Positions 1 to 64,000 of a stretch of 64,000 nt of DNA are shown piece after piece (the stretch's first letter is position 1; each line of letters starts with the position of its first letter). A model generated the notes under the pieces. The model saw nothing but the letters and a program-made list of their open reading frames with translations. It searched no databases and was not told where the DNA came from. The stretch comes from Holtermannia corniformis. Lineage: Eukaryota > Basidiomycota > Tremellomycetes > Holtermanniales. The stretch is from assembly GCA_001599935.1 (NCBI GenBank), contig BCIJ01000046.1:35185-99184 (forward strand). Reading direction: 5' to 3'. Made by a program: the position numbers and the translations under genes.

Positions 1-187
1 GTGGAAGACGCGAACCCGGCAGCTGAACAACTCTACGATTATGTTTGATGTATTAGTTACCTCCTAATCGTTTGTAGATATTTGCAAATATTTGTAGTGA
101 AAGGCCAGTCGCGCGTGCGTACGCGCGTGCGGGTCGAATGGTGCATATCAAGCCTTTAGGGTCTCTGCCGGCAAATCATAAGAAGCC

Positions 188-521
188 TACAGCAAGACTC
201 ATTGACTATGCGTTTCAGGTTAAAACGCGAAATGCGTATAAAGTGAGGGTGAGAAGCAGTAGGCTCGCGTTCAGACCACAACTAGCTTCTTTTAGGCCTC
301 CCAAATAACACTGCCGCAAACCCGTCAGCGCTTGCTGCTCAGCAGAGCGCTGTCACTTGCCTTCTAGGAGATCTAGAAGCCATACAAACCTACTGAGAGA
401 TGTGCATGTTGCTCCAAGAATACATTAAAGCGCAGGGAAAAGAGAAAAGTACATGCTACCCTCACTTTACACGCAACTCGGCGGATTTGCCCACAACGCA
501 TAGTCAATGAGTCTTGCTGTA
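188..521. repeat. 27-bp perfect inverted repeat with longer imperfect arms
   Basis: Bases 188-214 are the exact reverse complement of 495-521 (27 of 27). Further inside, 232-250 matches the reverse complement of 458-476 with two mismatches, so the arms are about 63 bp each and enclose about 207 bp. No open reading frame of convincing quality lies in the loop. This could be a remnant of a foldback or MITE-like element; no target-site duplication was recognised. The rest of 1-642 shows nothing else clear beyond a short ATATTTGCAAATAT palindrome near 78. Confidence 0.75.
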
Positions 522-642
522 AAGGGGCAAGCAAGGCTACCGAAGGGTTTGCTGCTGCCCGCCACGTTGCATTGCTCGCGGAGGTCACAAAAAGTCTTTG
601 GATTCACGTCCACGCTCAGCATCACCGTCTGCCTACGCCGCA

Positions 643-1949
643 ATGACACGTACAGGCAAAGGCAAGAGCAAGAGCGCAGCTAAAGCGGTGCCGCAATCAA
701 AAGCACCATCGGCGCCAGCTGCTGCCGTCACCTATTCCGCCGCAGACCTGATCAGTGCGTTCTCGGCTTCCCAGCAGCATCGTTGACGTAGGGTGGTAGG
801 CAAAGCGCATACCCTGCTTGCGCAGTCGAATCATGAGCTTGCGATCCGGTTCCTGGAGCGTGCTCTGGAGCTGGAGAGTGGGAATGCCGAGGCACGAGAG
901 CTGTTGGGCATTGCCGAGCTTGAAGGCGGAGAGCCGGACGCTGGCCGAGAGGTGGGTCTGCATGCTCTGGCATCGGACTATGCTGATCACACCACTGTAG
1001 CACCTCCTCCACCTTTTCCCTCCACACAGTGCCCAGCCCCCATTACACCCCTCGCCATACCTCTACCTAGCGCAAGCGGCCGAAACACCGCAAGAGTCAC
1101 TGCAATACTTTCAGCAGGCCGTCGCGCTCCTCTCGGAACGGATAGCGAACCCAGCCGCGCCACGGCCAGACGCTGCGGGTGAGGTCGATGCGCTGCAGGT
1201 GGATCGTGAGACGTGCGTCAAGAGCCTGGTGGCGATGATCGAGCTCTGGATGACGGACCTGAGGTGCGGACCGTTTATGTAGTCAGCTCGGCTGATGATC
1301 CTGTAGCGAAGAGCCGGAAGCGTCGATGCGGTGTGACGAGTTGATTGCAAGAGCGCTCGAGGTGGACGCAAAAGATCCCGAGGCGCGGTTGGTGCTCGCT
1401 TCGATCCGGCTGCAGCAGGAACGGATAGACGAAGCCAAGGCGGTGGTGGAGCAAGTGTATGCCGAAGTTGAAGGCAAAGAGCCATGTGAGTTGCATCTAG
1501 CACTGTATACAATTGCTAATCCCATTACAGTCGACGAGACGCTGCCGCCTCTGCCCGTCCGGATCCTCCTCGCCAAACAACTGCTCGAGCACGATCTCGT
1601 GTCCGAAGCGCTCGACATCCTCTCTCTGATCCGGATCGAAGACTCGCTCCACGTCGAGGGCGCTTACCTCGAAGGCTGGGCGTGGTATCTCCGTGCCGAG
1701 GCGCTGGCTGCGGACCCAACCCTGACCACAACGACCGACGACGACGAGCCCGAGACGGCGGAAGAGTGCTATGCGGAAGCTATGCGCGCGCTGCTCGAAG
1801 CTGCAAAGGAACACGAGGCGCAAGAACATATCGACGAGGGCATTGGCGCGCACTTGGCGGAATTGCTCGAGGTGCTCGAGGCCAAGGGCGTCGTGCCGGC
1901 CGCAGACGACGACGACGAGCAAGGTGGGGATGTAGAGATGCGCGATTAG
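643..1949 (+). CDS. ACL4: Acl4-like TPR assembly chaperone of ribosomal protein L4
   Basis: The protein is built of tetratricopeptide-like helical hairpins (for example KAHTLLAQSNHELAIRFL and AEECYAEAMRALLEAA) and ends in an acidic tail (DDDDEQGGDVEMRD). In yeast, Acl4 binds nascent Rpl4 and escorts it to the nucleus. The first ATG is at 643, with a Lys/Ser/Ala-rich N-terminus. A 45-nt intron (GTGCGT...TAG, branch TTGAC) removes an in-frame TGA and joins ADLIS to KAHTLL. Later introns fall near 948-1050, 1260-1310 and 1485-1530. The assignment rests on overall architecture (TPRs, acidic C-terminus, conserved last helix HIDEGIGAHLAELLEVLE), so another TPR protein remains possible. Confidence 0.62.
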
Positions 1950-2118
1950 GTAGAGCACGCCTGTATGTATACCTAGTGCACGCTTTGTCGACGTCTGCCG
2001 GGTGGACAAGCGCGGCGAGGGGTTGCGCTGGTGATTAACCCCGCGGCGATTGGGACGGTAACCCCGGCCGCTGGCAACACTCTACTGTATACTCTGGACA
2101 AGACAGCAGACGATCAGC

Positions 2119-4720
2119 ATGGACGAGGATACAGACATGCGTGCAGGCGAAGACGCCGTGATCCCGCGCTCGGTCGATGGCGGCAGGAGCGAGAGGGCGC
2201 GTTCGAGGAGCAGGGACAGAGGACGGGACCGGGACGATGAGCGTGAGTTGGCCGGGACAAGGCGTGCATCGCTTGGCTGTGAACACAGTGTGCTAGCTGC
2301 TGTGTCCATGGTCTGAAGGCGATCGCTTCATGCGGTCTACCTGGCGCTCCGGCAGCACCTCACATAGCCTACGCAATCGACACACTTGCGCACAAAGGAA
2401 CACCCGCTGACACTACCACAGGGTATTCACGTCGGAAAGACGGTTCAAAAGATCGGGACAGGGCAGGACGCGACAGGAGCCGGAGCAGAGACAGGGACAG
2501 GGACAGGCGTGACCGCGATGACCGCCCGCACCGAAGCGTGAGTTTCGTAGACTGTAGACGAGCGGCACCGTGCGATCATGGTGCGCCACAATGTCCTACA
2601 CGCGAGCAGTCGGATATGACTACCCCGAGTGGATGAGGACCCGGCAGGTGGCGACCTCAGCGAGCCTGCCTGATTGCATCCTTTGACCGTATCACCCGCT
2701 GACACCGCCAGCACCGCTCACACCGCGACCGCTCATACTCTCGCTCTCGCTCCCGCTCACCCCATCGATCTCGCCACCACCGCGACCGTTCGCGCTCGCG
2801 CTCTCGTGACCGCAGTGACAGGCGCCGCAGCAGGCGCTCCTACACTCCACCCCAGTACCGCGGCGGTGGCGGCTTCCGAGGCGGTAGAGGCGGCGGCATG
2901 GGTTTCGGCGGTGGCAGAGGCTACCCCAAAGTCCCGACTGGACCAATGAACGCGCCGGCCGAAGAGGCCGAAGCGCACTCGCGCGTCAGCCAGCGCGAAA
3001 ACAGGCTCTATGTCGGCAACCTCGCTTACGACGTCACGTACAAGGAGCTCGCGGATTTCATGGCCCGAGGTGGGTCGCGAGTTTCGGTTGCTTGAGTGGG
3101 CTGGGGAGGCTGGGACTGGGAGTTGAGACACTCTGGCGGACTTTGCTGGAGTCATGGGGGGCTATCGAGGCGCCAGAGTTGGCTTGGCGGCTGCGGTGGG
3201 AGGCGAGGCCATGTGCCGGACCTCGTGCTTGCGACGAGAAGAGGCTGGGCTGGATTGGCTGGAATATATAACAGACAAGAGGTTGACGGATGGCCCGGTG
3301 GGCTCGGGGTTTATAGTCGGTCCCGTTGCATTTTCCGAAGTCCTCGTCACGCCCGCTGGGATCTCCAAGGGTTGCGGGTGAGTCGTCGCCCGCCGAGTCA
3401 AGCTGACCAGCGCAGCATTGTCGAATACGAAACCGCCGAAGATGCAAAGCGCGCAAAGGCCGAGCTCGCCGATACGCAGTTCAACGGTCGCGCAGTGTTC
3501 ATCCGCGAGGTCGGTCTTTGATCGTTGATGACGGCGACTGATCGTGCAGGACCGCGAGGAGAATGCGCGCTTTGGCGCACCGCCGATCCCAGGCAAGATG
3601 GGCATGGCGCTCGGTGAACGCGGTGGCTTTCCGTCGCCTGGCGTCGGCGGTTTCGCGGCACCCGGCGGTGTCCCAAACAAGAGTCTTTTCATCGGCAATG
3701 TTGGTGTCCTCGGTCTTTATGTGTGCTAACTCCCTAGGTGCCTCCTATGGCATCGTGGCAAAACTTGAAGGATCTCTTCCGTGAAGCCGGCGAGGTCATC
3801 CGCGCCGATGTCGGCATGACGCCCGACGGACGGCCAAAAGGCAACGGCACGGTCGTGTTTGTCACGCCCGAGTCGGCGGCGGCTGCGATTGGTAAGTGTG
3901 CACTCAACGACCAAGCTGACGGCAGAAATGTTCAACAACTTTGACTGGAACGGCAGTGTGCTCGAGGTCCGCTATGTGAGTTCAGTCTCGAGCTCGATCA
4001 CCGCTGACATGGCAGGACCGGTTTGGCGGCGCTCCTCGTGGCGGCTTCCGTGGTGCTCCTCGCGGCGCACCGTTCATGGGCGGTCGTGGCGGCTTTGCGC
4101 CTGGTTTCCGCGGCGGCTTTGCTGGTGCCGGCTTCCGCGGTGGCTTTGCCGGCGGTATGGGCGGCATGGGCATGATGGGCGGTCACATGGGCGGCATGCC
4201 GGGTGCCGGTCGTGGTGGTCGCTCATTCACAAACGACCTGTATGCCGACTATTCTGGTCCCGAGGGCGAGGCGAACGGCGCCGACATGGCCGGTGGGATC
4301 GACCCGATGGGATCCGGTCTGCAGCCAGAGCCTGCCGAGCCGAGCGCGCAGATCCTCGTCCGCAACGTGTGTACTAGTGTGCTAGGACGCGACTGACGAC
4401 AATAGCTGCCGTGGTCGACATCCAACGAGGACTTGGTCGAGCTGTTCGAAACGACTGGGACCGTCCTCCTCGCCGAGATCCTGTTTGAAGGCACGCGCTC
4501 AAAGGGTCAAGGCGTTGTGCAGTTTGCCGAGACGCAAGAGGCCGAGACAGCGGGGGCCAAGTTTACGGGCTACGTGTATGGTGGCCGACCTTTGGGTTAG
4601 TGGCCGCGTGACCAAGAGGCAAACCTGACGCGCGCAGACGTGCAGTTCAACCCGACCTGGCACGAGTTTACCGACTCGGCCGCAAAAGGCGGTCAGCCCG
4701 CGGTGATTGCCGCCGAGTGA
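2119..4720 (+). CDS. Gbp2/Hrb1-type SR-like RNA-binding protein with three RRMs
   Basis: This is a many-exon gene. The N-terminal exons (2119-2900) encode an Arg/Ser/Asp-rich RS-like segment followed by an RGG stretch. Three RRM domains follow, with visible RNP2 strands: RLYVGNLAYDV (about 3000), KSLFIGNV (about 3680) and QILVRNLPWS (about 4350). The second and third RRMs are separated by a Gly/Arg/Met-rich linker (4015-4220). This order (RS/RGG, RRM1, RRM2, linker, RRM3) matches yeast Gbp2 and Hrb1, which bind poly(A)+ RNA and monitor spliced transcripts during export. At least seven short introns interrupt the gene. The start is the first ATG of the acidic leader MDEDTDMR. Exact splice choices in the RS exons are uncertain. 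Confidence 0.75.
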
Positions 4721-4761
4721 TCTGCGAGTGAAAATGTACACCTATGTGTGATGCAGCGTTG

Positions 4762-5347
4762 TCACATCTGTGATGAGCCGCTCATTCTACCTTGCCAGCG
4801 GCTCAACGTTGACAGCCAGTGCCGTAGGGATGCATGTCCGCGCAACGGTGCCGTCGAGCTTCGCCAGCCGCTGAACACGCCAAGCAGCCCTCTGTCCGGC
4901 GGGACACTTGCATCGCTTGTCGCCGTCGGCTCCCACCCCGCCGGGTCCGTCACCAGCCTCTCGATAGCGTCTTGACGCTTCTGCGGCAGCCCCGCAAACA
5001 TGCGCATGTACAGCGGTGTCATCTCCCTCGTGATCTCGTCCACGTCGCGCTCACTGCATGTTGAATCGGGTATGAATCGTGCTTTGAACACTGTGATGGG
5101 CGCGTTCTTGTACAAGTGGCTGTAGTACCATCTGCTCGTCGTCGCTGACTCGTGATAGGACGTCGATGAAGACGCACGACTGTACTTCACCTTCGGTCTC
5201 CGAGTCGGTGGGATCCCGCAAAGGCTCTACGTCAAGGAGCATGCGGCTTGACAATGGCCCCTTGTGCACTCGTAGCGTGCCACGGTCTGGGTCCCATTCG
5301 GATGCGAAGACTTCCCACCACGATGCCAAGATTGAATCGTCACTCAT
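4762..5347 (-). CDS. hypothetical small protein, two exons
   Basis: I do not recognise the family. Exon 1 starts MSDDSILASWWEV and has an acidic, Trp-containing N-terminus. A putative intron GTCAGC...CAAG of 43 nt shifts into the frame encoding PITVFKARFIPD and then EITREMTPLYMRMFAGLPQKR. The two halves read as compositionally ordinary protein, and the splice is consistent with the short introns of the neighbours. It converges with the SR-protein gene upstream. A different second intron near 5055 is possible, so the internal boundary is uncertain. Confidence 0.45.
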
Positions 5348-5799
5348 GGCTGAAGAGACTTGAAGCGGTGTGGCCGAATGCTAGTGCATGCCGATGACTA
5401 TCGACGTCCGCTCAAATTGCTGGTGCAACCCCTTTGTAAGCATCCTTTGTTGCGGCGCGCAACGCAGCCCACCTACCCGAGCGCAGCGCTGGGGCAAGCG
5501 CTCTGACCAATAGCCAAGACCACGCAGGCAGAGACACTGAAGTTGCTTATGGTGACGCTCAGTCAGATCGCTCGTCGAGGCGCTCGTCTATCGATAAACG
5601 CCTTGGTGTTGGCCAGCATTGAGCCTCGATCTATTGCGTTACACATCAATGTCATATCGTCATGTACGGTACAATAGTGAATCCCAGAACGTTCTCTTGC
5701 TCTCCAGCAGTCTGCAGGCTCAATGCTCTCAGCTCCACAGCGTCTCAAACGGCACAGCACTGGGATGACTTGGTTAGTACGCGACGTAGGGTTGACACG
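5348..5799. other. intergenic, nothing recognised
   Basis: No conserved coding frame, RNA gene or repeat was recognised here. It separates the last housekeeping-like gene from the accessory stretch. Confidence 0.4.
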
Positions 5800-6235
5800 C
5801 AAACTCACTCGCCAGTGAATACTTGTTGATGCGTCTTTGAAGCTCCTGCTCGTCGTAGCCCTCCGCAGCAATCCAGCTATGCGCGTTCTCGCGAGCCTCC
5901 GGAGTCGGCAACCAGTGGGCGTGCTCGAGTTCGCTCAGGTAGGGTTCGAACCGCCTCCTGACCTCCGTGTGGCCCAGCGCACGACGTGCCTGGCCAATTG
6001 CGCTTCAGCATGTTGGCATGCTCGCCATCGCATGCGCTCATGAGAGCCTTCTCTGCGCGTCTTGCGTACGTAGCGAAAGCGCATCCAGAACAGGTGAGAG
6101 TGGCTCTTATAGCGGGATCCGATCGGCAGTGTATCCCGGCATGGGTAGGTACAGCTGTCATGCATGGGATGACCTGCGGCCTGTAGCTCTTGATCAACGC
6201 GCACGTGCATGGCTGCGGAGCGTGAACAAACACTT
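5800..6235 (-). pseudogene. decayed copy of the small family whose intact member is at 42381-42917
   Basis: Reading the minus strand through two frames recovers the same blocks as the intact gene: VDQELQAAGHPMHDSCTYP corresponds to IDTSLSAAGHPMPDYVTYP, GSRYKSH...W.RFRY to GSRYLIY...W.QARY, and in another frame EPYLSELEH...YDEQELQRRINKYS to EPYLFTLER...CSEQELRRRLDKYT. The frame changes between blocks and the in-frame stops afterwards show that it is broken. Its function is unknown. Similarity was judged by eye. Confidence 0.6.
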
Positions 6236-6925
6236 CGGCTTCGAGGACGAGGGGTATGTTGTGAGGCTGATTGCGTCAGGCCGGCCAGGACTCTTTGTAT
6301 CCGGTTGACGTACCCGAAAAATCTGCTCGCACGAGTGGGTGAGGAAACTCCTCCTCGCCAGCCTTGAGTGATTCTCGACATCAGACTTGGCATCGGGAAT
6401 TGGTTTGAGATCATCTGGCTGCCGCTACCAAAGCTCTACCCATGATTCGTCTGTTAGAACACAGGTATTTATCCTTCTGATATGCGGAAGGTTATATTCT
6501 TGCGACTTTCAAAAGATTACATGCCAAGACTATCGGGAAATGCCACAGCGCATAGCAATGATCACTTCCGCTCTGAAACTTGGGACTGGACGATTGGTCG
6601 CGGCAGGACCCAGTTCTTAGACATGCACGGGACGAATCTGCGAGAAGATGACTGTCACGACGATGGGTGTGACGCGTGACGAGCCTCGACAGGCCTGACG
6701 GCCTGACAGCCAGTCCGATAGCGCATGATTTGACAATTTGATCTACAGACTAGCAGTCTTACACAGTCAATCAACATTCTCGCCGTGTCCATTCCACATC
6801 AACATTCTCGCCGCGATCGTCCATCTCACATATTCACTCTTGCCATCTCGGTCGCGTTGAAAAAGTCGGTCTAGTCGGACTGTAGCCGATATCAGCGATG
6901 CTTCCAAACAATGGGTGACTCACCA

Positions 6926-9900
6926 TCAAGCTGCCGTCCACGTGAAAAGATCACTCAGCTCATCTTCACCCTGGATTCTGATCTTCCACCAAAGTTTCCT
7001 TTGGACCCACGCTGGAAGTTGCTCGAACCTCGTCACCGCTTGATCATAAGCTAGCTCGGTTCGGAGCTGGGCGGGGCGTCCGTTGGGGCGGGTGACCATC
7101 GTGCAGTTGTGCTGTGGGCTCGGATTGTCTGTCCCGAACCCAATCCAGCCGCAGGCGGAACGGCATACGGCGAGGTGGCCTGGTCTGCGCGCGAGGTTGG
7201 TCTCGGCTCTGAGCAGGTTTGTGTAGGGCGTCAACTGGTGGGCGTGCGGAGGGACGAACGCAAACCGGTTGTCGGTCGAGATGGTCGAGACCCGAGTCGA
7301 GAGGAAAACGTCACGTCATCACCGAGCTGGGTAGCGAGCCAGCCGTCGGCCGTGTTGTGGAGCAGCAGCGGCCAGTCGCTTTCGGGTGGAGCTGCCGGCA
7401 GCCATCCGTAGAGTGCCGTCAGGCTTGACCAAGCGTCTTCAATCTCCTCGTCAGAGGCAGCGACGAGACCAAGCGCTTCGAGCGCATCGAGCCAGTGGCG
7501 AACAGCTGTATCTGCCATTTCCTTGACAATGACGGCAATGTCTTTCTCGTCGACCGCTTGCTCTGCGCCGTTGATGGTGATTGGAGCGCCGCTCTCATGC
7601 GCCATTTCGCCGCCTTGCCCTCCAGCTGCGCCCGCTTGCGGCTCCTGGCCTTCTTCGCTCTCCGGATGCTCGTTCTCTGGAAGCTCGACGTAACCGGCAG
7701 ACCAGTCGATGGCGTCAACGTTGCGACCGCGGGCAAGGTAGCTGTGGCAAACGCGACCATATGCCGCGAGGCCGAGTTGAGGATGCGAGAGGAGCTCGTC
7801 TTGATAAACAATCTGCCTCACGAGAACGCCGTGCTTCCGGCTGCGCGTGCGGGGGTGCTTGGCAGTGACGCCGTTGGCCTTCATTGCCGCTGCAACGCCC
7901 TCGCAGCCACGGCGACCGTTACTCTTCGTCAGCGCACATTGCATGCACGTCATGGCCAGCAACTGGCGATCAGGATCCGCGAAGCCATCGGGGAACTTGG
8001 CGAGCAGGGCTAGCGCATTGGGAAGGGAGATAGTTGAGGTGAAGTCGAGAACGGGTCGGTTCTCGCTGTATTCACGGAGATGGACATTGTAGAGGTGAGC
8101 GCGCATGTCAGGCGTGAGGTCGACCTTCGCCCATTGGTCGCGCCTCTGCGCGCTGTTGTTCATGTCCTTGGTCTCCTCGACGCTCATCCACCACTCTTCC
8201 ACCTGCTCGTCGGTGTAATGAGCAGGCCGTGGTGGTAAGAGGGTGCTGCTGGCTGGTACACCCTCTTCCAGCTTGGTGGTTCGCATCGCGGCGACTTGCT
8301 CCCACTGCGCTTGGCGTTCGGCGGACCGCGGCGCACCGGCGGCGTACGTGTGCCGGTGAACGTCGTTGGCACGGGCGGTCTTGCCTCCACGGCTCAGCAT
8401 CGCGCGGAACTGTACATGTCAGTGTATGGCCCAGTGCGCGGCAGCTAGATTCACCTCTTCACCGTCGCCAGCTGCATCTGCCTCTGCAAGCGCCTTACGC
8501 AACGCTCCTGCTCCTCGTTCGGAACCGAGCCACCTTTGACGGTCGCGGAGGGCCTGACGTGCCTCTTCGAGCAGGCCAAGCAGCCCGCGGCGCTGGCATT
8601 CGTCCCAGACGAGCTTATGTGCGTCGACGAAACATTGCCGCTATTCGGCGTCCGCTTCGGGCGATGAACTGCCTCTGGCAATGCCTGCCACGAGTTCTTC
8701 CACGCAGACAGCGATAAGCTCCGACAGCTGCGTCATCCTGCCAGAACCTGCGCGATGGCTGAATCGTACTTGTGACGCCCGTGGTCGGTCTGCAGCAAGT
8801 CAGATCGCCCTCGCCATACAATATGTGCTCACCATCAAAACAACGATCGTCCACAGCGACACCCGAACCGGTCCAATACGACACACGCCAATGCTCCCCT
8901 GCCAATCGATCCAATTGGGTGGATACAGGTTTCTCCATTTGATGCTCACGTACGACGTGTCGACCAAGATGTACAGGGTCAAGACGTCGATGGCGTCGCC
9001 TGCGAGGAATGCGTCGAGGATCTCCGTCGATTGCGGGTCGGGGGACTCGAACAGACGGGACAGTACGCCGCTCATCAGCAAATTCGCGTTCTAAGTACGT
9101 CAGCTAGCTATCGGCTGACAGATAGTGCTCACCTTGTCGCTCAAAACCCGCAACACAAGGGACCGATACCGAACGAGGTAGCGGACGAGGTTAGAGACCG
9201 TGAGCGAAATATGGCGATGAACCAGGCATACCACCCATAGGTCCACATAGGCCCCGAGAGCGATAATCGACTCCACGGGCGACAGTGCCGCTTCCGGTCG
9301 TATACCCATAGCGAGTAAACGTATGCACCTTGCGAGGGTCGGTCCCGGGCCAATTTGCGAGCTGTAGAAGCCGGTGTCTGCATCGACGACAGTGTACGCT
9401 GCCTCTCTTGCCATGTCCTTGCCGACGATAACAGAGAGCGCACGTTCGCCAGGCATTGTGCGGAAAGCTGTGGCAAAGCGCTTGGCGGCAGCGAGTGGCA
9501 CGTCGCGCGCGAGCGCACGTCGATCAATGCCGGCACTGACGGCGTTGCCGATGAGTTTGGCAGACCGGCAAATAGGCGGATGGAGTCGTCGAAGTCGAGC
9601 GCGCACCTTGCGATGGCGGGTGTAGTCGTCGTGTCTTGCAGCAGCGAGGAGGGCGACATTTTGAGATCTCTGCACTCGTACAGGTGGTGGAAGCCTCCCG
9701 GCGCCGAGTTGAGGGAGATGCCATACATTGAGCCGACCAGCGCTCGCTCGGCCGCCTGCAAGTCGCGGCGCTGGCGCAAGCCGAGCGTTGAGCACGGGAT
9801 CTGCGTCTTGAAGCGATAGATAGTCCAAGACGCCGCCGGTAAGTCGTTTTCTTGGAGCCACTCGGCTGCCACTTTGACGAACCGCGCGAAGCGGCCCACT

Positions 9901-10760
9901 TGCCATCGGCCATGTCGTTGACGATGCGCTCCATGGGGTCGACGGCAACAGTGATACCGCCATACTTGATGAAGGCGCAGTCTTGGCCATCCTCGAGTAG
10001 TATGTGGAGCTGTGCTATGACGTGTCGGGCCCAAGGGTCATCGGCTGAGATGGTCAGCAAGATGACGTAAGGAGTTCGGAACTTACCGGGATGCCAACTG
10101 GCGTAGGTATCGAGCTCACCGAGTTCGTCTTGCTCGTAGCGCCGCGCGCGAAGATCTAGCTGTCAAGAGCCCTCTTCGTCATCGCCCATGTCGGAGTCTG
10201 CATCGTTGTCGTCTTCGTCCAGGTCGATGGAAGCCGGCACGGCCCCGAGCCCTTTGCGCTTGCGCAGCGTGACGGGGTTCGTAGAACGCTTGCGTTGCCG
10301 CCCGTCGGCGTCGTCGGCGTCGTCGGCTTCGGCGTCGTTGGCTTTCTCGTCCCCACCATCTTGAATGTCTCGAATGCGATGGGTCGGCGGACAGGGGGCT
10401 GACGGCGTTGACGAGGATATCAGTCGCTGCAGGTTGAATCTGGCCATGTCAGCGTGAGAACCTGCAGTGCAGCACTCACGATCTCGAGTTCGCCGCCTAG
10501 CACATCACTCTCGTGCAACGCTCTACGCATGCGGTCGACCCACGTTCTGAAGCGCTCCTCTTGCCGATCCCGACAAGTGGCGGGTCGAGCGCCGGAAAGA
10601 GCGCGGGGGGGAGAACAAGCGACGGCCCAGCGACGGCCGAGGATGCAACGCAGCGAGCACGCAGCGATAGCCGACGCCGACGCCAAAAAGATCATTGCGT
10701 CTTTCAGATCATCGAGCTGCTTCCTAGGAGTGAGCTGTTGATCACACGGCCTCTCAGTCG
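6926..10760 (-). pseudogene. copy A: decayed paralogue of the GIY-YIG-like/zinc-cluster gene at 13356-17360
   Basis: It is collinear over its whole length with the intact copy B. It keeps the N-terminal block (MRRALHESDVLGGELEI), the acidic linker, the nuclease-like core (KYGGITVAVDPMERI, then AERALVGSM and LNSAPGG), the hydrophobic segment before LVLRVLSDK, the block YPPNWIDWQG, and a C-terminal half with CMQC...GRRGC and CGWIGFG...PQHNC. It is broken in several places. The conserved Trp of EEGSW is TGA (complement of 10163-10165). One base is lost near the acidic linker, bases are lost after GKW near 9890, and the frame changes again near 9560-9600 and near 7231. The second cysteine cluster has spacing CxxxC instead of CxxC. 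The 6929-8400 part still has a long open frame. Confidence 0.72.
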
Positions 10761-10839
10761 CAATTCGGCTTAGGCATGACGGTCCGGAGATCGATCGCCA
10801 GTTACCCAGCGGATGTCTCGTGAGCCGCATTGTTGCCGA

Positions 10840-11300
10840 TCAGGGGATCTCGCTTGTTGAGGTCGACCAGCTCGTGTTGGCTGACTGCATAGTGGCGCAG
10901 GGCGTAGGTCGTGGCAAACAGCTGTCAACTTCTGCTTGTGGTTGGAAAGTGGCATCTGCGCGGTATCGAACAGCTCTCGGCGAGTGATGGCAACCGGCTG
11001 TGTCCTCGTCAGTCTTCGATGCTTGAAGCTGTAAGACTGTACTCACGATTGGTCAGCCAAGCCACTCTGCCTAGATGACGATGGTGTGAATGAGCCTCCA
11101 TCGGGCGTTGGCGGCGTCGACGATGCATCCGATCGGATCTGCCGCAACGGTGATGCCGCCCTGTCTCTGAGCGTGTGACTGCGGCTGCACAGGGAGTCGA
11201 GCTGTGCGAGAACGTGACCAGCCCAGCTAACATGGTTAGTCATGTCGTGATGGGGTAGCGTAGGACCCACCCGGATAAGCGGTTTGGATCTCTGCAGCGG
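10840..11300 (-). pseudogene. copy C: short degenerate fragment of the same family
   Basis: The minus strand encodes AGHVLAQLDSL followed, in another frame, by QGGITVAADPIGCIVDAAN. These correspond to MLAQLAIS and YGGITVKVDPLQRITTDI of copy B. Downstream, DPLIGNN recalls the KLIGNA block. No long frame is preserved and the identity is low, so this is only a remnant lying just upstream of copy A. It suggests an original tandem array of at least three units. Confidence 0.45.
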
Positions 11301-13355
11301 TCGAGTCGGTCGTCGTCCAAGCCCACCTTTGGATGGGTATCGTGGTCATCGCCGTCGATAGCGGCAGGACGTGCGGCTTGTCTACCTTTTAAGCTTGCGT
11401 GGCTTGGCTTTGGTGGTCGTTCGGAGACTTATGCTCGTTGCCAGCCCGCAATCTTTTTGAACGCAGTCAAGTTGAAGGAATCGCGGCGAGCGGCGTCTAT
11501 CAAGCTTGTGTCTACAATGTCAGCACAGAAATTGACATCGCACAGTACCCACGACACTGTACTCGACGGTTCACGCTGCTCTTGTCGACTGAGATCTTGC
11601 CATAGGGGCCGCACGCTGGACGTGGCCCAACGTAGGCCGGAGCCAGCACAGCATAGCTCAGAGAGAGAGGCGCAGAAGTGGTCAGCAGCTGGGGCGCGAG
11701 CTTGTAAAGTCAAAGGTGGTCCATGAGATGGATGCATCACTATCTACGGACGCCGGCCGGGAAGAGGGGCAGCGCTTAACCCCTCACGTTGCCTAACTCC
11801 GCTAGACACCGAACCCCAGGTACAACTAGCAAGCGTTTAGCATCCTACTAGCAGTTGCGACCGGGCTATGCGCTTGCGACGTGTGCTCTGCATTTCAGCA
11901 GTTAGAATACATGTTCGTCTCTTGGTACCATCGAGTCATGAGCGCATAGCAGCTCACGCAGAGTCACGCAAGCGCACAGAGTCGACAGCTCTGCCTGTCG
12001 TACCGCTCGTATGATTTACTATACAAACTGCAAGGAAGCTGAAGGGGTGGGTCCTGCGGTACTTCAAACGAGTGTATTGAAAGCATCGTCGTGACGCTAC
12101 CCTTCGGGTAGCGGTTGCAAGGCCTTTGCTTAGGCAAGGGTCATCGTGTTTGCGGCAAATTCGCGCAAATGCATCACCGACGATGTTCAAAAAGCGACGA
12201 AGACTGTGCCCGTTTCATTCACGTTTTGGCAGATTGGTGTCGGCTGGTGTAGCTGTCGTGATCACAGCGTCTCAGCTTCAGGCATCATGTACTGGAGTGA
12301 CGATGATGCAGTCGGGTCCGAGTACAAGCAGGGCGTTACTAGACAATGCGCAAGCGGAGCCACGAAGCCGGATACGTACAATCGCACCCCTCCGTCGAGC
12401 CGGTCCGGCGTGACTGAGCGCACTGGAAGACGTCGACATCGCATGGTTACAGTACGTTGGCGCTCACGATGTTTCGATGCGCCAGCCGTTCGTGACGCTT
12501 CTTGTTGGATTGACTGCCTGGAAATCGGATGCCACGCAAGCTTATCCGGCCCGCCCTAGACCTTGCTTCAGCACTGTAGCTGATCGTCTTGCAACCCTCA
12601 GCTGCCACCTGTCAGGCAATCTGAACCAATTGACCCATGCCGATGTAGACCGACGTTGCGGACAGCGCGATACTCTTGCACGAGCCTGCTGCGCGCGCCC
12701 AGTACAGCGCCTACCCTCGTCACTGCGCCCATCCGAGCCCGCTTGCTCACAGCTACTGGCCCTGGCTTGACCTTGACTCTCTCACAGGATGCTCCGGTCA
12801 GGGCTTGTAGTATTGTGCATACGCCCGTCGGCAGAGGCAAGGAACATTCGCATACGCAGGGTTTATCCACTGTTTCAAGACTTGCTCTTTTTGGTCACGG
12901 CATCAGCATCGGATTCGTCTCGGACACGTCTCGGCCACGGCTCGGTGTAGCAGACTTCTGTTCTATAGTCAACATATCCTAGTCATTCGGTGATATTTCC
13001 AGCTTCCTTCGCCAGTGAGTCTGCAGTAGTAGGTGGTGTACTAAGTGCGATGCGACTTGACGGGGATGCCGCCAGTCTGCCATTACGCGGCGGCTGCGAA
13101 AGACAGGCGAGCATACGCTTGTGCACACTGAGCAACAGGACTCAGGCCGACTAGCCTGTCATAAAGTATGGTCAGTTTTCGAGACCAGGCCCAGTCATCT
13201 CGTCGAGCAGACATAGGTCGACGACGATGCATGGCTTCCAAACAGTGTGTCATGTTACTATACAATACAAGTCTACGTCTCCAGTTAAAGACCCTCTGAG
13301 CTGTATCGCATCTGCGTGGGTAAGCGACTGATTACCAGTAGGATCTTTCGCGCAC
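11301..13355. other. long intergenic spacer between copies, no supported gene
   Basis: I see only short unconnected frames on both strands. One minus-strand frame ending near 11430 (VNFCADIVDTSLIDAARR) looks protein-like but has no recognisable partner exon. No tRNA, rRNA or long repeat was found. Confidence 0.4.
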
Positions 13356-16300
13356 CTAGGCTGCCACCCAGGTGAAGTACTCGTTCATTTCCACCTTGCC
13401 ATCGACCCTCACCTCCCACCAGATCCTCTGCTGGACCCACACTGGCATCTCATCAAATTGTCTCACGCCCTGGTTCACCTCGAGCGCAGCTCGTTTCTGT
13501 TGCGGTCGACCGTTCGGGTTGATGTGATTGCGACAGTTGTGCTGAGGGCTAGGAGCTGCGGTACCGAACCCGACCCAGCCGCATTCTTGGCATACGGCGC
13601 GGAAGCCAGGCTTGCGTTTGGGGTTCTTTACAAGGCTCAATAGCTTCTTGTATGGCTCGATGTGAGCAGGGTGTGGTGCCTGCAACGCGAAGCGTGGATC
13701 GGGCGTGATCGTGGAGACGTTTGATGATAGATGGCGATTGCCGAGCTGGGTGGCGAGCCACGCGGGTGAGGTGTTTGGGTGGACAAGCAGCGACGTTTCC
13801 GACGCCGGTGGTTCTTCCGGCAGCCAGACATGTGTCGTCCTCAGCCCCGTCCATGCGTCGCTGACCTGTTGCAGCGTCGCTGCAATAAGCTGTAGTGCGT
13901 CGAGTTGAGCTTCCCAGTGTTCCTCGAGCGTTTGAAGCAACGCAGCCGGACTGAGATCGTCATCGGTGTCGAGCTCTTGATCATACTCCACGTCGTCGCC
14001 ATCGTCCTCGACTGCACTGTCGTCACCATCGCTCTCGTAGCCCATTAAGCTGCCTTCATCGCCTTCGATCTCGTAGTCGGCGCTTGGTTCCGAGCCGTCG
14101 TCGCTGGCGTCGCCGTCGCGCTCTTCCACATGCTCGCCCTCGCTGACCTCGTCCTCGGTCGCGATCTCTTCTTGGTCCTCCTCTTCTTCTGACGCAAGGA
14201 CATAGCCAGCGTTCCACTTGACTGTTGTCGGATCTTTCCCTTGAGCGAGGTAGGAGTGGCAGACCTCTGTGTATGCGGCCAGGCCGACATGGGGGTGAGC
14301 GAGAAGGTCGTCTTGAAAAACAAGCGGCTTGGCGAGAACGCCACAAGCGCGGTCGCGGGTACGGCCGTCTTTCGAGCTGTTGCCATTGGCCTCCATGACA
14401 GCCTGGACGCCTTCGCAGCCGTGTCGACCATTCTGATCCGTCAAAGCCCACACACCGCAATGAAGGCACGAAATCGCCAAATACTGATGCCGCGGGTCTT
14501 CAAAGGCTTGAGGAAATTTTGCCATATCCGCTAGTGCCATCGGCAGCGTGATGGTGGATGTGAAGGATATCCGGGGGCGGTTCTCGGTGTACTCGCGGAG
14601 GTGTACGTTGTACAGCTCCATCCGCTTGGCTTGCGTAAGGTCAATGCCGGCTATCTGTTCGAGGCGCTGCTTGCTCATGTTCATGTTGGTGTTGCGCTTG
14701 GCGCCTAGCCACCATGCTTCCACTTGCTCGTCATCGTAGTGATGTGGCCGGGGTGGGAGGTTGCTCGAATCAAGGGGGATTCCCTCCTCAAACTTGGCGA
14801 GACGGACAGCAGTGACTTGTTGGAACTGAGCCATGCGCTCATCTGAGAACGGGAGCCCCGCGGTGTAGTAATGGCGCAAGTGGTCGTTGGCTCTCGCCGT
14901 TCTGCCGCCTCGGCCGATCACTGCTCGGAACTGTCGGCGTCAGTGGACGACCGCTCTTATAGCAACGGAACTTACCTCTTCACCCTCACCAGTAGCATCC
15001 GCGTCAGCGAGCGCTTTGGCAAACGATGCCTTGCCGCGCTCGGAGCCAAGCCACCCTTGCCGCTCCCTGAGCGCTTGACGCGCTTCTTCGAGTGCAGCGT
15101 TGAGGCCGCGGCGTTGGCACTCGGCGACAACACGCTTTCGTGCAGCGACGAACCATGCGCGTTGAAGTTCGTCATCTGCGGGTGGCGGATCTGAGCGACT
15201 GATCGCCGCCACAATCTCCTCAGCAACAGCTGCAACAATCTCGGAGAGCTGAGTCATGCGTGCAAGGGCGCGTGCCACAGTCGGGTCGTACTTCATGCGT
15301 CCATGGTGGGTCTGCAAAGTTTCAGCGGTCTGATAGAACGGCGAATTGGCGCTTACCATGAACACCACCAAAGTCCAGAATGCGGCTCTGACTGGCCCGA
15401 TCCGGCAGACGATAACACACCCTTGCCAGTCGATCCATCCTGGCGGATACAGTTCGCGCCACTTCTTGCCAACGTAGCCGGGGTGGACGGTGGCAAACAG
15501 ACTCAGAACGTCGACGGTCTCACCGGCGAGAAACCGGTCAAGTACATTGTTGGAGTCGGCCGTCTGTGTTTCGAAAATGTCCGACATGGCCCCAGACATC
15601 ATCAAGTTCGCCGTCTGATGGCGTCAGCTAACTCGCTCGCCAGGTGAACTGCACTCACCTTTGCACTGAGCACTCGCATTACCAGGAATCGACAGCGCAC
15701 GAGATAGCGCACGAGAACGATGATTGCAAGCCAAACATGTCGATGGCGCAGACACACGGCCCACAAGTCGCAGAATCCGCCAAAGGTGGGTACCAGCTCG
15801 GCCGTGGTCCGTTCGGCCTCTGGTCGACAGCCCATGGCTAGCGCTCTCATCCTCTTGGCCAGCGCGGGTCCAGGTCCGACTGTGGCTCCGTAGAAGCCCG
15901 CCTCGGGGTGGGTTTGGGCCTTGGCGCCCTCGTGGGTGATGTCCTTGCCGATGAGGACCGACAGCGCGCGGCCGCCTGGCATCACTCGGAAGGACGTTGC
16001 CTCCCGTTTTGCGGCGGCGAGGGGGATGTTGCGTGCGAGCGAGCCCTCGTCGGTGCCAGCCACGCCAGCGTTCCCGATCAGCTTGCCAGTGTCAGGCAGT
16101 TCGGCGAAAAGCTTGACCGAGCTGTCGAAATCCCGCTTACACTGGCGGATAAGTGCCGCGGAGGGCAGCTCGACCTCGTCATCGACCAGCACTGATCGAG
16201 TCTGCTGCAGGTCGCGAAACTCGTACAGGTGGTAGAATCCGCCCGGGGCGGAGTTCAGGCAGAGACCAGCCATCGAGCCGACAAGCGCGCGCTCGGCAGC

Positions 16301-17360
16301 TTGCAAGTCGCCACGGGCGCGTAAGCCCAAGGAGCTGCAGGCAACTTGCGTCTTGAAGCGGTAGATCTTCCATGAAGCCGCTGGCTTGTCGTGCTCAAGC
16401 CGCCATTTTGCGGCGACATTGACAAAGCGAGAGAATCTTGTGCATGAGCCTTTTTCGATGTCGGTGGTGATGCGCTGAAGCGGATCGACTTTGACGGTGA
16501 TACCGCCATATTTCACAAAGGCCTTGTTGTGGCCGTCCTGACGTGAGATAGCGAGTTGTGCGAGCATGTGATGGGCCCAAGGGGCGTCGGCTGAGATGGT
16601 CAGTAAAGGAAGCTAGACAGCAGCACCGGACTCACCAGGATGAGACATGGCGTATGCCTCGAGCTCACTTTGGAGCCATTCGACTTCATCGTCTTCGTAG
16701 CGCCGCACGCGGAGATAGAGCTGCCAAGAGCCCTCTTCGTCGTCGCCCGTGTCAGAGTCTGCATCCTCTCCGTCTTCGTCCAAGTCGATGGGAGCCGACA
16801 GGGCCTCGAGCCTTTGGCGCTTGCACGGCGTGATGGGTTTCACAGAGCGCTTTCGTTTGGCGCCCGTCGGTGTCTCGTCGGCATCGTCGGCGTCGTCGGC
16901 GTCGGCGTCGGCGTCGGCGTCAGCGTCAGCGTTATCGTCGGCATCGGCGTCCTCGGCGTCGGCTTCCTCGTAAACTCCCACCACCTCGAACGTCTCGAAT
17001 GTAGATGGGTCGGCCGACAGCGGGTTGACGGCGTTGACGAGAATATCATACGCCGCGGGTTGGATCTGGCCATGTCAGCGTGAGAACCTGCAGTGCGGCA
17101 CTCACGATCTCGAGCTCGCCCGCCAGCACATCGCTCTCATCTAGCGCCCTGCGCATGCCGTCGACCCACGATTCGAAGCGCTCCTTTTGATCATCTGCCT
17201 CGGCAAACCCATCTTGCAAAAGCGCCCTTGCTGACTGCGATACCGTGTATGAGTACTCGCCAAGCTCGCCACTGATGATGTCCGGTACCAGACTCGGCGT
17301 GACTTGTTCGGGTTCTTGAATCGGTGGGGCTGCCAGGATGGAATGAACAGCAGCGGCCAT
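13356..17360 (-). CDS. copy B: intact large protein with GIY-YIG-like core and two C2HC-type zinc clusters
   Basis: There are six exons: 17106-17360, 16636-17065, 15659-16590, 15357-15614, 14976-15311 and 13356-14930. Their lengths sum to 3,786 nt (1,261 residues), with introns of 40-45 nt and perfect GT...AG ends. Order along the protein: an N-terminal helical region; an Asp/Ala repeat with a basic KRKR patch; a core with KYGGIT (about 255-260), R268, a strand KIYRF, E328 and N341, spaced as in GIY-YIG nucleases; a hydrophobic stretch (VWLAIIVLVRYLV); an Arg/Ala-rich helical segment; and two clusters, CxxC-x11-HGC (about 892-909) and CxxC-x13-HxC (about 1184-1203). The family is unrecognised. 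The nuclease reading is inference from motif order; a canonical GIY tyrosine strand is not evident. A paralogue and a fragment lie just downstream. Confidence 0.7.
16861..16975 (-). repeat. GTC/GGC trinucleotide-like tract encoding an Asp/Ala repeat
   Basis: An imperfect array of gac-gcc units (seen as gtcggc on the plus strand) encodes an acidic low-complexity stretch dominated by Asp-Ala within exon 2 of copy B. In copy A the homologous array is shorter and preceded by a one-base loss. Such arrays expand and contract readily. Confidence 0.8.
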
Positions 17361-19070
17361 GTTGATTGCGAGAGCTACCAGTCGTGTCAGTGAGTGGTCT
17401 GCAGGTGGTATCATAGCGCCGGTTGCGACAGTGCGTGCACGAAAAGGGCGAAGAAGCGCGACAGCCCAGTGCAGCAAGCAATGGTGACGCTGTGAGAGGA
17501 TTGCGTGTACACGATGCGACTACACGCGCTGCTTGTTTGCTGATGGTCAAGCCCGCCCAAGGAAGACCTGTACGCTACAGAGTCTCTTGTCGGAGCAGAT
17601 GCCACTGGTGCTCAAGCGGATCGGGGGTGGCAAGTGCAACGCGCAGACCGGATGCCACGGACGCGCCGATAGACAGCTTAGAGTGCCCCTCGCAAACGCA
17701 TACCGACCCGGAGCAGTCCTTTCTGCTCACAGACCGTATGGCGACATGGCACGTAGACGCATCGCTGGGCCCGGCCCAATGCCGAGCAAGGGCCCGCCGA
17801 GATGGCCCAGATTGTGCGCTTGTTTCTCAATGACGATTCGCGCTGTTCGCAGCGCAGAGCGCTGCGTTCATGTAGGCTTTGCTAACGATCGTTGGCAGAT
17901 TCTACTCTCGGTGACTGAGGCGAGATCCGCTCTGACACTCGGCCATGCAGTGTTGTCGAACACGCTCTGTGCGTCACTTGCAAGGCTCGTTGACATAGGT
18001 TGTCATCGCAGCCTGCTGCGAGAGGATGAAGCGACCATGGTGATGCCGCTGCGCCAGCGAGTGGATGTGATCGGCCTATCCACCTCTGCGAAGAGGGGCA
18101 ACTGCCATGCGCAAATTTCAATGCGCGTCACGCCTGCGCCATGAGTGCTGCTCACGCGAGGCAGCCTCGACGAGTCCAAGAGACACAGATGGGTTCATAC
18201 CGCGGTCGCACCCGAGCGCATCATCTGTGAATTGACGACAGCGCGCTTGGGTGCTACCTCGGACTTGTGCTTGACAGAGGCTTGAAGCCTTGCTGCGCAG
18301 GACCGGCACCTCAGGCCAGATGACAAGGTAAAAGGTGCAAACGTGACGTGCTAGTGGCAGCATCGACCTTGACACAGCGTCTCGGACAGGTCGAGCACCG
18401 GCCGAGAGGATGCTGCACAGACGCCGCGCCGCGTCGAGCGTGATGGCGATGAAGAATGGAACTGGCTGTTCACGAAACGAACACGGGGTAAAGCACAGTT
18501 GAAGCGCTGCATGACAGTCGCAGCGACCGGCTCGAGATGCAACTGATGCGGCGTGTACTGCCAGACGGGCGATCAGGGCCGGCCCGTTTGCCGCTGGCGA
18601 CCAACGGGTGGCAAGCGCTGTGGTCACGCTCGACTGTTCATCGGTATGAGAGTGCGATAGCTGTTCGACGACACTGCTTGATCAGCGTGCTACCCCCAGC
18701 CGAGGACCGGAGATCGATACGCGCACGGGCTACGCGAAGATCATGCACGGATGAACGGATCGGTGGCGACGATCAGCGCGATGCGTTTGCACGCGGAAGC
18801 TCGGCAAGGAATAGCGCGTCTGTCAAGCAGGCCGAGCGACACTGATCATGTAAGCGATGCAAATGCGGAGCGTGCAAAGATGGAAGCAGACGGTAGCACG
18901 ATCCAGACGATCAGAACCGGTACAACAGCCGGGATCGGCACACTCAACGATTGACGGAACGTCGGAGCGAGTGCCACTCCACCAGACGCGTCAGTGACAC
19001 ACAGAACGACATCGGTGCGAGAAGCTCGTTGCGGGACACGACTCGATCAGACGAAAGCAGGCACGTAAAC
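17361..19070. other. intergenic, no supported gene
   Basis: No convincing coding frame was found upstream of copy B. A minus-strand frame around 18118-18627 contains VPFFIAITLDAARRLCSIL, which could be coding, but it lacks recognisable homology and clear splice partners. The copy B promoter must lie in its first few hundred bases. Confidence 0.35.
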
Positions 19071-19076
19071 TCACTC

Positions 19077-19600
19077 TAGGCTATCGAGACGATGATAGGG
19101 CCGAGAGAGTCGTCGATTGGCGCGAGACGGTTGATGGTGCAGACCTTGTGATACGCGAGGTCGGGCGAGTAGGCGTTGAAGCGGAGCGGACTGGGTGGGC
19201 GGCGTCAGGCAAAGCTGGGAGAGCAGAGACGTGGGCTACGCACGAAGCGAGATGAGGATGCCACGGTAAGGCAAGAGCGAGGACGGCGTTGAAGCGGCGC
19301 AGGCTGGGTGGGCGGGGTCAGGGGAAGCTGAGGGAGCGCAGAGACGCGAGCTACTCACTGGTTGAGATGGATTCTTGAGCTGATCTCTGACGCAGCCAGG
19401 CGAGTGGGTGGGTCGAGCGCTCGCGGTGATGGGTGAGGAGGGCGATCAGACGATCTGGATGGTGAGCGAGACGACTGCGACGCTGTACGGGACGAGAGAG
19501 TGTGGGAACGGGAGCCTGTGCGTTGAGACAAGAGGACAGGATCATGACCAGGCACGTATGAGTGTGCAGCGAGTGAGCAGCAACGATACATTGCATGCCT
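19077..19600 (-). CDS. possible small spliced gene of unknown function (uncertain)
   Basis: Three minus-strand exons can be joined by two introns with good ends: GTGAGTAGC...CACCCAG (about 19304-19358) and GTGCGTAGC...CACCCAG (about 19190-19243). The joined frame reads ...RFNAVLALALPWHPHLAS, then PLRFNAYSPDLAYHKV, then NRLAPIDDSLGPIIVSIA and a stop. The two introns and the exon starts after them are copies of each other (see the direct repeats). I do not recognise the protein and could not find a clear start codon. The upstream exon is Ser/Arg-rich and may not be coding. Confidence 0.3.
19172..19243. repeat. direct repeat unit 1 (72 bp), intron plus exon edge
   Basis: It matches 19285-19358 at roughly 80-85% by eye, sharing the blocks ggcgttgaagcgg, ctgggtgggcgg, gtcagg and gcagagacg. 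On the minus strand it spans a complete GT...AG intron-like segment plus the first codons of the next exon. Confidence 0.7.
19285..19358. repeat. direct repeat unit 2 (74 bp), intron plus exon edge
   Basis: This is the second copy of the unit at 19172-19243; the starts are 113 bp apart. Both keep the minus-strand GT donor and CACCCAG acceptor, pointing to a local duplication of an intron/exon boundary. Confidence 0.7.
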
Positions 19601-20589
19601 GTACATCACGCCAGCGGGTGACGCAGGGTCTCTGGCATGCACCGCACCCTGATAGATATCTACCTTGTAGCTGCTGGTAGGTATACTTGTCTGTCCGACG
19701 TCGGCAGATCACTCGTTGACAGTGCACGTCACAACACAGGGAGGAAGCGCCGATCAGTGGCGGTGGCACTTGGCCTACTTTCGCCGCCGAACCTGAAAAT
19801 GGTCCGATGATCTCTCGAAAGGCTCCGTATGCCGAATGGCTGAGCCCAGACGCAAGGGTTCCCTGCCATGATGAAATCATACGCAGCGTGTCGCAAGTTA
19901 ACAGGAGGCGAGCGCGTTGGCAAAGTGCTTGGGTGGCGATGACCCTCAGCAGAGCCAGGGGCTGCGCCAGTCAGGAGACAACACTGAAGGAAGCGGGCAA
20001 GAACATGCGAGCCCAGGTTTTGTGTCCCCGACCCGCTGTGATGAGCCCTCGACTGACACATGAGCCAGGGGGGGGGGGGGGGGTAGGCTGCGGCCATCGT
20101 ACGGTCACTGGGCTAGGGAAGGCGCAGTAGTATCTGGGCTTTAGTGCGATGAAGCTCACGGTAGAGCTGCGCTTCAACCCACCCGCACGCGCCATGGGAG
20201 CTCGAGCCGATGTCCGGTTCAGCGCCAATGCGCGAGTAGTCTCCGCCGTTGTGCAGCTGCCGGTCACTGCAAACGATTAGCGTAACGTCAGCGCCGGTGC
20301 ACAATATTCTTGACAGACTTCGCCCATGGCTGCTGCTGAGCAGGACCTGTTTGTATGCGCTTGACGGCTATCGGTCAGAAGTCGAGCCCGTCATCCACCT
20401 GGACGTCTGCGCTTGTATCCACAGGTAGCACGCGATGGCGACCACAGCTTTGTCTAGAGGTAGTGATCGTTACATGACGAGCGCGGCGCCGCTCTGAGAC
20501 ACGCATTTTCTGCGTGTGAGTTGAATGGTATGTGACATAGCTTGGTGAAAATCAGGGCTGATGCTGGCGTTGTTGTAGAAACCATCAAG
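19601..20589. other. intergenic with a G16 homopolymer (20068-20083)
   Basis: No supported coding frame was found. The uninterrupted run of 16 G at 20068-20083 is the most notable feature and is a likely slippage or assembly-error site. Confidence 0.5.
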
Positions 20590-20682
20590 GGACAAATGGC
20601 CGAGAGGTCTAAGGCGCATGCTTCAGGATTTTCATATCACCACGCATGTCTTCGGGCGTGGGTTCGAATCCCACTTTGTTCA
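20590..20682 (+). tRNA. tRNA-Leu (anticodon CAG) with a 15-nt intron
   Basis: The cloverleaf is complete. The acceptor is GGACAAA (20590-20596) with TTTGTTC (20675-20681) and discriminator A. The D arm is GCC...GGC. The anticodon stem is CATGC (20617-20621) with GCATG (20644-20648), and the loop holds CAG at 20624-20626 after T33. A 15-nt intron follows position 37, the usual nuclear location. A long type-II variable arm (20649-20657) and a T arm GTGGG TTCGAAT CCCAC complete it. The variable arm plus the A discriminator fit leucine, decoding CUG. T runs at 20687-20691 and 20694-20698 can terminate Pol III. No CCA is encoded, as expected for a nuclear gene. Confidence 0.93.
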
Positions 20683-20698
20683 CAACTTTTTGCTTTTT

Positions 20699-21962
20699 GC
20701 GAGCACCGTCTGTGGCGGGTTAGGACCCGTTTCGAGGTGCCTTTTTTTTGCTGGAGTCACGTGACTCGGCTTTAACCGTGAACTGCCAGCTGCGACTTCT
20801 GTAGTGGCTGATGCCTATGCCTTGCACTCAAATTGGCTGGACTCGTCGTGTACCAACCGATGCCCTAATTGCAGGCTCTGTCTTGTAGAGCCCCTCCTAG
20901 TCGAGTACCAAGGAGAAGGCTACTCACGTCATGTGCCGCCACACAGCATGCTATGTACGATAAGTATCTTCACTAGCCTGTTTGAGTCATAATGGGAGGC
21001 CGCGTATACTCCGAAAGACAACCGCTATCCTCTTGAATACCAGCTCGTCTGGATTTGGAGCTACCTCAATATGGCAGCGCGTAGCTTTGACCTTCCCAGT
21101 GCGCAACGAAGATGTAGCGAGAGCTGCCCGAGGCACTTGGTAGGGGGCCTACCGCGGTCAGCTGGGTCGGACGCCGATGCCAGTCTCAAGCAGGGCTGCG
21201 AAGAAGGAGTGAATGAATAGCGTGCGACGGTGTTTCGCGGGCACGCCGGATCCTAAGGGCGTGGTGGGTTTAGCAGCCGGAGTGGTTGGGATACGTGGGC
21301 TGAGCAGCAGACGTGAACCGTCACAGGCTCGGCGCGCTCGGCAGCCCATGATGGTAGCCACTCGCTCAAAGTGTGAGTCGCAACGGGCGTAAGCGCAAGG
21401 TCAGCAAGATTCGTCATCGAACCGATTGGAGAGTCTTGATATGTCGGGCCGGTGGTGAGAGGGAAAGGCGGATTCGTCCTATCACTTCAGCTCCGCGCGG
21501 GCTCGGCGGTGGCTCCCCAGTTTGCATAGCGCTCGTTCACGCGATCCAGAGAACTCTCACGCTTAGGCCCCGAATGCTCTCTTTCGTCGTTCAGCACAAA
21601 GGTTCAAGTCCGCAGTCAGCCGGCGCCAGTCGACGCCTCTCGCCGAGCGCGGGGCGAGTATGCGCGCCCGTGATACTGACCAGCTGGACTCTCGCCTGAG
21701 CGCAGCGTCTTTTCACGACTGTTCACGAGTCGTAAACGACCGAGAGCCACCACACTCGATCAAGTCTCGGCTGTCAGCTGAACCAGCCTACAGTAACGTC
21801 GCACCGCCACACCGCGACTACAGGAAGCTCGGGAACTGTGAGCGAATTCCAATGGGCAGAGGCGCTACCTCGCGGGTAGACGTCAACGCAGGTGCCTACC
21901 TCTCTCCTCTGCCTCTTGCCGCATCATTAAAAATCACGGTTGCATACAATATGGTGATACAA
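20699..21962. other. intergenic, no supported gene
   Basis: About 1.26 kb lie between the tRNA and CIA2 without a recognisable coding frame. The short frames on both strands are Arg-rich and look like shadows. This is the 3' flank of CIA2 and marks the end of the gene-poor stretch. Confidence 0.4.
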
Positions 21963-22618
21963 TCAAGACTGCAGCGCCGCGCCGGTCGCACCCGTCTGCA
22001 GCGGACCCCCACGCTGACCTGCACTCGCCAAGCAGCCTTCGACGACATCGAGCAGGTGACGGTTTTCGAGTGCGGCTTGAACGCGTTCCTTGTCGTTGAG
22101 CTGCTTGTTGACGGCGTGTTCGGATTGATGCATGCCGGCCTTGATCCTGAGATCGACTTTGTACCTGGGCGGGAGGGCGCGAAGGAGGCGAACGCGGAGG
22201 GAGAGGCCTGCGCGTCAGTCTAGCCCTATACGGAAGACGTACCAATCAGAGTGGCCATGCTGCAATGAGGGATCGTCGGGGTCAACTCGACCAGCACATG
22301 ATTCTTGGCCACCTTGATCTGATCCAGGGTGACGACGGCGAGCTGCTCGAGTGTGAGGGGGTGTTCTGGATCCGTGATTGACCGCAGGAGATCTAAAGTC
22401 AGCACAGGCAACGGTGGCGAACACGTACCAAACACTTCTTGGGCGTCAATCTCCTCTTCGTCGTCGTCCGATTCGAGGCTGCCGTCGAATTGCTCCTCCT
22501 GCCAGAGTGCTCGGATCGCCTGCTTGCCTTTGAGATCGGCATGCGCTCCTCGCCGACTGGGTTTGCTGCTGGACGCGAGGATCGTCGGGTTCGAGTTGTC
22601 GAGGGCTCGTGCGGACAT
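21963..22618 (-). CDS. CIA2: Cia2 (MIP18/FAM96) cytosolic Fe-S targeting factor
   Basis: The protein begins [14 protein letters not shown], then an acidic linker. The conserved domain follows: [18 protein letters not shown], then [17 protein letters not shown] with the reactive cysteine, then RSLPPRFKV and [17 protein letters not shown]. These are hallmarks of the Cia2/FAM96 family (DUF59-like fold), the targeting subunit that, with Cia1 and Met18, hands Fe-S clusters to nuclear and cytosolic apoproteins. There are at least two introns (about 22227-22250 and 22393-22430). The C-terminal tail after [13 protein letters not shown] is short and Gly/Gln-rich. It is divergent from the SDHAF4 gene with 164 bp between the starts. 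Confidence 0.9.
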
Positions 22619-22782
22619 GGTGGACCAGCTTTCACGGCGTTCAAGACGTTCTAAGTGATGCTATCTGCAGTGCAGTGATGGACGCGTCGAAAGGTCAACG
22701 GCCGAGACTGACGTCGGGCGATGCAAAAGGTCCCGCTCCGATCAGTCATCCAACCGACAACCTCTTCAACACCGTAGCAACC
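22619..22782. promoter_or_regulatory. shared intergenic region of the divergent CIA2 and SDHAF4 genes
   Basis: Only 164 bp separate the two start codons, so both promoters must lie here or overlap the 5' ends. No defined site was recognised. The role is inferred from the arrangement. Confidence 0.4.
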
Positions 22783-23161
22783 ATGATTCGCACTCTGAAA
22801 GCCTCCAGCTCGCGGCTCTCACGCAGCCTACACACCACCTCGTCCGTCTTCAAATCATTCAACCAACCGCGTCCGCCACCCCTCCCGAAAGCCGATCAAG
22901 ACGAGTTCGATGCTCTGATCAAGGCCAACCAAACGATCGGTGCTTCGCCACTCATGGCCGCACCGAAAGAAGAGCTCCAACACCGCGATCTCAGGAAACC
23001 GGTCAAGCCTGAATTCGAGGGCGAGGTGAACCCAAAGACGGGAGAACGCGGTGGGCCGAAGCGAGACCCGTTTCTGGCCGGGGATGGAGACTGGCAGTAT
23101 GCTGGCCGTGTGACTGTACGTGATGGCTGCTTGGGCGGGCTGACGATCGCAGGACTTTTAA
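22783..23161 (+). CDS. SDH8: succinate dehydrogenase assembly factor 4 (Sdh8/SDHAF4)
   Basis: The N-terminus MIRTLKASSSRLSRSLHTTS is a typical mitochondrial presequence rich in Arg/Ser and lacking acidic residues. The C-terminus carries the DUF1674 signature: EFEGEVNPKTGERGGPKRDP followed by DGDWQYAGRVTDF. The last three residues come from a second exon: an intron of about 38 nt (GTACGT...CGCAG) ends at 23152 and is followed by GAC TTT TAA. SDHAF4 binds flavinylated Sdh1 in the matrix and promotes its assembly with Sdh2. The length (about 112 residues) fits the family. Without the splice, the frame would run on into a spurious tail. Confidence 0.92.
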
Positions 23162-23279
23162 CAATGTGCGCATTCATGCATCTCTTCTCGTAGAGTACCA
23201 GGGTGTGTTGAACACGTCCAGAGAGAAGCACAGTGGGGGACGGCACCGAGCAGGAATAGGGTGGCGGTAATCAAGCAAG

Positions 23280-24354
23280 CTAAAAGTCGTCATTGTTGGG
23301 ACGGGGAAGAGATCCCGCCAGGGGCGAGTTGTGAAACGTCGGGCCCGCATACTGCCTGAATGCGGCGCCGTGGCCTGCTGGCAGCATGCCATGCGGCTCT
23401 TCAAGAGCGCCCTGGAGGGCGCTGGGTGGGACAGCGCGGGTCGGTGTTCGAGGTGGGCGCGCGGCGTTCATCCCGGGATAGACAAAGTGGTCCGACGGAA
23501 GCGTCTGGTCAAGCGAATAGCGGCGCGGCTTTGCGGCGCGGGGCGGCTGCTGTCGGGTGGTAGCCTTACGACCGGGACGTTTCGGCGTCGAGTCGTCCTG
23601 CAGCGCTTGTTGCCACTTTACGCATCAGCATAGCAGGCAAAGAGACCAAGTGATTCACCGTCAAGGCGTGGGCGCCCGCTCCTTTGCCAACCTCGGCTGG
23701 CATTTCCCAGACATCGGCCTCGCAAGGTTCACTGGCAGGGAGACTTTTGTTCAGCGATGCCGTGTCAAACGGGTCGTCGCGCTTGACTTTATTCTTCTGC
23801 CTTGGCGTGCGGCCCGACTCTAGCTCGAGCAGTGAGTCGCCGACAAACGGCTCGAGCTCGCGATCGAGCCGTGGTGGCCCATCCCACGGCTCCGCCTTTA
23901 ACGCTCGATTGCGGCGAGGCTTGGGCTCTGTCTCGATTGCTGGCGGTTCAGACTTGTGCCGCGTGTGGTTTGGGCGTGGTTCACGCTTGGCTTTACCTCG
24001 GCCTCGTGTTTCCCGCGGGGCATCCGAGTCGGTGCCCGATGTCGCAGGCTGCTTGCCTGTCCGCTTGGGTGTGGGCGGACCTTTGGCGCGGATCGCTGCC
24101 ATTTGAGGCTGGGTCAACGTCAGGATGCCATTCGGCGGCGGAAGCGTCGAGGTGGAAGCTGGGGGCTGAGTGAGACCCAAAAGAGCAAACAAGGCAGCGT
24201 CCGAGTCGACAGCCTGTTTCTCAGACTTGGACCGGTTTCGCTTGGCTGGCATGGGACGGCGTAAAGGAGTGGTAGGGCGCGAAGGCGAGTTGTGGATCGG
24301 TGCGTGAGCGTGTCGCGAGCTGCAAGTGGTCGCTGGCGACGGTCTCGATAGCAT
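23280..24354 (-). CDS. Edc1/PNRC-like mRNA decapping co-activator
   Basis: This is a low-complexity protein rich in Pro/Lys/Ser. Two exons are joined by an intron of about 42 nt (GTGAATC...AAAG, about 23614-23655). The C-terminus carries YAGPTFHNSPLAGSLPRP, which matches the short Pro-rich motif by which Edc1/Edc2 and PNRC proteins bind Dcp1 and activate Dcp2. A second conserved block, RRYSLDQTLPSDHFVYPGM, lies before it. The rest is basic and probably disordered (RGRGKAKREPRPNHTRHK). The start is taken as the ATG at 24354; MPAKRNRSK at 24252 is an alternative. The role is inferred from the motif only. Confidence 0.6.
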
Positions 24355-24756
24355 CCTGGTGATTGTCAGGGGATGTTGGGTCAAGACTGACGTACATCTA
24401 AACCTCAAGGTCGTGCAAAGAGCGGCAAACAAAAGAGGCCGTCGGTCAAAAGGCAGTTGTAACGAGAGAAAGGAGCTTTGCGACGTGTGATTGTATGCTG
24501 TACGGATCGGGTGGTAGCACCTCAGCGCCGTCGTCAAGCGTAGAAAGGCAAGAAGGGTAGAGATGGTCGACAGAGCATCGACTCGACGACACAACCTGAT
24601 TACAATACGGTTTCTAGTTGATTACAAAAATCAATACAATGAGATCTGACCACCTTGTCTTCTCATCGTTCGCTCTCATCGCCAAGAGCTTTGCATGGTA
24701 CTGCGTGCGTGATCGCTCGAGATGCCCACACTGACATCCTAAGCCAATGTTCCAGC

Positions 24757-27213
24757 ATGCGCGTCGACATCCAGCCTCTTGCGAAATTGCTCTACCCTTC
24801 CTGCCGTCAAGCCTCGACTGCACTTGCCCGTTTCGAGCCCGACGATTCCAATGCAGTCCCGCAGACACTCGCAAACGCTAGGCCACACGAAACGACGACC
24901 GCCCAGGCTGCACGCCTTCGGGCAGCACGAACACGGTCGATCATTAGAGGTCTCAGCCCCGGACACCTCTCCAACATGGAAACGCTTTACCAAGCTCTTG
25001 CACCTACCCAAGAGCCTTCCCGTCTAGAGCTGCATGCGGTCGCGCACGGACTGATACGGAGGTCACGTCACGCGCTGGCAGCCAGTTTTGTCAGTAAAGC
25101 CATCGGACGACAGTACGACAATGGGGCACTGCATGGCGGCAACTGGCGACGGAGACGGTTGATCCGGAATAAAACACTCTCGAGTCTGGCAGCAAGCCAC
25201 GGTCAGGCAAAACCCAAGACGCTCGACTTTTTCACGAATACGGATCCCTGGCTCCACGCGAATCTCGTACCGCGAGAACCCTCCCGCAAATTGGCCGCAG
25301 AGCTCGACCTCGTTCGGACCCTACTCAAGATCCGCCACCCTCGGCCGGCAGAGCTGTATAAAAGTATCATCCAGCATTGCATCGAGGAACGCTTACCCGA
25401 CTTGGCCGCCACCGTCTATGTCGGCCTCGTCGAAGAATGGATCACAGAAGGGCGCGTGGCCGAGGGTGCCGACCCTTCCGACTTTCACGAAGGCGGTGGG
25501 CCCGCGCGGATCCCCAGTCCGTCGACCCGGGAGCGCAACCGGTGGTTCCAGGGCGTACGCACATGGAAGATGCCCGGTGAAACGCTGTCCCCGCACGACA
25601 AGCTCGACTTGTGGCATCCTTATAAACTAGCGTTGCCAGACAAGATGCGCAACTTTCCCCTCCCCCTGCCGACGTCGCCACCTTCGCTCGTGCCAGAGCC
25701 GTCGACAGCGCTTCTCACATTGGTTCTGTCTGGCATCCGCGTCGATCCAGACGACAAGCGCACGTCGCCTCGAGAGTATGCGGCGTCTGCCCGAGCGCTC
25801 GCTATACTTGCCAACACGGTGTTGAACCGAACACTGCCTATCGGAGCCCTGCCAGCTCTGCTCGTGGCCTTTCGCGCCCTTCCATACCATCCACCTATCT
25901 ACCCTGCGTCCTTGTCCAACCCTCCTGAAGCTGACGCCGTGGCATACACCGCATCGACCCATGTCCACGGCGCGCTCTTATCCCTGCTCCTATCCCCACC
26001 GACTGTCCCGCAACACATTCGAGTCCAATCCAAGACGTTTGCGCACGCGGTCGCCGAAATGTTCTCTAGCGCATACGTGTTTCCCCCACTCAGCGTCAAA
26101 TCGTCCAACGTCTTGCTCCAGTACGGGCTGGGCATCAAACGCCCCGCGCTCGTGTCGCGCCTGGTTGCGTACATGAAGCAGGCGTTTGGCGGGACATTTG
26201 TCACAATGTCGCTCAATATACTATATCGCAATGGGACCTTGCTTCGACGCAACGATATTGCCGAGGCGGCCGAGAAGATGCTTTTTGGCAACACTCGCTT
26301 GATCGCGGTCATAAACAGGCTGCGTGAAACGTCGGCTGCACAAACAGTGGCGCCAACGATCGATCTGACAGACGCATCGCTCGACCCAACGCAACGGGCC
26401 GACGAGTACTCGCTCGTAGCCCTCGTCTCACACCTCGGCGCCACCGGTCAGGTCGATCGCCTCGTCACCCTCAGCTACCTTCTCGTTCCATCCCTCAACC
26501 ACGGCAACCCCACGAACCCACTCGGTCCCCACCTGTACTCGACCTTGATCGCCAATCTCACCCGCGTCGGCAAGTCCCGGCTAGCCTACAAGCTCTACTC
26601 GATCGCCAAAGGGGCTGAGAAAGCCAGCTGGAAAGGCGTCGACGCTACGAGCACGAAAGCCAGCTTTGGCTGGTTTCTGCCGATCCATGCCTACACTAGC
26701 GCGCTCCAGGCAATGGAGCAGAACCTCAAGTCTGCAAGCAAGTCGCCACGCTCTACCACTCGCGCTTGGAGCGCTTCACGCGCAATGCGCGAAGTACGCG
26801 AGGTGTTCAAGGACCTCCAGGGTGCTCTCAACTGGGCGATCGAGCTCGCAAAGGAGCAGGGCTGTCAAGACGACATTTCGCCGCCTATACCGGATGCTCG
26901 GTTCTTTAACGCCTACATTGCGCTTATTGCGCCATCGTCGCCGATTGACGATCATCACGGGTCTCGGCACTCGGACCAGCGAGAGGTCGAAGACCTTGTG
27001 CGGTTCATGAGGTTGTGGCGCGTCCAGGTGCCCGCAAACCTTGCGGCTCGAGCGGAAGGCCAGGATAGCACCTGGTCGTGTGCGCCCAAACTGCCGGTCA
27101 AGCGTACGAAAGGTCTTCGAGAGGCGCCAAGCACAGACACTGAGCCAGTAGACGGCGGTGCGGAGAGCTGGGAGCTAGAGCAGGCCAGGTTAGGAAGGGT
27201 TGGTCGAGAGTGA
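24757..27213 (+). CDS. large PPR-like helical-repeat protein, probably mitochondrial
   Basis: A single uninterrupted frame of 818 codons from the first ATG. The N-terminus (MRVDIQPLAKLLYPSCRQAS) lacks acidic clusters and looks like a mitochondrial presequence. Segments such as HLYSTLIANLTRVGKSRLAY and LPDLAATVYVGLVEE have the spacing of pentatricopeptide repeats, so a role in organellar RNA processing or translation is plausible. The absence of introns is unusual among these neighbours. No family name is assigned. The open frame extends upstream to 24655 without an ATG. Confidence 0.6.
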   Translation: MRVDIQPLAKLLYPSCRQASTALARFEPDDSNAVPQTLANARPHETTTAQAARLRAARTRSIIRGLSPGHLSNMETLYQALAPTQEPSRLELHAVAHGLIRRSRHALAASFVSKAIGRQYDNGALHGGNWRRRRLIRNKTLSSLAASHGQAKPKTLDFFTNTDPWLHANLVPREPSRKLAAELDLVRTLLKIRHPRPAELYKSIIQHCIEERLPDLAATVYVGLVEEWITEGRVAEGADPSDFHEGGGPARIPSPSTRERNRWFQGVRTWKMPGETLSPHDKLDLWHPYKLALPDKMRNFPLPLPTSPPSLVPEPSTALLTLVLSGIRVDPDDKRTSPREYAASARALAILANTVLNRTLPIGALPALLVAFRALPYHPPIYPASLSNPPEADAVAYTASTHVHGALLSLLLSPPTVPQHIRVQSKTFAHAVAEMFSSAYVFPPLSVKSSNVLLQYGLGIKRPALVSRLVAYMKQAFGGTFVTMSLNILYRNGTLLRRNDIAEAAEKMLFGNTRLIAVINRLRETSAAQTVAPTIDLTDASLDPTQRADEYSLVALVSHLGATGQVDRLVTLSYLLVPSLNHGNPTNPLGPHLYSTLIANLTRVGKSRLAYKLYSIAKGAEKASWKGVDATSTKASFGWFLPIHAYTSALQAMEQNLKSASKSPRSTTRAWSASRAMREVREVFKDLQGALNWAIELAKEQGCQDDISPPIPDARFFNAYIALIAPSSPIDDHHGSRHSDQREVEDLVRFMRLWRVQVPANLAARAEGQDSTWSCAPKLPVKRTKGLREAPSTDTEPVDGGAESWELEQARLGRVGRE

Positions 27214-27234
27214 ACTCCACAGCACGCATGCATC

Positions 27235-28261
27235 TCATCTATTGCACTCCGAGCCATACAGCTTCTCCCGCTTGATATAGTCGATCACGGATGGCAGACA
27301 CAGCCTCCGCATCGCGGCTTCATCGCAGGCTCGTACAGCGTCTCTGACAGACGAGCTGCTAATCTCCTCCCAGCCCGTATCGGCGTCGCCATACATCCGT
27401 ATGCTGCCCGACTGAACCCACTCCTTTGCCGACTCGCTCTCGAGCACCCGTCGTTCCTCTTCTCGGTGTTCAACGCTGCGTCCGCGCCGCGAGCACGAAA
27501 TGTACGACCCATCGCCTTCTGGTGGAGGTGCAAACAGACGTCGGAGAGAGTCGCGCACTCTGCCCTCGGGGTAGTACTGCGGGTTGCACAGCCGGATGAG
27601 TGTGTCGGTCCCGATGAGAAAGGTGAGGGTTACTCGTTGCCGTTCGCCCCTAGCAGCAAACCACGAGTGGATCACTTGCGACTTGCCAACAAAGGTTGGC
27701 TCGTTCAGAGCCGCCACAGCGACGTTTGCGACCGTGCCGTCGGTGGAACCCTCCATCTCGAGAGCTTGAAGGCGCATCATCTCGATTCGCTGAGCCAGCG
27801 TCGGGTCACCCGGTTTGAGCGTCTTGTCCACGTTACGCGCAGAGAAGAGGAGTAGCCGTGCAGTGTATGGGCCTGGCTCGAATACGGCCGGCAGAGTTGA
27901 TGCTGGAAAGGGAGAGCAAGACATGGGGAGGTGGGCGCGATGCGGGGGGTTGTAGGACGAGTCCATGATGGCGATATGAATAGGCTGCGACCCTCCGGCA
28001 CTAGAGTGTGGCCATTGCGGATGCGAAGAGTACAGAAGCTCGAAACCGGTAAAGGATGGCTCGGCGACGCGCTCGAGCCGCTTGACGAGCTCGGTCTGCG
28101 GCAGCGGCGGCGCCATCCTGGCAGCGGCCAACAGGCGCGAGAGGCTGTAAATGTCAGCTGTGTGCCGACAAGAGAGATACCGACTTGAGAATACTGAAGT
28201 CGTTGACGGTGGTTGCAACCTCGGCCTCGGCCAACGCGTGTGGCGCTACTGTTACATGCAT
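27235..28261 (-). CDS. Pof1/NMNAT-like nucleotidyltransferase
   Basis: Starts MHVTVAPHALAEAEV. An intron of about 40 nt (GTCGGTATC...TTACAG) joins FSILN to LSRLLAAARMAPP. The nucleotidylyltransferase fold is marked by SSYNPPHRAHL (HxGH-like substrate loop), FLIGTDTLIRLCNPQYYP and the C-terminal EEISSSSVRDAVRAC (ISSTxxR-like loop). This matches fungal Pof1 and nicotinamide mononucleotide adenylyltransferase relatives acting in NAD-type metabolism or linked to ubiquitin-dependent quality control. The exact substrate cannot be read from the sequence. It sits only 12 bp downstream of the transporter gene stop, on the same strand. Confidence 0.8.
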
Positions 28262-28273
28262 GTCTAGACGACT

Positions 28274-29914
28274 CTAGTCTCCTCCTTCCCATAGCAGCAC
28301 GCCAAAGCCGACACCGATCATCCCCGCGCCAGCCAGGGTCGACAGACTCGGCATCACGCCCATCCAGACGGCGTCGACAAGGGCGACGCAGCCAATGGCG
28401 AGCAGATTGGCCACGGATGACACGGTCGGACCCCAGAAGCCGATAAGCAGCATGAACCCAGCGTTCTGGTCGCATCAGCCGTGCGGTCGACTATCGGCCA
28501 ACTCACGTAGCAGGCCCCGCATGCCATGATGGCCGCCAAAGCGCCATATTCGTCTCCAGCCGGCAGTGCAAAGTGCTCGAGACCCGTCCAGTCCAAGAAC
28601 GGCAGCGGTATCCACATGGTCAGAAACGTTGCAAGTCCAAGACACGTCGTCAGAAAGTTGGCGTGGAGGGACGGCGGTAGGGCATGTGCGGTTGTCAGAG
28701 TCGACGAGCTGGTCATTCTCGTCATAGACCGTCGGGAGAACGCCGAGTGCAAAGGCAGCTCGGTGTCCAGAACCAAGTCGGGTGTTGTAGAGCGTGAGGG
28801 TTCCGGACTGCCTGGCGGAGAGGCTATCGGCGACAGTACGCGCGAGTTGCCCTCGTTTGAGATGGCCGAGTAGTCGGCAATAGAAGTCGACTTGACACCG
28901 CCATGTCCCTCGGGTAGTGCCAGCTTGTAGATCTATCGCAGTCAGCCAGGAAGACGTCTCGACACTCACCACCTCGTACAGGCCCATGATGATAGCACCT
29001 ACAGCTTAGCGATGATCGCACGGTTCCAAGCCACCCACCAGCGAGCATGATTACATCGCCCAGAAGCCTCTGCTTCTGCCCTTCGTCGGCATTTCCCGTC
29101 GAATCGGCGAGCGTGATGACGAGCACGCCAGCGAACGCAAGCGTAATGCTCGCGATTGTCAACCGGGACAAGGGCGTATGCAAGAGTAGCAGCGAAAAGC
29201 CATAGGTGAAAAAGGTCGAGGTAGAGAACAGGGCCGTCAGGTCGGTCGTGCTGCATGTCAATCAACATCTCCCAATAGCTCAGGCCTAAACACACTTGGT
29301 CAGTGGCACGGCCGAGAACCAGCACAGTGACGGCCTGGATGGACAGTCAGCTCACGATCGAGTCACGAACGGCCAAACTGACAGCGAAACCAGAAGCGTA
29401 AGCTTTATGACAATCTTTGACCACGGTCCACGCAGCTCTCTCCAGCTCGCCCTTGCGCCGATAGCGAGCTGATCGGATCGTCAGCATCGGCTGCTTGGTC
29501 AGCACATACCTGATCCGCGAGCACGTCGCGTAGTCCATCAAAGTAGCTCCGCAGGGGTACCTTTGGGTGCACAAGCTTGAGGACCAGGATATGGACAGGA
29601 AAGAGGAGTGAAAAGGTAGAGTGGGTCAGGAAGCTACGACAGTCAGTGACCCGGCAAAGCACATGCCGAGTGTGGACGGACAAGGTGAAGTATGGCTTTT
29701 GGTATCCTAGCATCATCAGCGGGGTCGGCGACCTCGTCCATGTTTACACACCCCTCACGGCGGTCAGATACTACAAACTCGCATCAGCCGTCTATCAACT
29801 TCTCACGAGCCGACTTACATGAGCGAGCTCGGTCTGTGCTGCACTGCACACGACGATCACCACTAGGATGACGAGCGGCAAGAGCTGCGACCTTGGTATC
29901 AGTGGGCCGACCAT
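28274..29914 (-). CDS. EamA/SLC35F-type multi-span transporter
   Basis: A multi-exon membrane protein. The N-terminal helix is LLPLVILVVIVVCSAAQTEL. A block KPYFTL...THSTFSLLFPVHILVL and SYFDGLRDVLADQ follow. Later helices include LTIASITLAFAGVLVITLAD and, at the C-terminus, NAGFMLLIGFWGPTVSSVAN and GAGMIGVGFGVLLWEGGD. This arrangement of about ten hydrophobic spans fits the fungal DMT superfamily related to SLC35F and thiamine-repressible Thi74-like proteins. The substrate is unknown. The start is set at 29914 (MVGPLIPRS); an upstream ATG at 29995 is in frame. Internal splice sites are approximate. Confidence 0.72.
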
Positions 29915-30128
29915 AGCTCTAGCTTTTCCTGTGGGCCTCGCTTGTCGATGCAGTGCTTGTGCGATCACAGAGACATGTTGAGATGGTTGTTCCAAGTCAC
30001 CGTCTGGTTGACCTCCTTCAGCCTCCTATCACTTTGCTCATATCTGCTCGTAGCTCATATCCGCTCGCAGCCGTATGATACATGTGGAAGACGTATTACA
30101 ACGCTGCACCCACTTGATCTCGCCATCC

Positions 30129-30544
30129 TCAGATCAACCTAAACATCTCCCTTTTGACCCCCTTGCGCATGCCCCCGTCTGGTTTCCCGTCCTCGTACTC
30201 GAACCCAAACGAACCGCCATCTCGATCCAAAAGAGCCTGGAGCGCCGCCTGATCCGAGTCTGAGAGAGCGTTGGGATCCTTGACCGGTTTCGAGGGCTCG
30301 GCGGGGTTCTCTACTTGCCCATCCTCCTGGGTCGTCACGTCAATGACGTTCCTCTGCGTGTGAGACTGCTACAGACCTGCTGTGGATCTTTGGTGGCCGT
30401 GGTTGTGCCCTGCTTGTTGTCCGCAACGTGCCGGTGGGATTGAGAGATACTCCGGCACCGTGGTGAGGCCGAGACGACAGCTAGCCTTGATGGTCCTGAT
30501 GCTCTTGTAAGAGTGTGCATGAGTTGTCTGGTACTGGATGCCAT
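30129..30544 (-). CDS. small mitochondrially targeted protein, unknown
   Basis: Exon 1 starts MASSTRQLMHTLTRASGPSR, an Arg/Ser-rich presequence ending before HRHVADNKQ. The second frame encodes VTTQEDGQVENPAEPSKPV, then SDSDQAALQALLDRDGG and a well-formed C-terminus FGFEYEDGKPDGGMRKG...REMFRLI. The two frames can be joined only by a 23-nt GT...AG segment (about 30354-30376), far shorter than other introns in the window, or by an unseen alternative. The function is unknown; a matrix or inner-membrane role is inferred from the presequence alone. Confidence 0.5.
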
Positions 30545-30679
30545 GATTGTGCTTTGTCGACTGTTCGAGCGTGAAGATGTCGAGGTGGCGACGATGAAGT
30601 CACCGCTCGACGTCATGCACCAACACTTGCGAGCGCACCAAACATGTCACATCATTGTACTCCATACCAACGGCTCGCC

Positions 30680-32483
30680 CTAGTGCATGCCATGATTGTG
30701 CCCGAGTGCCGCCTGGGATTGAGCTTGCGCTTGTGCGGCAGCGGCAGCGGCGGCCGCTTGCCCCTTTTTGGTCTCTCCTGCCGGCTTGCGTTCCCGCCTT
30801 GTCGGCTGGGTCGAGTTCCGCTTGGCCCATCGAAGTCCACAAGCCTTGGCTTGTCAGCCTGTTCTAATATATGACCCAACTCACATTGCACAGCGTCTTT
30901 GGCCCCAGCGGTCCCTTGCGCCATTCTGGACTGTCCGTGCGCCCGCACGTCACGCAAACGTGCATACCTTCCTCGACCTTTTGTGGTATGCCTGCACTTG
31001 GCATCATGCCCATGATTGGCTTAGGTGGGCGCGGCTTCTTTGGCTTGGGTTCAGATTTGCGCTTGGCGCCTCTTGGGCCGGTACCGGGAAGAACAGATGA
31101 ACCCGCAAGCGGAGCCTTGGACGTATAGGCGTCGTTCTGCCCGGCAGAGGACGAGCCGGAGGCGCTCTCGCCGTCGGAAGAAGAGTCTGATCCCGGGTCG
31201 CTCAGGTGAGGGTGATACGTTTGGCCGTACGGGTCGTGCGTCATGCGAGGCGATTGCTGGATTGACGAGTGCGATGCGTGGCGGTAGTGTTGCGCTGGCT
31301 GGGTATCAGGGTCGAGCAGTGGCATACCCGACGTACCGCTTGTTCCTTCTCCATCATCGCTGAGCTCAGCCTGTAGCTCCTGGGAACGTCAGCTGGTCAT
31401 CATGGTGTGAAGCTGCTCACCTGCAACTCCTCTCTAAGCCGCTCGTTTTCGAGCTTCAAGTCCAGGAACGCGTCAAGCCTGGACAGGGTCAGCACGAGTT
31501 ATCTATAGACGACCAACTGACGTCTTGCCGTTGGCCGCGTCCTCGTCGCGACTCCGCGACCCTCCAACTCGACGTCCCATCAACCAAATGGCACGAAGCG
31601 CCGTCGAGTCGCCTGCTTGGGCCTGGCCCTGCATGTTCGAGCCCATGACGCCGCCGCCATCAAAGCCTCCATTAGGCTCTGGCGAGTTGACGGCCTGCGT
31701 TGGGTTCTGTGAATCACCTGCAAGCAGCCGTCAGCCCGCTCGATGCATCCGAGTGAACCTACCAAAGTACCCATGGGCTCTAAACTCCCAAACCCGAGGC
31801 TGGCTATCTCGACCTACAAGGCGGAAGAAAGCCGTCACGCTTTCGCCTCGAGGGATACCTGGACCTGCACCGCGGCTAGATGGCTCGGCCATGACGGCGT
31901 CTGCGTTCGAGGACGACTCGGAAGTGGTCGTCGAAACGTCTCGCGATACGCTCGGGCGCGACGAGGGACTGGCAATCTGCACCAACAGAGTCTCGAAAGC
32001 CTGCTTGTCTGCCGCTGTGAGGGCGGTAAGCTACGTTGAACGGATGCCAAAGGACGAACCAAACAGAAGCTCGGTCATGTCGCGGCTCTCCAGCTCGTCG
32101 GGCTTATAGCCAAGCATGTCTCCCGTTGCCGGGCTAGCATATACAATCTATCAAGATCAGTATCAACCTTTTGCCTGCGCGATACCCACTTTGAAGCCAT
32201 TCTTCGCCGGATTCGGCACGAGACAGAAGACGGACGACCCGACGAGCTCCTGCATCAACAGCTGCGGCCATTTCTTCCGCTTGGTAAACTGTAATGTCTC
32301 AGTATCACAGACCACCCCACAGAAAGCACCCACCTCGAAACCTTCCCCGTTGTCCCCTTGGACAATGCCATTATTCCCCGAGATGCCCGAGCTCAAGCCG
32401 ATCGCGCCGTTCCCGCCAGATCCACCGCTGTTGTCTGCCGAAGTCGAGCTTGAAGGGTTGCGCTGGAGCGGCTGGTGTTCCAT
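30680..32483 (-). CDS. WC2: white-collar-2-like PAS/GATA zinc-finger transcription factor
   Basis: Starts [18 protein letters not shown], with a Gly/Ser/Asn-rich leader. A PAS domain is visible in pieces: [39 protein letters not shown], and later [20 protein letters not shown]. The C-terminus carries a GATA finger [24 protein letters not shown], completed across a 40-nt intron by [12 protein letters not shown], then an Ala/Gln-rich tail. One PAS plus the [25 protein letters not shown] signature is diagnostic of WC-2, which pairs with the flavin photoreceptor WC-1 to activate light-induced genes. Its WC-1 partner is not in the window. A Lys/Pro-rich nuclear signal precedes the finger. Confidence 0.88.
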
Positions 32484-32685
32484 CGTCAAGTATTGTGCGC
32501 GTGGTTTAACCGACGTCGCGCGCAAATTGGCGCTCGTCCGATTCCCAGAGACATCATCGAGACGACGGGAATCAGGCACGTGATGGTCGAGAGTGGCACT
32601 GGACGCGAGCTGGGGCTGCTGAAAGAATATATACATAGGTGCGCTGAATGCGCTAAATGGATCAAACAGCAGGATGGCATATCAG

Positions 32686-34570
32686 TCACATACTCGCCTT
32701 GCCGCGCGTTTCAAAAGGCAGCAGCAAGGCAAGCACTCCTGCGGCGAGGATCAGGGCGCCGGCGACCCAAACTGGCGCCGCAGTCTCGAGGTTGGCGTAG
32801 ATAGCAACGATGGGCGCCATGATGCCAAAAACGCGATTGGCAGTGGCCGTGAGAGCGTTGCCAGTCCCGCGGTGGATCGTCGGAAACGTTTCGGGGGTCT
32901 GCGCGTAGAGGACAGCGTACATGATGTTGCTTGGTCCCGGTCAATTTGTGTACGTTCAAAGGGTACAACGCACCTTGCAAAGTTGAACGCACAGTTCCAG
33001 CCGAGGAGCGCGTCTGGTGTCGTGGCTGTTGTTGACGCACACAGGAAAGCGCCCGTTGCGAGCGTCGAGAGCGCGAGAGTGCCCTTGCGTCCGAGTTCAC
33101 GAAGCTCGACCAAAAGGGCGCCGATGAGGGCGCCCGGCACACCGAGACAGGCAATGATGAGCGTGTTGCGATACGTGATATAAGTGCTCGTTTCGCCAAA
33201 GTCGGCGTTGCGCGAGCGTTGAATGTACGGCAGGAACGAATTGTACTGCGCCACAGTGAGCCTTTCTCCCTTCAGCAAAGCCTCCCAACCTACCAGAGGG
33301 AAGCCCAGACCGATAAACGCCCAGATCAACATCAAGCACGTCGTCGACCACGCCAAGCGGCGATTCGCAAACAGGGCCCGTACATGCGTCAAGTCAATCT
33401 TACTCAGCTCGCGCTGCAGAATCTCCTTGTTGCTGGAAGAGTGTCTCGAGTTGGGCCCGTTGAAGCGCTCCAAGTCTTGCACAGTCAAATTCGTAGTCTT
33501 GCCGTTCTTGGCTGCGACCTTGCGCACGATTTCAACGGCCTCGGCATCTCGACCTTTGCCCATGAGGTACTTTGGGGATTCATGCAGCGTGAAGCAGACG
33601 AAGCGGAGGAAGAACATGACCATGGCTATGCCCCCCATGGTAATGACCTGCCGGATCAGGTCAGCGAGTGTAGGCTGCGTTGAATCACGTACAAAGTACC
33701 GCCAGCCCATATTGTCTTGCTTGCGGCACGGTACCTGATCGACATCGCATGTAAGATTGCCCAGTAGGGGCCAGGCGATTAACGTCGCAACCAATTGAGC
33801 AAATGCCCAGAAAACTGATAGCACCTGACAGTGTCAACGCCTTGCGCAAGACGGGAAGACGACCTACGACCAGCAGATACTGGTGCGAACCGGGTAGGAA
33901 CTCGAGAAAGACGGCCGAGTCGACGGGGAGATTGCTGTATCGTCAAGCTTGGTTGTCTATGCGGAAGCTCGACGCACCCGCCAACACCGACACTCCACAA
34001 CGCTGCGAAAGTGCAAATAGCAGCAAAGTTGGGCGAGCCGGCAGAGATCAACCCAAACACCGAGGTGATACCAATCGTCAAGTTGAAGGCCCAGCGACGG
34101 CCAAAGATGTCACACCCAAAGCCTACATATATCAGCAACACAGTCATGTAGATCGCAGCACGCACCCCAGAAGACGGCGCCTGCACGTTGTGATCAGCTG
34201 CTCTCCGATCGGACACTTTCGGGCAAAACTCACCGACGAGGAGACCAATGTTTTGCGCGAGCGACAGCAGTGGTGGCTTGTCTGGGCTGAACTCGCTGCT
34301 GATGGGCGGGATGAGCAGACTTGTCACGATCGGCCACGAGTTGTCGGCGGCCCATCCAAAGCTGACAAGGAAGAAGAGCTCCCATTGGTAGCGACCCATG
34401 CCAATGTCTTGGATCGCATTGTTGAGTACTTGTGCCTTTGCCGCATACACCGGGTCCAGAGTGCCGGGAGGCAGCACAGGCGCCTTGGCTTCGCCCTCGA
34501 AGACATCGATTTCGGACCGAGTTTTGGTGAGCTCGGGCCTTTCGCCCTGATCAATAGCGAGAGACGCCAT
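32686..34570 (-). CDS. MFS transporter of the fungal SVOP/sugar-porter-like group
   Basis: The N-terminus is cytosolic and acidic, then IGMGRYQWELFFLVSFGWAA leads into the first helix with the group's typical RYQWxLF...GWxAD block. Further helices are clear: GIAMVMFFLRFVCFTLHESP with the conserved ESP, CLMLIWAFIGLGFPLVGWEA, LIIACLGVPGALIGALLVEL, and a last pair ending LLLPFETRGKASM. Twelve spans are expected. A large central loop holds NGPNSRHSSSNKE. There are at least five short introns. The substrate is unknown. The start is set at 34570 (MASLAIDQGE); an in-frame ATG lies at 34636. Confidence 0.82.
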
Positions 34571-34826
34571 AGCGATAGGATACAGTGCTGTACCAGTCTG
34601 GTAAAAGGGGACAAGCTGCATCTCGAAGCTCGGCAAATAACGACGGGGGATTCTGGATTGGCGAAATCACCTCATCGCTGTCCACATGGTCGCATGACCT
34701 CATCCTGCCTCGTCCAGTTAAGGTTGTCTCAAAGAGGCAGCAGTGCACGTCACGCACGATCTGATTGTCTTTGGGATCTGACCGTGGGACTGGCACGCCC
34801 GAGGGTTTGAGCGCGAGCTAGGCTTG

Positions 34827-35206
34827 CTAGGAGAAGCTGTGAGGCCGGCTCCTGAGTTGTCCGATGCGAACTGCCTCGGCCGCGTTGGACTTGGGTGGCG
34901 CCGCAGGAGACTTGTTACAAGACCTCTCGTCAGCCCATTTATCCAGCAAGACCTTGCCCGTAGCCTCGTCCGGGACGACGAAGCAATACACAAGCTCTTC
35001 GTCTTCGTCACGCCAGCCCGCATGAATGACGTGTGCGGGATTGGTAGTCACCTGTAGCACGGTCGAGAGACGAGGTGTCGACAAGCCGTACAGGCCATCG
35101 ATGTCGGTGGTACCGTTGGGAAAGACATACAGCCTAATAACTCTCAATATTGACCTTTTCAGGGCAGCGGTAGGGACTGGACACCCATGCCGTCACACAT
35201 CATCAT
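34827..35206 (-). CDS. small conserved-looking hypothetical protein, two exons
   Basis: The main exon lacks an ATG. A 44-nt intron GTGTCC...TTGAGAG (branch CCCTGAA) joins it to a short first exon with MMMCDGM, giving MMMCDGMVIRLYVFPNGTTD, then VLQVTTNPAHVIHAGWRDED and ELVYCFVVPDEATGKVL. The protein is about 110 residues, without membrane segments. Family not recognised. It lies between the MFS gene and TRM6. Confidence 0.5.
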
Positions 35207-35510
35207 CTTCTTCTTACTGTTTACTACCACACGGCATATGCAGTAATGCCTGGGTGCTGCCGAGTTCTCAGCCTCAGTATTTGACAGGGATGCATGGGGT
35301 GTTTGAGATAGATCTTGTACTATAGGGCAATTTCGTCCGTCATGGCCGGTTTACACAGCTGGCTGTGACCCTCCGAGGGAAGCGGCGTTCTCGGGATCAC
35401 GGCTGGCGAGTGGAGACTACATCAGCTCGGCGCGAGCCTAACCATCACGGCGCAGTCACGTGTCGGCATCAGTCTATCTCGTCTCGAATGCTTTACAACC
35501 TGCACACATC

Positions 35511-37454
35511 ATGGCAGACTCATCGGGACCGGTAACAGCTATCCCAGCTGGTCCAGAAGCAGGACCAAGCACTTCAGCTGCCGTTCCAGACTCCATTCTA
35601 GAAGACCTTGCAGAGGTCTTGTACCGCCGGGTGACGACGATCCAGGAGGGCGACAATGTGCTGCTCAAGCTACCCAGTGATGCCATCAAGAGTATAGTTG
35701 CGTCAAAAAGAGGGTGAGTCTTGACTGCCACTGCTCGGCTTGCTAACGCGGCCGTCAGCAACGTCTCGCTCGGCAAATTCGGTTCATTCCCGGCATCAGA
35801 ACTTATTGGACTCCCTTACGACATCACATACGAGATTGTAACGCCCAGCAATGCGGTCGCATCAGCTTCCAACTCTCCAGCACCCGACGCAACAGCCGAG
35901 AATGGCGATGGAGAGCCGCCAGCAAAGTTGGCGAAAAAGGACAAGACCCGAGGGAACGTGTTCAGCCGCGGTCATTCGGCAGCTCAACTTGCAGGAGATG
36001 TCAAGGGCGTAAAGAGTGTCAACTCTTTGAAGCCGCTGAGCCGGCAGGCACTCCAGGAGCTGGGTGCGCTTGCGCTCAGAGCTGCGAGGCCGAGCTGATC
36101 GTTTGCAGAGGAGACCGAGGCAACCAACGAAAACATCGACGATGATCCCGAAGTGCATGCAAACGTCATGTCACCCGACGAGGTCAAGGAGCTACGAGAT
36201 GCTGGCGTCTCATCCGAGGAGATCATCCAAAAGCAGATTGAGCGGCATCAGAACTTTGCTCTGAAAACCGAGTACAGCAAGGAAAAGTACAAGCGGCGCA
36301 AGGAGAAAAAGTGCGTCTATCGGCTTGCGAGCTGCGAGATGATCTCACGCGGTATAGATTGTTCCAGACCGTGACCCCTCTTGCCCCCTCCATCCCAAAC
36401 CTCGTTGCGCACTATGCTGCGCGCTCGCCACTATCGACCCTACATTTGCGCAACGACACCCTTTCCCAGCTCTTGACGCAGTCTAATATCCGACCGGGCG
36501 GGCGCTACCTAGTGATCGACGAAACTGGCGGCCTCGTCACCGCTGCTATCCTCGAGCGCATGGGCGCGGAAGGACGCATCCTGTTGTTGACAGAGCTGGA
36601 CGGCCCACCGGCCTTTGGGATCCTCAACACGATGAACTTTGGCGAGCGCGAGATGGAGTGCGTAAAGTGGCTGAATTGGATGGAGGCCGAAGAGGACTAT
36701 CGGAAACGTGAGTGCTGACGCGCCGAGTCGGGCATGTTGGCTTAGCCAGTGTAGCGGACCCACCAGAAGAGGATGAACTGCCGGGCGCGAGTGCAAGCAA
36801 GGCGGTCGCTCGTCAACGGCGGCACGAACAAGTCGTCATGGAGCTCAATTCGACTCGTTGGGAACTGCATCGAGGTAACTGGGATGGGTATGCAATGTCG
36901 AAATGAAATCAAGCGATGGCTCACGATCCCAGCCTCGTCATTGCGTCCCTGCAATCACCCATCTCCATCATCAACCGCGTGACGCCCTACCTGTCGGGTT
37001 CCAGCACCGTCTGCATCTATTCGCCCTACCAGCAAGTCCTAGTGGAAACACTACAGTACATGAGAACCGCAGGCTGCTTCTTGTCGTCCACACTGTCCGA
37101 GAGCTGGTCACGTCGGTATCAAGTAAGTGTATGGACGGTTATGAGCGCCGAGCTCATTCTCGCTAGGTGCTACCTGGCCGAACACATCCTACAATGTCAA
37201 CCTCTGCAACCGGCGGCTACTTGCTGTACGGCATCAAAACGTAGATCTCTCGGTTCCCGCCATGATCCAAACTGACAGCCGACAGTCTACCAGCTCTGAC
37301 GCAGCCATATGTCGTGCCCAAGAGGCGGCATAAAGTGGGAAAGCCCGGCGAGGGCAAGCGAAAACTCAAGAAGCTGGCAGAGGCTGCCGAGGCTGAAGCG
37401 CTCGCGAGCGGGACCGCATCGGCAGAGGATGAAGAGATGGCAGAGAATGCGTGA
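35511..37454 (+). CDS. TRM6: Trm6 (Gcd10) subunit of tRNA m1A58 methyltransferase
   Basis: Starts MADSSGPVTAIPAGPEAGPS. Family blocks follow: EGDNVLLKLPSDAIKSIVA, SLGKFGSFPASELIGLPYD, ELRDAGVSSEEIIQKQIERH, then LRPGGRYLVIDETGG-like (IRPGGRYLVIDETGG) and GRILLLTELDGPPAFGIL with MNF. The C-terminus ends with VVPKRRHKVGKPGEGKRKLK and an acidic tail. Trm6 is the RNA-binding, non-catalytic partner of Trm61 that methylates A58 of tRNAs, including initiator tRNA, in the nucleus. Several short introns occur (about 35715, 36110, 36310, 36710, 36905, 37125, 37245). It converges with MAM3; the stop codons are 110 bp apart. Confidence 0.9.
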
Positions 37455-37564
37455 ATTGTATCTTGCACCGGGAACGCGTCTGCGTCGGGTTGATCAGATC
37501 GATGCATGATGCTGGGTTACTATATTGCGGCTAGCCAACGTGACGTTGATTTTGTACTGCCTTA

Positions 37565-40059
37565 CTAGGCTTTCGGGGTCGTGCCGCCCTCGCTAATGGC
37601 AGCTGCTGACCGTGCATCAGCATTGATGACTAATGTGATGTCGACTTACCGCCATTGGCGCGGGCTGCATCTTGCTGCGCGGCAGCCATGCCCTCCTGTT
37701 CGAGTGCATTCATGTCGACAGGCTCGGCGATGATGTTACCGTCGTCGACTGAGATCAGCAACCCATCGCCTTGCTGGCCAAGCACCCGCGGGCTGTTGTT
37801 GGGCTCCGTGATGGCATCCAGATTCTGACAACCGAATCAGCAGAACTTCGACGAAGCAAGTCGACCTACGCCCGTGTTCGTACGGCTCAGCATGGTACCC
37901 CGCTGCCTCTCAATGATCCCACCTGCACACCGAGGTCAGTCTCAACCCTTCGCGCCACTCTCAAACGTACGCATGACCGCTGAAGTGCTCTGCCTCTTGG
38001 CAACTTTACGCGAGTGGTTATCGACATAGCGGTCTGTCTCGTCGACCTATTCGTATAAGTAGGGATCTCAGGGTGCTCTGCGCAAAGCGTACAATCTCTT
38101 CGCCAATGATCCTGCAGCTCATTAGCAGCCGTCTAATCGTATTGCTCACACATACTCCTCAATCAAGTCTTCCACTACAAAAAAGCAAACATCAGTATTG
38201 TTGGATGGTTTCTTGCGATAGACTCACAGCTGACGATGCCCAGAGCGCCACCCTTGAGACCGGGAGTGTTGCTGATCAAAAGCAGATGGGCGCGCCCAGT
38301 CTGAAAGTAGTCGAGCGCTTGGAAGCCTATACGGGTCAGCGGGTCCTGGATATGAGCCAAGACGCACAGTTGATGTCAGGCCGCGCTTCAGGCAACGGCA
38401 GCAGCGCAAAGTCGGATACCTTCTTGCAGTCTTCCGGGTTGTACGTGATGAGCTGCAATCGGGCGTCAACGTTGATCCTTTCGGAACAGGGCCGCATCGC
38501 ACCCGCTTGACAAGTAGCATGCCGACAAAGTTGTCCTTCTGCCCAATCTCGTAGATCGGGATGCGCGAGAAACCGCTCAGCAAGATTTGATCAACAGTGC
38601 CGTGGTTGAGGACCTTGTCCGCGGCAAGCGTCAAGCAGTCTTTGATGGGCGTCATGATCTCGGCCGCACGCTTGTCGTTCAATGACAGAACACCGTTGAG
38701 AATCCCAATCTGCGAATGATGAGCGCGAGCGGACTGGGTCCGCACGTGACGCACCTCATCATCACGCAGCGGCTCTTCGCCCTCGCGGTGGAACTGCAGG
38801 AAGGATTTCAACTCCGCTTTCTTGTAGCTAGCCAAGGATCAGCCTTAGTCGTTGTACCGAGAGGTACACTTACGTGTGACCCTCGTCAGTTCCGAGGATG
38901 TAGTCCAAGAGCTTGGCGATTGGCCAAGCGATGGGGGCAAAAATGACCATAAGACCGAGCACCAGTGGCGCGCAAGCACCGCCGATGGACAGACCGTAAC
39001 GCACGCAGACACTCTGGAGTTTGTCAGAGACAGGGCTTGCGTAACGTGGCGACTGACTTGGGGAATGATCTCGCCAAAGATGACCTGGGTGCGTGAGCGA
39101 GCTACCCGTTGCAGACCGTCTTGGACAACTCACGATCATGACAGTACTCCCAATGACGGCATACAGACCACCGCCAAGGACATCATCCAGAAAGATGGGC
39201 AGCGACTCGTTGACGATCTGCCGTTGGTCAGGCTCGACCACACACGTCAAAGTTGATCACATACGACATTGCCAAGCAGGAGAACCTGCGTAGCATGTCA
39301 GCATGTCAGCTCAAAGTCCGAGGATCATACGCACGACGAGCACCCAATGCCGACCGCGGCTCAGCAGCTTAAGTACCTTGCGAGCGGCTTTTTGCTCCTT
39401 TGGATCATCGGACGATGCAGCCAGTACACGGAGATTGAGATCGTCAGAGCCCATCAGGGCGAGCGTCAACCTATAGCCAAGATCAGCATTACATTCTCAG
39501 CTGGCAGACTGCAAAGTTGTGTGACGGATCATGGGACTTGACTAGGGTCATGCAAGCGAGGCTCAAGCCGTATGCGTGCAATAACCAGAAGCTCGTTGCC
39601 GAGGTAATTTATGCAGGTGTTGCGAGCACCGTCAAGCGTCAAGCGTTGATGATGTCGCTTTACGGCAAGACCCGCACGCACTGACCTCCGGCTCACAGCT
39701 GAGCCACGCTGTTACATCTCAACAGCCAGTTTGCACATGCACACGGAGTTCTTGGCTCGGAAGCACAACGCTCATCCTCGCAACAGATGACGTACACGGC
39801 CAACGAAATAGACGACTCACCCCGCAAAGACACCTCCGGCCAGGACCAGCACAATACTGAGGATCGCCTTGAACATGAATTGAGGCGAATCTGGTGGATC
39901 TTCTGGCTGAATCACTTTGCCGCCCTTCTTCAAAACTTCAAAGTAGCCCTCGTCATCGCGTTTTTGAAGAGCTACAGCGGCGGCGGACGGGAGGACGTTC
40001 AAGAGCTTGGTGAGGGAGACGAGTAGCGGCAGGCGGGTACGCAGGGTTGCAGGCGGCAT
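37565..40059 (-). CDS. MAM3: Mam3-like CNNM/CorB family membrane protein (DUF21 plus CBS)
   Basis: Starts [20 protein letters not shown]. The DUF21 transmembrane domain reads [19 protein letters not shown], then [36 protein letters not shown] and IFGEIIPQ...[15 protein letters not shown]. The CBS pair follows: [32 protein letters not shown] and FVGMLLVKR, with [19 protein letters not shown] and [13 protein letters not shown] at its end. In yeast, Mam3 is a vacuolar protein of metal homeostasis; CNNM relatives act in Mg2+ transport. The last exon encodes [13 protein letters not shown]. There are many short introns plus one of 350 nt (39471-39820). The start is the first ATG. Confidence 0.88.
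39471..39820 (-). other. unusually long (350 nt) intron in MAM3
   Basis: Donor GTGAGTCG and acceptor GGCTATAG join VFAG to [10 protein letters not shown] in frame. It is about eight times longer than the other introns here. A perfect 6-bp hairpin GGCTCA-GCTG-TGAGCC occurs inside on the sense strand. No definite snoRNA boxes were identified. Confidence 0.7.
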
Positions 40060-40960
40060 CGCGACTTGTTCAGCTAGCTCTTGCGGTGGTGTAAGAGGAT
40101 CAAGTGGCCGCTCAGCTGATGATTGTGCGGTGGTTGCTCTTGAGCTTGTGGTGTTGCCGGAACCTCCGTGCGTTTGACGGCGGCGGTGCCAGTGCACAAA
40201 CGCTCGATCGACCGTATGGACGTGTTAGACCCGACACGACTGCCCTATAGCTTGCTGTTGCCCCGACGTGGTTCTTTAGTCCGCAGTTGATGCCAGGCAA
40301 AGTGTGACGCTGGTCAGCGGCGTTTACGGCATCCGACGGATGATGCTCTTCAGCTATAATTCATCTCCGTGGTCCACCATTCTCGTGAATTGCGGTTGAT
40401 TGAGACAACGAACTGACGGCTCTTGGCCTCAATTTGGTCACAATCCATGGATGATGCTCATCAGTCACACGCGGAGCGCCGTTCTTCAAAGGAAAGTGGA
40501 GGAGGGACATCCGTGTTAGTTGCGATCGAGATATCAACGAACGCAGCACGCATACTGCCGCTATGTAGCGCGTGGATGTGTTCTCAGCAACGTCCACGCC
40601 GATACAGTCAAACAGAGCTGTCAACTTGGCTCTACCCGCTACTCCATGCCCTAAGCAATGGAAGCTGTGGTCTGTTCTCCACCCTTCGCCACCAGGACCG
40701 CCCACAAGACTTGGTGCGGTGCTGCGCGAAAGCCGTGGTCCCGACAGCAACGCCTCGTGCTCTCATATCAGATCAATGGGCTGCAGGAGGGTCGCCTGTG
40801 CCGCAGAGCGTGGCGCTGCCCGGGGTACGTCGTCTCGCTGCCCTACCTCTATGTACCGTCCGTTGATTATGACTGCTTACTCAGGGTCTTCCTTCTTGAC
40901 GCCCATCCCTTCTACTACGCCGCGCGTGAAAATCATCACCTAACAGACCATGACTAGAGA
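40060..40960. other. intergenic upstream of MAM3, nothing recognised
   Basis: Overlapping open frames exist on both strands but none shows recognisable conservation or a consistent splice structure. It opens the second accessory stretch. Confidence 0.4.
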
Positions 40961-40961
40961 T

Positions 40962-41060
40962 CCGCAGGACACCCACTGCCTGTCTCTCTCACCTGGCCTT
41001 GCCAGAAGAGGTCCGGGATCGCGCCATATGATCTATTGGTCGCATCTTCCATGGCTACAC
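40962..41060 (+). pseudogene. truncated relic of the 42381-42917 family
   Basis: One frame encodes AGHPLPVSLTWP, and the adjacent frame continues GPGSRHMIY..HLPWLHSRY. These align with AGHPMPDYVTYP and GPGSRYLIY..YISWMQARY of the intact gene. A net frame change between the two blocks and loss of everything after the RY block make it a fragment. It abuts the 3' end of the minus-strand gene at 41137. Confidence 0.55.
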
Positions 41061-41136
41061 TCCCGGTACCTCACATACGCGGAGCAATCTTTACCCATCA
41101 CATATACACCCAGACGAAGACGAGCCTGCCAACCCG

Positions 41137-41924
41137 TTACAGTGCGTTGAAAAGGTCGGGATCGAGCTTGAGTATAAGTGCCTCGATCGTATCGAGCTGA
41201 CGAGAGTGTGAAATTAGCATCATACGATCGCATCGCGATGCCATACGCACCGGTCCAATGAGATGAGGTAAGTGTTGGCAGCCAAAATCAATAGCGCCAG
41301 CAATAACGACATTGATACTCGCAGGGACAGGCTCACAAGGCACCCAGCCTTTAGGTAGGATTGAGATGATCGCACTCACCAGCTGGTTACTGGTCAAGTC
41401 GTGTGCAGCCGAGTACCCCTGGGGGCGACAAACTATCTCGGCCGCGATGATTTGCGCTTCGCTAATCCCATAGTGAGATAAGTTTTTGTAGACGGCAGAT
41501 GTATTCCTTTTGAAATCTGCAGGCTTCAATCTCAAATGGTCAAGGATCAAGCACTTGGCAAGAGTCATAGACTTGGACTGTCAGTTATGTACTAGTACAC
41601 TGCTGACAGCGGCGATAATCAACTTACGACCGTAGAATTGCCCGCAAAAGTATTTCGCACCTCATCGAGACCGGCCGTTATGTTGTCCATATTGGTCAAA
41701 ACTCAGCCCCAGGCGGTATATTCGGCACTGCCGGGGGCTGCGGTACTCATCATGGCTGTAGCCTCGTTCTTCGCCTCGTGAATACTAGCGTAGACCGTAC
41801 GCAGTTGATGGTCGACATGGTTGGGATATTGTGGCTCTCGGACAGCGATCGCGTCAATGGATGTGAGATATTCTTTGTGTATTGATGAGATCTCTTGAAA
41901 CGACGGTGGACGGGATGTAGTCAT
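41137..41924 (-). pseudogene. unknown gene interrupted by an in-frame TGA
   Basis: The frame starts MTTSRPPSFQEISSIHKEYL and runs to SAEYTAWG, where TGA (complement of 41703-41705) stops it. The same frame then continues VLTNMDNITAGLDEVRNTF. An intron GTAAGTTG...CTGACAG (about 41580-41630) leads on to KSMTLAKCLILDHLRLKPAD, followed by EAQIIAAEIVCRPQG and a hydrophobic block INVVIAGAIDFGCQHLPHL. A last 54-nt GT...AG intron near 41199-41252 is optional. No intron that removes the TGA is visible; only a 27-nt GT..AG segment would. It is either a recent nonsense allele or a two-gene split. Family not recognised. Confidence 0.5.
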
Positions 41925-42380
41925 AGACGAACATTCCCATTACGACCTATCGCGTGGTGGACCACGCTGGTCTATACCGTCCGTGACTGGACCGCGGTAT
42001 TCCAGCCGGGAATGACACAGACCATTCATGCCTAACGCCATACATCACCGAATCATGACCATGATGTTGAGGACGCTGATCTTCGCCCTGCGCTGGTTCA
42101 GTACGCGAGCTCTCAGTATTGCGGTAAGCTGTCGGCCCGTGCAAAAGCCCTGTGATGATCGCTGATCGCTGATCGCTTTAGTGTCGCTTGGAAAAGGTTG
42201 CAAATCCATCGAGTTCCGTACACACGTCTGAGCCTGGCAATCAGATGATAATCTCCCGCCCTGTCAAAGCTGAGGCTGAGCCCGTGGATCACGCGAAAGT
42301 AGGAATAATGGGTTCGAAGCGGAGAACGGATCGCTGATCAGTCGCCGCAGTCACTGAATATTCCATTCCTACCTGACGTC

Positions 42381-42917
42381 ATGGACTTCTACAATGCCGC
42401 TCCTGAAGTACAGATGCGCATAGACACAAGTCTGTCTGCCGCTGGCCACCCGATGCCCGACTATGTTACGTATCCCCGCAAGGCTATGGATTCGGGTCCA
42501 GGATCGCGCTACCTGATTTACTCATGTTACATTTCGTGGATGCAAGCACGCTACGGGGAATATATCCAGCTTAGTGCTACGGCGCTGGCTAGCGCTGGCG
42601 ATCCGCGCTCGATGATTCTCTGGGCCGCCTTGGTGGAGGGGCACATGGTAATCACAGAGATGGAGGTCGACATCAAGGAGAATATCGAACCCTACCTGTT
42701 CACATTGGAACGGGGTATGTTGGATTCAAATCCACTCGCGTGGGAAGCGGCGTGCGCGGACATTGCAGCGAGGGGCTGCAGTGAGCAAGAACTACGCCGC
42801 CGCCTGGACAAGTACACCCCAGTTTTGTGCGTGTCCTACTTCAATAGTCTCAAAGCGATTGCTGACGGTGATAAAGCGACAGCGTCCCTGCTGAGATGTT
42901 CCACTAGAGGGTGGTAG
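42381..42917 (+). CDS. unknown 178-residue protein, intact member of a dispersed family
   Basis: A single-exon frame starting MDFYNAAPEVQMRIDTSL. It is mostly alpha-helical in composition, with no signal peptide or membrane span. Two relics in this window (5800-6235 and 40962-41060) share its blocks SAAGHPMPDYVTYP, GPGSRYLIY, QARY and SEQELRRRLDKYT, so these are the conserved positions of the family. Function unknown. It lies 350 bp upstream of BUD23 on the same strand. Confidence 0.6.
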   Translation: MDFYNAAPEVQMRIDTSLSAAGHPMPDYVTYPRKAMDSGPGSRYLIYSCYISWMQARYGEYIQLSATALASAGDPRSMILWAALVEGHMVITEMEVDIKENIEPYLFTLERGMLDSNPLAWEAACADIAARGCSEQELRRRLDKYTPVLCVSYFNSLKAIADGDKATASLLRCSTRGW

Positions 42918-43267
42918 ATTGGACAACGCGTGGGGAAGGCGGAGGGGGCAGGTCTATGTGAGACGATCTATGGAGACGATTTATGTATAACTGTTCAAAT
43001 CTGATTCAGCGCTGAAAGCGTCCAAAAGGCTGCCCTCTACAAAGCCGACCTCAACTGCATGATTGTTCTATGTGGGCCAGTGCCCTTTCGTAGATCCAGA
43101 CTCGAGAGGGGCCCCTCGAGAGCTGCAGAAACGCGCCCACGTGATAGTTTTCCGGGCTAAACGCTCCGCGATGAAATCCGAAATCTTGCCGGTGGCCGGT
43201 GCAGAAAGCCTGTGAGGCTGTAGATTCATTCGTGCGAGACACCATTGTACAGCAAGTGGTAAGCAAA
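42918..43267. other. spacer between the unknown gene and BUD23
   Basis: No coding frame was recognised. It must contain the BUD23 promoter. Confidence 0.35.
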
Positions 43268-44346
43268 ATGTCACGGCCAGAGGAGAGCGCACCGCCAGAA
43301 ATTGTGGGTCGGGCCCGTCACACGCTTGTGTAGCTGATGCATGTTGTAGTGGTATGGAGATACCGAGGCGTCCAAGTACACCGCCAAGTATGTCGACAGA
43401 CTCGTGAGATGGCGCCATACTGACGTTCTTGCCAGCTCTCGTATCCAAAAGATTCAAGCCGAAATGACGGACCGAGCGCTCGAGTTGCTGCAACTGCCCG
43501 AGGGCGAGTCTGCCTTCGTGCTGGACATTGGCTGTGGCTCGGGTCTCAGCGGCGAGATCCTAGAGGAGAGTGGACATGTTTGGGTCGGTGTCGATGTTGC
43601 CCCTAGCATGCTAGGTCAGTCGTCAAGCCTCGACGCTCGGAGCGTGCTGACGACTCGCAGAGGTCGCCCTGGAGCGAGAGGTCGAAGGCGACCTGTTCCT
43701 GCAAGATATCGGGCAAGGTTTTGGCTTCCGGCCAGGGACGTTTGACGGCGCTATCAGGTAAGCCCATTCGTCATGTTCAACCAGAAAACTGACCCGTACA
43801 GCATCTCAGTCATCCAATGGCTCCTCAACGCCGACTCATCCTCCCATTCACCACCCCAACGCCTCACCCGCTTCTTCACCACCCTCCACTCGGCTCTCAA
43901 GAACCCATCTCGCGCCGTGTTCCAATTCTACCCCTCGTCCGATGACCAAGTACAGCTCATCACTTCGTGTGCCCAGCGTGCCGGGTTCGGTGGTGGTCTC
44001 GTGGTCGACTACCCCAACTCTCGCAAAGCGCGGAAAATGTACCTCTGCTTGATGGTCGGTCAGCAGGAGGTGCCAAAGGCGCGTGACGGTGGCGAGATGG
44101 AAGAAGAGCGCAAGGGCAACGAAGTGCGGAACGAGGTCAAGCGCCGGGCAGAGAAGAGCGGCAAGGGCAAGAGAGGCAAGGAGAAGATCAACCCGAAGGA
44201 CTGGATTCTCAAGAAGAAGACGCTGTATAGGACCAGAGGGAAGGAGGGGTATGTAGCGCTCTGTACTCGGGAGCAATTACTGATCGTGGTGCAGAGTGCC
44301 GAGAGATTCCAAGTACACGGCGCGGAAGAGGAAGCCGACTTTCTAA
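43268..44346 (+). CDS. BUD23: Bud23 18S rRNA (guanine-N7) methyltransferase
   Basis: Starts MSRPEESAPPEI, then after a short intron WYGDTEASKYTA, SRIQKIQAEMTDRALELLQL, and the SAM-binding motif I FVLDIGCGSGLSGEIL. Next come DLFLQDIGQGFGFRPGTFDG, SISVIQWLLNAD, a Lys/Arg-rich insertion, and the family's C-terminus VPRDSKYTARKRKPTF reached through an intron ending at about 44291. Bud23, activated by Trm112, methylates G1575 (yeast numbering) of 18S rRNA during small-subunit maturation in the nucleus. There are five introns in all. It is surrounded by lineage-specific genes. Confidence 0.94.
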
Positions 44347-44565
44347 TCTTGCCACCATGTACAAGTATGCTTCAACACCGCATCTGCTCATAAGCACGCT
44401 AGCGATCACACGGCGAAGGGGACGCTCTTGCGGCTGCTGGCGTCGCTCATCTCGCATGCAGTATCCCAAGCCTGTCTCATTTCTCTCTCCGTCAAGCCAT
44501 AATCGTCTCCAGACAAGCTCGCAGGTCCATCAAGGACATAGTATTCAACGACGCGTGGGAATGCA

Positions 44566-44922
44566 TCACGCATTTGTGACAGTGTAGGGTATTTCTTCCC
44601 CGTGCTCAGTGTAGCAATACGCTTCGTTTTGCCGCAGGTCGCGCGCTTCTGGGTGCACGCTGAGCCACGCCCACCAACTGAGTTGATCTGTATGCGTCGT
44701 TGTGGCATTGCCCCCGCTGACTGACTGAGAGCCGACATTTGCCTCCAGATATTGTCTGGCGGGTGCGTTGGTCGAAGACTGCGTTGGATCACACTTGTTC
44801 AGCAGCGCCGATTTGTTCGAGGTCACGAAGCGGATTGCCCCACCGTCGTGCTGTACGCAGTCGTGAAACGTCTTCCTGTCTACCGTGCGAAGTCGCGTAA
44901 GGAAGTCATCGACACTAGACAT
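44566..44922 (-). CDS. unknown 118-residue protein, tandem paralogue 1
   Basis: Single exon, MSSVDDFLTRLRTVDRKTF to EIPYTVTNA. It aligns along its whole length with the gene at 45291-45635, sharing the blocks DFLxxLRxxDRxTF, LCDP/KCDP, ARxYL, QLxWWxWLSxHP, LRxxEAYCxTE and PYTxxN. The shared end at PYTxxN plus stop supports this frame, although another frame remains open downstream to 44406. No signal or membrane segment. Family not recognised. Confidence 0.55.
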   Translation of the reverse strand: MSSVDDFLTRLRTVDRKTFHDCVQHDGGAIRFVTSNKSALLNKCDPTQSSTNAPARQYLEANVGSQSVSGGNATTTHTDQLSWWAWLSVHPEARDLRQNEAYCYTEHGEEIPYTVTNA

Positions 44923-45290
44923 GGCTGAGACGGGTTGGTCGTGAGAAGCGACGAGGTGCTATATACCGTATGTTCACCGCCAGATCGGAGAGGAGAGGAA
45001 GAATTACTGCGGCAGTGTAGATCCCGACCAGAACGGATGGTGAGGGAATCGGCGCTCAAAAAATAAAATAGTTCTGCACCCTTTCATATACGGCTTTACC
45101 TCGGCCTCGCCAAAGCCAGCAAGGCAGTCTCCCTTGTTCAAACGTCGACGGCTAAAGGAAGATCGTCTGCGGACTCGCGATTTGCAGCTTTGGTGTGCGC
45201 CGATGTCCAGGTGTCATAAGTCGGCTTCAGCGGGTACAAATTTACCTGCTACGCGAGATAGATTGCTTCTACCGACTCTGTGTGCGCTCT

Positions 45291-45635
45291 TCAAATGTTC
45301 GAGATAGTGTAAGGAAGCTGCTTGTCCGTTTCTGTCAGACAGTACGCTTCACTCCGCCTCAATTCCGCCTCCGTGGGATGCGTACTGAGCCATAGCCACC
45401 AAAGCAGCTGTTCGGCATTACCCGTCGCTAGTCCGGGCTCCACATGAGTTTTCAAGTACGCTCTGGCGTCCCGGTTCTCCTGGGAGTGGTTCGGGTCGCA
45501 TAGCTCGAGCAGATCGTCTCGACGGTTGTGCACGAACGCGATCGCCGCTTTCGAGTCCTGGAAGTTTGCTTGGAACGTAGCCCTGTCCAGCTTGCGCAGG
45601 TCGGAAAGAAAGGCGTCGATAGTCGCCCACGACAT
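45291..45635 (-). CDS. unknown 114-residue protein, tandem paralogue 2
   Basis: Starts MSWATIDAFLSDLRKLDRAT and ends LPYTISNI. It is the paralogue of 44566-44922 in the same orientation, about 370 bp away. Roughly half the positions agree by eye, with a short gap where paralogue 1 has a Ser/Thr-rich insertion. The Trp-rich block LLWWLWLSTHP is the best conserved. Function unknown; it looks like a soluble helical protein. Confidence 0.55.
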   Translation of the reverse strand: MSWATIDAFLSDLRKLDRATFQANFQDSKAAIAFVHNRRDDLLELCDPNHSQENRDARAYLKTHVEPGLATGNAEQLLWWLWLSTHPTEAELRRSEAYCLTETDKQLPYTISNI

Positions 45636-46094
45636 GTCTGATCTGACGCTTAACGTGTCTATTGACACAGCGTAGCATACCCTGGGACCGTATATATGAG
45701 TCCGGGTTCGGGTGGCGACAAGAAGACGTTCGTGAACCCTGGGACTCAATCGGGATCAAAGGGCAGATGTCTCGATCAGAAGGCAGCCACCCATGTCTGA
45801 GAGCGGTCCACTGTGTGAAAGGCATCAAGGTGGGGACGTCATATTTGAGAACCGATCCTTTGTACCGCGTCATCAGGGACGAGTGTCATCTGGTTCATAA
45901 ACAGCTTTTTGACAGGTGTGGGTATGTACTGTCGGACGGCAGCGCCTCGTTGAGCCAACGCACAGCACTGATATGCCACTAACGAGCAGACGATATCAAC
46001 ACGGAGCGCTACATCGACGGCTTCCTACACATTATGTACACTGTTCACAATCATCCAAACGCCTCTGCGAACCTTTCCTGGCCACGGTTCCCGA
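45636..46094. other. intergenic, nothing recognised
   Basis: About 460 bp between paralogue 2 and the stomatin stop, without recognisable features. Confidence 0.4.
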
Positions 46095-47699
46095 ATCACA
46101 ACTGCGCCATGGAACTGATGAGACCGGCGTTCATTGCCAAGTTGGGTTCGGCGTGAGCGCCTTCCTGGTTGGCGGCCGAGTTCGAAGCCGCACCCTGCTG
46201 AGGCGTGCCATCGAACGCGCCGGCGCCCATACCGACCAAGTTCATAGGGACTGCATATTAGCTGCAGTTTGCCTGCCGTAGAATAACACGTACCGAAGAT
46301 GACTTTCGAACCCTGGCCCCGGGCCATGTTCTGGAGTGCGTCGAGCTGGCGGATTTGCATGGCTGGTGCAGACGAGAGGATCTGGGTGAGGGTCAGCGTG
46401 AAAACTGCGAAAGTAGGTCAGTAGCCGAGTACGCACATCGGCGGCTAGGAGCGGTCGTTAGCATTGATCGAACTTGCGGACGCGAGCCAGACTGACCTTG
46501 GCGCATGAGCTTGGCGGCGTCGACTTCGGCACGCGCCGCAATGACCTTTGCTTCACCAATGCGCTTCTCTGTCCAAACGTCAGTACCCATCCCCCGTGCA
46601 TGGACCCGACAACGGACGCGTGGCAGCACTGCTCAAGCTCTGCTGCAACTCCTCCGAGAACCTCAAGTCCCTCAACAGGATACTCTCAATGTTGACGCCC
46701 CACTTCTCGGCCGGTCCTTCGACAATCTCTTGGATCTCGGCCGCGAGGCCCTCACGGTCCGTCAGGACGTTTTGAAGGACGCGAGCGCCAACGACCTGGC
46801 GCAGGGTCGTCTGAGCGCGTTCGACGAGCGCCTGGCGGACATCGGCGATGCCAAACGCGGCGCGGTACGGGTTAACAACGTGCCAGCAGAGGACCGAATC
46901 GACTTCAATGTTGACATTGTCGCGCGTGACGCAGATTTGCGAAGAGACCGCGCTGTGCTTTGTGAGCTTGGCTGAGGGCAGTAGGGAGCAGATGCGGCGT
47001 ACGTGATTTGGATCCTGACATCCTAAGCGAGTGTCAATATGCATTCGGTAGGGATCGGTCTCGTGACACTCACCACTGTGCGGATCGACTCGGAGCATAC
47101 GTTGACGTTGACCAAGCCGGGGTCGACAGCCTAGTAAACGTCAGCTTGACTACATGGCCACCCTATCCAACCGCCACCGACCTTGTAGAAACTACCGAGA
47201 CGGCTGACGAGGCCGACGTTACCCTGCACGACGCGATTGTACGGGTTCGGGCAAGGGCAGCATGGGATGGCGCCGATCGCACCGATGATGCACCCAAGGC
47301 CCGAGATGAAAGTGCCGTAGAACCCGTGCTCGACTGAACCGAGTCCCATGTCTTGCGCGTACGAAGGCTGCATCCTGCGCAAGACGGTCAGCCCGAGGTG
47401 AGTGGCGATGTGGCACGGATCGACATACTCGGATCGACGAAGCGGTTGCACAGTCTGTGAAAGGCGGTCAGCAGTGGCGACAGTGGACGATCGCGCAAGC
47501 GGTGAGAACGCACAATCAAGCCTTGGCCTGCATGAGACGTGCGGCTCGGCTGGCGCACCGGGACATCATCCGTCACGAATCGATCCTCATCGTCGCTGCC
47601 TTGGCGTTTCCCACTGGCATTGTTGATCGGGTGCACGGCCGTGCCGTCGTGGGACGAAGCCGAAGCAGGCGACTTGTATGCTGGCGATGGACCTGACAT
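46095..47699 (-). CDS. stomatin-family (SPFH/band 7) membrane protein
   Basis: Starts MSGPSPAYKSPASASSHDGT. A hydrophobic hairpin region, FISGLGCIIGAIGAIPCCPC, is followed by NPYNRVVQGNVGLVSRLGSF, the hallmark of eukaryotic stomatins. The SPFH domain continues with ICVTRDNVNIEVDSVLCWHV, NPYRAAFGIADVRQALVERA and QTTLRQVVGARVLQNVL. The coiled-coil end holds RIGE, KVIAARAEVDAAKLMRQ and IRQLDALQNMARG, with a last exon VPMNLVGMGAGAF ending SSMAQL. Stomatins oligomerise on the cytosolic face of membranes and organise lipid microdomains. Many short introns. Divergent from the gene at 48207. Confidence 0.88.
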
Positions 47700-48206
47700 T
47701 GATGTGAGTGTTTAGACTGTAGATGTTGCGTGAGAGTGTTTGGCCTTGGCTGGCCGGGTACTTGTACAATCCGCGGTGGCGAAAACCGGCCGATGCCCAG
47801 CAATCAAGCCAAGGCTCGGCACGGCGCATGACATCAGCCTGGCCGGTTCAAGCTTCCTTGCGCTCGCCGCGAGCTGCCAAGGTCTGCGATGGGCAGGATC
47901 GGCACCGGCAAGGGCTATGCATAGCAAACGGTGCGACGGCACTGCCACTGCCAAAGGATTGCTCGGTCCGTCCGTAGCGGATCCGGCAGCAAAGGGTCAA
48001 GCTGGGACTTACGGCACTGGCTGGGCGCATTGTTAGGTGCGCGAGACCAGTCGTTAGGTATGCAGCCGATCACGCTAACGCCCTGGTAGGCGCGGGCAGA
48101 GTATCACGTGGCTCGGCTGGGACCCGCGTGGTCCACCTGAAGCGTACTGATAGCGTCAACTCGGTCCCTTCTCTCTGGTCTTGTCGGCTGATCAACTTGG
48201 ACAGCC

Positions 48207-49488
48207 ATGAAGACACTCGGCGCAGCGCTGACACTGCTCACGGCACTAGCGTCGCTGACCGGCCCATCCAAAGCCAAATAGTCTGTCGATCAGCGGACAA
48301 CTTGCCGCACGCGCGCTGACGATGAGCTCTCAAGCTTCTCAGCAGGCTGGCAGCCCGGCCAACCGACAGCAAAGCTCTCGGCATCTAGCGCGGGCGCGAC
48401 TTACACACCTCATCAACTTCACACGCCCACCCAACCCGCTAGCGCAAGCAAAGCACGGCCGACTCGACCTGTGCAACCGCAATCGTTCTCCGAGACGCTC
48501 TTGCGCAAGTTTGCGGCCTTGACGGGATTGGCGCCATCTGGAGCGGATCGAATGGATACGGCACCGAGTCTGGACAAGTATAGCTGGGCACAGGACGAGG
48601 TTGAGGGCGTCGAGCGGTTGACAGATGGGAACTGGGAGGATGAGGTAGTGTATGAGCGTCTTGGGTTTGGCGAGGATAGAGTCTGGGTTATCATTCTGTG
48701 AGTATGCCTGCTATGGTCCGATGATACGTTCAGCTGCGTATCACACCAACCAGTGGACTGACAGCAGCACAGACACGGCCCGCCCCGCGACACCCTGACC
48801 CCGCCATACTATGACGCACACACCAACGCTACTGCTCTGGCGCACAAGAATGGCGATCTGCCTCATGTCAAGTGGGCGAGGATGGACTATATCACAGAGA
48901 GCGTCCTGTCGACGCGGTGGCTCATCTTCAGGTAAGTCCTAGTCCCTAGTGCCGTGCCGCCAGTCGCCCGCGCGAGCCTTGCGGCATGCAAAGTACTGCA
49001 GTCTACTTGATTGTGTGTCACAGCAGTTACTGACCGCACCAGACCACCCTACATCATCATCGCAACCAACCGCGGTCAAACCCTCCGGTTCCTCCACCCC
49101 AGCGCAATCGTACCGAACGGCGAGCTCCTCTATCGCTTCATGAAAGAACGCGCGTGGGACCAAGTGCCCGTCTGGGAGAGTGATTGGGCACCCGGTGGGA
49201 GCCGGTCAGTCCCCGATCCCTACCCCACTTGCGTCTCGCTCACACACGGACCCCAGCGCGTGGCTCGTGAATCTCTGGATCGATCTTTCAACCCGGTTCG
49301 CGACGTTGACGGGCGGGATCCCGAGCTGGATCGCTTTGCTGTTGACGGGCATGGTGACGAATACGGTCTTGAAGGCGTGTCATCGGGGTGGTGGGGCCAA
49401 GCAGGCACAAGTCAAGTTGAAGGGACAAGCGGCCAAACCTACTGCGCCGACATCTGCAGCCAAAGTGGACGAGACAAAAGCAAGATAG
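48207..49488 (+). CDS. conserved-looking ER membrane protein, possibly thioredoxin-like
   Basis: The N-terminus MKTLGAALTLLTALASLTGP is a signal peptide. A 5' intron (GTCTGTC...CTCAAG) removes an in-frame TAG just after it. The luminal part holds ERLGFGEDRVWVIIL, HVKWARMDYITESVLSTRWL and RPPYIIIATNRGQTLRFLHP, a pattern that could be a thioredoxin-like fold, but no CxxC is present. A C-terminal span, GGIPSWIALLLTGMVTNTVL, is followed by a Lys/Ala-rich tail. This predicts a type I membrane protein of the secretory pathway. Four introns. No family name is assigned with confidence. Confidence 0.6.
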
Positions 49489-49636
49489 GGAACGGACACA
49501 TGCATCTCTCAGATTAGCCACATTCCGCCTGCAGTGGTTCACAGATCGACCATGTACATGATAAGACTTATATACACTGTATAGCCAGCAACCAGATCTC
49601 ACAGCACACCTCTGCCATCTTACCTGTCCAGCATAA

Positions 49637-50790
49637 TCACAGCATCGTCGTCGTCGGCCTGAGCGCGCTTTCCATTTTCTCCTTGAAGCTCGGGATATTG
49701 GCCCAGACCCCTGGCGGAAGCACGACTTCAGCCACAAAGTCGAGCACGCCTGGGATCGAGGGTGGGAGCGGGGGCAGGGGTGGCCGGGGTTCGAGGCCGT
49801 TCCACGCTGGCAATCTCAGTGACCGCGGTGACAGTGAAAGTGAGAGACTGACTGTGTACACTCTGCTTGGTGGGTTGGAACCCCTCGATCGGGTGAGCGG
49901 GCATGTTGTCGCGCGTGTCTTGGAGCGCGACGATTTGGACGAGGTCGCGTACGGTAAAGTTGCCGCCGTTGGTGCCGACGGTCCATGTCTGTTGCACGGT
50001 CAGTATGCGACAGATGTGACAGCAGCTGCGCTGCTGACCTCGATAATCCCGTCTTGCTCGGGAGGATAGCGGGCCGGGGCCCATGTTGCGCTGTAGAGAT
50101 AGCAGCCTGAAGGAGTGATGCTCATGTTGCTCTTGGCGTCGATAATCAGGCGCTGGTACGCTTTGAGACGCTTGCGGATGTTTGGCGCCATGGCGCTGCG
50201 CTCGGTCTCAGTCAACACCCAAAGCAAAGACTGCCAGCTTACCCCGGACGAAAGCGCTGCATCACCGTGCTGCCATGGATCTCCAGCGAAGCAGCCAGGA
50301 CCGGAGCACCATCGTACCGTCCGACCGACATCAGCCCGTCTCTGGTCCCCACACCGTGCAGATCGACGACGCAGCGACACATGAGGCCCGCCTTGTTGAA
50401 AGCCATCTCGGCCGTGAACGCGGCATCGTGCACGATCCGAGGCGCAAAGTCGTACATGTACCACAGGCGGTAGTAGAGCCGGCACGTCTTTGCAATCTTG
50501 GAGCGCTCACGCCATTCGAGGTTATGGAAGAGCGCAAAGGGGAGGGATGGATCGGGCGTCGACGCGTTGAACAGGGTACGAAGCTTGGCTGAGCTCTTGG
50601 CCGCTTTGGGCTTTGGCGGCCGGACGCCCTCTTCGACGCGCGTGCAGCGTGAGGTCGACTTGCGAGACGGAGGGAGAGGGAGAGGGACCATCCAGGCGGT
50701 GAGCACGGCGGCAGCGGCAAAGGACAGGTCCGTGCTGAGAGACGAAAGGCTGTCCTCGAGATCGGACAAGTCAAAGCTGGCAGGCGACAT
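49637..50790 (-). CDS. hypothetical protein, three exons
   Basis: Starts at the first ATG of a Ser/Asp-rich N-terminus (MSPASFDLSDLEDSLSSLST). A hydrophobic stretch LSFAAAAVLTAWMVPLPLP follows, then LPFALFHNLEWRERSKIAKT, YRLWYMYDFAPRIVHDAAF and a second exon KRLKAYQRLIIDAKSNMSIT. The last exon after a 53-nt intron encodes a Pro-rich segment and VLDFVAEVVLPPGVWANIP. An alternative last frame ends AQADDDDAVIMLDR, so the C-terminus is uncertain. Family not recognised. Confidence 0.5.
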
Positions 50791-51197
50791 GGGCTCGGAC
50801 GAATCTGTAGACGACGTCTGGATGGACGTCTGGTCGTCTGCGATACTCTCGAACAGCGTCGTCGTCTCGTCTGTGCTGTCAACGGGCAAAGGACCCTCGG
50901 AAGCTGCAGGGCGGCACGGACGACAGAGAGCAAAGCTACAGCAGCACGACCTGCTTCGACTCAGTAGCGCCCAGTGCCAGTCGTCAGCAGCTCACAGCCA
51001 ACGCAGCATCCAAACTCGTCGTCGCTAGCAACACCCCCCAAGTCCCATCAGCATGATCACAAAAAATCAACACACACGGATCGGCGCAGGGATGTGTGCA
51101 GCGGACGCGTTTCAGCTTGCGATGCACAGCGCCGACTAGGAGATCTTGGGTCGGACATGCATTCGACAGAGATACAGTATACAGCCTATCGTCCCCA

Positions 51198-53334
51198 TCA
51201 CTCGCGCGGGACAAGCTCGGAATGGCCAATCTCCCAGACCATCAACTGCCTCAGGATGGTCATGTGTTTCTGCTCAAACTCGAATTCCGTTTCCGTTGGC
51301 TCTCGACCTCGCGCGAGGGCCTCGAGCGTAATGCACGAGAACACGCCGCAGTCGAACGCATTGTCTTGTTGTGGAGAGTTCTACGTAGCTTCAGCTGCGA
51401 TCAGATGGACTGACACGCTACCCACCTCGTTCCAGTAATCCTCCCAATCACCGAGATCCAGCGTCTTGCCCTTCTTGTCCTTGTACTCGGCCACGAGATA
51501 GTCGCGCATGTGCTGCAGCGCGTGAGCACAGCGACTGTCATTAATCGGCCACGCACCTGGTAGACAGCATCGCGCGGGGTGCCCATCGAATCATAGTACT
51601 CGAACCGCTTGTCCTTCAGATTGATCGCGCCGCACGTCCAGTGCACATTGTTGAGGTTGATCGGGAAGATGATGATATCCTTTTCGAACAAATCGATCTG
51701 CAGCTGCGTCAGACCACGCCATGCTGTTCACCACCGTGCGCACCTTTTTCGTCCACCGCTTCAACCGACCCTTTTCATACCCGTCCTTGCTCAGCTTGGC
51801 GTAGAAAAAGCTGCTGAAGTAGTGCAAGCGCCGTTTGCCACCGGCATCGGCGCGCTTCTGCAGCAAGGCACCATAGTAGTTGATGACCTCGTCGTTGAGC
51901 CATTGGCCATGCTGTAGCTTGCGCAGATCGTGCGCTTTGACTTCGGCCGTGAGGCACTGCGCGTGAAAGCTCGGGTTGCCCCATGCTGCTCGGATCTGAT
52001 AACGTGAGCGACTACCTTCTGCACACCAACATCAAGCTCACGTATTTCGCTTTGTCCTTGGGCAGCTCCTCGGGGATCCACGACTTTTTCGCAAACCGTT
52101 TATCAATCCCAAGGTCGACCTTGGCAAAGTCTTTCTGCAAGGTCTCCCAAGCCGGTCGGGGATACCTGTGCAGTGGTGTGTGAGTTTGTTGCATGATTAA
52201 CCGGTTGCACGCACTGTCGAGCCTTGGTCTCCGTGTCCCGGGCTTGCTTAACAAAGTCGTCTGCTCGTCGCTGCGGTACACGAGACGGGCCGGCTGCCGC
52301 CGATGACTGTAGCTTTGAAGTGTAGGTGGTGTGGGTCACACGCACTGCAAAGTAATCATCAGCACCGTCCCATTGGAGCTACCGGGTTCTCACCTGCCGC
52401 GGGTGCTAGAATGTTGAGCAAAGCACCGTACTGATCCTTGCTGCTGATCCGAATGCCTGGTCAGGTTAGTGCTGCGCACATCAATGATACCCCAATTACT
52501 TACGATGCTGCAGCCCCGCTTGAGACACGTTGGTCGGCCTGGCCTTGCCCAAGGCAGACTTGGAAGTAGGCCCTAGCAGAGCCGCAACCATCCGCTGCTT
52601 CTCCTCTTCCTTCAAATTCATGTTGTCGATGAAACCAAGCCAAGATTTAGTATTGGTTTGAGACCGCAGGTTGGATTTGCCCGGTACCAGTCCTTTTCGT
52701 CGCCGCGAGGATCCGCCGGATGAAGTTGAAGTGGTGGAACGGGATGAGCTCGGCGAACGATTCCAGCTGCGTTCGCGAGGAGGCGCAGGTTGATTGACGT
52801 TGGGTCTTACGTCTGGTCGGCGCTTTGGTCTGGGAGTTGACGGTGTTGCGGGAAGAACTGATTGGGGACTGTCGTTGCTGGATGCACGAAGAGAGTTGAA
52901 GGGGAAGAGCTCCTCGTCGATGGCCTGTGCGGAATCGTGACTAGTTGGGAGGAGGAGACGAGTATTGGCTGGCACGGGAGTGGGTGATACTGGGGTATCT
53001 GCCGTGAGATCGATTGGTTTGTCCGTGCTGGATCCAGTCTCGTCGACTCGCAAGGATCGAATTGCATTGACGCGATCCGCCTGCGCTATCACCTCGAGCA
53101 AACTCGAGCTCGGAGCGGACTCATCAGCAAAGGACGTTGAATCTGTGCATTGTCAAACGCAAGCCCACTCGAGCCGTCCCACTCACCTGTGGGGGTCGAC
53201 GATGGCGCGAACGGGTTGTAGGAATTGACAAAGTCCCGTATGGTTTCGAACCCGAACGCAATCTTTGGCCGCTTCAGAAGTGATCCTGCCCGCACCGAGC
53301 TTCTCGAGTCGTCCTGCCTTGGCCTCTTTGCCAT
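51198..53334 (-). CDS. ULP1: Ulp1-type SUMO protease
   Basis: Starts MAKRPRQDDSRSSVRAGSLL, basic and presumably nuclear. A long low-complexity N-terminal region precedes the C48 peptidase domain. The catalytic histidine is in NLNNVHWTCGAINL, the aspartate in RFEYYDSMG, and the glutamine and cysteine in PQQDNAFDCGVFSCITLEAL. The end is ELVPRE. Ulp1 matures SUMO precursor and removes SUMO at nuclear pores. Multiple introns, including near 51397, 51495, 51700, 52000, 52170, 52350 and 52450. The start was chosen over a more upstream ATG at 53541 because it leaves a 234-bp promoter shared with PSY2. Confidence 0.9.
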
Positions 53335-53568
53335 TATGAGATGACACTGGCCATGCCTTTGAGCGTCGTTTGAAGATTTACGAGGACGACGGCCGGTGAT
53401 CGCGACGGCACGACGGTAGGGTCGGATGCCGCGTTGATCTGCACGCTTGATGCACTGGTCGCTGTCGACTTTACCACCTCGCAAGACGTTGTGGATGGTG
53501 CTCGAGACGGCGACTGAGCGTGATCCGAATCCTAATCGCATTACAAACTTATCCTAATCAGTTTCACA
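53335..53568. promoter_or_regulatory. shared intergenic region of divergent ULP1 and PSY2
   Basis: There are 234 bp between the two start codons. No specific site was recognised; regulatory content is inferred from the divergent arrangement. Confidence 0.35.
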
Positions 53569-56500
53569 ATGGCAACAACAAATCCAACTCGAGCTCGTGC
53601 GAGATTGTTGACATCGAGCAAAGACACGGTGAGCTCGCCTTCTTTCCCTCTCGGTCCCAACGCCGTCATTCGTGTCAAGAAGATATTAGCAAGTCTCCGG
53701 CAGCGAGGCCATCAGGGACGGGACCGTATGGCCGGTCTGCAGGCGACCACGACGTCGGTCGATCTGTTGGCCGACGCAGACGCCGCGGGCGATGTCGACA
53801 GCTCGTTGACACTGGGCGGGATGGAGCACAGAGAGGACGAGGATAGGATCCAGGTCGACGCAGACGACTCGGGAGGGCTCGGTAGGGAACAAACTCATGA
53901 CGGTTGGGTCGACGTTGGTGATCCGAGGAATGAGGCTGGCAAGCGAGTAAAGGTGCGTTGTATGCTTGGGCCTGGTTCCTAGTCGTCCACGTCCTGACTG
54001 TACGACATTGTTCCTCTTGCCTTGGTACCCCTTCGCATCATCGCCACCCAACCGCTTGCATCGTGATGACTATCTGCAACTCGCGTGACCGCTACAGGTG
54101 TACGAACTGCGGGACAGCTCGTGGTATGACCGCGGGACAGGACATTGCAAAGGCGTCTACGATGATCAGCTCGATGTCGCTTTGCTAGTCGTCGAAGCAG
54201 AAAGCATGTCCAAGCCAGAAGGGTCCGATTCAAGTGCGGATCAAGACGAGCCGGGTGGTTTCATCAAAGAGGGCGAAGGCGAGCCACCGCTGCTGTTGCG
54301 ATGTCGAGTGGAAAAGTCGGACATGTACAACAAGCAGCAAGGTGGGTGCAGACACTGTTCCTCGGAACGAGCTGACGTGTGTCAGATACTCTGATTGTGT
54401 GGACGGAGCCCACCGGCATGGACATCGCTCTGTCCTTTCAAGATGCCGAAGGGTGCGAAGACATCTGGGCATTCATCAGCGAGGTCCAGCGCCACCTCAA
54501 CAATATGCCTGGTCCGTATCGCCCAGGTGCGGAGGAGACACCGCTGACGATCAATGTCGCAGACGACATCAGCCATATGCCGAGCTCTTCATCCCCGATG
54601 TCCACGTCGCCGATGATGACGGCCATGTCGAGCGCCATGGGAATGAGCGATCAACGGCTCGGCTGGCAGCAGCCAAGTCTGTCCAACATCAGAGAACAAG
54701 AGGCTTGGCTGCGATCACAGGCAAAGTCGGCCATTATGCGGGAACGAGCCGTTGAGCAGATTATCGGTGATGTGCGTTGGTGGAAAAGCTAGCGGCCGTG
54801 CTGAACCTGGCGTAGGACTACATCAAGCAACTCATCGTCATCCTGCAAGAGGCCGAAGATCTCGAAAGCTTGGAAGACCTGCACGCGCTATGTTCACTGA
54901 TGCACACCATCCGTATGTTCACCGCGCCTTCTGGGCCGTGCTGATGTCTCAGTCCTACTCAACGACAATGGCATTTTCGAATACGTCTTGCAAGATGACG
55001 TGTTCATGGGCGTCGTTGGCATGCTAGAGTGTACGTCGACCGAGCTGTCGCTCGTCCGCTAATGACAATCTGTAGACGATCCAGAGTTTCCCACCCTCAA
55101 AGCCTCGTACCGGCAGTTCCTCAGCGAGAACACGCGCTTCCGTCAAGTAGTCGAGATCAAGGACGACGCTATCAGGACCAAGATTCACCAGACCTACCGC
55201 CTGCTTTACCTCAAGGACGTCGTTCTCGCCCGCGTTCTTGATGATCCCACATTCAACATCCTCAACTCCTTCGTCTTCTTCAACCAGATCGACATCATCA
55301 GCCATATACAGGGCAACGATGCGTTCCTTCGCGAGCTGTTTTCAGGCTTCCGAGAAGAGCGCGACGACAAGTCGGATGGCGACCCCGGCTTCGTGGCCGG
55401 TGATGTCAGCGCACGCCCGATCGACGAGCGCAAACGCGACGTCGTGCAGTTCCTGCACCAACTCATGCTGATGGGCAAGAACGTGCAGATTGCAAGCCGG
55501 CTGCAGCTGTATCGCAACCTGCTCGAACGGGGTCTGCTCTTTGTCTGCGAATGGGCGTTCCGGAGGCACGAATCGCCATTGCTCCACGCGGGAGCCGAGA
55601 TTCTCACCTTGGCGGTCGAGCACGACGTCGGTGCAGTCCGTCTACACGTGCTGAAAGAGGAGGAGCAACACAAGCGGACATTGGTCAAGGAGATGATCGA
55701 CCTCTTGATTGGCGCCAAGGACCTTGGCTTGAAGGCGCAGATGGCAGATACCCTGCGAACGTTGCTCGAGGTCAAGCCAGAGGGTATCGAGGTAGGTGCT
55801 CGCTCCTCGATGCGACACTGCTGACATTGAGCCAGCAACCCTTTTCAACCCGGCCAAAAGAAGGGCCCATCTCGGAAAACTTTGTCCAATACTTCTACGA
55901 GTTCTGTTGTGTTCGCCTCTTTGAGCCCGTCATGGAGTTGCCCGACTTCAAAAAAGTCAAGCGTGAGTGATTGCTGCTCCACTTGGTACATTGTACTGAT
56001 CGGTGTGCAGAAACGCCGCTGCATCTCTCACGAGAGACCGGTGCTCTTCTTCACAACCTCGTCGAACTCTTGTCCTTTTGCATCAGTCAGCATTCGCATC
56101 GATCCCAATACTATGTGCTCTCCAACCCCATCTCTACTCGTGTCGTCACCTTGCTGTATGCCAAGGAAAAGGCTCTTCGCCACGGTGGGTCTGGTTTCTT
56201 GGCTAGGCGAACTAAGGATTGAAGCATCTCAGCGGCGTTGAAGTACATCAAAGCGTGTCTCAAATCCAACAATCACTTCATGCACCGCTACGTCGTCAAG
56301 AACGACCTGGTCCTGCCGATCATGGAACTGCTCCAGGCTGAAGGCATGCGAGATAACATGTTGACATCGGCGTGCATGGATGTGTTTGACATGATACGTG
56401 CGGTGAGTCGGCGACACATGACATCAGTTCAGCGTCTGATGACTACGACAGCAAAACATGAAGCCAATCATCAACCACATCTTTGACAAGCATCGGTCAA

Positions 56501-57165
56501 GAGTGGACGAGCTGGTCGAGAAGCCAAATCTAGCGTCATTCATGCGCGGCTTGACCAGCCGGTGGGAGCAAAACAACGAGCCGCCGCCTTCAGAGCCCGT
56601 CGCTTCCGCATCACAAGAAGTCAGCCGGTCTGCAGCAGCAGAACAAGACGATTACTTCAACGCCGACTCGGACGAGGAGCCTGGTCCGAAGCCTCCGTTG
56701 CCGACACCACCGACACCACCCACGGGGACGCAAAAGCGCAAGCGGCAACGAACAGCCAGTGGCGGTCCACTGCCCAAGAAGTCTACCGCACCCGAGGGTG
56801 GCAGCTTCCTTGGCTTAAACTATGACGATGGCTCGGACTCGGATAGCTCGGGAGGATCGTCACCAAGGAACCCAGCGGGTCCCATGCCGCAATCGCCGAC
56901 TCTTGGTTCTTCATCAGGTTTAGCACCCTCTCCCATGCCACTCGACGACCCATCGCCTGCACCGAGCGAGCCGCTGCCGGTAGCTTCCGAGGAAGAGCTG
57001 CAGGAGATTGAGCAAAAGATGCGAGCCAAGCGGATGCGAGAAGACCAGGATGAAGAGGACGGACTGGCAGGTCTGATGACAAAGGGCAAGAAACCGGCGC
57101 CAGTGAAAGAGGAGTCGGGCAAGAAGATAAAGCTCAGCTTTGGGCTCGGAAAGAAGTTGGGCTGA
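53569..57165 (+). CDS. PSY2: Psy2/SMEK regulatory subunit 3 of protein phosphatase 4
   Basis: Starts MATTNPTRARARLLTSSKDT. After a first intron, the EVH1-like domain reads VYELRDSSWYDRGTGHCKG, then RVEKSDMYNKQQ and LIVWTEPTGMDIALSFQDAE GCEDIW. The SMK-1 armadillo-like domain follows with FHTIRMFTA-like and YPEFPTLKASYRQFL-like blocks, KTKIHQTYRLLYLKDVVLAR and DVGAVRLHVLKEEEQHKRT. The tail (56560-57165) is disordered and ends KIKLSFGLGKKLG. Psy2 guides the Pph3 phosphatase to substrates such as phospho-H2A and Rad53. About nine exons. It converges on GUP1. Confidence 0.92.
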
Positions 57166-57240
57166 GGGCTCGTGGGGTCACAGGGTGGCTCTTGTATTAC
57201 ATACAGGGTGCATGCGGTGTCATGCGGTAATTGATACAAC

Positions 57241-59460
57241 TCAGCAGCGTCGCTCTATGCCTTGTCGGCTCTCCTCTTCACGGTATTCGAACATTGCCTG
57301 CACGCCGATGAACAGGCACACGCTTGCAAACGCTGAGAAGAATATGCCTGTGGCGCGTAAGCAGTGAGGCATTAATTGCATAACATACCGTCCCAGGTCG
57401 TCCAAAGCTGCTGCAGCAGGTATCTAGTCCCGTCGAGCCCGAGGACAAAGCCGACGAGATTGGCAGCCATCAGAAGGTAGATGTTCATGACGCCCCCTAG
57501 ACCCGCCACGAATCGATACCATGGCTCTTTGCCGTACTGCGTAGTTGTGTCAGCCAAACGAGATAGCAAGATCATTGCGTACCTTTTTGTATGGAACGAG
57601 ATTTGTAGCAGCCAGCTCGGGCACGATGAACAAGCTGACGAGCCAGCCCCAAGCCAGCAGACGCATCGACAGGTCGTGCCACAGAGCGACAAAAGTAAAG
57701 ATGACCAATGTTGAGATGACTGCATTCCGATTGCCGCCGATTGGGATGTACAGATATCTTGTACAGGCTATCAGCCTAGTTCGGCGCGCATAGACGCCGA
57801 TGAACGCACCGAATGAGCCAGAGATTGTAGCTACGGTGCCAGGACCGCCAGAACCCCAAGATCGAGTAGTTGTTTGCTACACAGCGGATCATGTTCTCTG
57901 GCGGATCAACGCCGTCGGCCAGTGCCCAGAGACGGAAGAAACGCCAAGGAATGAGCAGCTGTCGATGTCAGCTGGCGAGCTGTTCAGTGCCGACGCTCAC
58001 CTTCAGCCAGACGACAACCAAGTTCCAGAACCCGATCATACTGAGCTCTGCAGCCGAGTCTCCGGCCCACGCGGCAGCATCTTTGATGGCAACCACGTAC
58101 ATGGTATGTAGGATGACCTCCATCGTGAGCAGGCAGACGAGGAAGCGAAAGGCATAGTGGAGTGTCGAGCGGCGGGTGATAGGCGGAGGGTTCTCCAGCT
58201 GTTCTGAGCGTCAGTCACCTTTCTTTGCGCGCGGACAAGTGCAGACCTGAGAGATAAAGTCGTTGAACGTGATGATAGGTCCGGCGATATACAGTGGAGG
58301 ATACAGGGTGTATGCGACGTAATGTGCGAATGAATATATTGCGACAGAGTGCGATGACTTGGTGCGGGAACGATATGATGCAGGTGGCTGAAGGTCGAAC
58401 AGTCAGCATTTGATTGAGAGTCACCTCCCGATACATACAGAAGTAGATACGGGTGCAGATGCCACGGGAGATGCGCTTCGCGCCCAATGGTGGTCCATGC
58501 CGAAAGAGACGAGCCGCAACATGGTGATGTTGAAGCTGATGTTCCAGCGAGGTAGCAGTCCTGGATACTCGTCCTGCAGCGCATCAGGATGTTCGCTGTG
58601 CCGGACTGAGCCATTGACATACCAAGAATGAGAACGCCGAGTGAACGCTAGCATATTTGTAGCCGTCATATGCCTCGTTCGCGAATAGTACGGCCATGTT
58701 GAAGCCCCAGAGTGCGAAGGGGAAGACCCGACTAGGAATCCGATCTACCGGTGCTTTGCAAAGGCAGTAATTGGCAGTGAGGATGAGCAGGACTTTGAGT
58801 GCACTGCTGCCATGCAGGGCGAGCTGCATGATCGCGATGAATGCGAGGAGGAATGGCACACGATCAGGCTGCGCAGCTGGATGTAGCCTGGCATAAGCAG
58901 ACGAGAGAACGAGGAACGCGGTTGCTAGCCCAAGCAGAGCGGGCAGACCGCTGCGAAAGGAATGGTATTGTGGATCGCTAATGTCCTGTGCGCATGTCAA
59001 TCACCGTCTGTGCTGTATAGACCCGCACGGACCACGTAGCGCCCCAGCAGCCAGCCTTGTGACAGTCTCGGCACGATCTGGAGGAAATTTGGGTGTGAAT
59101 CTGCGCATCGCTCAGCTCACCCCCTTGCTGGACGCTCGTGACGGTCAACGCACAAGAACTGAGCCTGACCGGCACCCAAATCATCAACGGCACTACGACT
59201 GCAAACGCTACGCCGTAAATCTTGAACTCGAGCGTCCGCCACCGGGGCTCGGCATGACGACTGCTCGTATCGACCTCTGCAGCCTTTGGGGCTGAGCTCG
59301 GGATTTCGACAGTGAGTTGGGTGAGCCAGTGATGTTTCACCGGCCGTAGATCCGAAGGCATATCCAGGCCGTCGTTCATGAGGCCTTGGAACCGCGCAAG
59401 AGCATCGAGTGAGGGTTCCGTCCACTCTGCACAGCCGTTCAAGCAGTTGAGCACGTCCAT
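57241..59460 (-). CDS. GUP1: Gup1-type membrane-bound O-acyltransferase
   Basis: Start is the first ATG ([20 protein letters not shown]). The MBOAT signature blocks are visible: [28 protein letters not shown], [75 protein letters not shown], then [18 protein letters not shown] and a last span [20 protein letters not shown]. Gup1 is an ER multi-span acyltransferase that remodels GPI-anchor lipids. Multiple introns. The C-terminal exon ends [11 protein letters not shown]. The catalytic histidine could not be pinned to one residue by eye. Confidence 0.9.
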
Positions 59461-59566
59461 CGGACGCGTCGAGGATGTCCGGTCTGCATCGGATATCCGG
59501 ATCACCACGATGGATCACCACCATGGCTATGGGCGAGACTGGGTGAAGCGAAGGGACCATAGCAGC
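59461..59566. promoter_or_regulatory. short shared intergenic region of GUP1 and the DUF1748 gene
   Basis: Only 106 bp separate the divergent starts. No defined element was seen. Confidence 0.3.
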
Positions 59567-59944
59567 ATGGGATTCATCGGCAAACTCGTACACATAGGCC
59601 TCGACGCCATTGTCATCTCGGCCCTCTTGGCCGGTATCCACCGCAGCACCGGTCTGACGTGAGTGTCACTCGATGCAGGTCGGATCAGTCCGCTGACGTT
59701 CATCTGCTCAGCGTTGCGCTGGAGAAGATACCGAACAAAGACTTCCGGAAGTGCGTACGGCTGAGTAGGTCAGCTTTGGTGTCAAGCTAACCGTGCTTCA
59801 GAGTCATCAGCTCGTATCTGGAAATGGGTCAATACGTCTTCGATCTCACCGTGGTGTTCATGGGCGTGAGTCCTGTGGCGCCGACCAAGGGCCAATATAC
59901 TAAACTCTATGCAGCGATCGGACTCATTCAAGCGCGAGAGATAG
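59567..59944 (+). CDS. DUF1748 family small membrane protein
   Basis: Four exons give MGFIGKLVHIGLDAIVISAL LAGIHRSTGLT, VALEKIPNKDFRK, VISSYLEMGQYVFDLTVVFMG and RSDSFKRER plus stop. The N-terminal helix, the HRSTGLT block and the YxFKRER-like end match the DUF1748 family of small fungal proteins, reported as mitochondrial in yeast but without a firm biochemical role. Length about 75 residues, as usual. All three introns have GT...AG ends and 48-55 nt lengths. An upstream in-frame ATG at 59510 would add a His-rich leader. Confidence 0.85.
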
Positions 59945-60188
59945 GTCGGCGGGATACTGTTCGACGGAGAGGTGCCCGGCATCAGTCGACTTTCACGCTC
60001 GTTTACATGTTGTATGCCATGTCACATATCACTTTCTCCCACAAGTCAGTGTTGGATTTCAGACTACGAACCTCCGGGCTGTCATACAGCGCAAAGTCGG
60101 CAGACTGACGCGACCCGCGCGTGCATTAATTAACAGAGCTCGGTCCGCAATCATTCGAAACGCAAGTACAATCATATGCATGTCGAGC

Positions 60189-60667
60189 TCAGCCAAGGAA
60201 ATTGAACGCAAACAAGTGCAGTACAATCGACGCAGCCGCAAAGTCTGCAAACGCTCTAGAAAGGTCATCAGCACGCGCACGTCTGTCAAAGGACCTGAAT
60301 GTCCGTGCGAACATACCGCTCCTGCGACACTGCCTTGAACTCTCCATCTCGTCCAGGCGCTACTTGTGACCGCAACCCAGCCAGCAATACGAACTGTCCG
60401 ACGGCCGCGCCGAATCTGTAACAAAGTCATCAGCCTCGACAAAGTAGCTACACGCGGAACGACGACTGACGATCCTAAGAAAGCATTGTAGGGGAAGCTA
60501 GTGATCAACAGCCGGTATGCAAATTGAGCTATGCCGGTCAAGAGGAGGAAGAGGAGGAAGATGTCGATGAGCTTGACACGCGCGGGTACGGTGGTCTTGT
60601 AGTTGTGGATGAGGGTAGAGAAGGACGATTGCAGGGCTTGGGATTGCTGCGTTGAGGCGGTCGACAT
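60189..60667 (-). CDS. OST2: Ost2/DAD1 subunit of oligosaccharyltransferase
   Basis: Starts MSTASTQQSQALQSSFSTLI, then VKLIDIFLLFLLLTGIAQFA YRLL and SFPYNAFL. A second exon encodes GFGAAVGQFVLLAGLRSQV and FKAVSQER. A third encodes AFADFAAASIVLHLFAFNFLG and stop. These are the diagnostic DAD1/Ost2 blocks, including the FxFNFLG C-terminus. The protein is a small ER membrane subunit of the N-glycosylation complex. About 121 residues, close to the family length. Two introns of 50-60 nt (about 60250-60310 and 60420-60475). Confidence 0.95.
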
Positions 60668-61190
60668 GGTGTCAGTAGGTGGATCTTTGCTGTGTACGGG
60701 GGTGGAGACGGGGCCTGAGTGGAAGATTGCACGATTATTGACCTGCTTGTGCTGCTTCAGCTCCGACTAGTCGTACGCAGGGCACCGCAGCACGCCCGGT
60801 TAGGTTGCGTTGTTAGGCATGCGAGCCAGAGGTAGGCGTGCGACCGCTCTGTCGGCACGTGATCGTCAAGAGCTTTCTGCGTTCAGCACCTGTGCTTCAC
60901 GCAGCTTGTTGGATGGTGTAGGACCAGGACACGTAGGAGCTGACTGACGCAACGTCATCTTCAACTGATCCTTCTGCTTGCATCCCAGACGGCAAGAACC
61001 ACAATGCCACCCATCGCAGATCGCCGTCTTGACCAGTCGTGCCTGGCTCGATCTCATCGGCCGAGTCCGTGCTCGGCAGCTTCGGGCCAGCACTCGGCCA
61101 ATCTTGGACGAGTCATACCACCGCACGAGCATGCGGCCCATATATGCAGATCGTCTTAGCATCCCCTCGCATCGATTCCATCCGATTGAG
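60668..61190. other. intergenic between divergent OST2 and MFS gene
   Basis: About 520 bp, apparently containing both promoters. No coding frame, RNA gene or repeat was recognised. Confidence 0.4.
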
Positions 61191-63641
61191 ATGAGTGCCG
61201 CAGTGCCAATGCCACCCCGGGACAGGGCGAGCTCGTCAACAAGCAGTGTGCAAACGGCAGACCTGCGCTCGTGTAGCGCGTCGCCGGTAGCTGGACCAGC
61301 TATACAGACGCCGGACGTGGCGGAGCACCATGCGCGCTTCGATTTGCCACCAGGTGATTCGAAGCATGATGTGCCTGTGCTTGACATTGAGCATGTCCCG
61401 GTCGACGACGACCCTCGTGAATGGAGCGATCGGAAGAAGGTACGTCGAGTCGTGTGGCCTTTCTTCCTGAACCGTGCTGACAACCACATAGACGATCGTG
61501 CTATATATGATTGCAGCTGCCTCGCTTGCGCCAACCCTTGCAACCTCCATCTTCAACCCTGCCTTTGATCAATTGCGCTCAGAGCTTGGCGCCACAGATA
61601 CTCAAATATCTCTGTGTGTTTCGCTATACATCTTGTCAGCTACGCGTGCCACATACAGGGGATTAGCTAACGCTCTGCAGACTTCAAGGATGGTTCCCTA
61701 TAATGTACACTTCGGTGGCCGAGGTGCGTGTCTCGCGAAACGTATTATCACCAGCTGACGCTATCACAGCTCATTGGCCGCAAGGTACTTTAAAGTGACA
61801 TTGCTATCCATAGGAGCTGACGTCCTGCCTCTAGACCATCTACATCATCTCCTATGCTGTCAATTGGATTGCTGTATGGAAGAGACACGGAGCTGATGTT
61901 ATAACAGCTCTTCTTTACTGGCTCCATCGTCGCATCCCGAGCAGACTCAATGCCCGTTCTGATCGGCATGCGTGTGCTTCAGGCAGCTGGCAGCTCAGCT
62001 GTCATGGCTCTCGGGGCGGGCTCGCTAGCTGATATGTATGACTCGCACGAACGAGGCACAAAGGTACGTTGGACAGACGTACATATCGTAAGCTGACAAG
62101 CCCAGATTGGCATCTACTATGGTCATCGCACATCATTTCTCGATGATCTTAAAGCTGATACCCGCGTAGGCTTGCCACTCACTGGGCCCGCACTGGGTGG
62201 TCTCATCGGGGGCGTGTTGTCAAATGTGCGTCAACCGCGGCGATAGCAACATGTCTGAACTGACCCGGCTTAGACCTTCACATGGCGCTCGACCTTCTAC
62301 TTCATCGCCGTCTTCGCCTTTCTCATTCTTATCCTGTTCGTCTTCTTCCCCGACTCGTGGCGTCGCGAACGCAGCAAGCTATACCAGAACGCACTCAAAG
62401 CTGCAATCAAGCGTGCAGTCCAACAAGATAAGGTGAACGAACGGAAACGTCAGCGCAAGCTTGCCAAGGGCTTGTCTTCGAACGCGCCAACGCCGGCTCT
62501 GACGCCTGGGCATGCAACGCCACTGGAACGCGAAGTCGACGTCGACGTCGAGAAGGACGAGGTAACCGTGACACGAAAACGGCGCTGGCCATGGAACAAC
62601 AAGAAGGATGTCGAGACGGAGCATGCGGAAATCAAGCTGTCCGTCAAGGACATCAACCCGCTGCCACCCATGTGGTCCGTCTTGCACGGCCGTTGGGATA
62701 ATATCACCGTCATGCTATCGTCTGGTACGTCTGCATGTCCTTGTGCTCGATCCTTGTTCATCGGCGCAACAGGGGTGCTCTTTGCCAGTCAATATTGCTT
62801 TCCTTTCACTGCTGCGGTCACCTTTGCTGCGTACGTCGCTGCGAGTACTACCGAGACGGTACTGACTGGTTTCAGTGAGCCCTACAACTACAATGCGCTT
62901 CATGTCGGTTTGGTCCTGCTTGCTTTCGGATTGGGCAACATCGCAGGCAGTACCCTCGGCGGTCGTTACTCTGACAAGGTGCTTGCGCGTCTCAAGAAGG
63001 CCAACGGTGGCAAGTCGGAGCCGGAGGTACGTGAATGGGGGCCGCGCGTATCTATCTGCCAACTAGGACTCATTGCGTTCCAACAGTTTCGGCTCAAGAG
63101 CACGATTGGCCCTGCGTGCGTCATGATCCCTGCCATGTTCGCGTACGCTTGGACGGCAGACAAGAAGACGCACATTGCCGGACCCGTCGTTTCGCTTTTT
63201 GCGTGCGGGATGTCGCAGATGATTGTGTACTCCAGCGCGCTGGCCTACGTTGTCGACGCCAATCCAGTTCGTGCGATTCCCGCTACCTTGAAATAGACAC
63301 TGACCTAGCAGGGCCGAAGTTCTACCGCATTCGCTTGCAATTCCTTCAGCCGTGGGACCATGGCTTTCGTCGCCTCCCAAGTTGCGCTGCCCATCCGCAG
63401 CAAGATTGGAGACGGTGGGCTGTACTCGCTACTAGCAAGCATGACTGCGGTCTCTTGTTCTTGCTACGTTTTGGTCATGTGTATGTTGGCTTTCTGCGTA
63501 GCTGTGCGCCGCTGATCCCCTGCAGACAAGGGCAAGCAATGGCGGGAGCCAAAGCAAATTAAACAAAGTGGTGAAGCTGCACTGCAGAGCAGCCAAAGCA
63601 CCGCGGTCGCATCGCAAGTGGGAACCAAAGGTGAACAGTAG
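61191..63641 (+). CDS. DHA1-type MFS drug:H+ antiporter
   Basis: A soluble N-terminus (MSAAVPMPPRDRASSSTSSV) ends at DDDPREWSDRKK. After an intron, the first helix reads YMIAAASLAPTLATSIFNPA, followed by DTQISLCVSLYILSA. Later exons give MPVLIGMRVLQAAGSSAVMA LGAGSLADMY, the family motif C region PLTGPALGGLIGG, a long charged central loop (62400-62640), and helices ending in SQMIVYSSALAYVVDANP then GRSSTAFACNSFSRG. The last exon encodes KGKQWREPKQIKQSGE after a GTATGT intron and stops at 63641. The family exports drugs, polyamines or organic acids; the substrate here is unknown. At least eight introns. Confidence 0.85.
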
Positions 63642-63799
63642 ATCCGATCAGCTTTGCATGGGCTCCTATCTGTATCAATAAGAATGTATCAATGCTGCAC
63701 CTTGACGATAACGAACCCAGCAAACGCATGGAACCGCTGCTGTTCCTCCGGGGAACCCAGAGTTGTGCACGGTGCTAATTATGCATGCAGATTATGACT
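63642..63799. other. short convergent spacer
   Basis: Intergenic between the MFS stop and the HIS7 stop on the opposite strand; nothing else is seen. Confidence 0.4.
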
Positions 63800-64000
63800 T
63801 TAGGTAGACAATGTGTTGACTCGCGAGGGCAAGCCCGCCTCGACAAGCGCCTTTTTGACATCGACAATCTCGACCTCGCCTCGGTGGAAGATACCAGCGG
63901 CCAAAGCGGCCTCGGTGTCCGTCTTCTCAAACACCTCGGTGAAGTCTGCGGGTGAGCCAGCACCAGAGCTGGCGACGACAGGGATGCCGACCGCGTCCTT
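63800..64000 (-). CDS. HIS7: His7 glutamine amidotransferase/cyclase, C-terminus only
   Basis: The window contains only the last 66 codons or so. The frame reads KDAVGIPVVASSGAGSPADF TEVFEKTDTEAALAAGIFHRGEV and ends VKKALVEAGLPSRVNTLST. This is the C-terminal phosphate-binding part of the HisF cyclase barrel (SSGAG and AAGIFHRG loops) fused in fungi to HisH as imidazole glycerol phosphate synthase, the fifth step of histidine synthesis. The N-terminal amidotransferase half lies beyond 64000. Confidence 0.9.
   Translation of the reverse strand, partial: KDAVGIPVVASSGAGSPADFTEVFEKTDTEAALAAGIFHRGEVEIVDVKKALVEAGLPSRVNTLST

What the first reader, a model, noticed from the sequence alone, without database searches (positions are those of the whole stretch)
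15659..16590. GIY-YIG-like nuclease core in a large unrecognised fungal gene
Seen: in exon 3 of the copy B gene, KYGGIT is followed eight residues later by R (DPLQRI; PMERI in copy A), then a predicted strand WKIYRF, then AERALVGSM and LNSAPGG. Known: GIY-YIG nucleases have a YIG-type strand, a catalytic Arg about 8-10 residues on, a catalytic Glu about 60-70 residues on, and an Asn just after it. The order and spacing fit (about 255, 268, 328, 341). Inference: this is a divergent GIY-YIG domain fused to acidic, hydrophobic and zinc-cluster regions, an architecture I cannot match to a described family. A canonical GIY tyrosine strand is not evident, so catalysis may be altered.
Basis: partly seen in the sequence, partly recalled or inferred. 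Interest (0 to 1): 0.82.

Follow-up and report, generated by a model that had tools for sequence, protein, structure and literature searches.

The report
Orphan fungal GIY-YIG-like nuclease family
A large gene in a yeast-like fungus, with four relatives found in the same genome, carries in fixed order and spacing the key residues of a known DNA-cutting enzyme class, in a protein that otherwise resembles nothing in the databases searched.

Summary
The missing GIY tyrosine strand has a candidate in exon 2: (W/Y/H)-x-LY-(L/V)-R, Tyr202, in B, C, D and E. GxT-x4-P-x2-R spacing occurs in 5 of 20, and E-x12-N in 10 of 20, T5orf172/MUG113-type references. Formal support is weak: no GIY-YIG hit in Pfam, NCBIfam or PDB, hhalign E 0.08-0.44, a summed profile score reached by 14 of 388 shuffles, and uninformative AlphaFold models. 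The motif itself, in all four rows, arose in 0 of 20000 shuffles (2 of 20000). Two searches of a protein database that holds many Tremellomycetes found no relative. Copies B and C are intact; A, D and E are decayed. Best reading: a lineage-restricted, fast-evolving GIY-YIG-like nuclease with a long insert, a second conserved block and two CCHC-type sites. Membership in GIY-YIG is not shown.

The parts
13356..17360 (-). Copy B gene, 1261-aa protein. Exons 17360-17106, 17065-16636, 16590-15659, 15614-15357, 15311-14976, 14930-13356; introns 17105-17066, 16635-16591, 15658-15615, 15356-15312, 14975-14931
   Evidence: Spliced model open from ATG to stop; introns 40-45 nt with GT..AG, CTGAC near the 3' end in 4 of 5; introns 1-4 at homologous places in copy C
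15659..16590 (-). Exon 3 (the finding): YIG-like motif to hydrophobic stretch
   Evidence: paralogues
16703..16726 (-). Candidate first (GIY) strand WQLYLRVR, Y202 at 16715-16717, near the end of exon 2
   Evidence: (W/Y/H)-x-LY-(L/V)-R in B, C, D, E; Y202 invariant in those four, D in copy A
16496..16513 (-). YIG-like motif KYGGIT (Y256, G258, T260)
16472..16486 (-). D-P-L-Q-R with P265 and catalytic-type R268 (16472-16474)
   Evidence: P and R invariant in all five copies
16292..16294 (-). Catalytic-type E328 in DLQAAERA
   Evidence: invariant in all five copies
16238..16258 (-). LNSAPGG: N341 and G345-G346
   Evidence: LNSA(P/N)GG in all five copies
15830..15970 (-). Second conserved block ALSVLIGKDIT...FYG..VGPGPAL...AMG (residues 436-482), function unknown
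   Evidence: 29 of 50 aligned residues identical B-C in window 421-480, the highest of the full 60-residue windows; recognisable in copy E
15680..15736 (-). Hydrophobic stretch (residues 514-532), membrane or buried helix
   Evidence: Kyte-Doolittle mean 1.93 in B; 2.36 in C for a stretch that overlaps it in the alignment
14415..14468 (-). CCHC-type site 1, CLHCGVWALTDQNGRHGC
   Evidence: kept in C, D and E
13533..13592 (-). CCHC-type site 2, CQECGWVGFGTAAPSPQHNC
   Evidence: kept in C and, with wider spacing, E; not located in D
16880..16969 (-). Acidic Asp/Ala repeat linker in exon 2
7001..10569 (-). Copy A, tandem paralogue, decayed (stops and several frame changes); the match reaches the end of the stretch tested, so it may extend below 7001
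   Evidence: tblastn with B: five pieces in frames 1,3,2,1,3; 64.7% DNA identity over 2949 aligned positions

Best explanation
Copy B belongs to a small, fast-evolving nuclear gene family of a Tremellomycete-like fungus. It encodes a large protein with a divergent GIY-YIG-like nuclease core (residues about 196-350). Shown: Y202, Y256, G258, T260, R268, E328, N341 and GG keep their order in B, C, D and E, and the protein is under constraint. Inferred: strand 1 (LYL, exon 2) and strand 2 (the YIG-like strand) are separated by a helical insert of about 45 residues; R268 starts the first helix; E328 sits in a later helix and binds the catalytic metal; the tyrosines and R268 activate or hold the scissile phosphate; the two CCHC-type sites and the second conserved block position the nucleic acid. 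It would act as a metal-dependent endonuclease, most plausibly in a DNA-conflict or repair setting.
For: Motif residues invariant in B, C, D and E; all but Y202 also in A. Motif pattern in all four rows in 0 of 20000 and 2 of 20000 column shuffles. GxT-x4-P-x2-R in 5 of 20 and E-x12-N in 10 of 20 T5orf172/MUG113 references. The best local hhalign match of the family alignment to each of three reference sets starts at its YIG-R motif. YhbQ/UvrC score reached by 17 of 388 shuffles, sum of three by 14 of 388. Of 8 blocks of the B-C alignment this one scores highest against T5orf172 (13.1; next 12.1) and YhbQ/UvrC (13.5; next 12.4) references. pN below pS: B-C 0.44/0.75 (296 codons), C-D 0.33/0.74 (261), A-B 0.23/0.67 (93). 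Homologous introns in B and C.
Against: No GIY-YIG hit by Pfam, NCBIfam or PDB sequence search. hhalign E-values 0.08, 0.30 and 0.44 with clean rows; T5orf172 alone reached by 47 of 388 and I-TevI by 112 of 388 shuffles. An earlier, better T5orf172 figure (3 of 380) came from a reference with three junk rows and did not survive their removal; in the two-row block test the T5orf172 match then moves off the YIG motif. I-TevI scores another block of the protein higher. In a two-block test the YIG-R block was found in 4 of 4 rows, but the E-N block in 1 of 4; the sum was reached by 17 of 1000 shuffles, B alone by 99 of 1000; another part of B scored slightly higher (11.9 against 10.7) and one of C nearly as high (11.3 against 11.6). 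AlphaFold pLDDT 32 and 38. Three of five copies are decayed.
Confidence: 0.5

Rival explanations
1. An unrelated alpha/beta domain, particular to this fungal lineage, in which the GIY-YIG-like order of residues is coincidental. The family was built from five paralogues, and conserved G, R, E, N and W are common in many folds.
For: No significant profile match to any GIY-YIG reference; two-block test weak; long insert between the two putative strands.
Against: All motif positions invariant in unseen homologues with spacings seen in the superfamily; pattern in 0 and 2 of 20000 shuffles.
Confidence: 0.33
2. A GIY-YIG fold kept for binding or scaffolding without cleavage, or with altered chemistry.
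For: Strands far apart; divergent strand motifs (YGG/YFG instead of YIG).
Against: Every catalytic-type residue is kept in the intact copies B and C, and in D and E; a dead domain would be expected to lose some.
Confidence: 0.1
3. The family is the coding part of a mobile or selfish element (homing-like or transposon-derived) rather than a host gene. This can be true together with the best explanation.
For: Five copies found, three decayed, two tandem pairs each with one intact and one broken member; GIY-YIG domains occur in selfish elements (PMC1564403, start of abstract and passages).
Against: Few copies found (the genome search gives lower bounds); spliceosomal-type introns shared by B and C; blastn of A against B and of C against D showed coding-region matches and a few short ones, no obvious terminal repeat (inverted repeats were not searched); no reverse transcriptase, NUMOD or significant transposase domain by Pfam.
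Confidence: 0.15

Closest known systems
T5orf172 / MUG113 (PF10544, PF13455), GIY-YIG subfamily
   Same: G-x-T-x4-P-x2-R spacing as in 5 of 20 reference rows (L203, L205, L206, L181, L188) and E-x12-N as in 10 of 20; a first strand (VYV / LYL) followed by an insert of variable length.
   Different: No Pfam hit; profile score not above shuffles with clean rows (47 of 388); first-strand Tyr to YIG Tyr 54 residues; R to E 60 residues; LNSA(P/N)GG instead of the EFF/EWF ending of many references.
YhbQ/UvrC-type GIY-YIG (PF01541)
   Same: WxLYLxR strand and LYTGIT motif of YhbQ-type rows resemble W-x-LYLR and LYLSYFGIT; hhalign puts YGGIT on YTGIT; 17 of 388 shuffles reach the score.
   Different: E 0.08; long insert between the strands; very different size and partners.
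I-TevI-type homing endonucleases
   Same: Order Tyr, YxG, R, E, N; PMC10448857 (passage) also describes a zinc finger elsewhere in I-TevI.
   Different: Profile score no better than shuffles (112 of 388); no NUMOD domains found.
Slx1
   Same: Eukaryotic nuclear GIY-YIG protein; this genome has its own Slx1-like stretch on contig C26 (named by eye from recalled Slx1 features).
   Different: Slx1 lacks the C-terminal Asn and has a RING domain (PMC1564403, passages); here Asn is kept and no RING was found.
LEM-3/ANKLE1 (COG3680)
   Same: Large eukaryotic GIY-YIG protein with partner domains.
   Different: No ankyrin repeats or LEM domain detected; PMC1564403 (passage) reports COG3680 only from Metazoa and a few bacteria. 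The name LEM-3/ANKLE1 is recalled.

Membership tests
GIY-YIG superfamily | YIG-type strand motif with conserved Tyr and Gly | tested here: met
   Y256, G258, T260 invariant in all five copies
GIY-YIG superfamily | GIY-type first strand with Tyr | tested here: inconclusive
   Candidate (W/Y/H)-x-LY-(L/V)-R with Y202 in B, C, D, E, but 54 residues before Y256 and not shown to pair with it
GIY-YIG superfamily | Arg in the centre after the YIG motif | tested here: met
   R268 in all five copies, PxxR
GIY-YIG superfamily | Glu in the C-terminal part | tested here: met
   E328 in all five copies
GIY-YIG superfamily | Asn after the Glu (optional; absent in Slx1) | tested here: met
   N341 in all five copies
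GIY-YIG superfamily | Significant profile similarity | tested here: not met
   No GIY-YIG family in Pfam at E up to 10; hhalign E 0.08, 0.30, 0.44 with clean rows
GIY-YIG superfamily | Three-stranded sheet with surrounding helices | tested here: inconclusive
   AlphaFold pLDDT 32 and 38; the secondary-structure order is compatible but unreliable
GIY-YIG superfamily | Metal-dependent nuclease activity | not testable with these tools
   needs protein
T5orf172/MUG113 | Hit to PF10544 or PF13455 | tested here: not met
Slx1 | RING domain, no C-terminal Asn | tested here: not met
   Asn present; no RING by Pfam
Homing endonucleases | NUMOD DNA-binding domains | tested here: not met
   no NUMOD by Pfam
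Penelope-like elements | Reverse transcriptase fused to GIY-YIG | tested here: not met
   no RT domain by Pfam

The most novel reading that the evidence does not exclude
A previously undescribed, lineage-restricted eukaryotic nuclear family of GIY-YIG nucleases with a helical insert splitting the GIY and YIG strands, a second conserved block and two CCHC zinc sites, undergoing birth and death like a component of a genetic conflict.
Probability: 0.42. Interest if true: 0.65.

Novelty: new variant of a known kind. Interest (0 to 1): 0.46.

Why it matters
The 2006 survey lists few eukaryotic GIY-YIG groups (Slx1, MutS fusions, COG3680, Penelope elements and three unorthodox homing-type members; PMC1564403, passages). 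A large family without relatives in the databases searched would add an architecture with split strands and a case of rapid turnover of a nuclease gene in basidiomycete yeasts. It would also show that motif spacing across paralogues can expose a domain that curated profiles miss.

Tried and rejected
Pfam, PHROG, NCBIfam and PDB sequence searches gave no GIY-YIG hit and only chance-level ones, among them TPR_4, Acetyltransf_16, DDE_Tnp_1_2 (E 0.11), unannotated phrog_3091 at E 0.027 with 1 of 8 rows, and de novo TIM barrels at E 0.013 through a helical stretch. I did not follow phrog_3091 further.

Two protein-database searches (B residues 200-1276; C residues 155-480) scored 7991 and 7994 candidates and found none at E up to 10. 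They consider only proteins of 0.55-1.75 times the query length, so short or fragmented gene models would be missed; the B query still held 15 residues of intron 4. A control with the DAD1 gene of the window found 59 proteins among 91 candidates at E up to 1e-5, the best being Kwoniella, Vanrija and other Tremellomycetes, so that group is well held. A viral-contig scan with the exon 3 alignment of B, C and D gave 82 pattern matches and no relative. Prokaryote genome contigs were not scanned with this family.

The weak C3 hit (E 0.043, one stop) was fetched and not accepted as a member by eye. Fold search was not run because the models are unreliable. Reference loci: the first extraction ignored strand and was redone. 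Of the 31 YhbQ/UvrC-type loci, 2 rows under 70 aa were dropped, and E. coli UvrC and I-TevII were added (31 rows). Of 24 T5orf172/MUG113 loci picked from 45, L208 was dropped for a stop and 3 of the remaining 23 were junk rows; the clean set has 20. Of 30 I-TevI-like loci, 25 were tried and 19 distinct rows kept. The invariant residues did not change; the T5orf172 profile support fell from 3 of 380 to 47 of 388, and the sum from 4 of 380 to 14 of 388. One search was not rerun. Failed shuffles dropped: 20 of 400, 12 of 400.

Full report
The window is C46:35185-99184 of a 20.2-Mb, 55-contig genome. It carries eukaryotic genes: PP4R3 and MFS_1 hits, and a DAD1 gene whose best database relatives are Kwoniella (77%), Vanrija (75%) and other Tremellomycetes. 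I infer a Tremellomycete-like fungus.

Gene model. Copy B runs on the minus strand from 17360 to 13356 with five GT-AG introns: 17105-17066, 16635-16591, 15658-15615, 15356-15312 and 14975-14931. The finding's interval is exactly exon 3. Copy C (L009 2307-6234; 1245 aa) is intact, and its four introns fall at the places of B's first four. B and C align in one BLAST segment of 966 positions at 30% identity, E 3e-108.

Family. Searches of the own genome with B exon 3, B exon 5, C exon 3 and an E reading frame find copies A and B in tandem on C46, C and D in tandem on C29, and E on C44 about 5 kb from its end; the tool gives lower bounds. A, D and E are decayed: tblastn with an intact copy gives pieces in changing frames, with stops in A and D (some of those stops may lie in introns). 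Sequencing error cannot be excluded for single frame changes. Substitution patterns show constraint: pN/pS 0.44/0.75 (B-C, 296 codons), 0.33/0.74 (C-D, 261), 0.23/0.67 (A-B, 93); pS is near saturation.

GIY-YIG residues. All five copies keep Y-x-G-x-T-x4-P-x2-R, an E in (D/E)LQxAE, and LNSA(P/N)GG. For example C reads YFGITVGGTPFDR, and E reads YGGQTVATSPTKR with AEFALVACLGVPSLNSANGG. B, C, D and E also share a strand-like (W/Y/H)-x-LY-(L/V)-R near the end of exon 2, 54 residues before Y256. 27 of 140 columns present in B, C, D and E are invariant.

Statistics. Motif pattern in all four rows: 0 of 20000 column shuffles, 2 of 20000 with the hand-typed rows. hhalign against three reference sets fetched here, with column shuffles of the family as null and clean rows: T5orf172/MUG113 E 0.30, 47 of 388; YhbQ/UvrC E 0.08, 17 of 388; I-TevI E 0.44, 112 of 388; sum 14 of 388. 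The first run, with three junk rows in the T5orf172 set, had given 3, 14 and 101 of 380, sum 4 of 380; the better T5orf172 figure should not be used. Against the other seven blocks of the B-C alignment the module scores highest for T5orf172 (13.1; next 12.1, though that alignment is not on the YIG motif) and YhbQ/UvrC (13.5; next 12.4), not for I-TevI. A two-block test found the YIG-R block in 4 of 4 rows but the E-N block in 1 of 4; 17 of 1000 shuffles reached the sum, 99 of 1000 for B alone; residues about 660-880 of B scored slightly higher than the module, and a C-terminal part of C nearly as high. The case thus rests on exact order, spacing and retention, not on profile significance.

Structure. 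AlphaFold models of exon 2 end + intron 2 + exon 3 start, and of the start of exon 3 alone, each with two fragments of copy A, had pLDDT 32 and 38. Their secondary-structure order (strand pair, helix starting at PLQR, helix, strand at WKIYRF, helix with E) is compatible with GIY-YIG but carries no weight at that confidence.

Rest of the protein. A second block (residues 436-482; LIGKDIT..FYG..VGPGPAL) is better conserved between B and C than the nuclease-like module and survives in E. A hydrophobic stretch follows. Exon 5 (the last exon, 14930-13356) holds two CCHC-type sites: B 892-909 and 1184-1203, C 894-911 and 1154-1175; E has both, the second with wider spacing, D at least the first. The genome's only PF01541 hit is a separate Slx1-like stretch on C26.

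Literature. PMC1564403 (passages read) defines the superfamily by GIY and YIG motifs, a central Arg and a C-terminal Glu, with Asn optional, and lists the eukaryotic groups. PMC10448857 (passages read) treats T5orf172 as a GIY-YIG subfamily. PMC4469406 (one passage) mentions GIY-YIG only in mitochondrial introns. Searches for GIY-YIG with fungal/basidiomycete/zinc finger, superfamily/phylogenomic, fungi/nuclear genome/gene family, Tremellomycetes, and T5orf172/fungi listed no title describing such a family; apart from the three papers named I saw only listings. The catalytic roles assigned to Tyr, Arg and Glu are recalled knowledge of GIY-YIG enzymes.

Verdict. Observation confirmed; interpretation plausible but unproven. 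I put a GIY-YIG-like nuclease at 0.50 and a different domain at 0.33.

Noticed in passing
window 15830-15970 (-): Second conserved block LIGKDIT...FYG..VGPGPAL...AMG, more conserved between B and C than the nuclease-like module and still recognisable in copy E; no family matched it in the searches of exon 3.
   Followed up: partly
L010 456-1076 and 7849-8499 (C29): F-box-like reading frames (LP(E/D)DVFELII(D/G)EL) on both sides of copy D; recognised by eye, not searched.
   Followed up: no
L021 (C26:95857-95982, -): Slx1-like stretches (FYACYLLRS...RTY / VGSTPDPPRRIRQHNGEI) apparently separated by an intron; the genome's only PF01541 hit.
   Followed up: partly
window 16880-16969 (-): Asp/Ala repeat coded by a GACGCC-type tandem hexamer in exon 2 of copy B, absent from copy C.
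   Followed up: no
L020 4190-4430 (C44): Copy E has a long acidic Asp/Glu run between the second block and the hydrophobic stretch, a different place from B's acidic linker.
   Followed up: no
window 22534-23193 (+): Frame that looks like an SDHAF4/DUF1674-type mitochondrial protein (by eye, recalled).
   Followed up: no
window 20590-20683 (+): ARAGORN reports a tRNA with an odd four-base anticodon (tcag); possibly spurious or intron-bearing.
   Followed up: no
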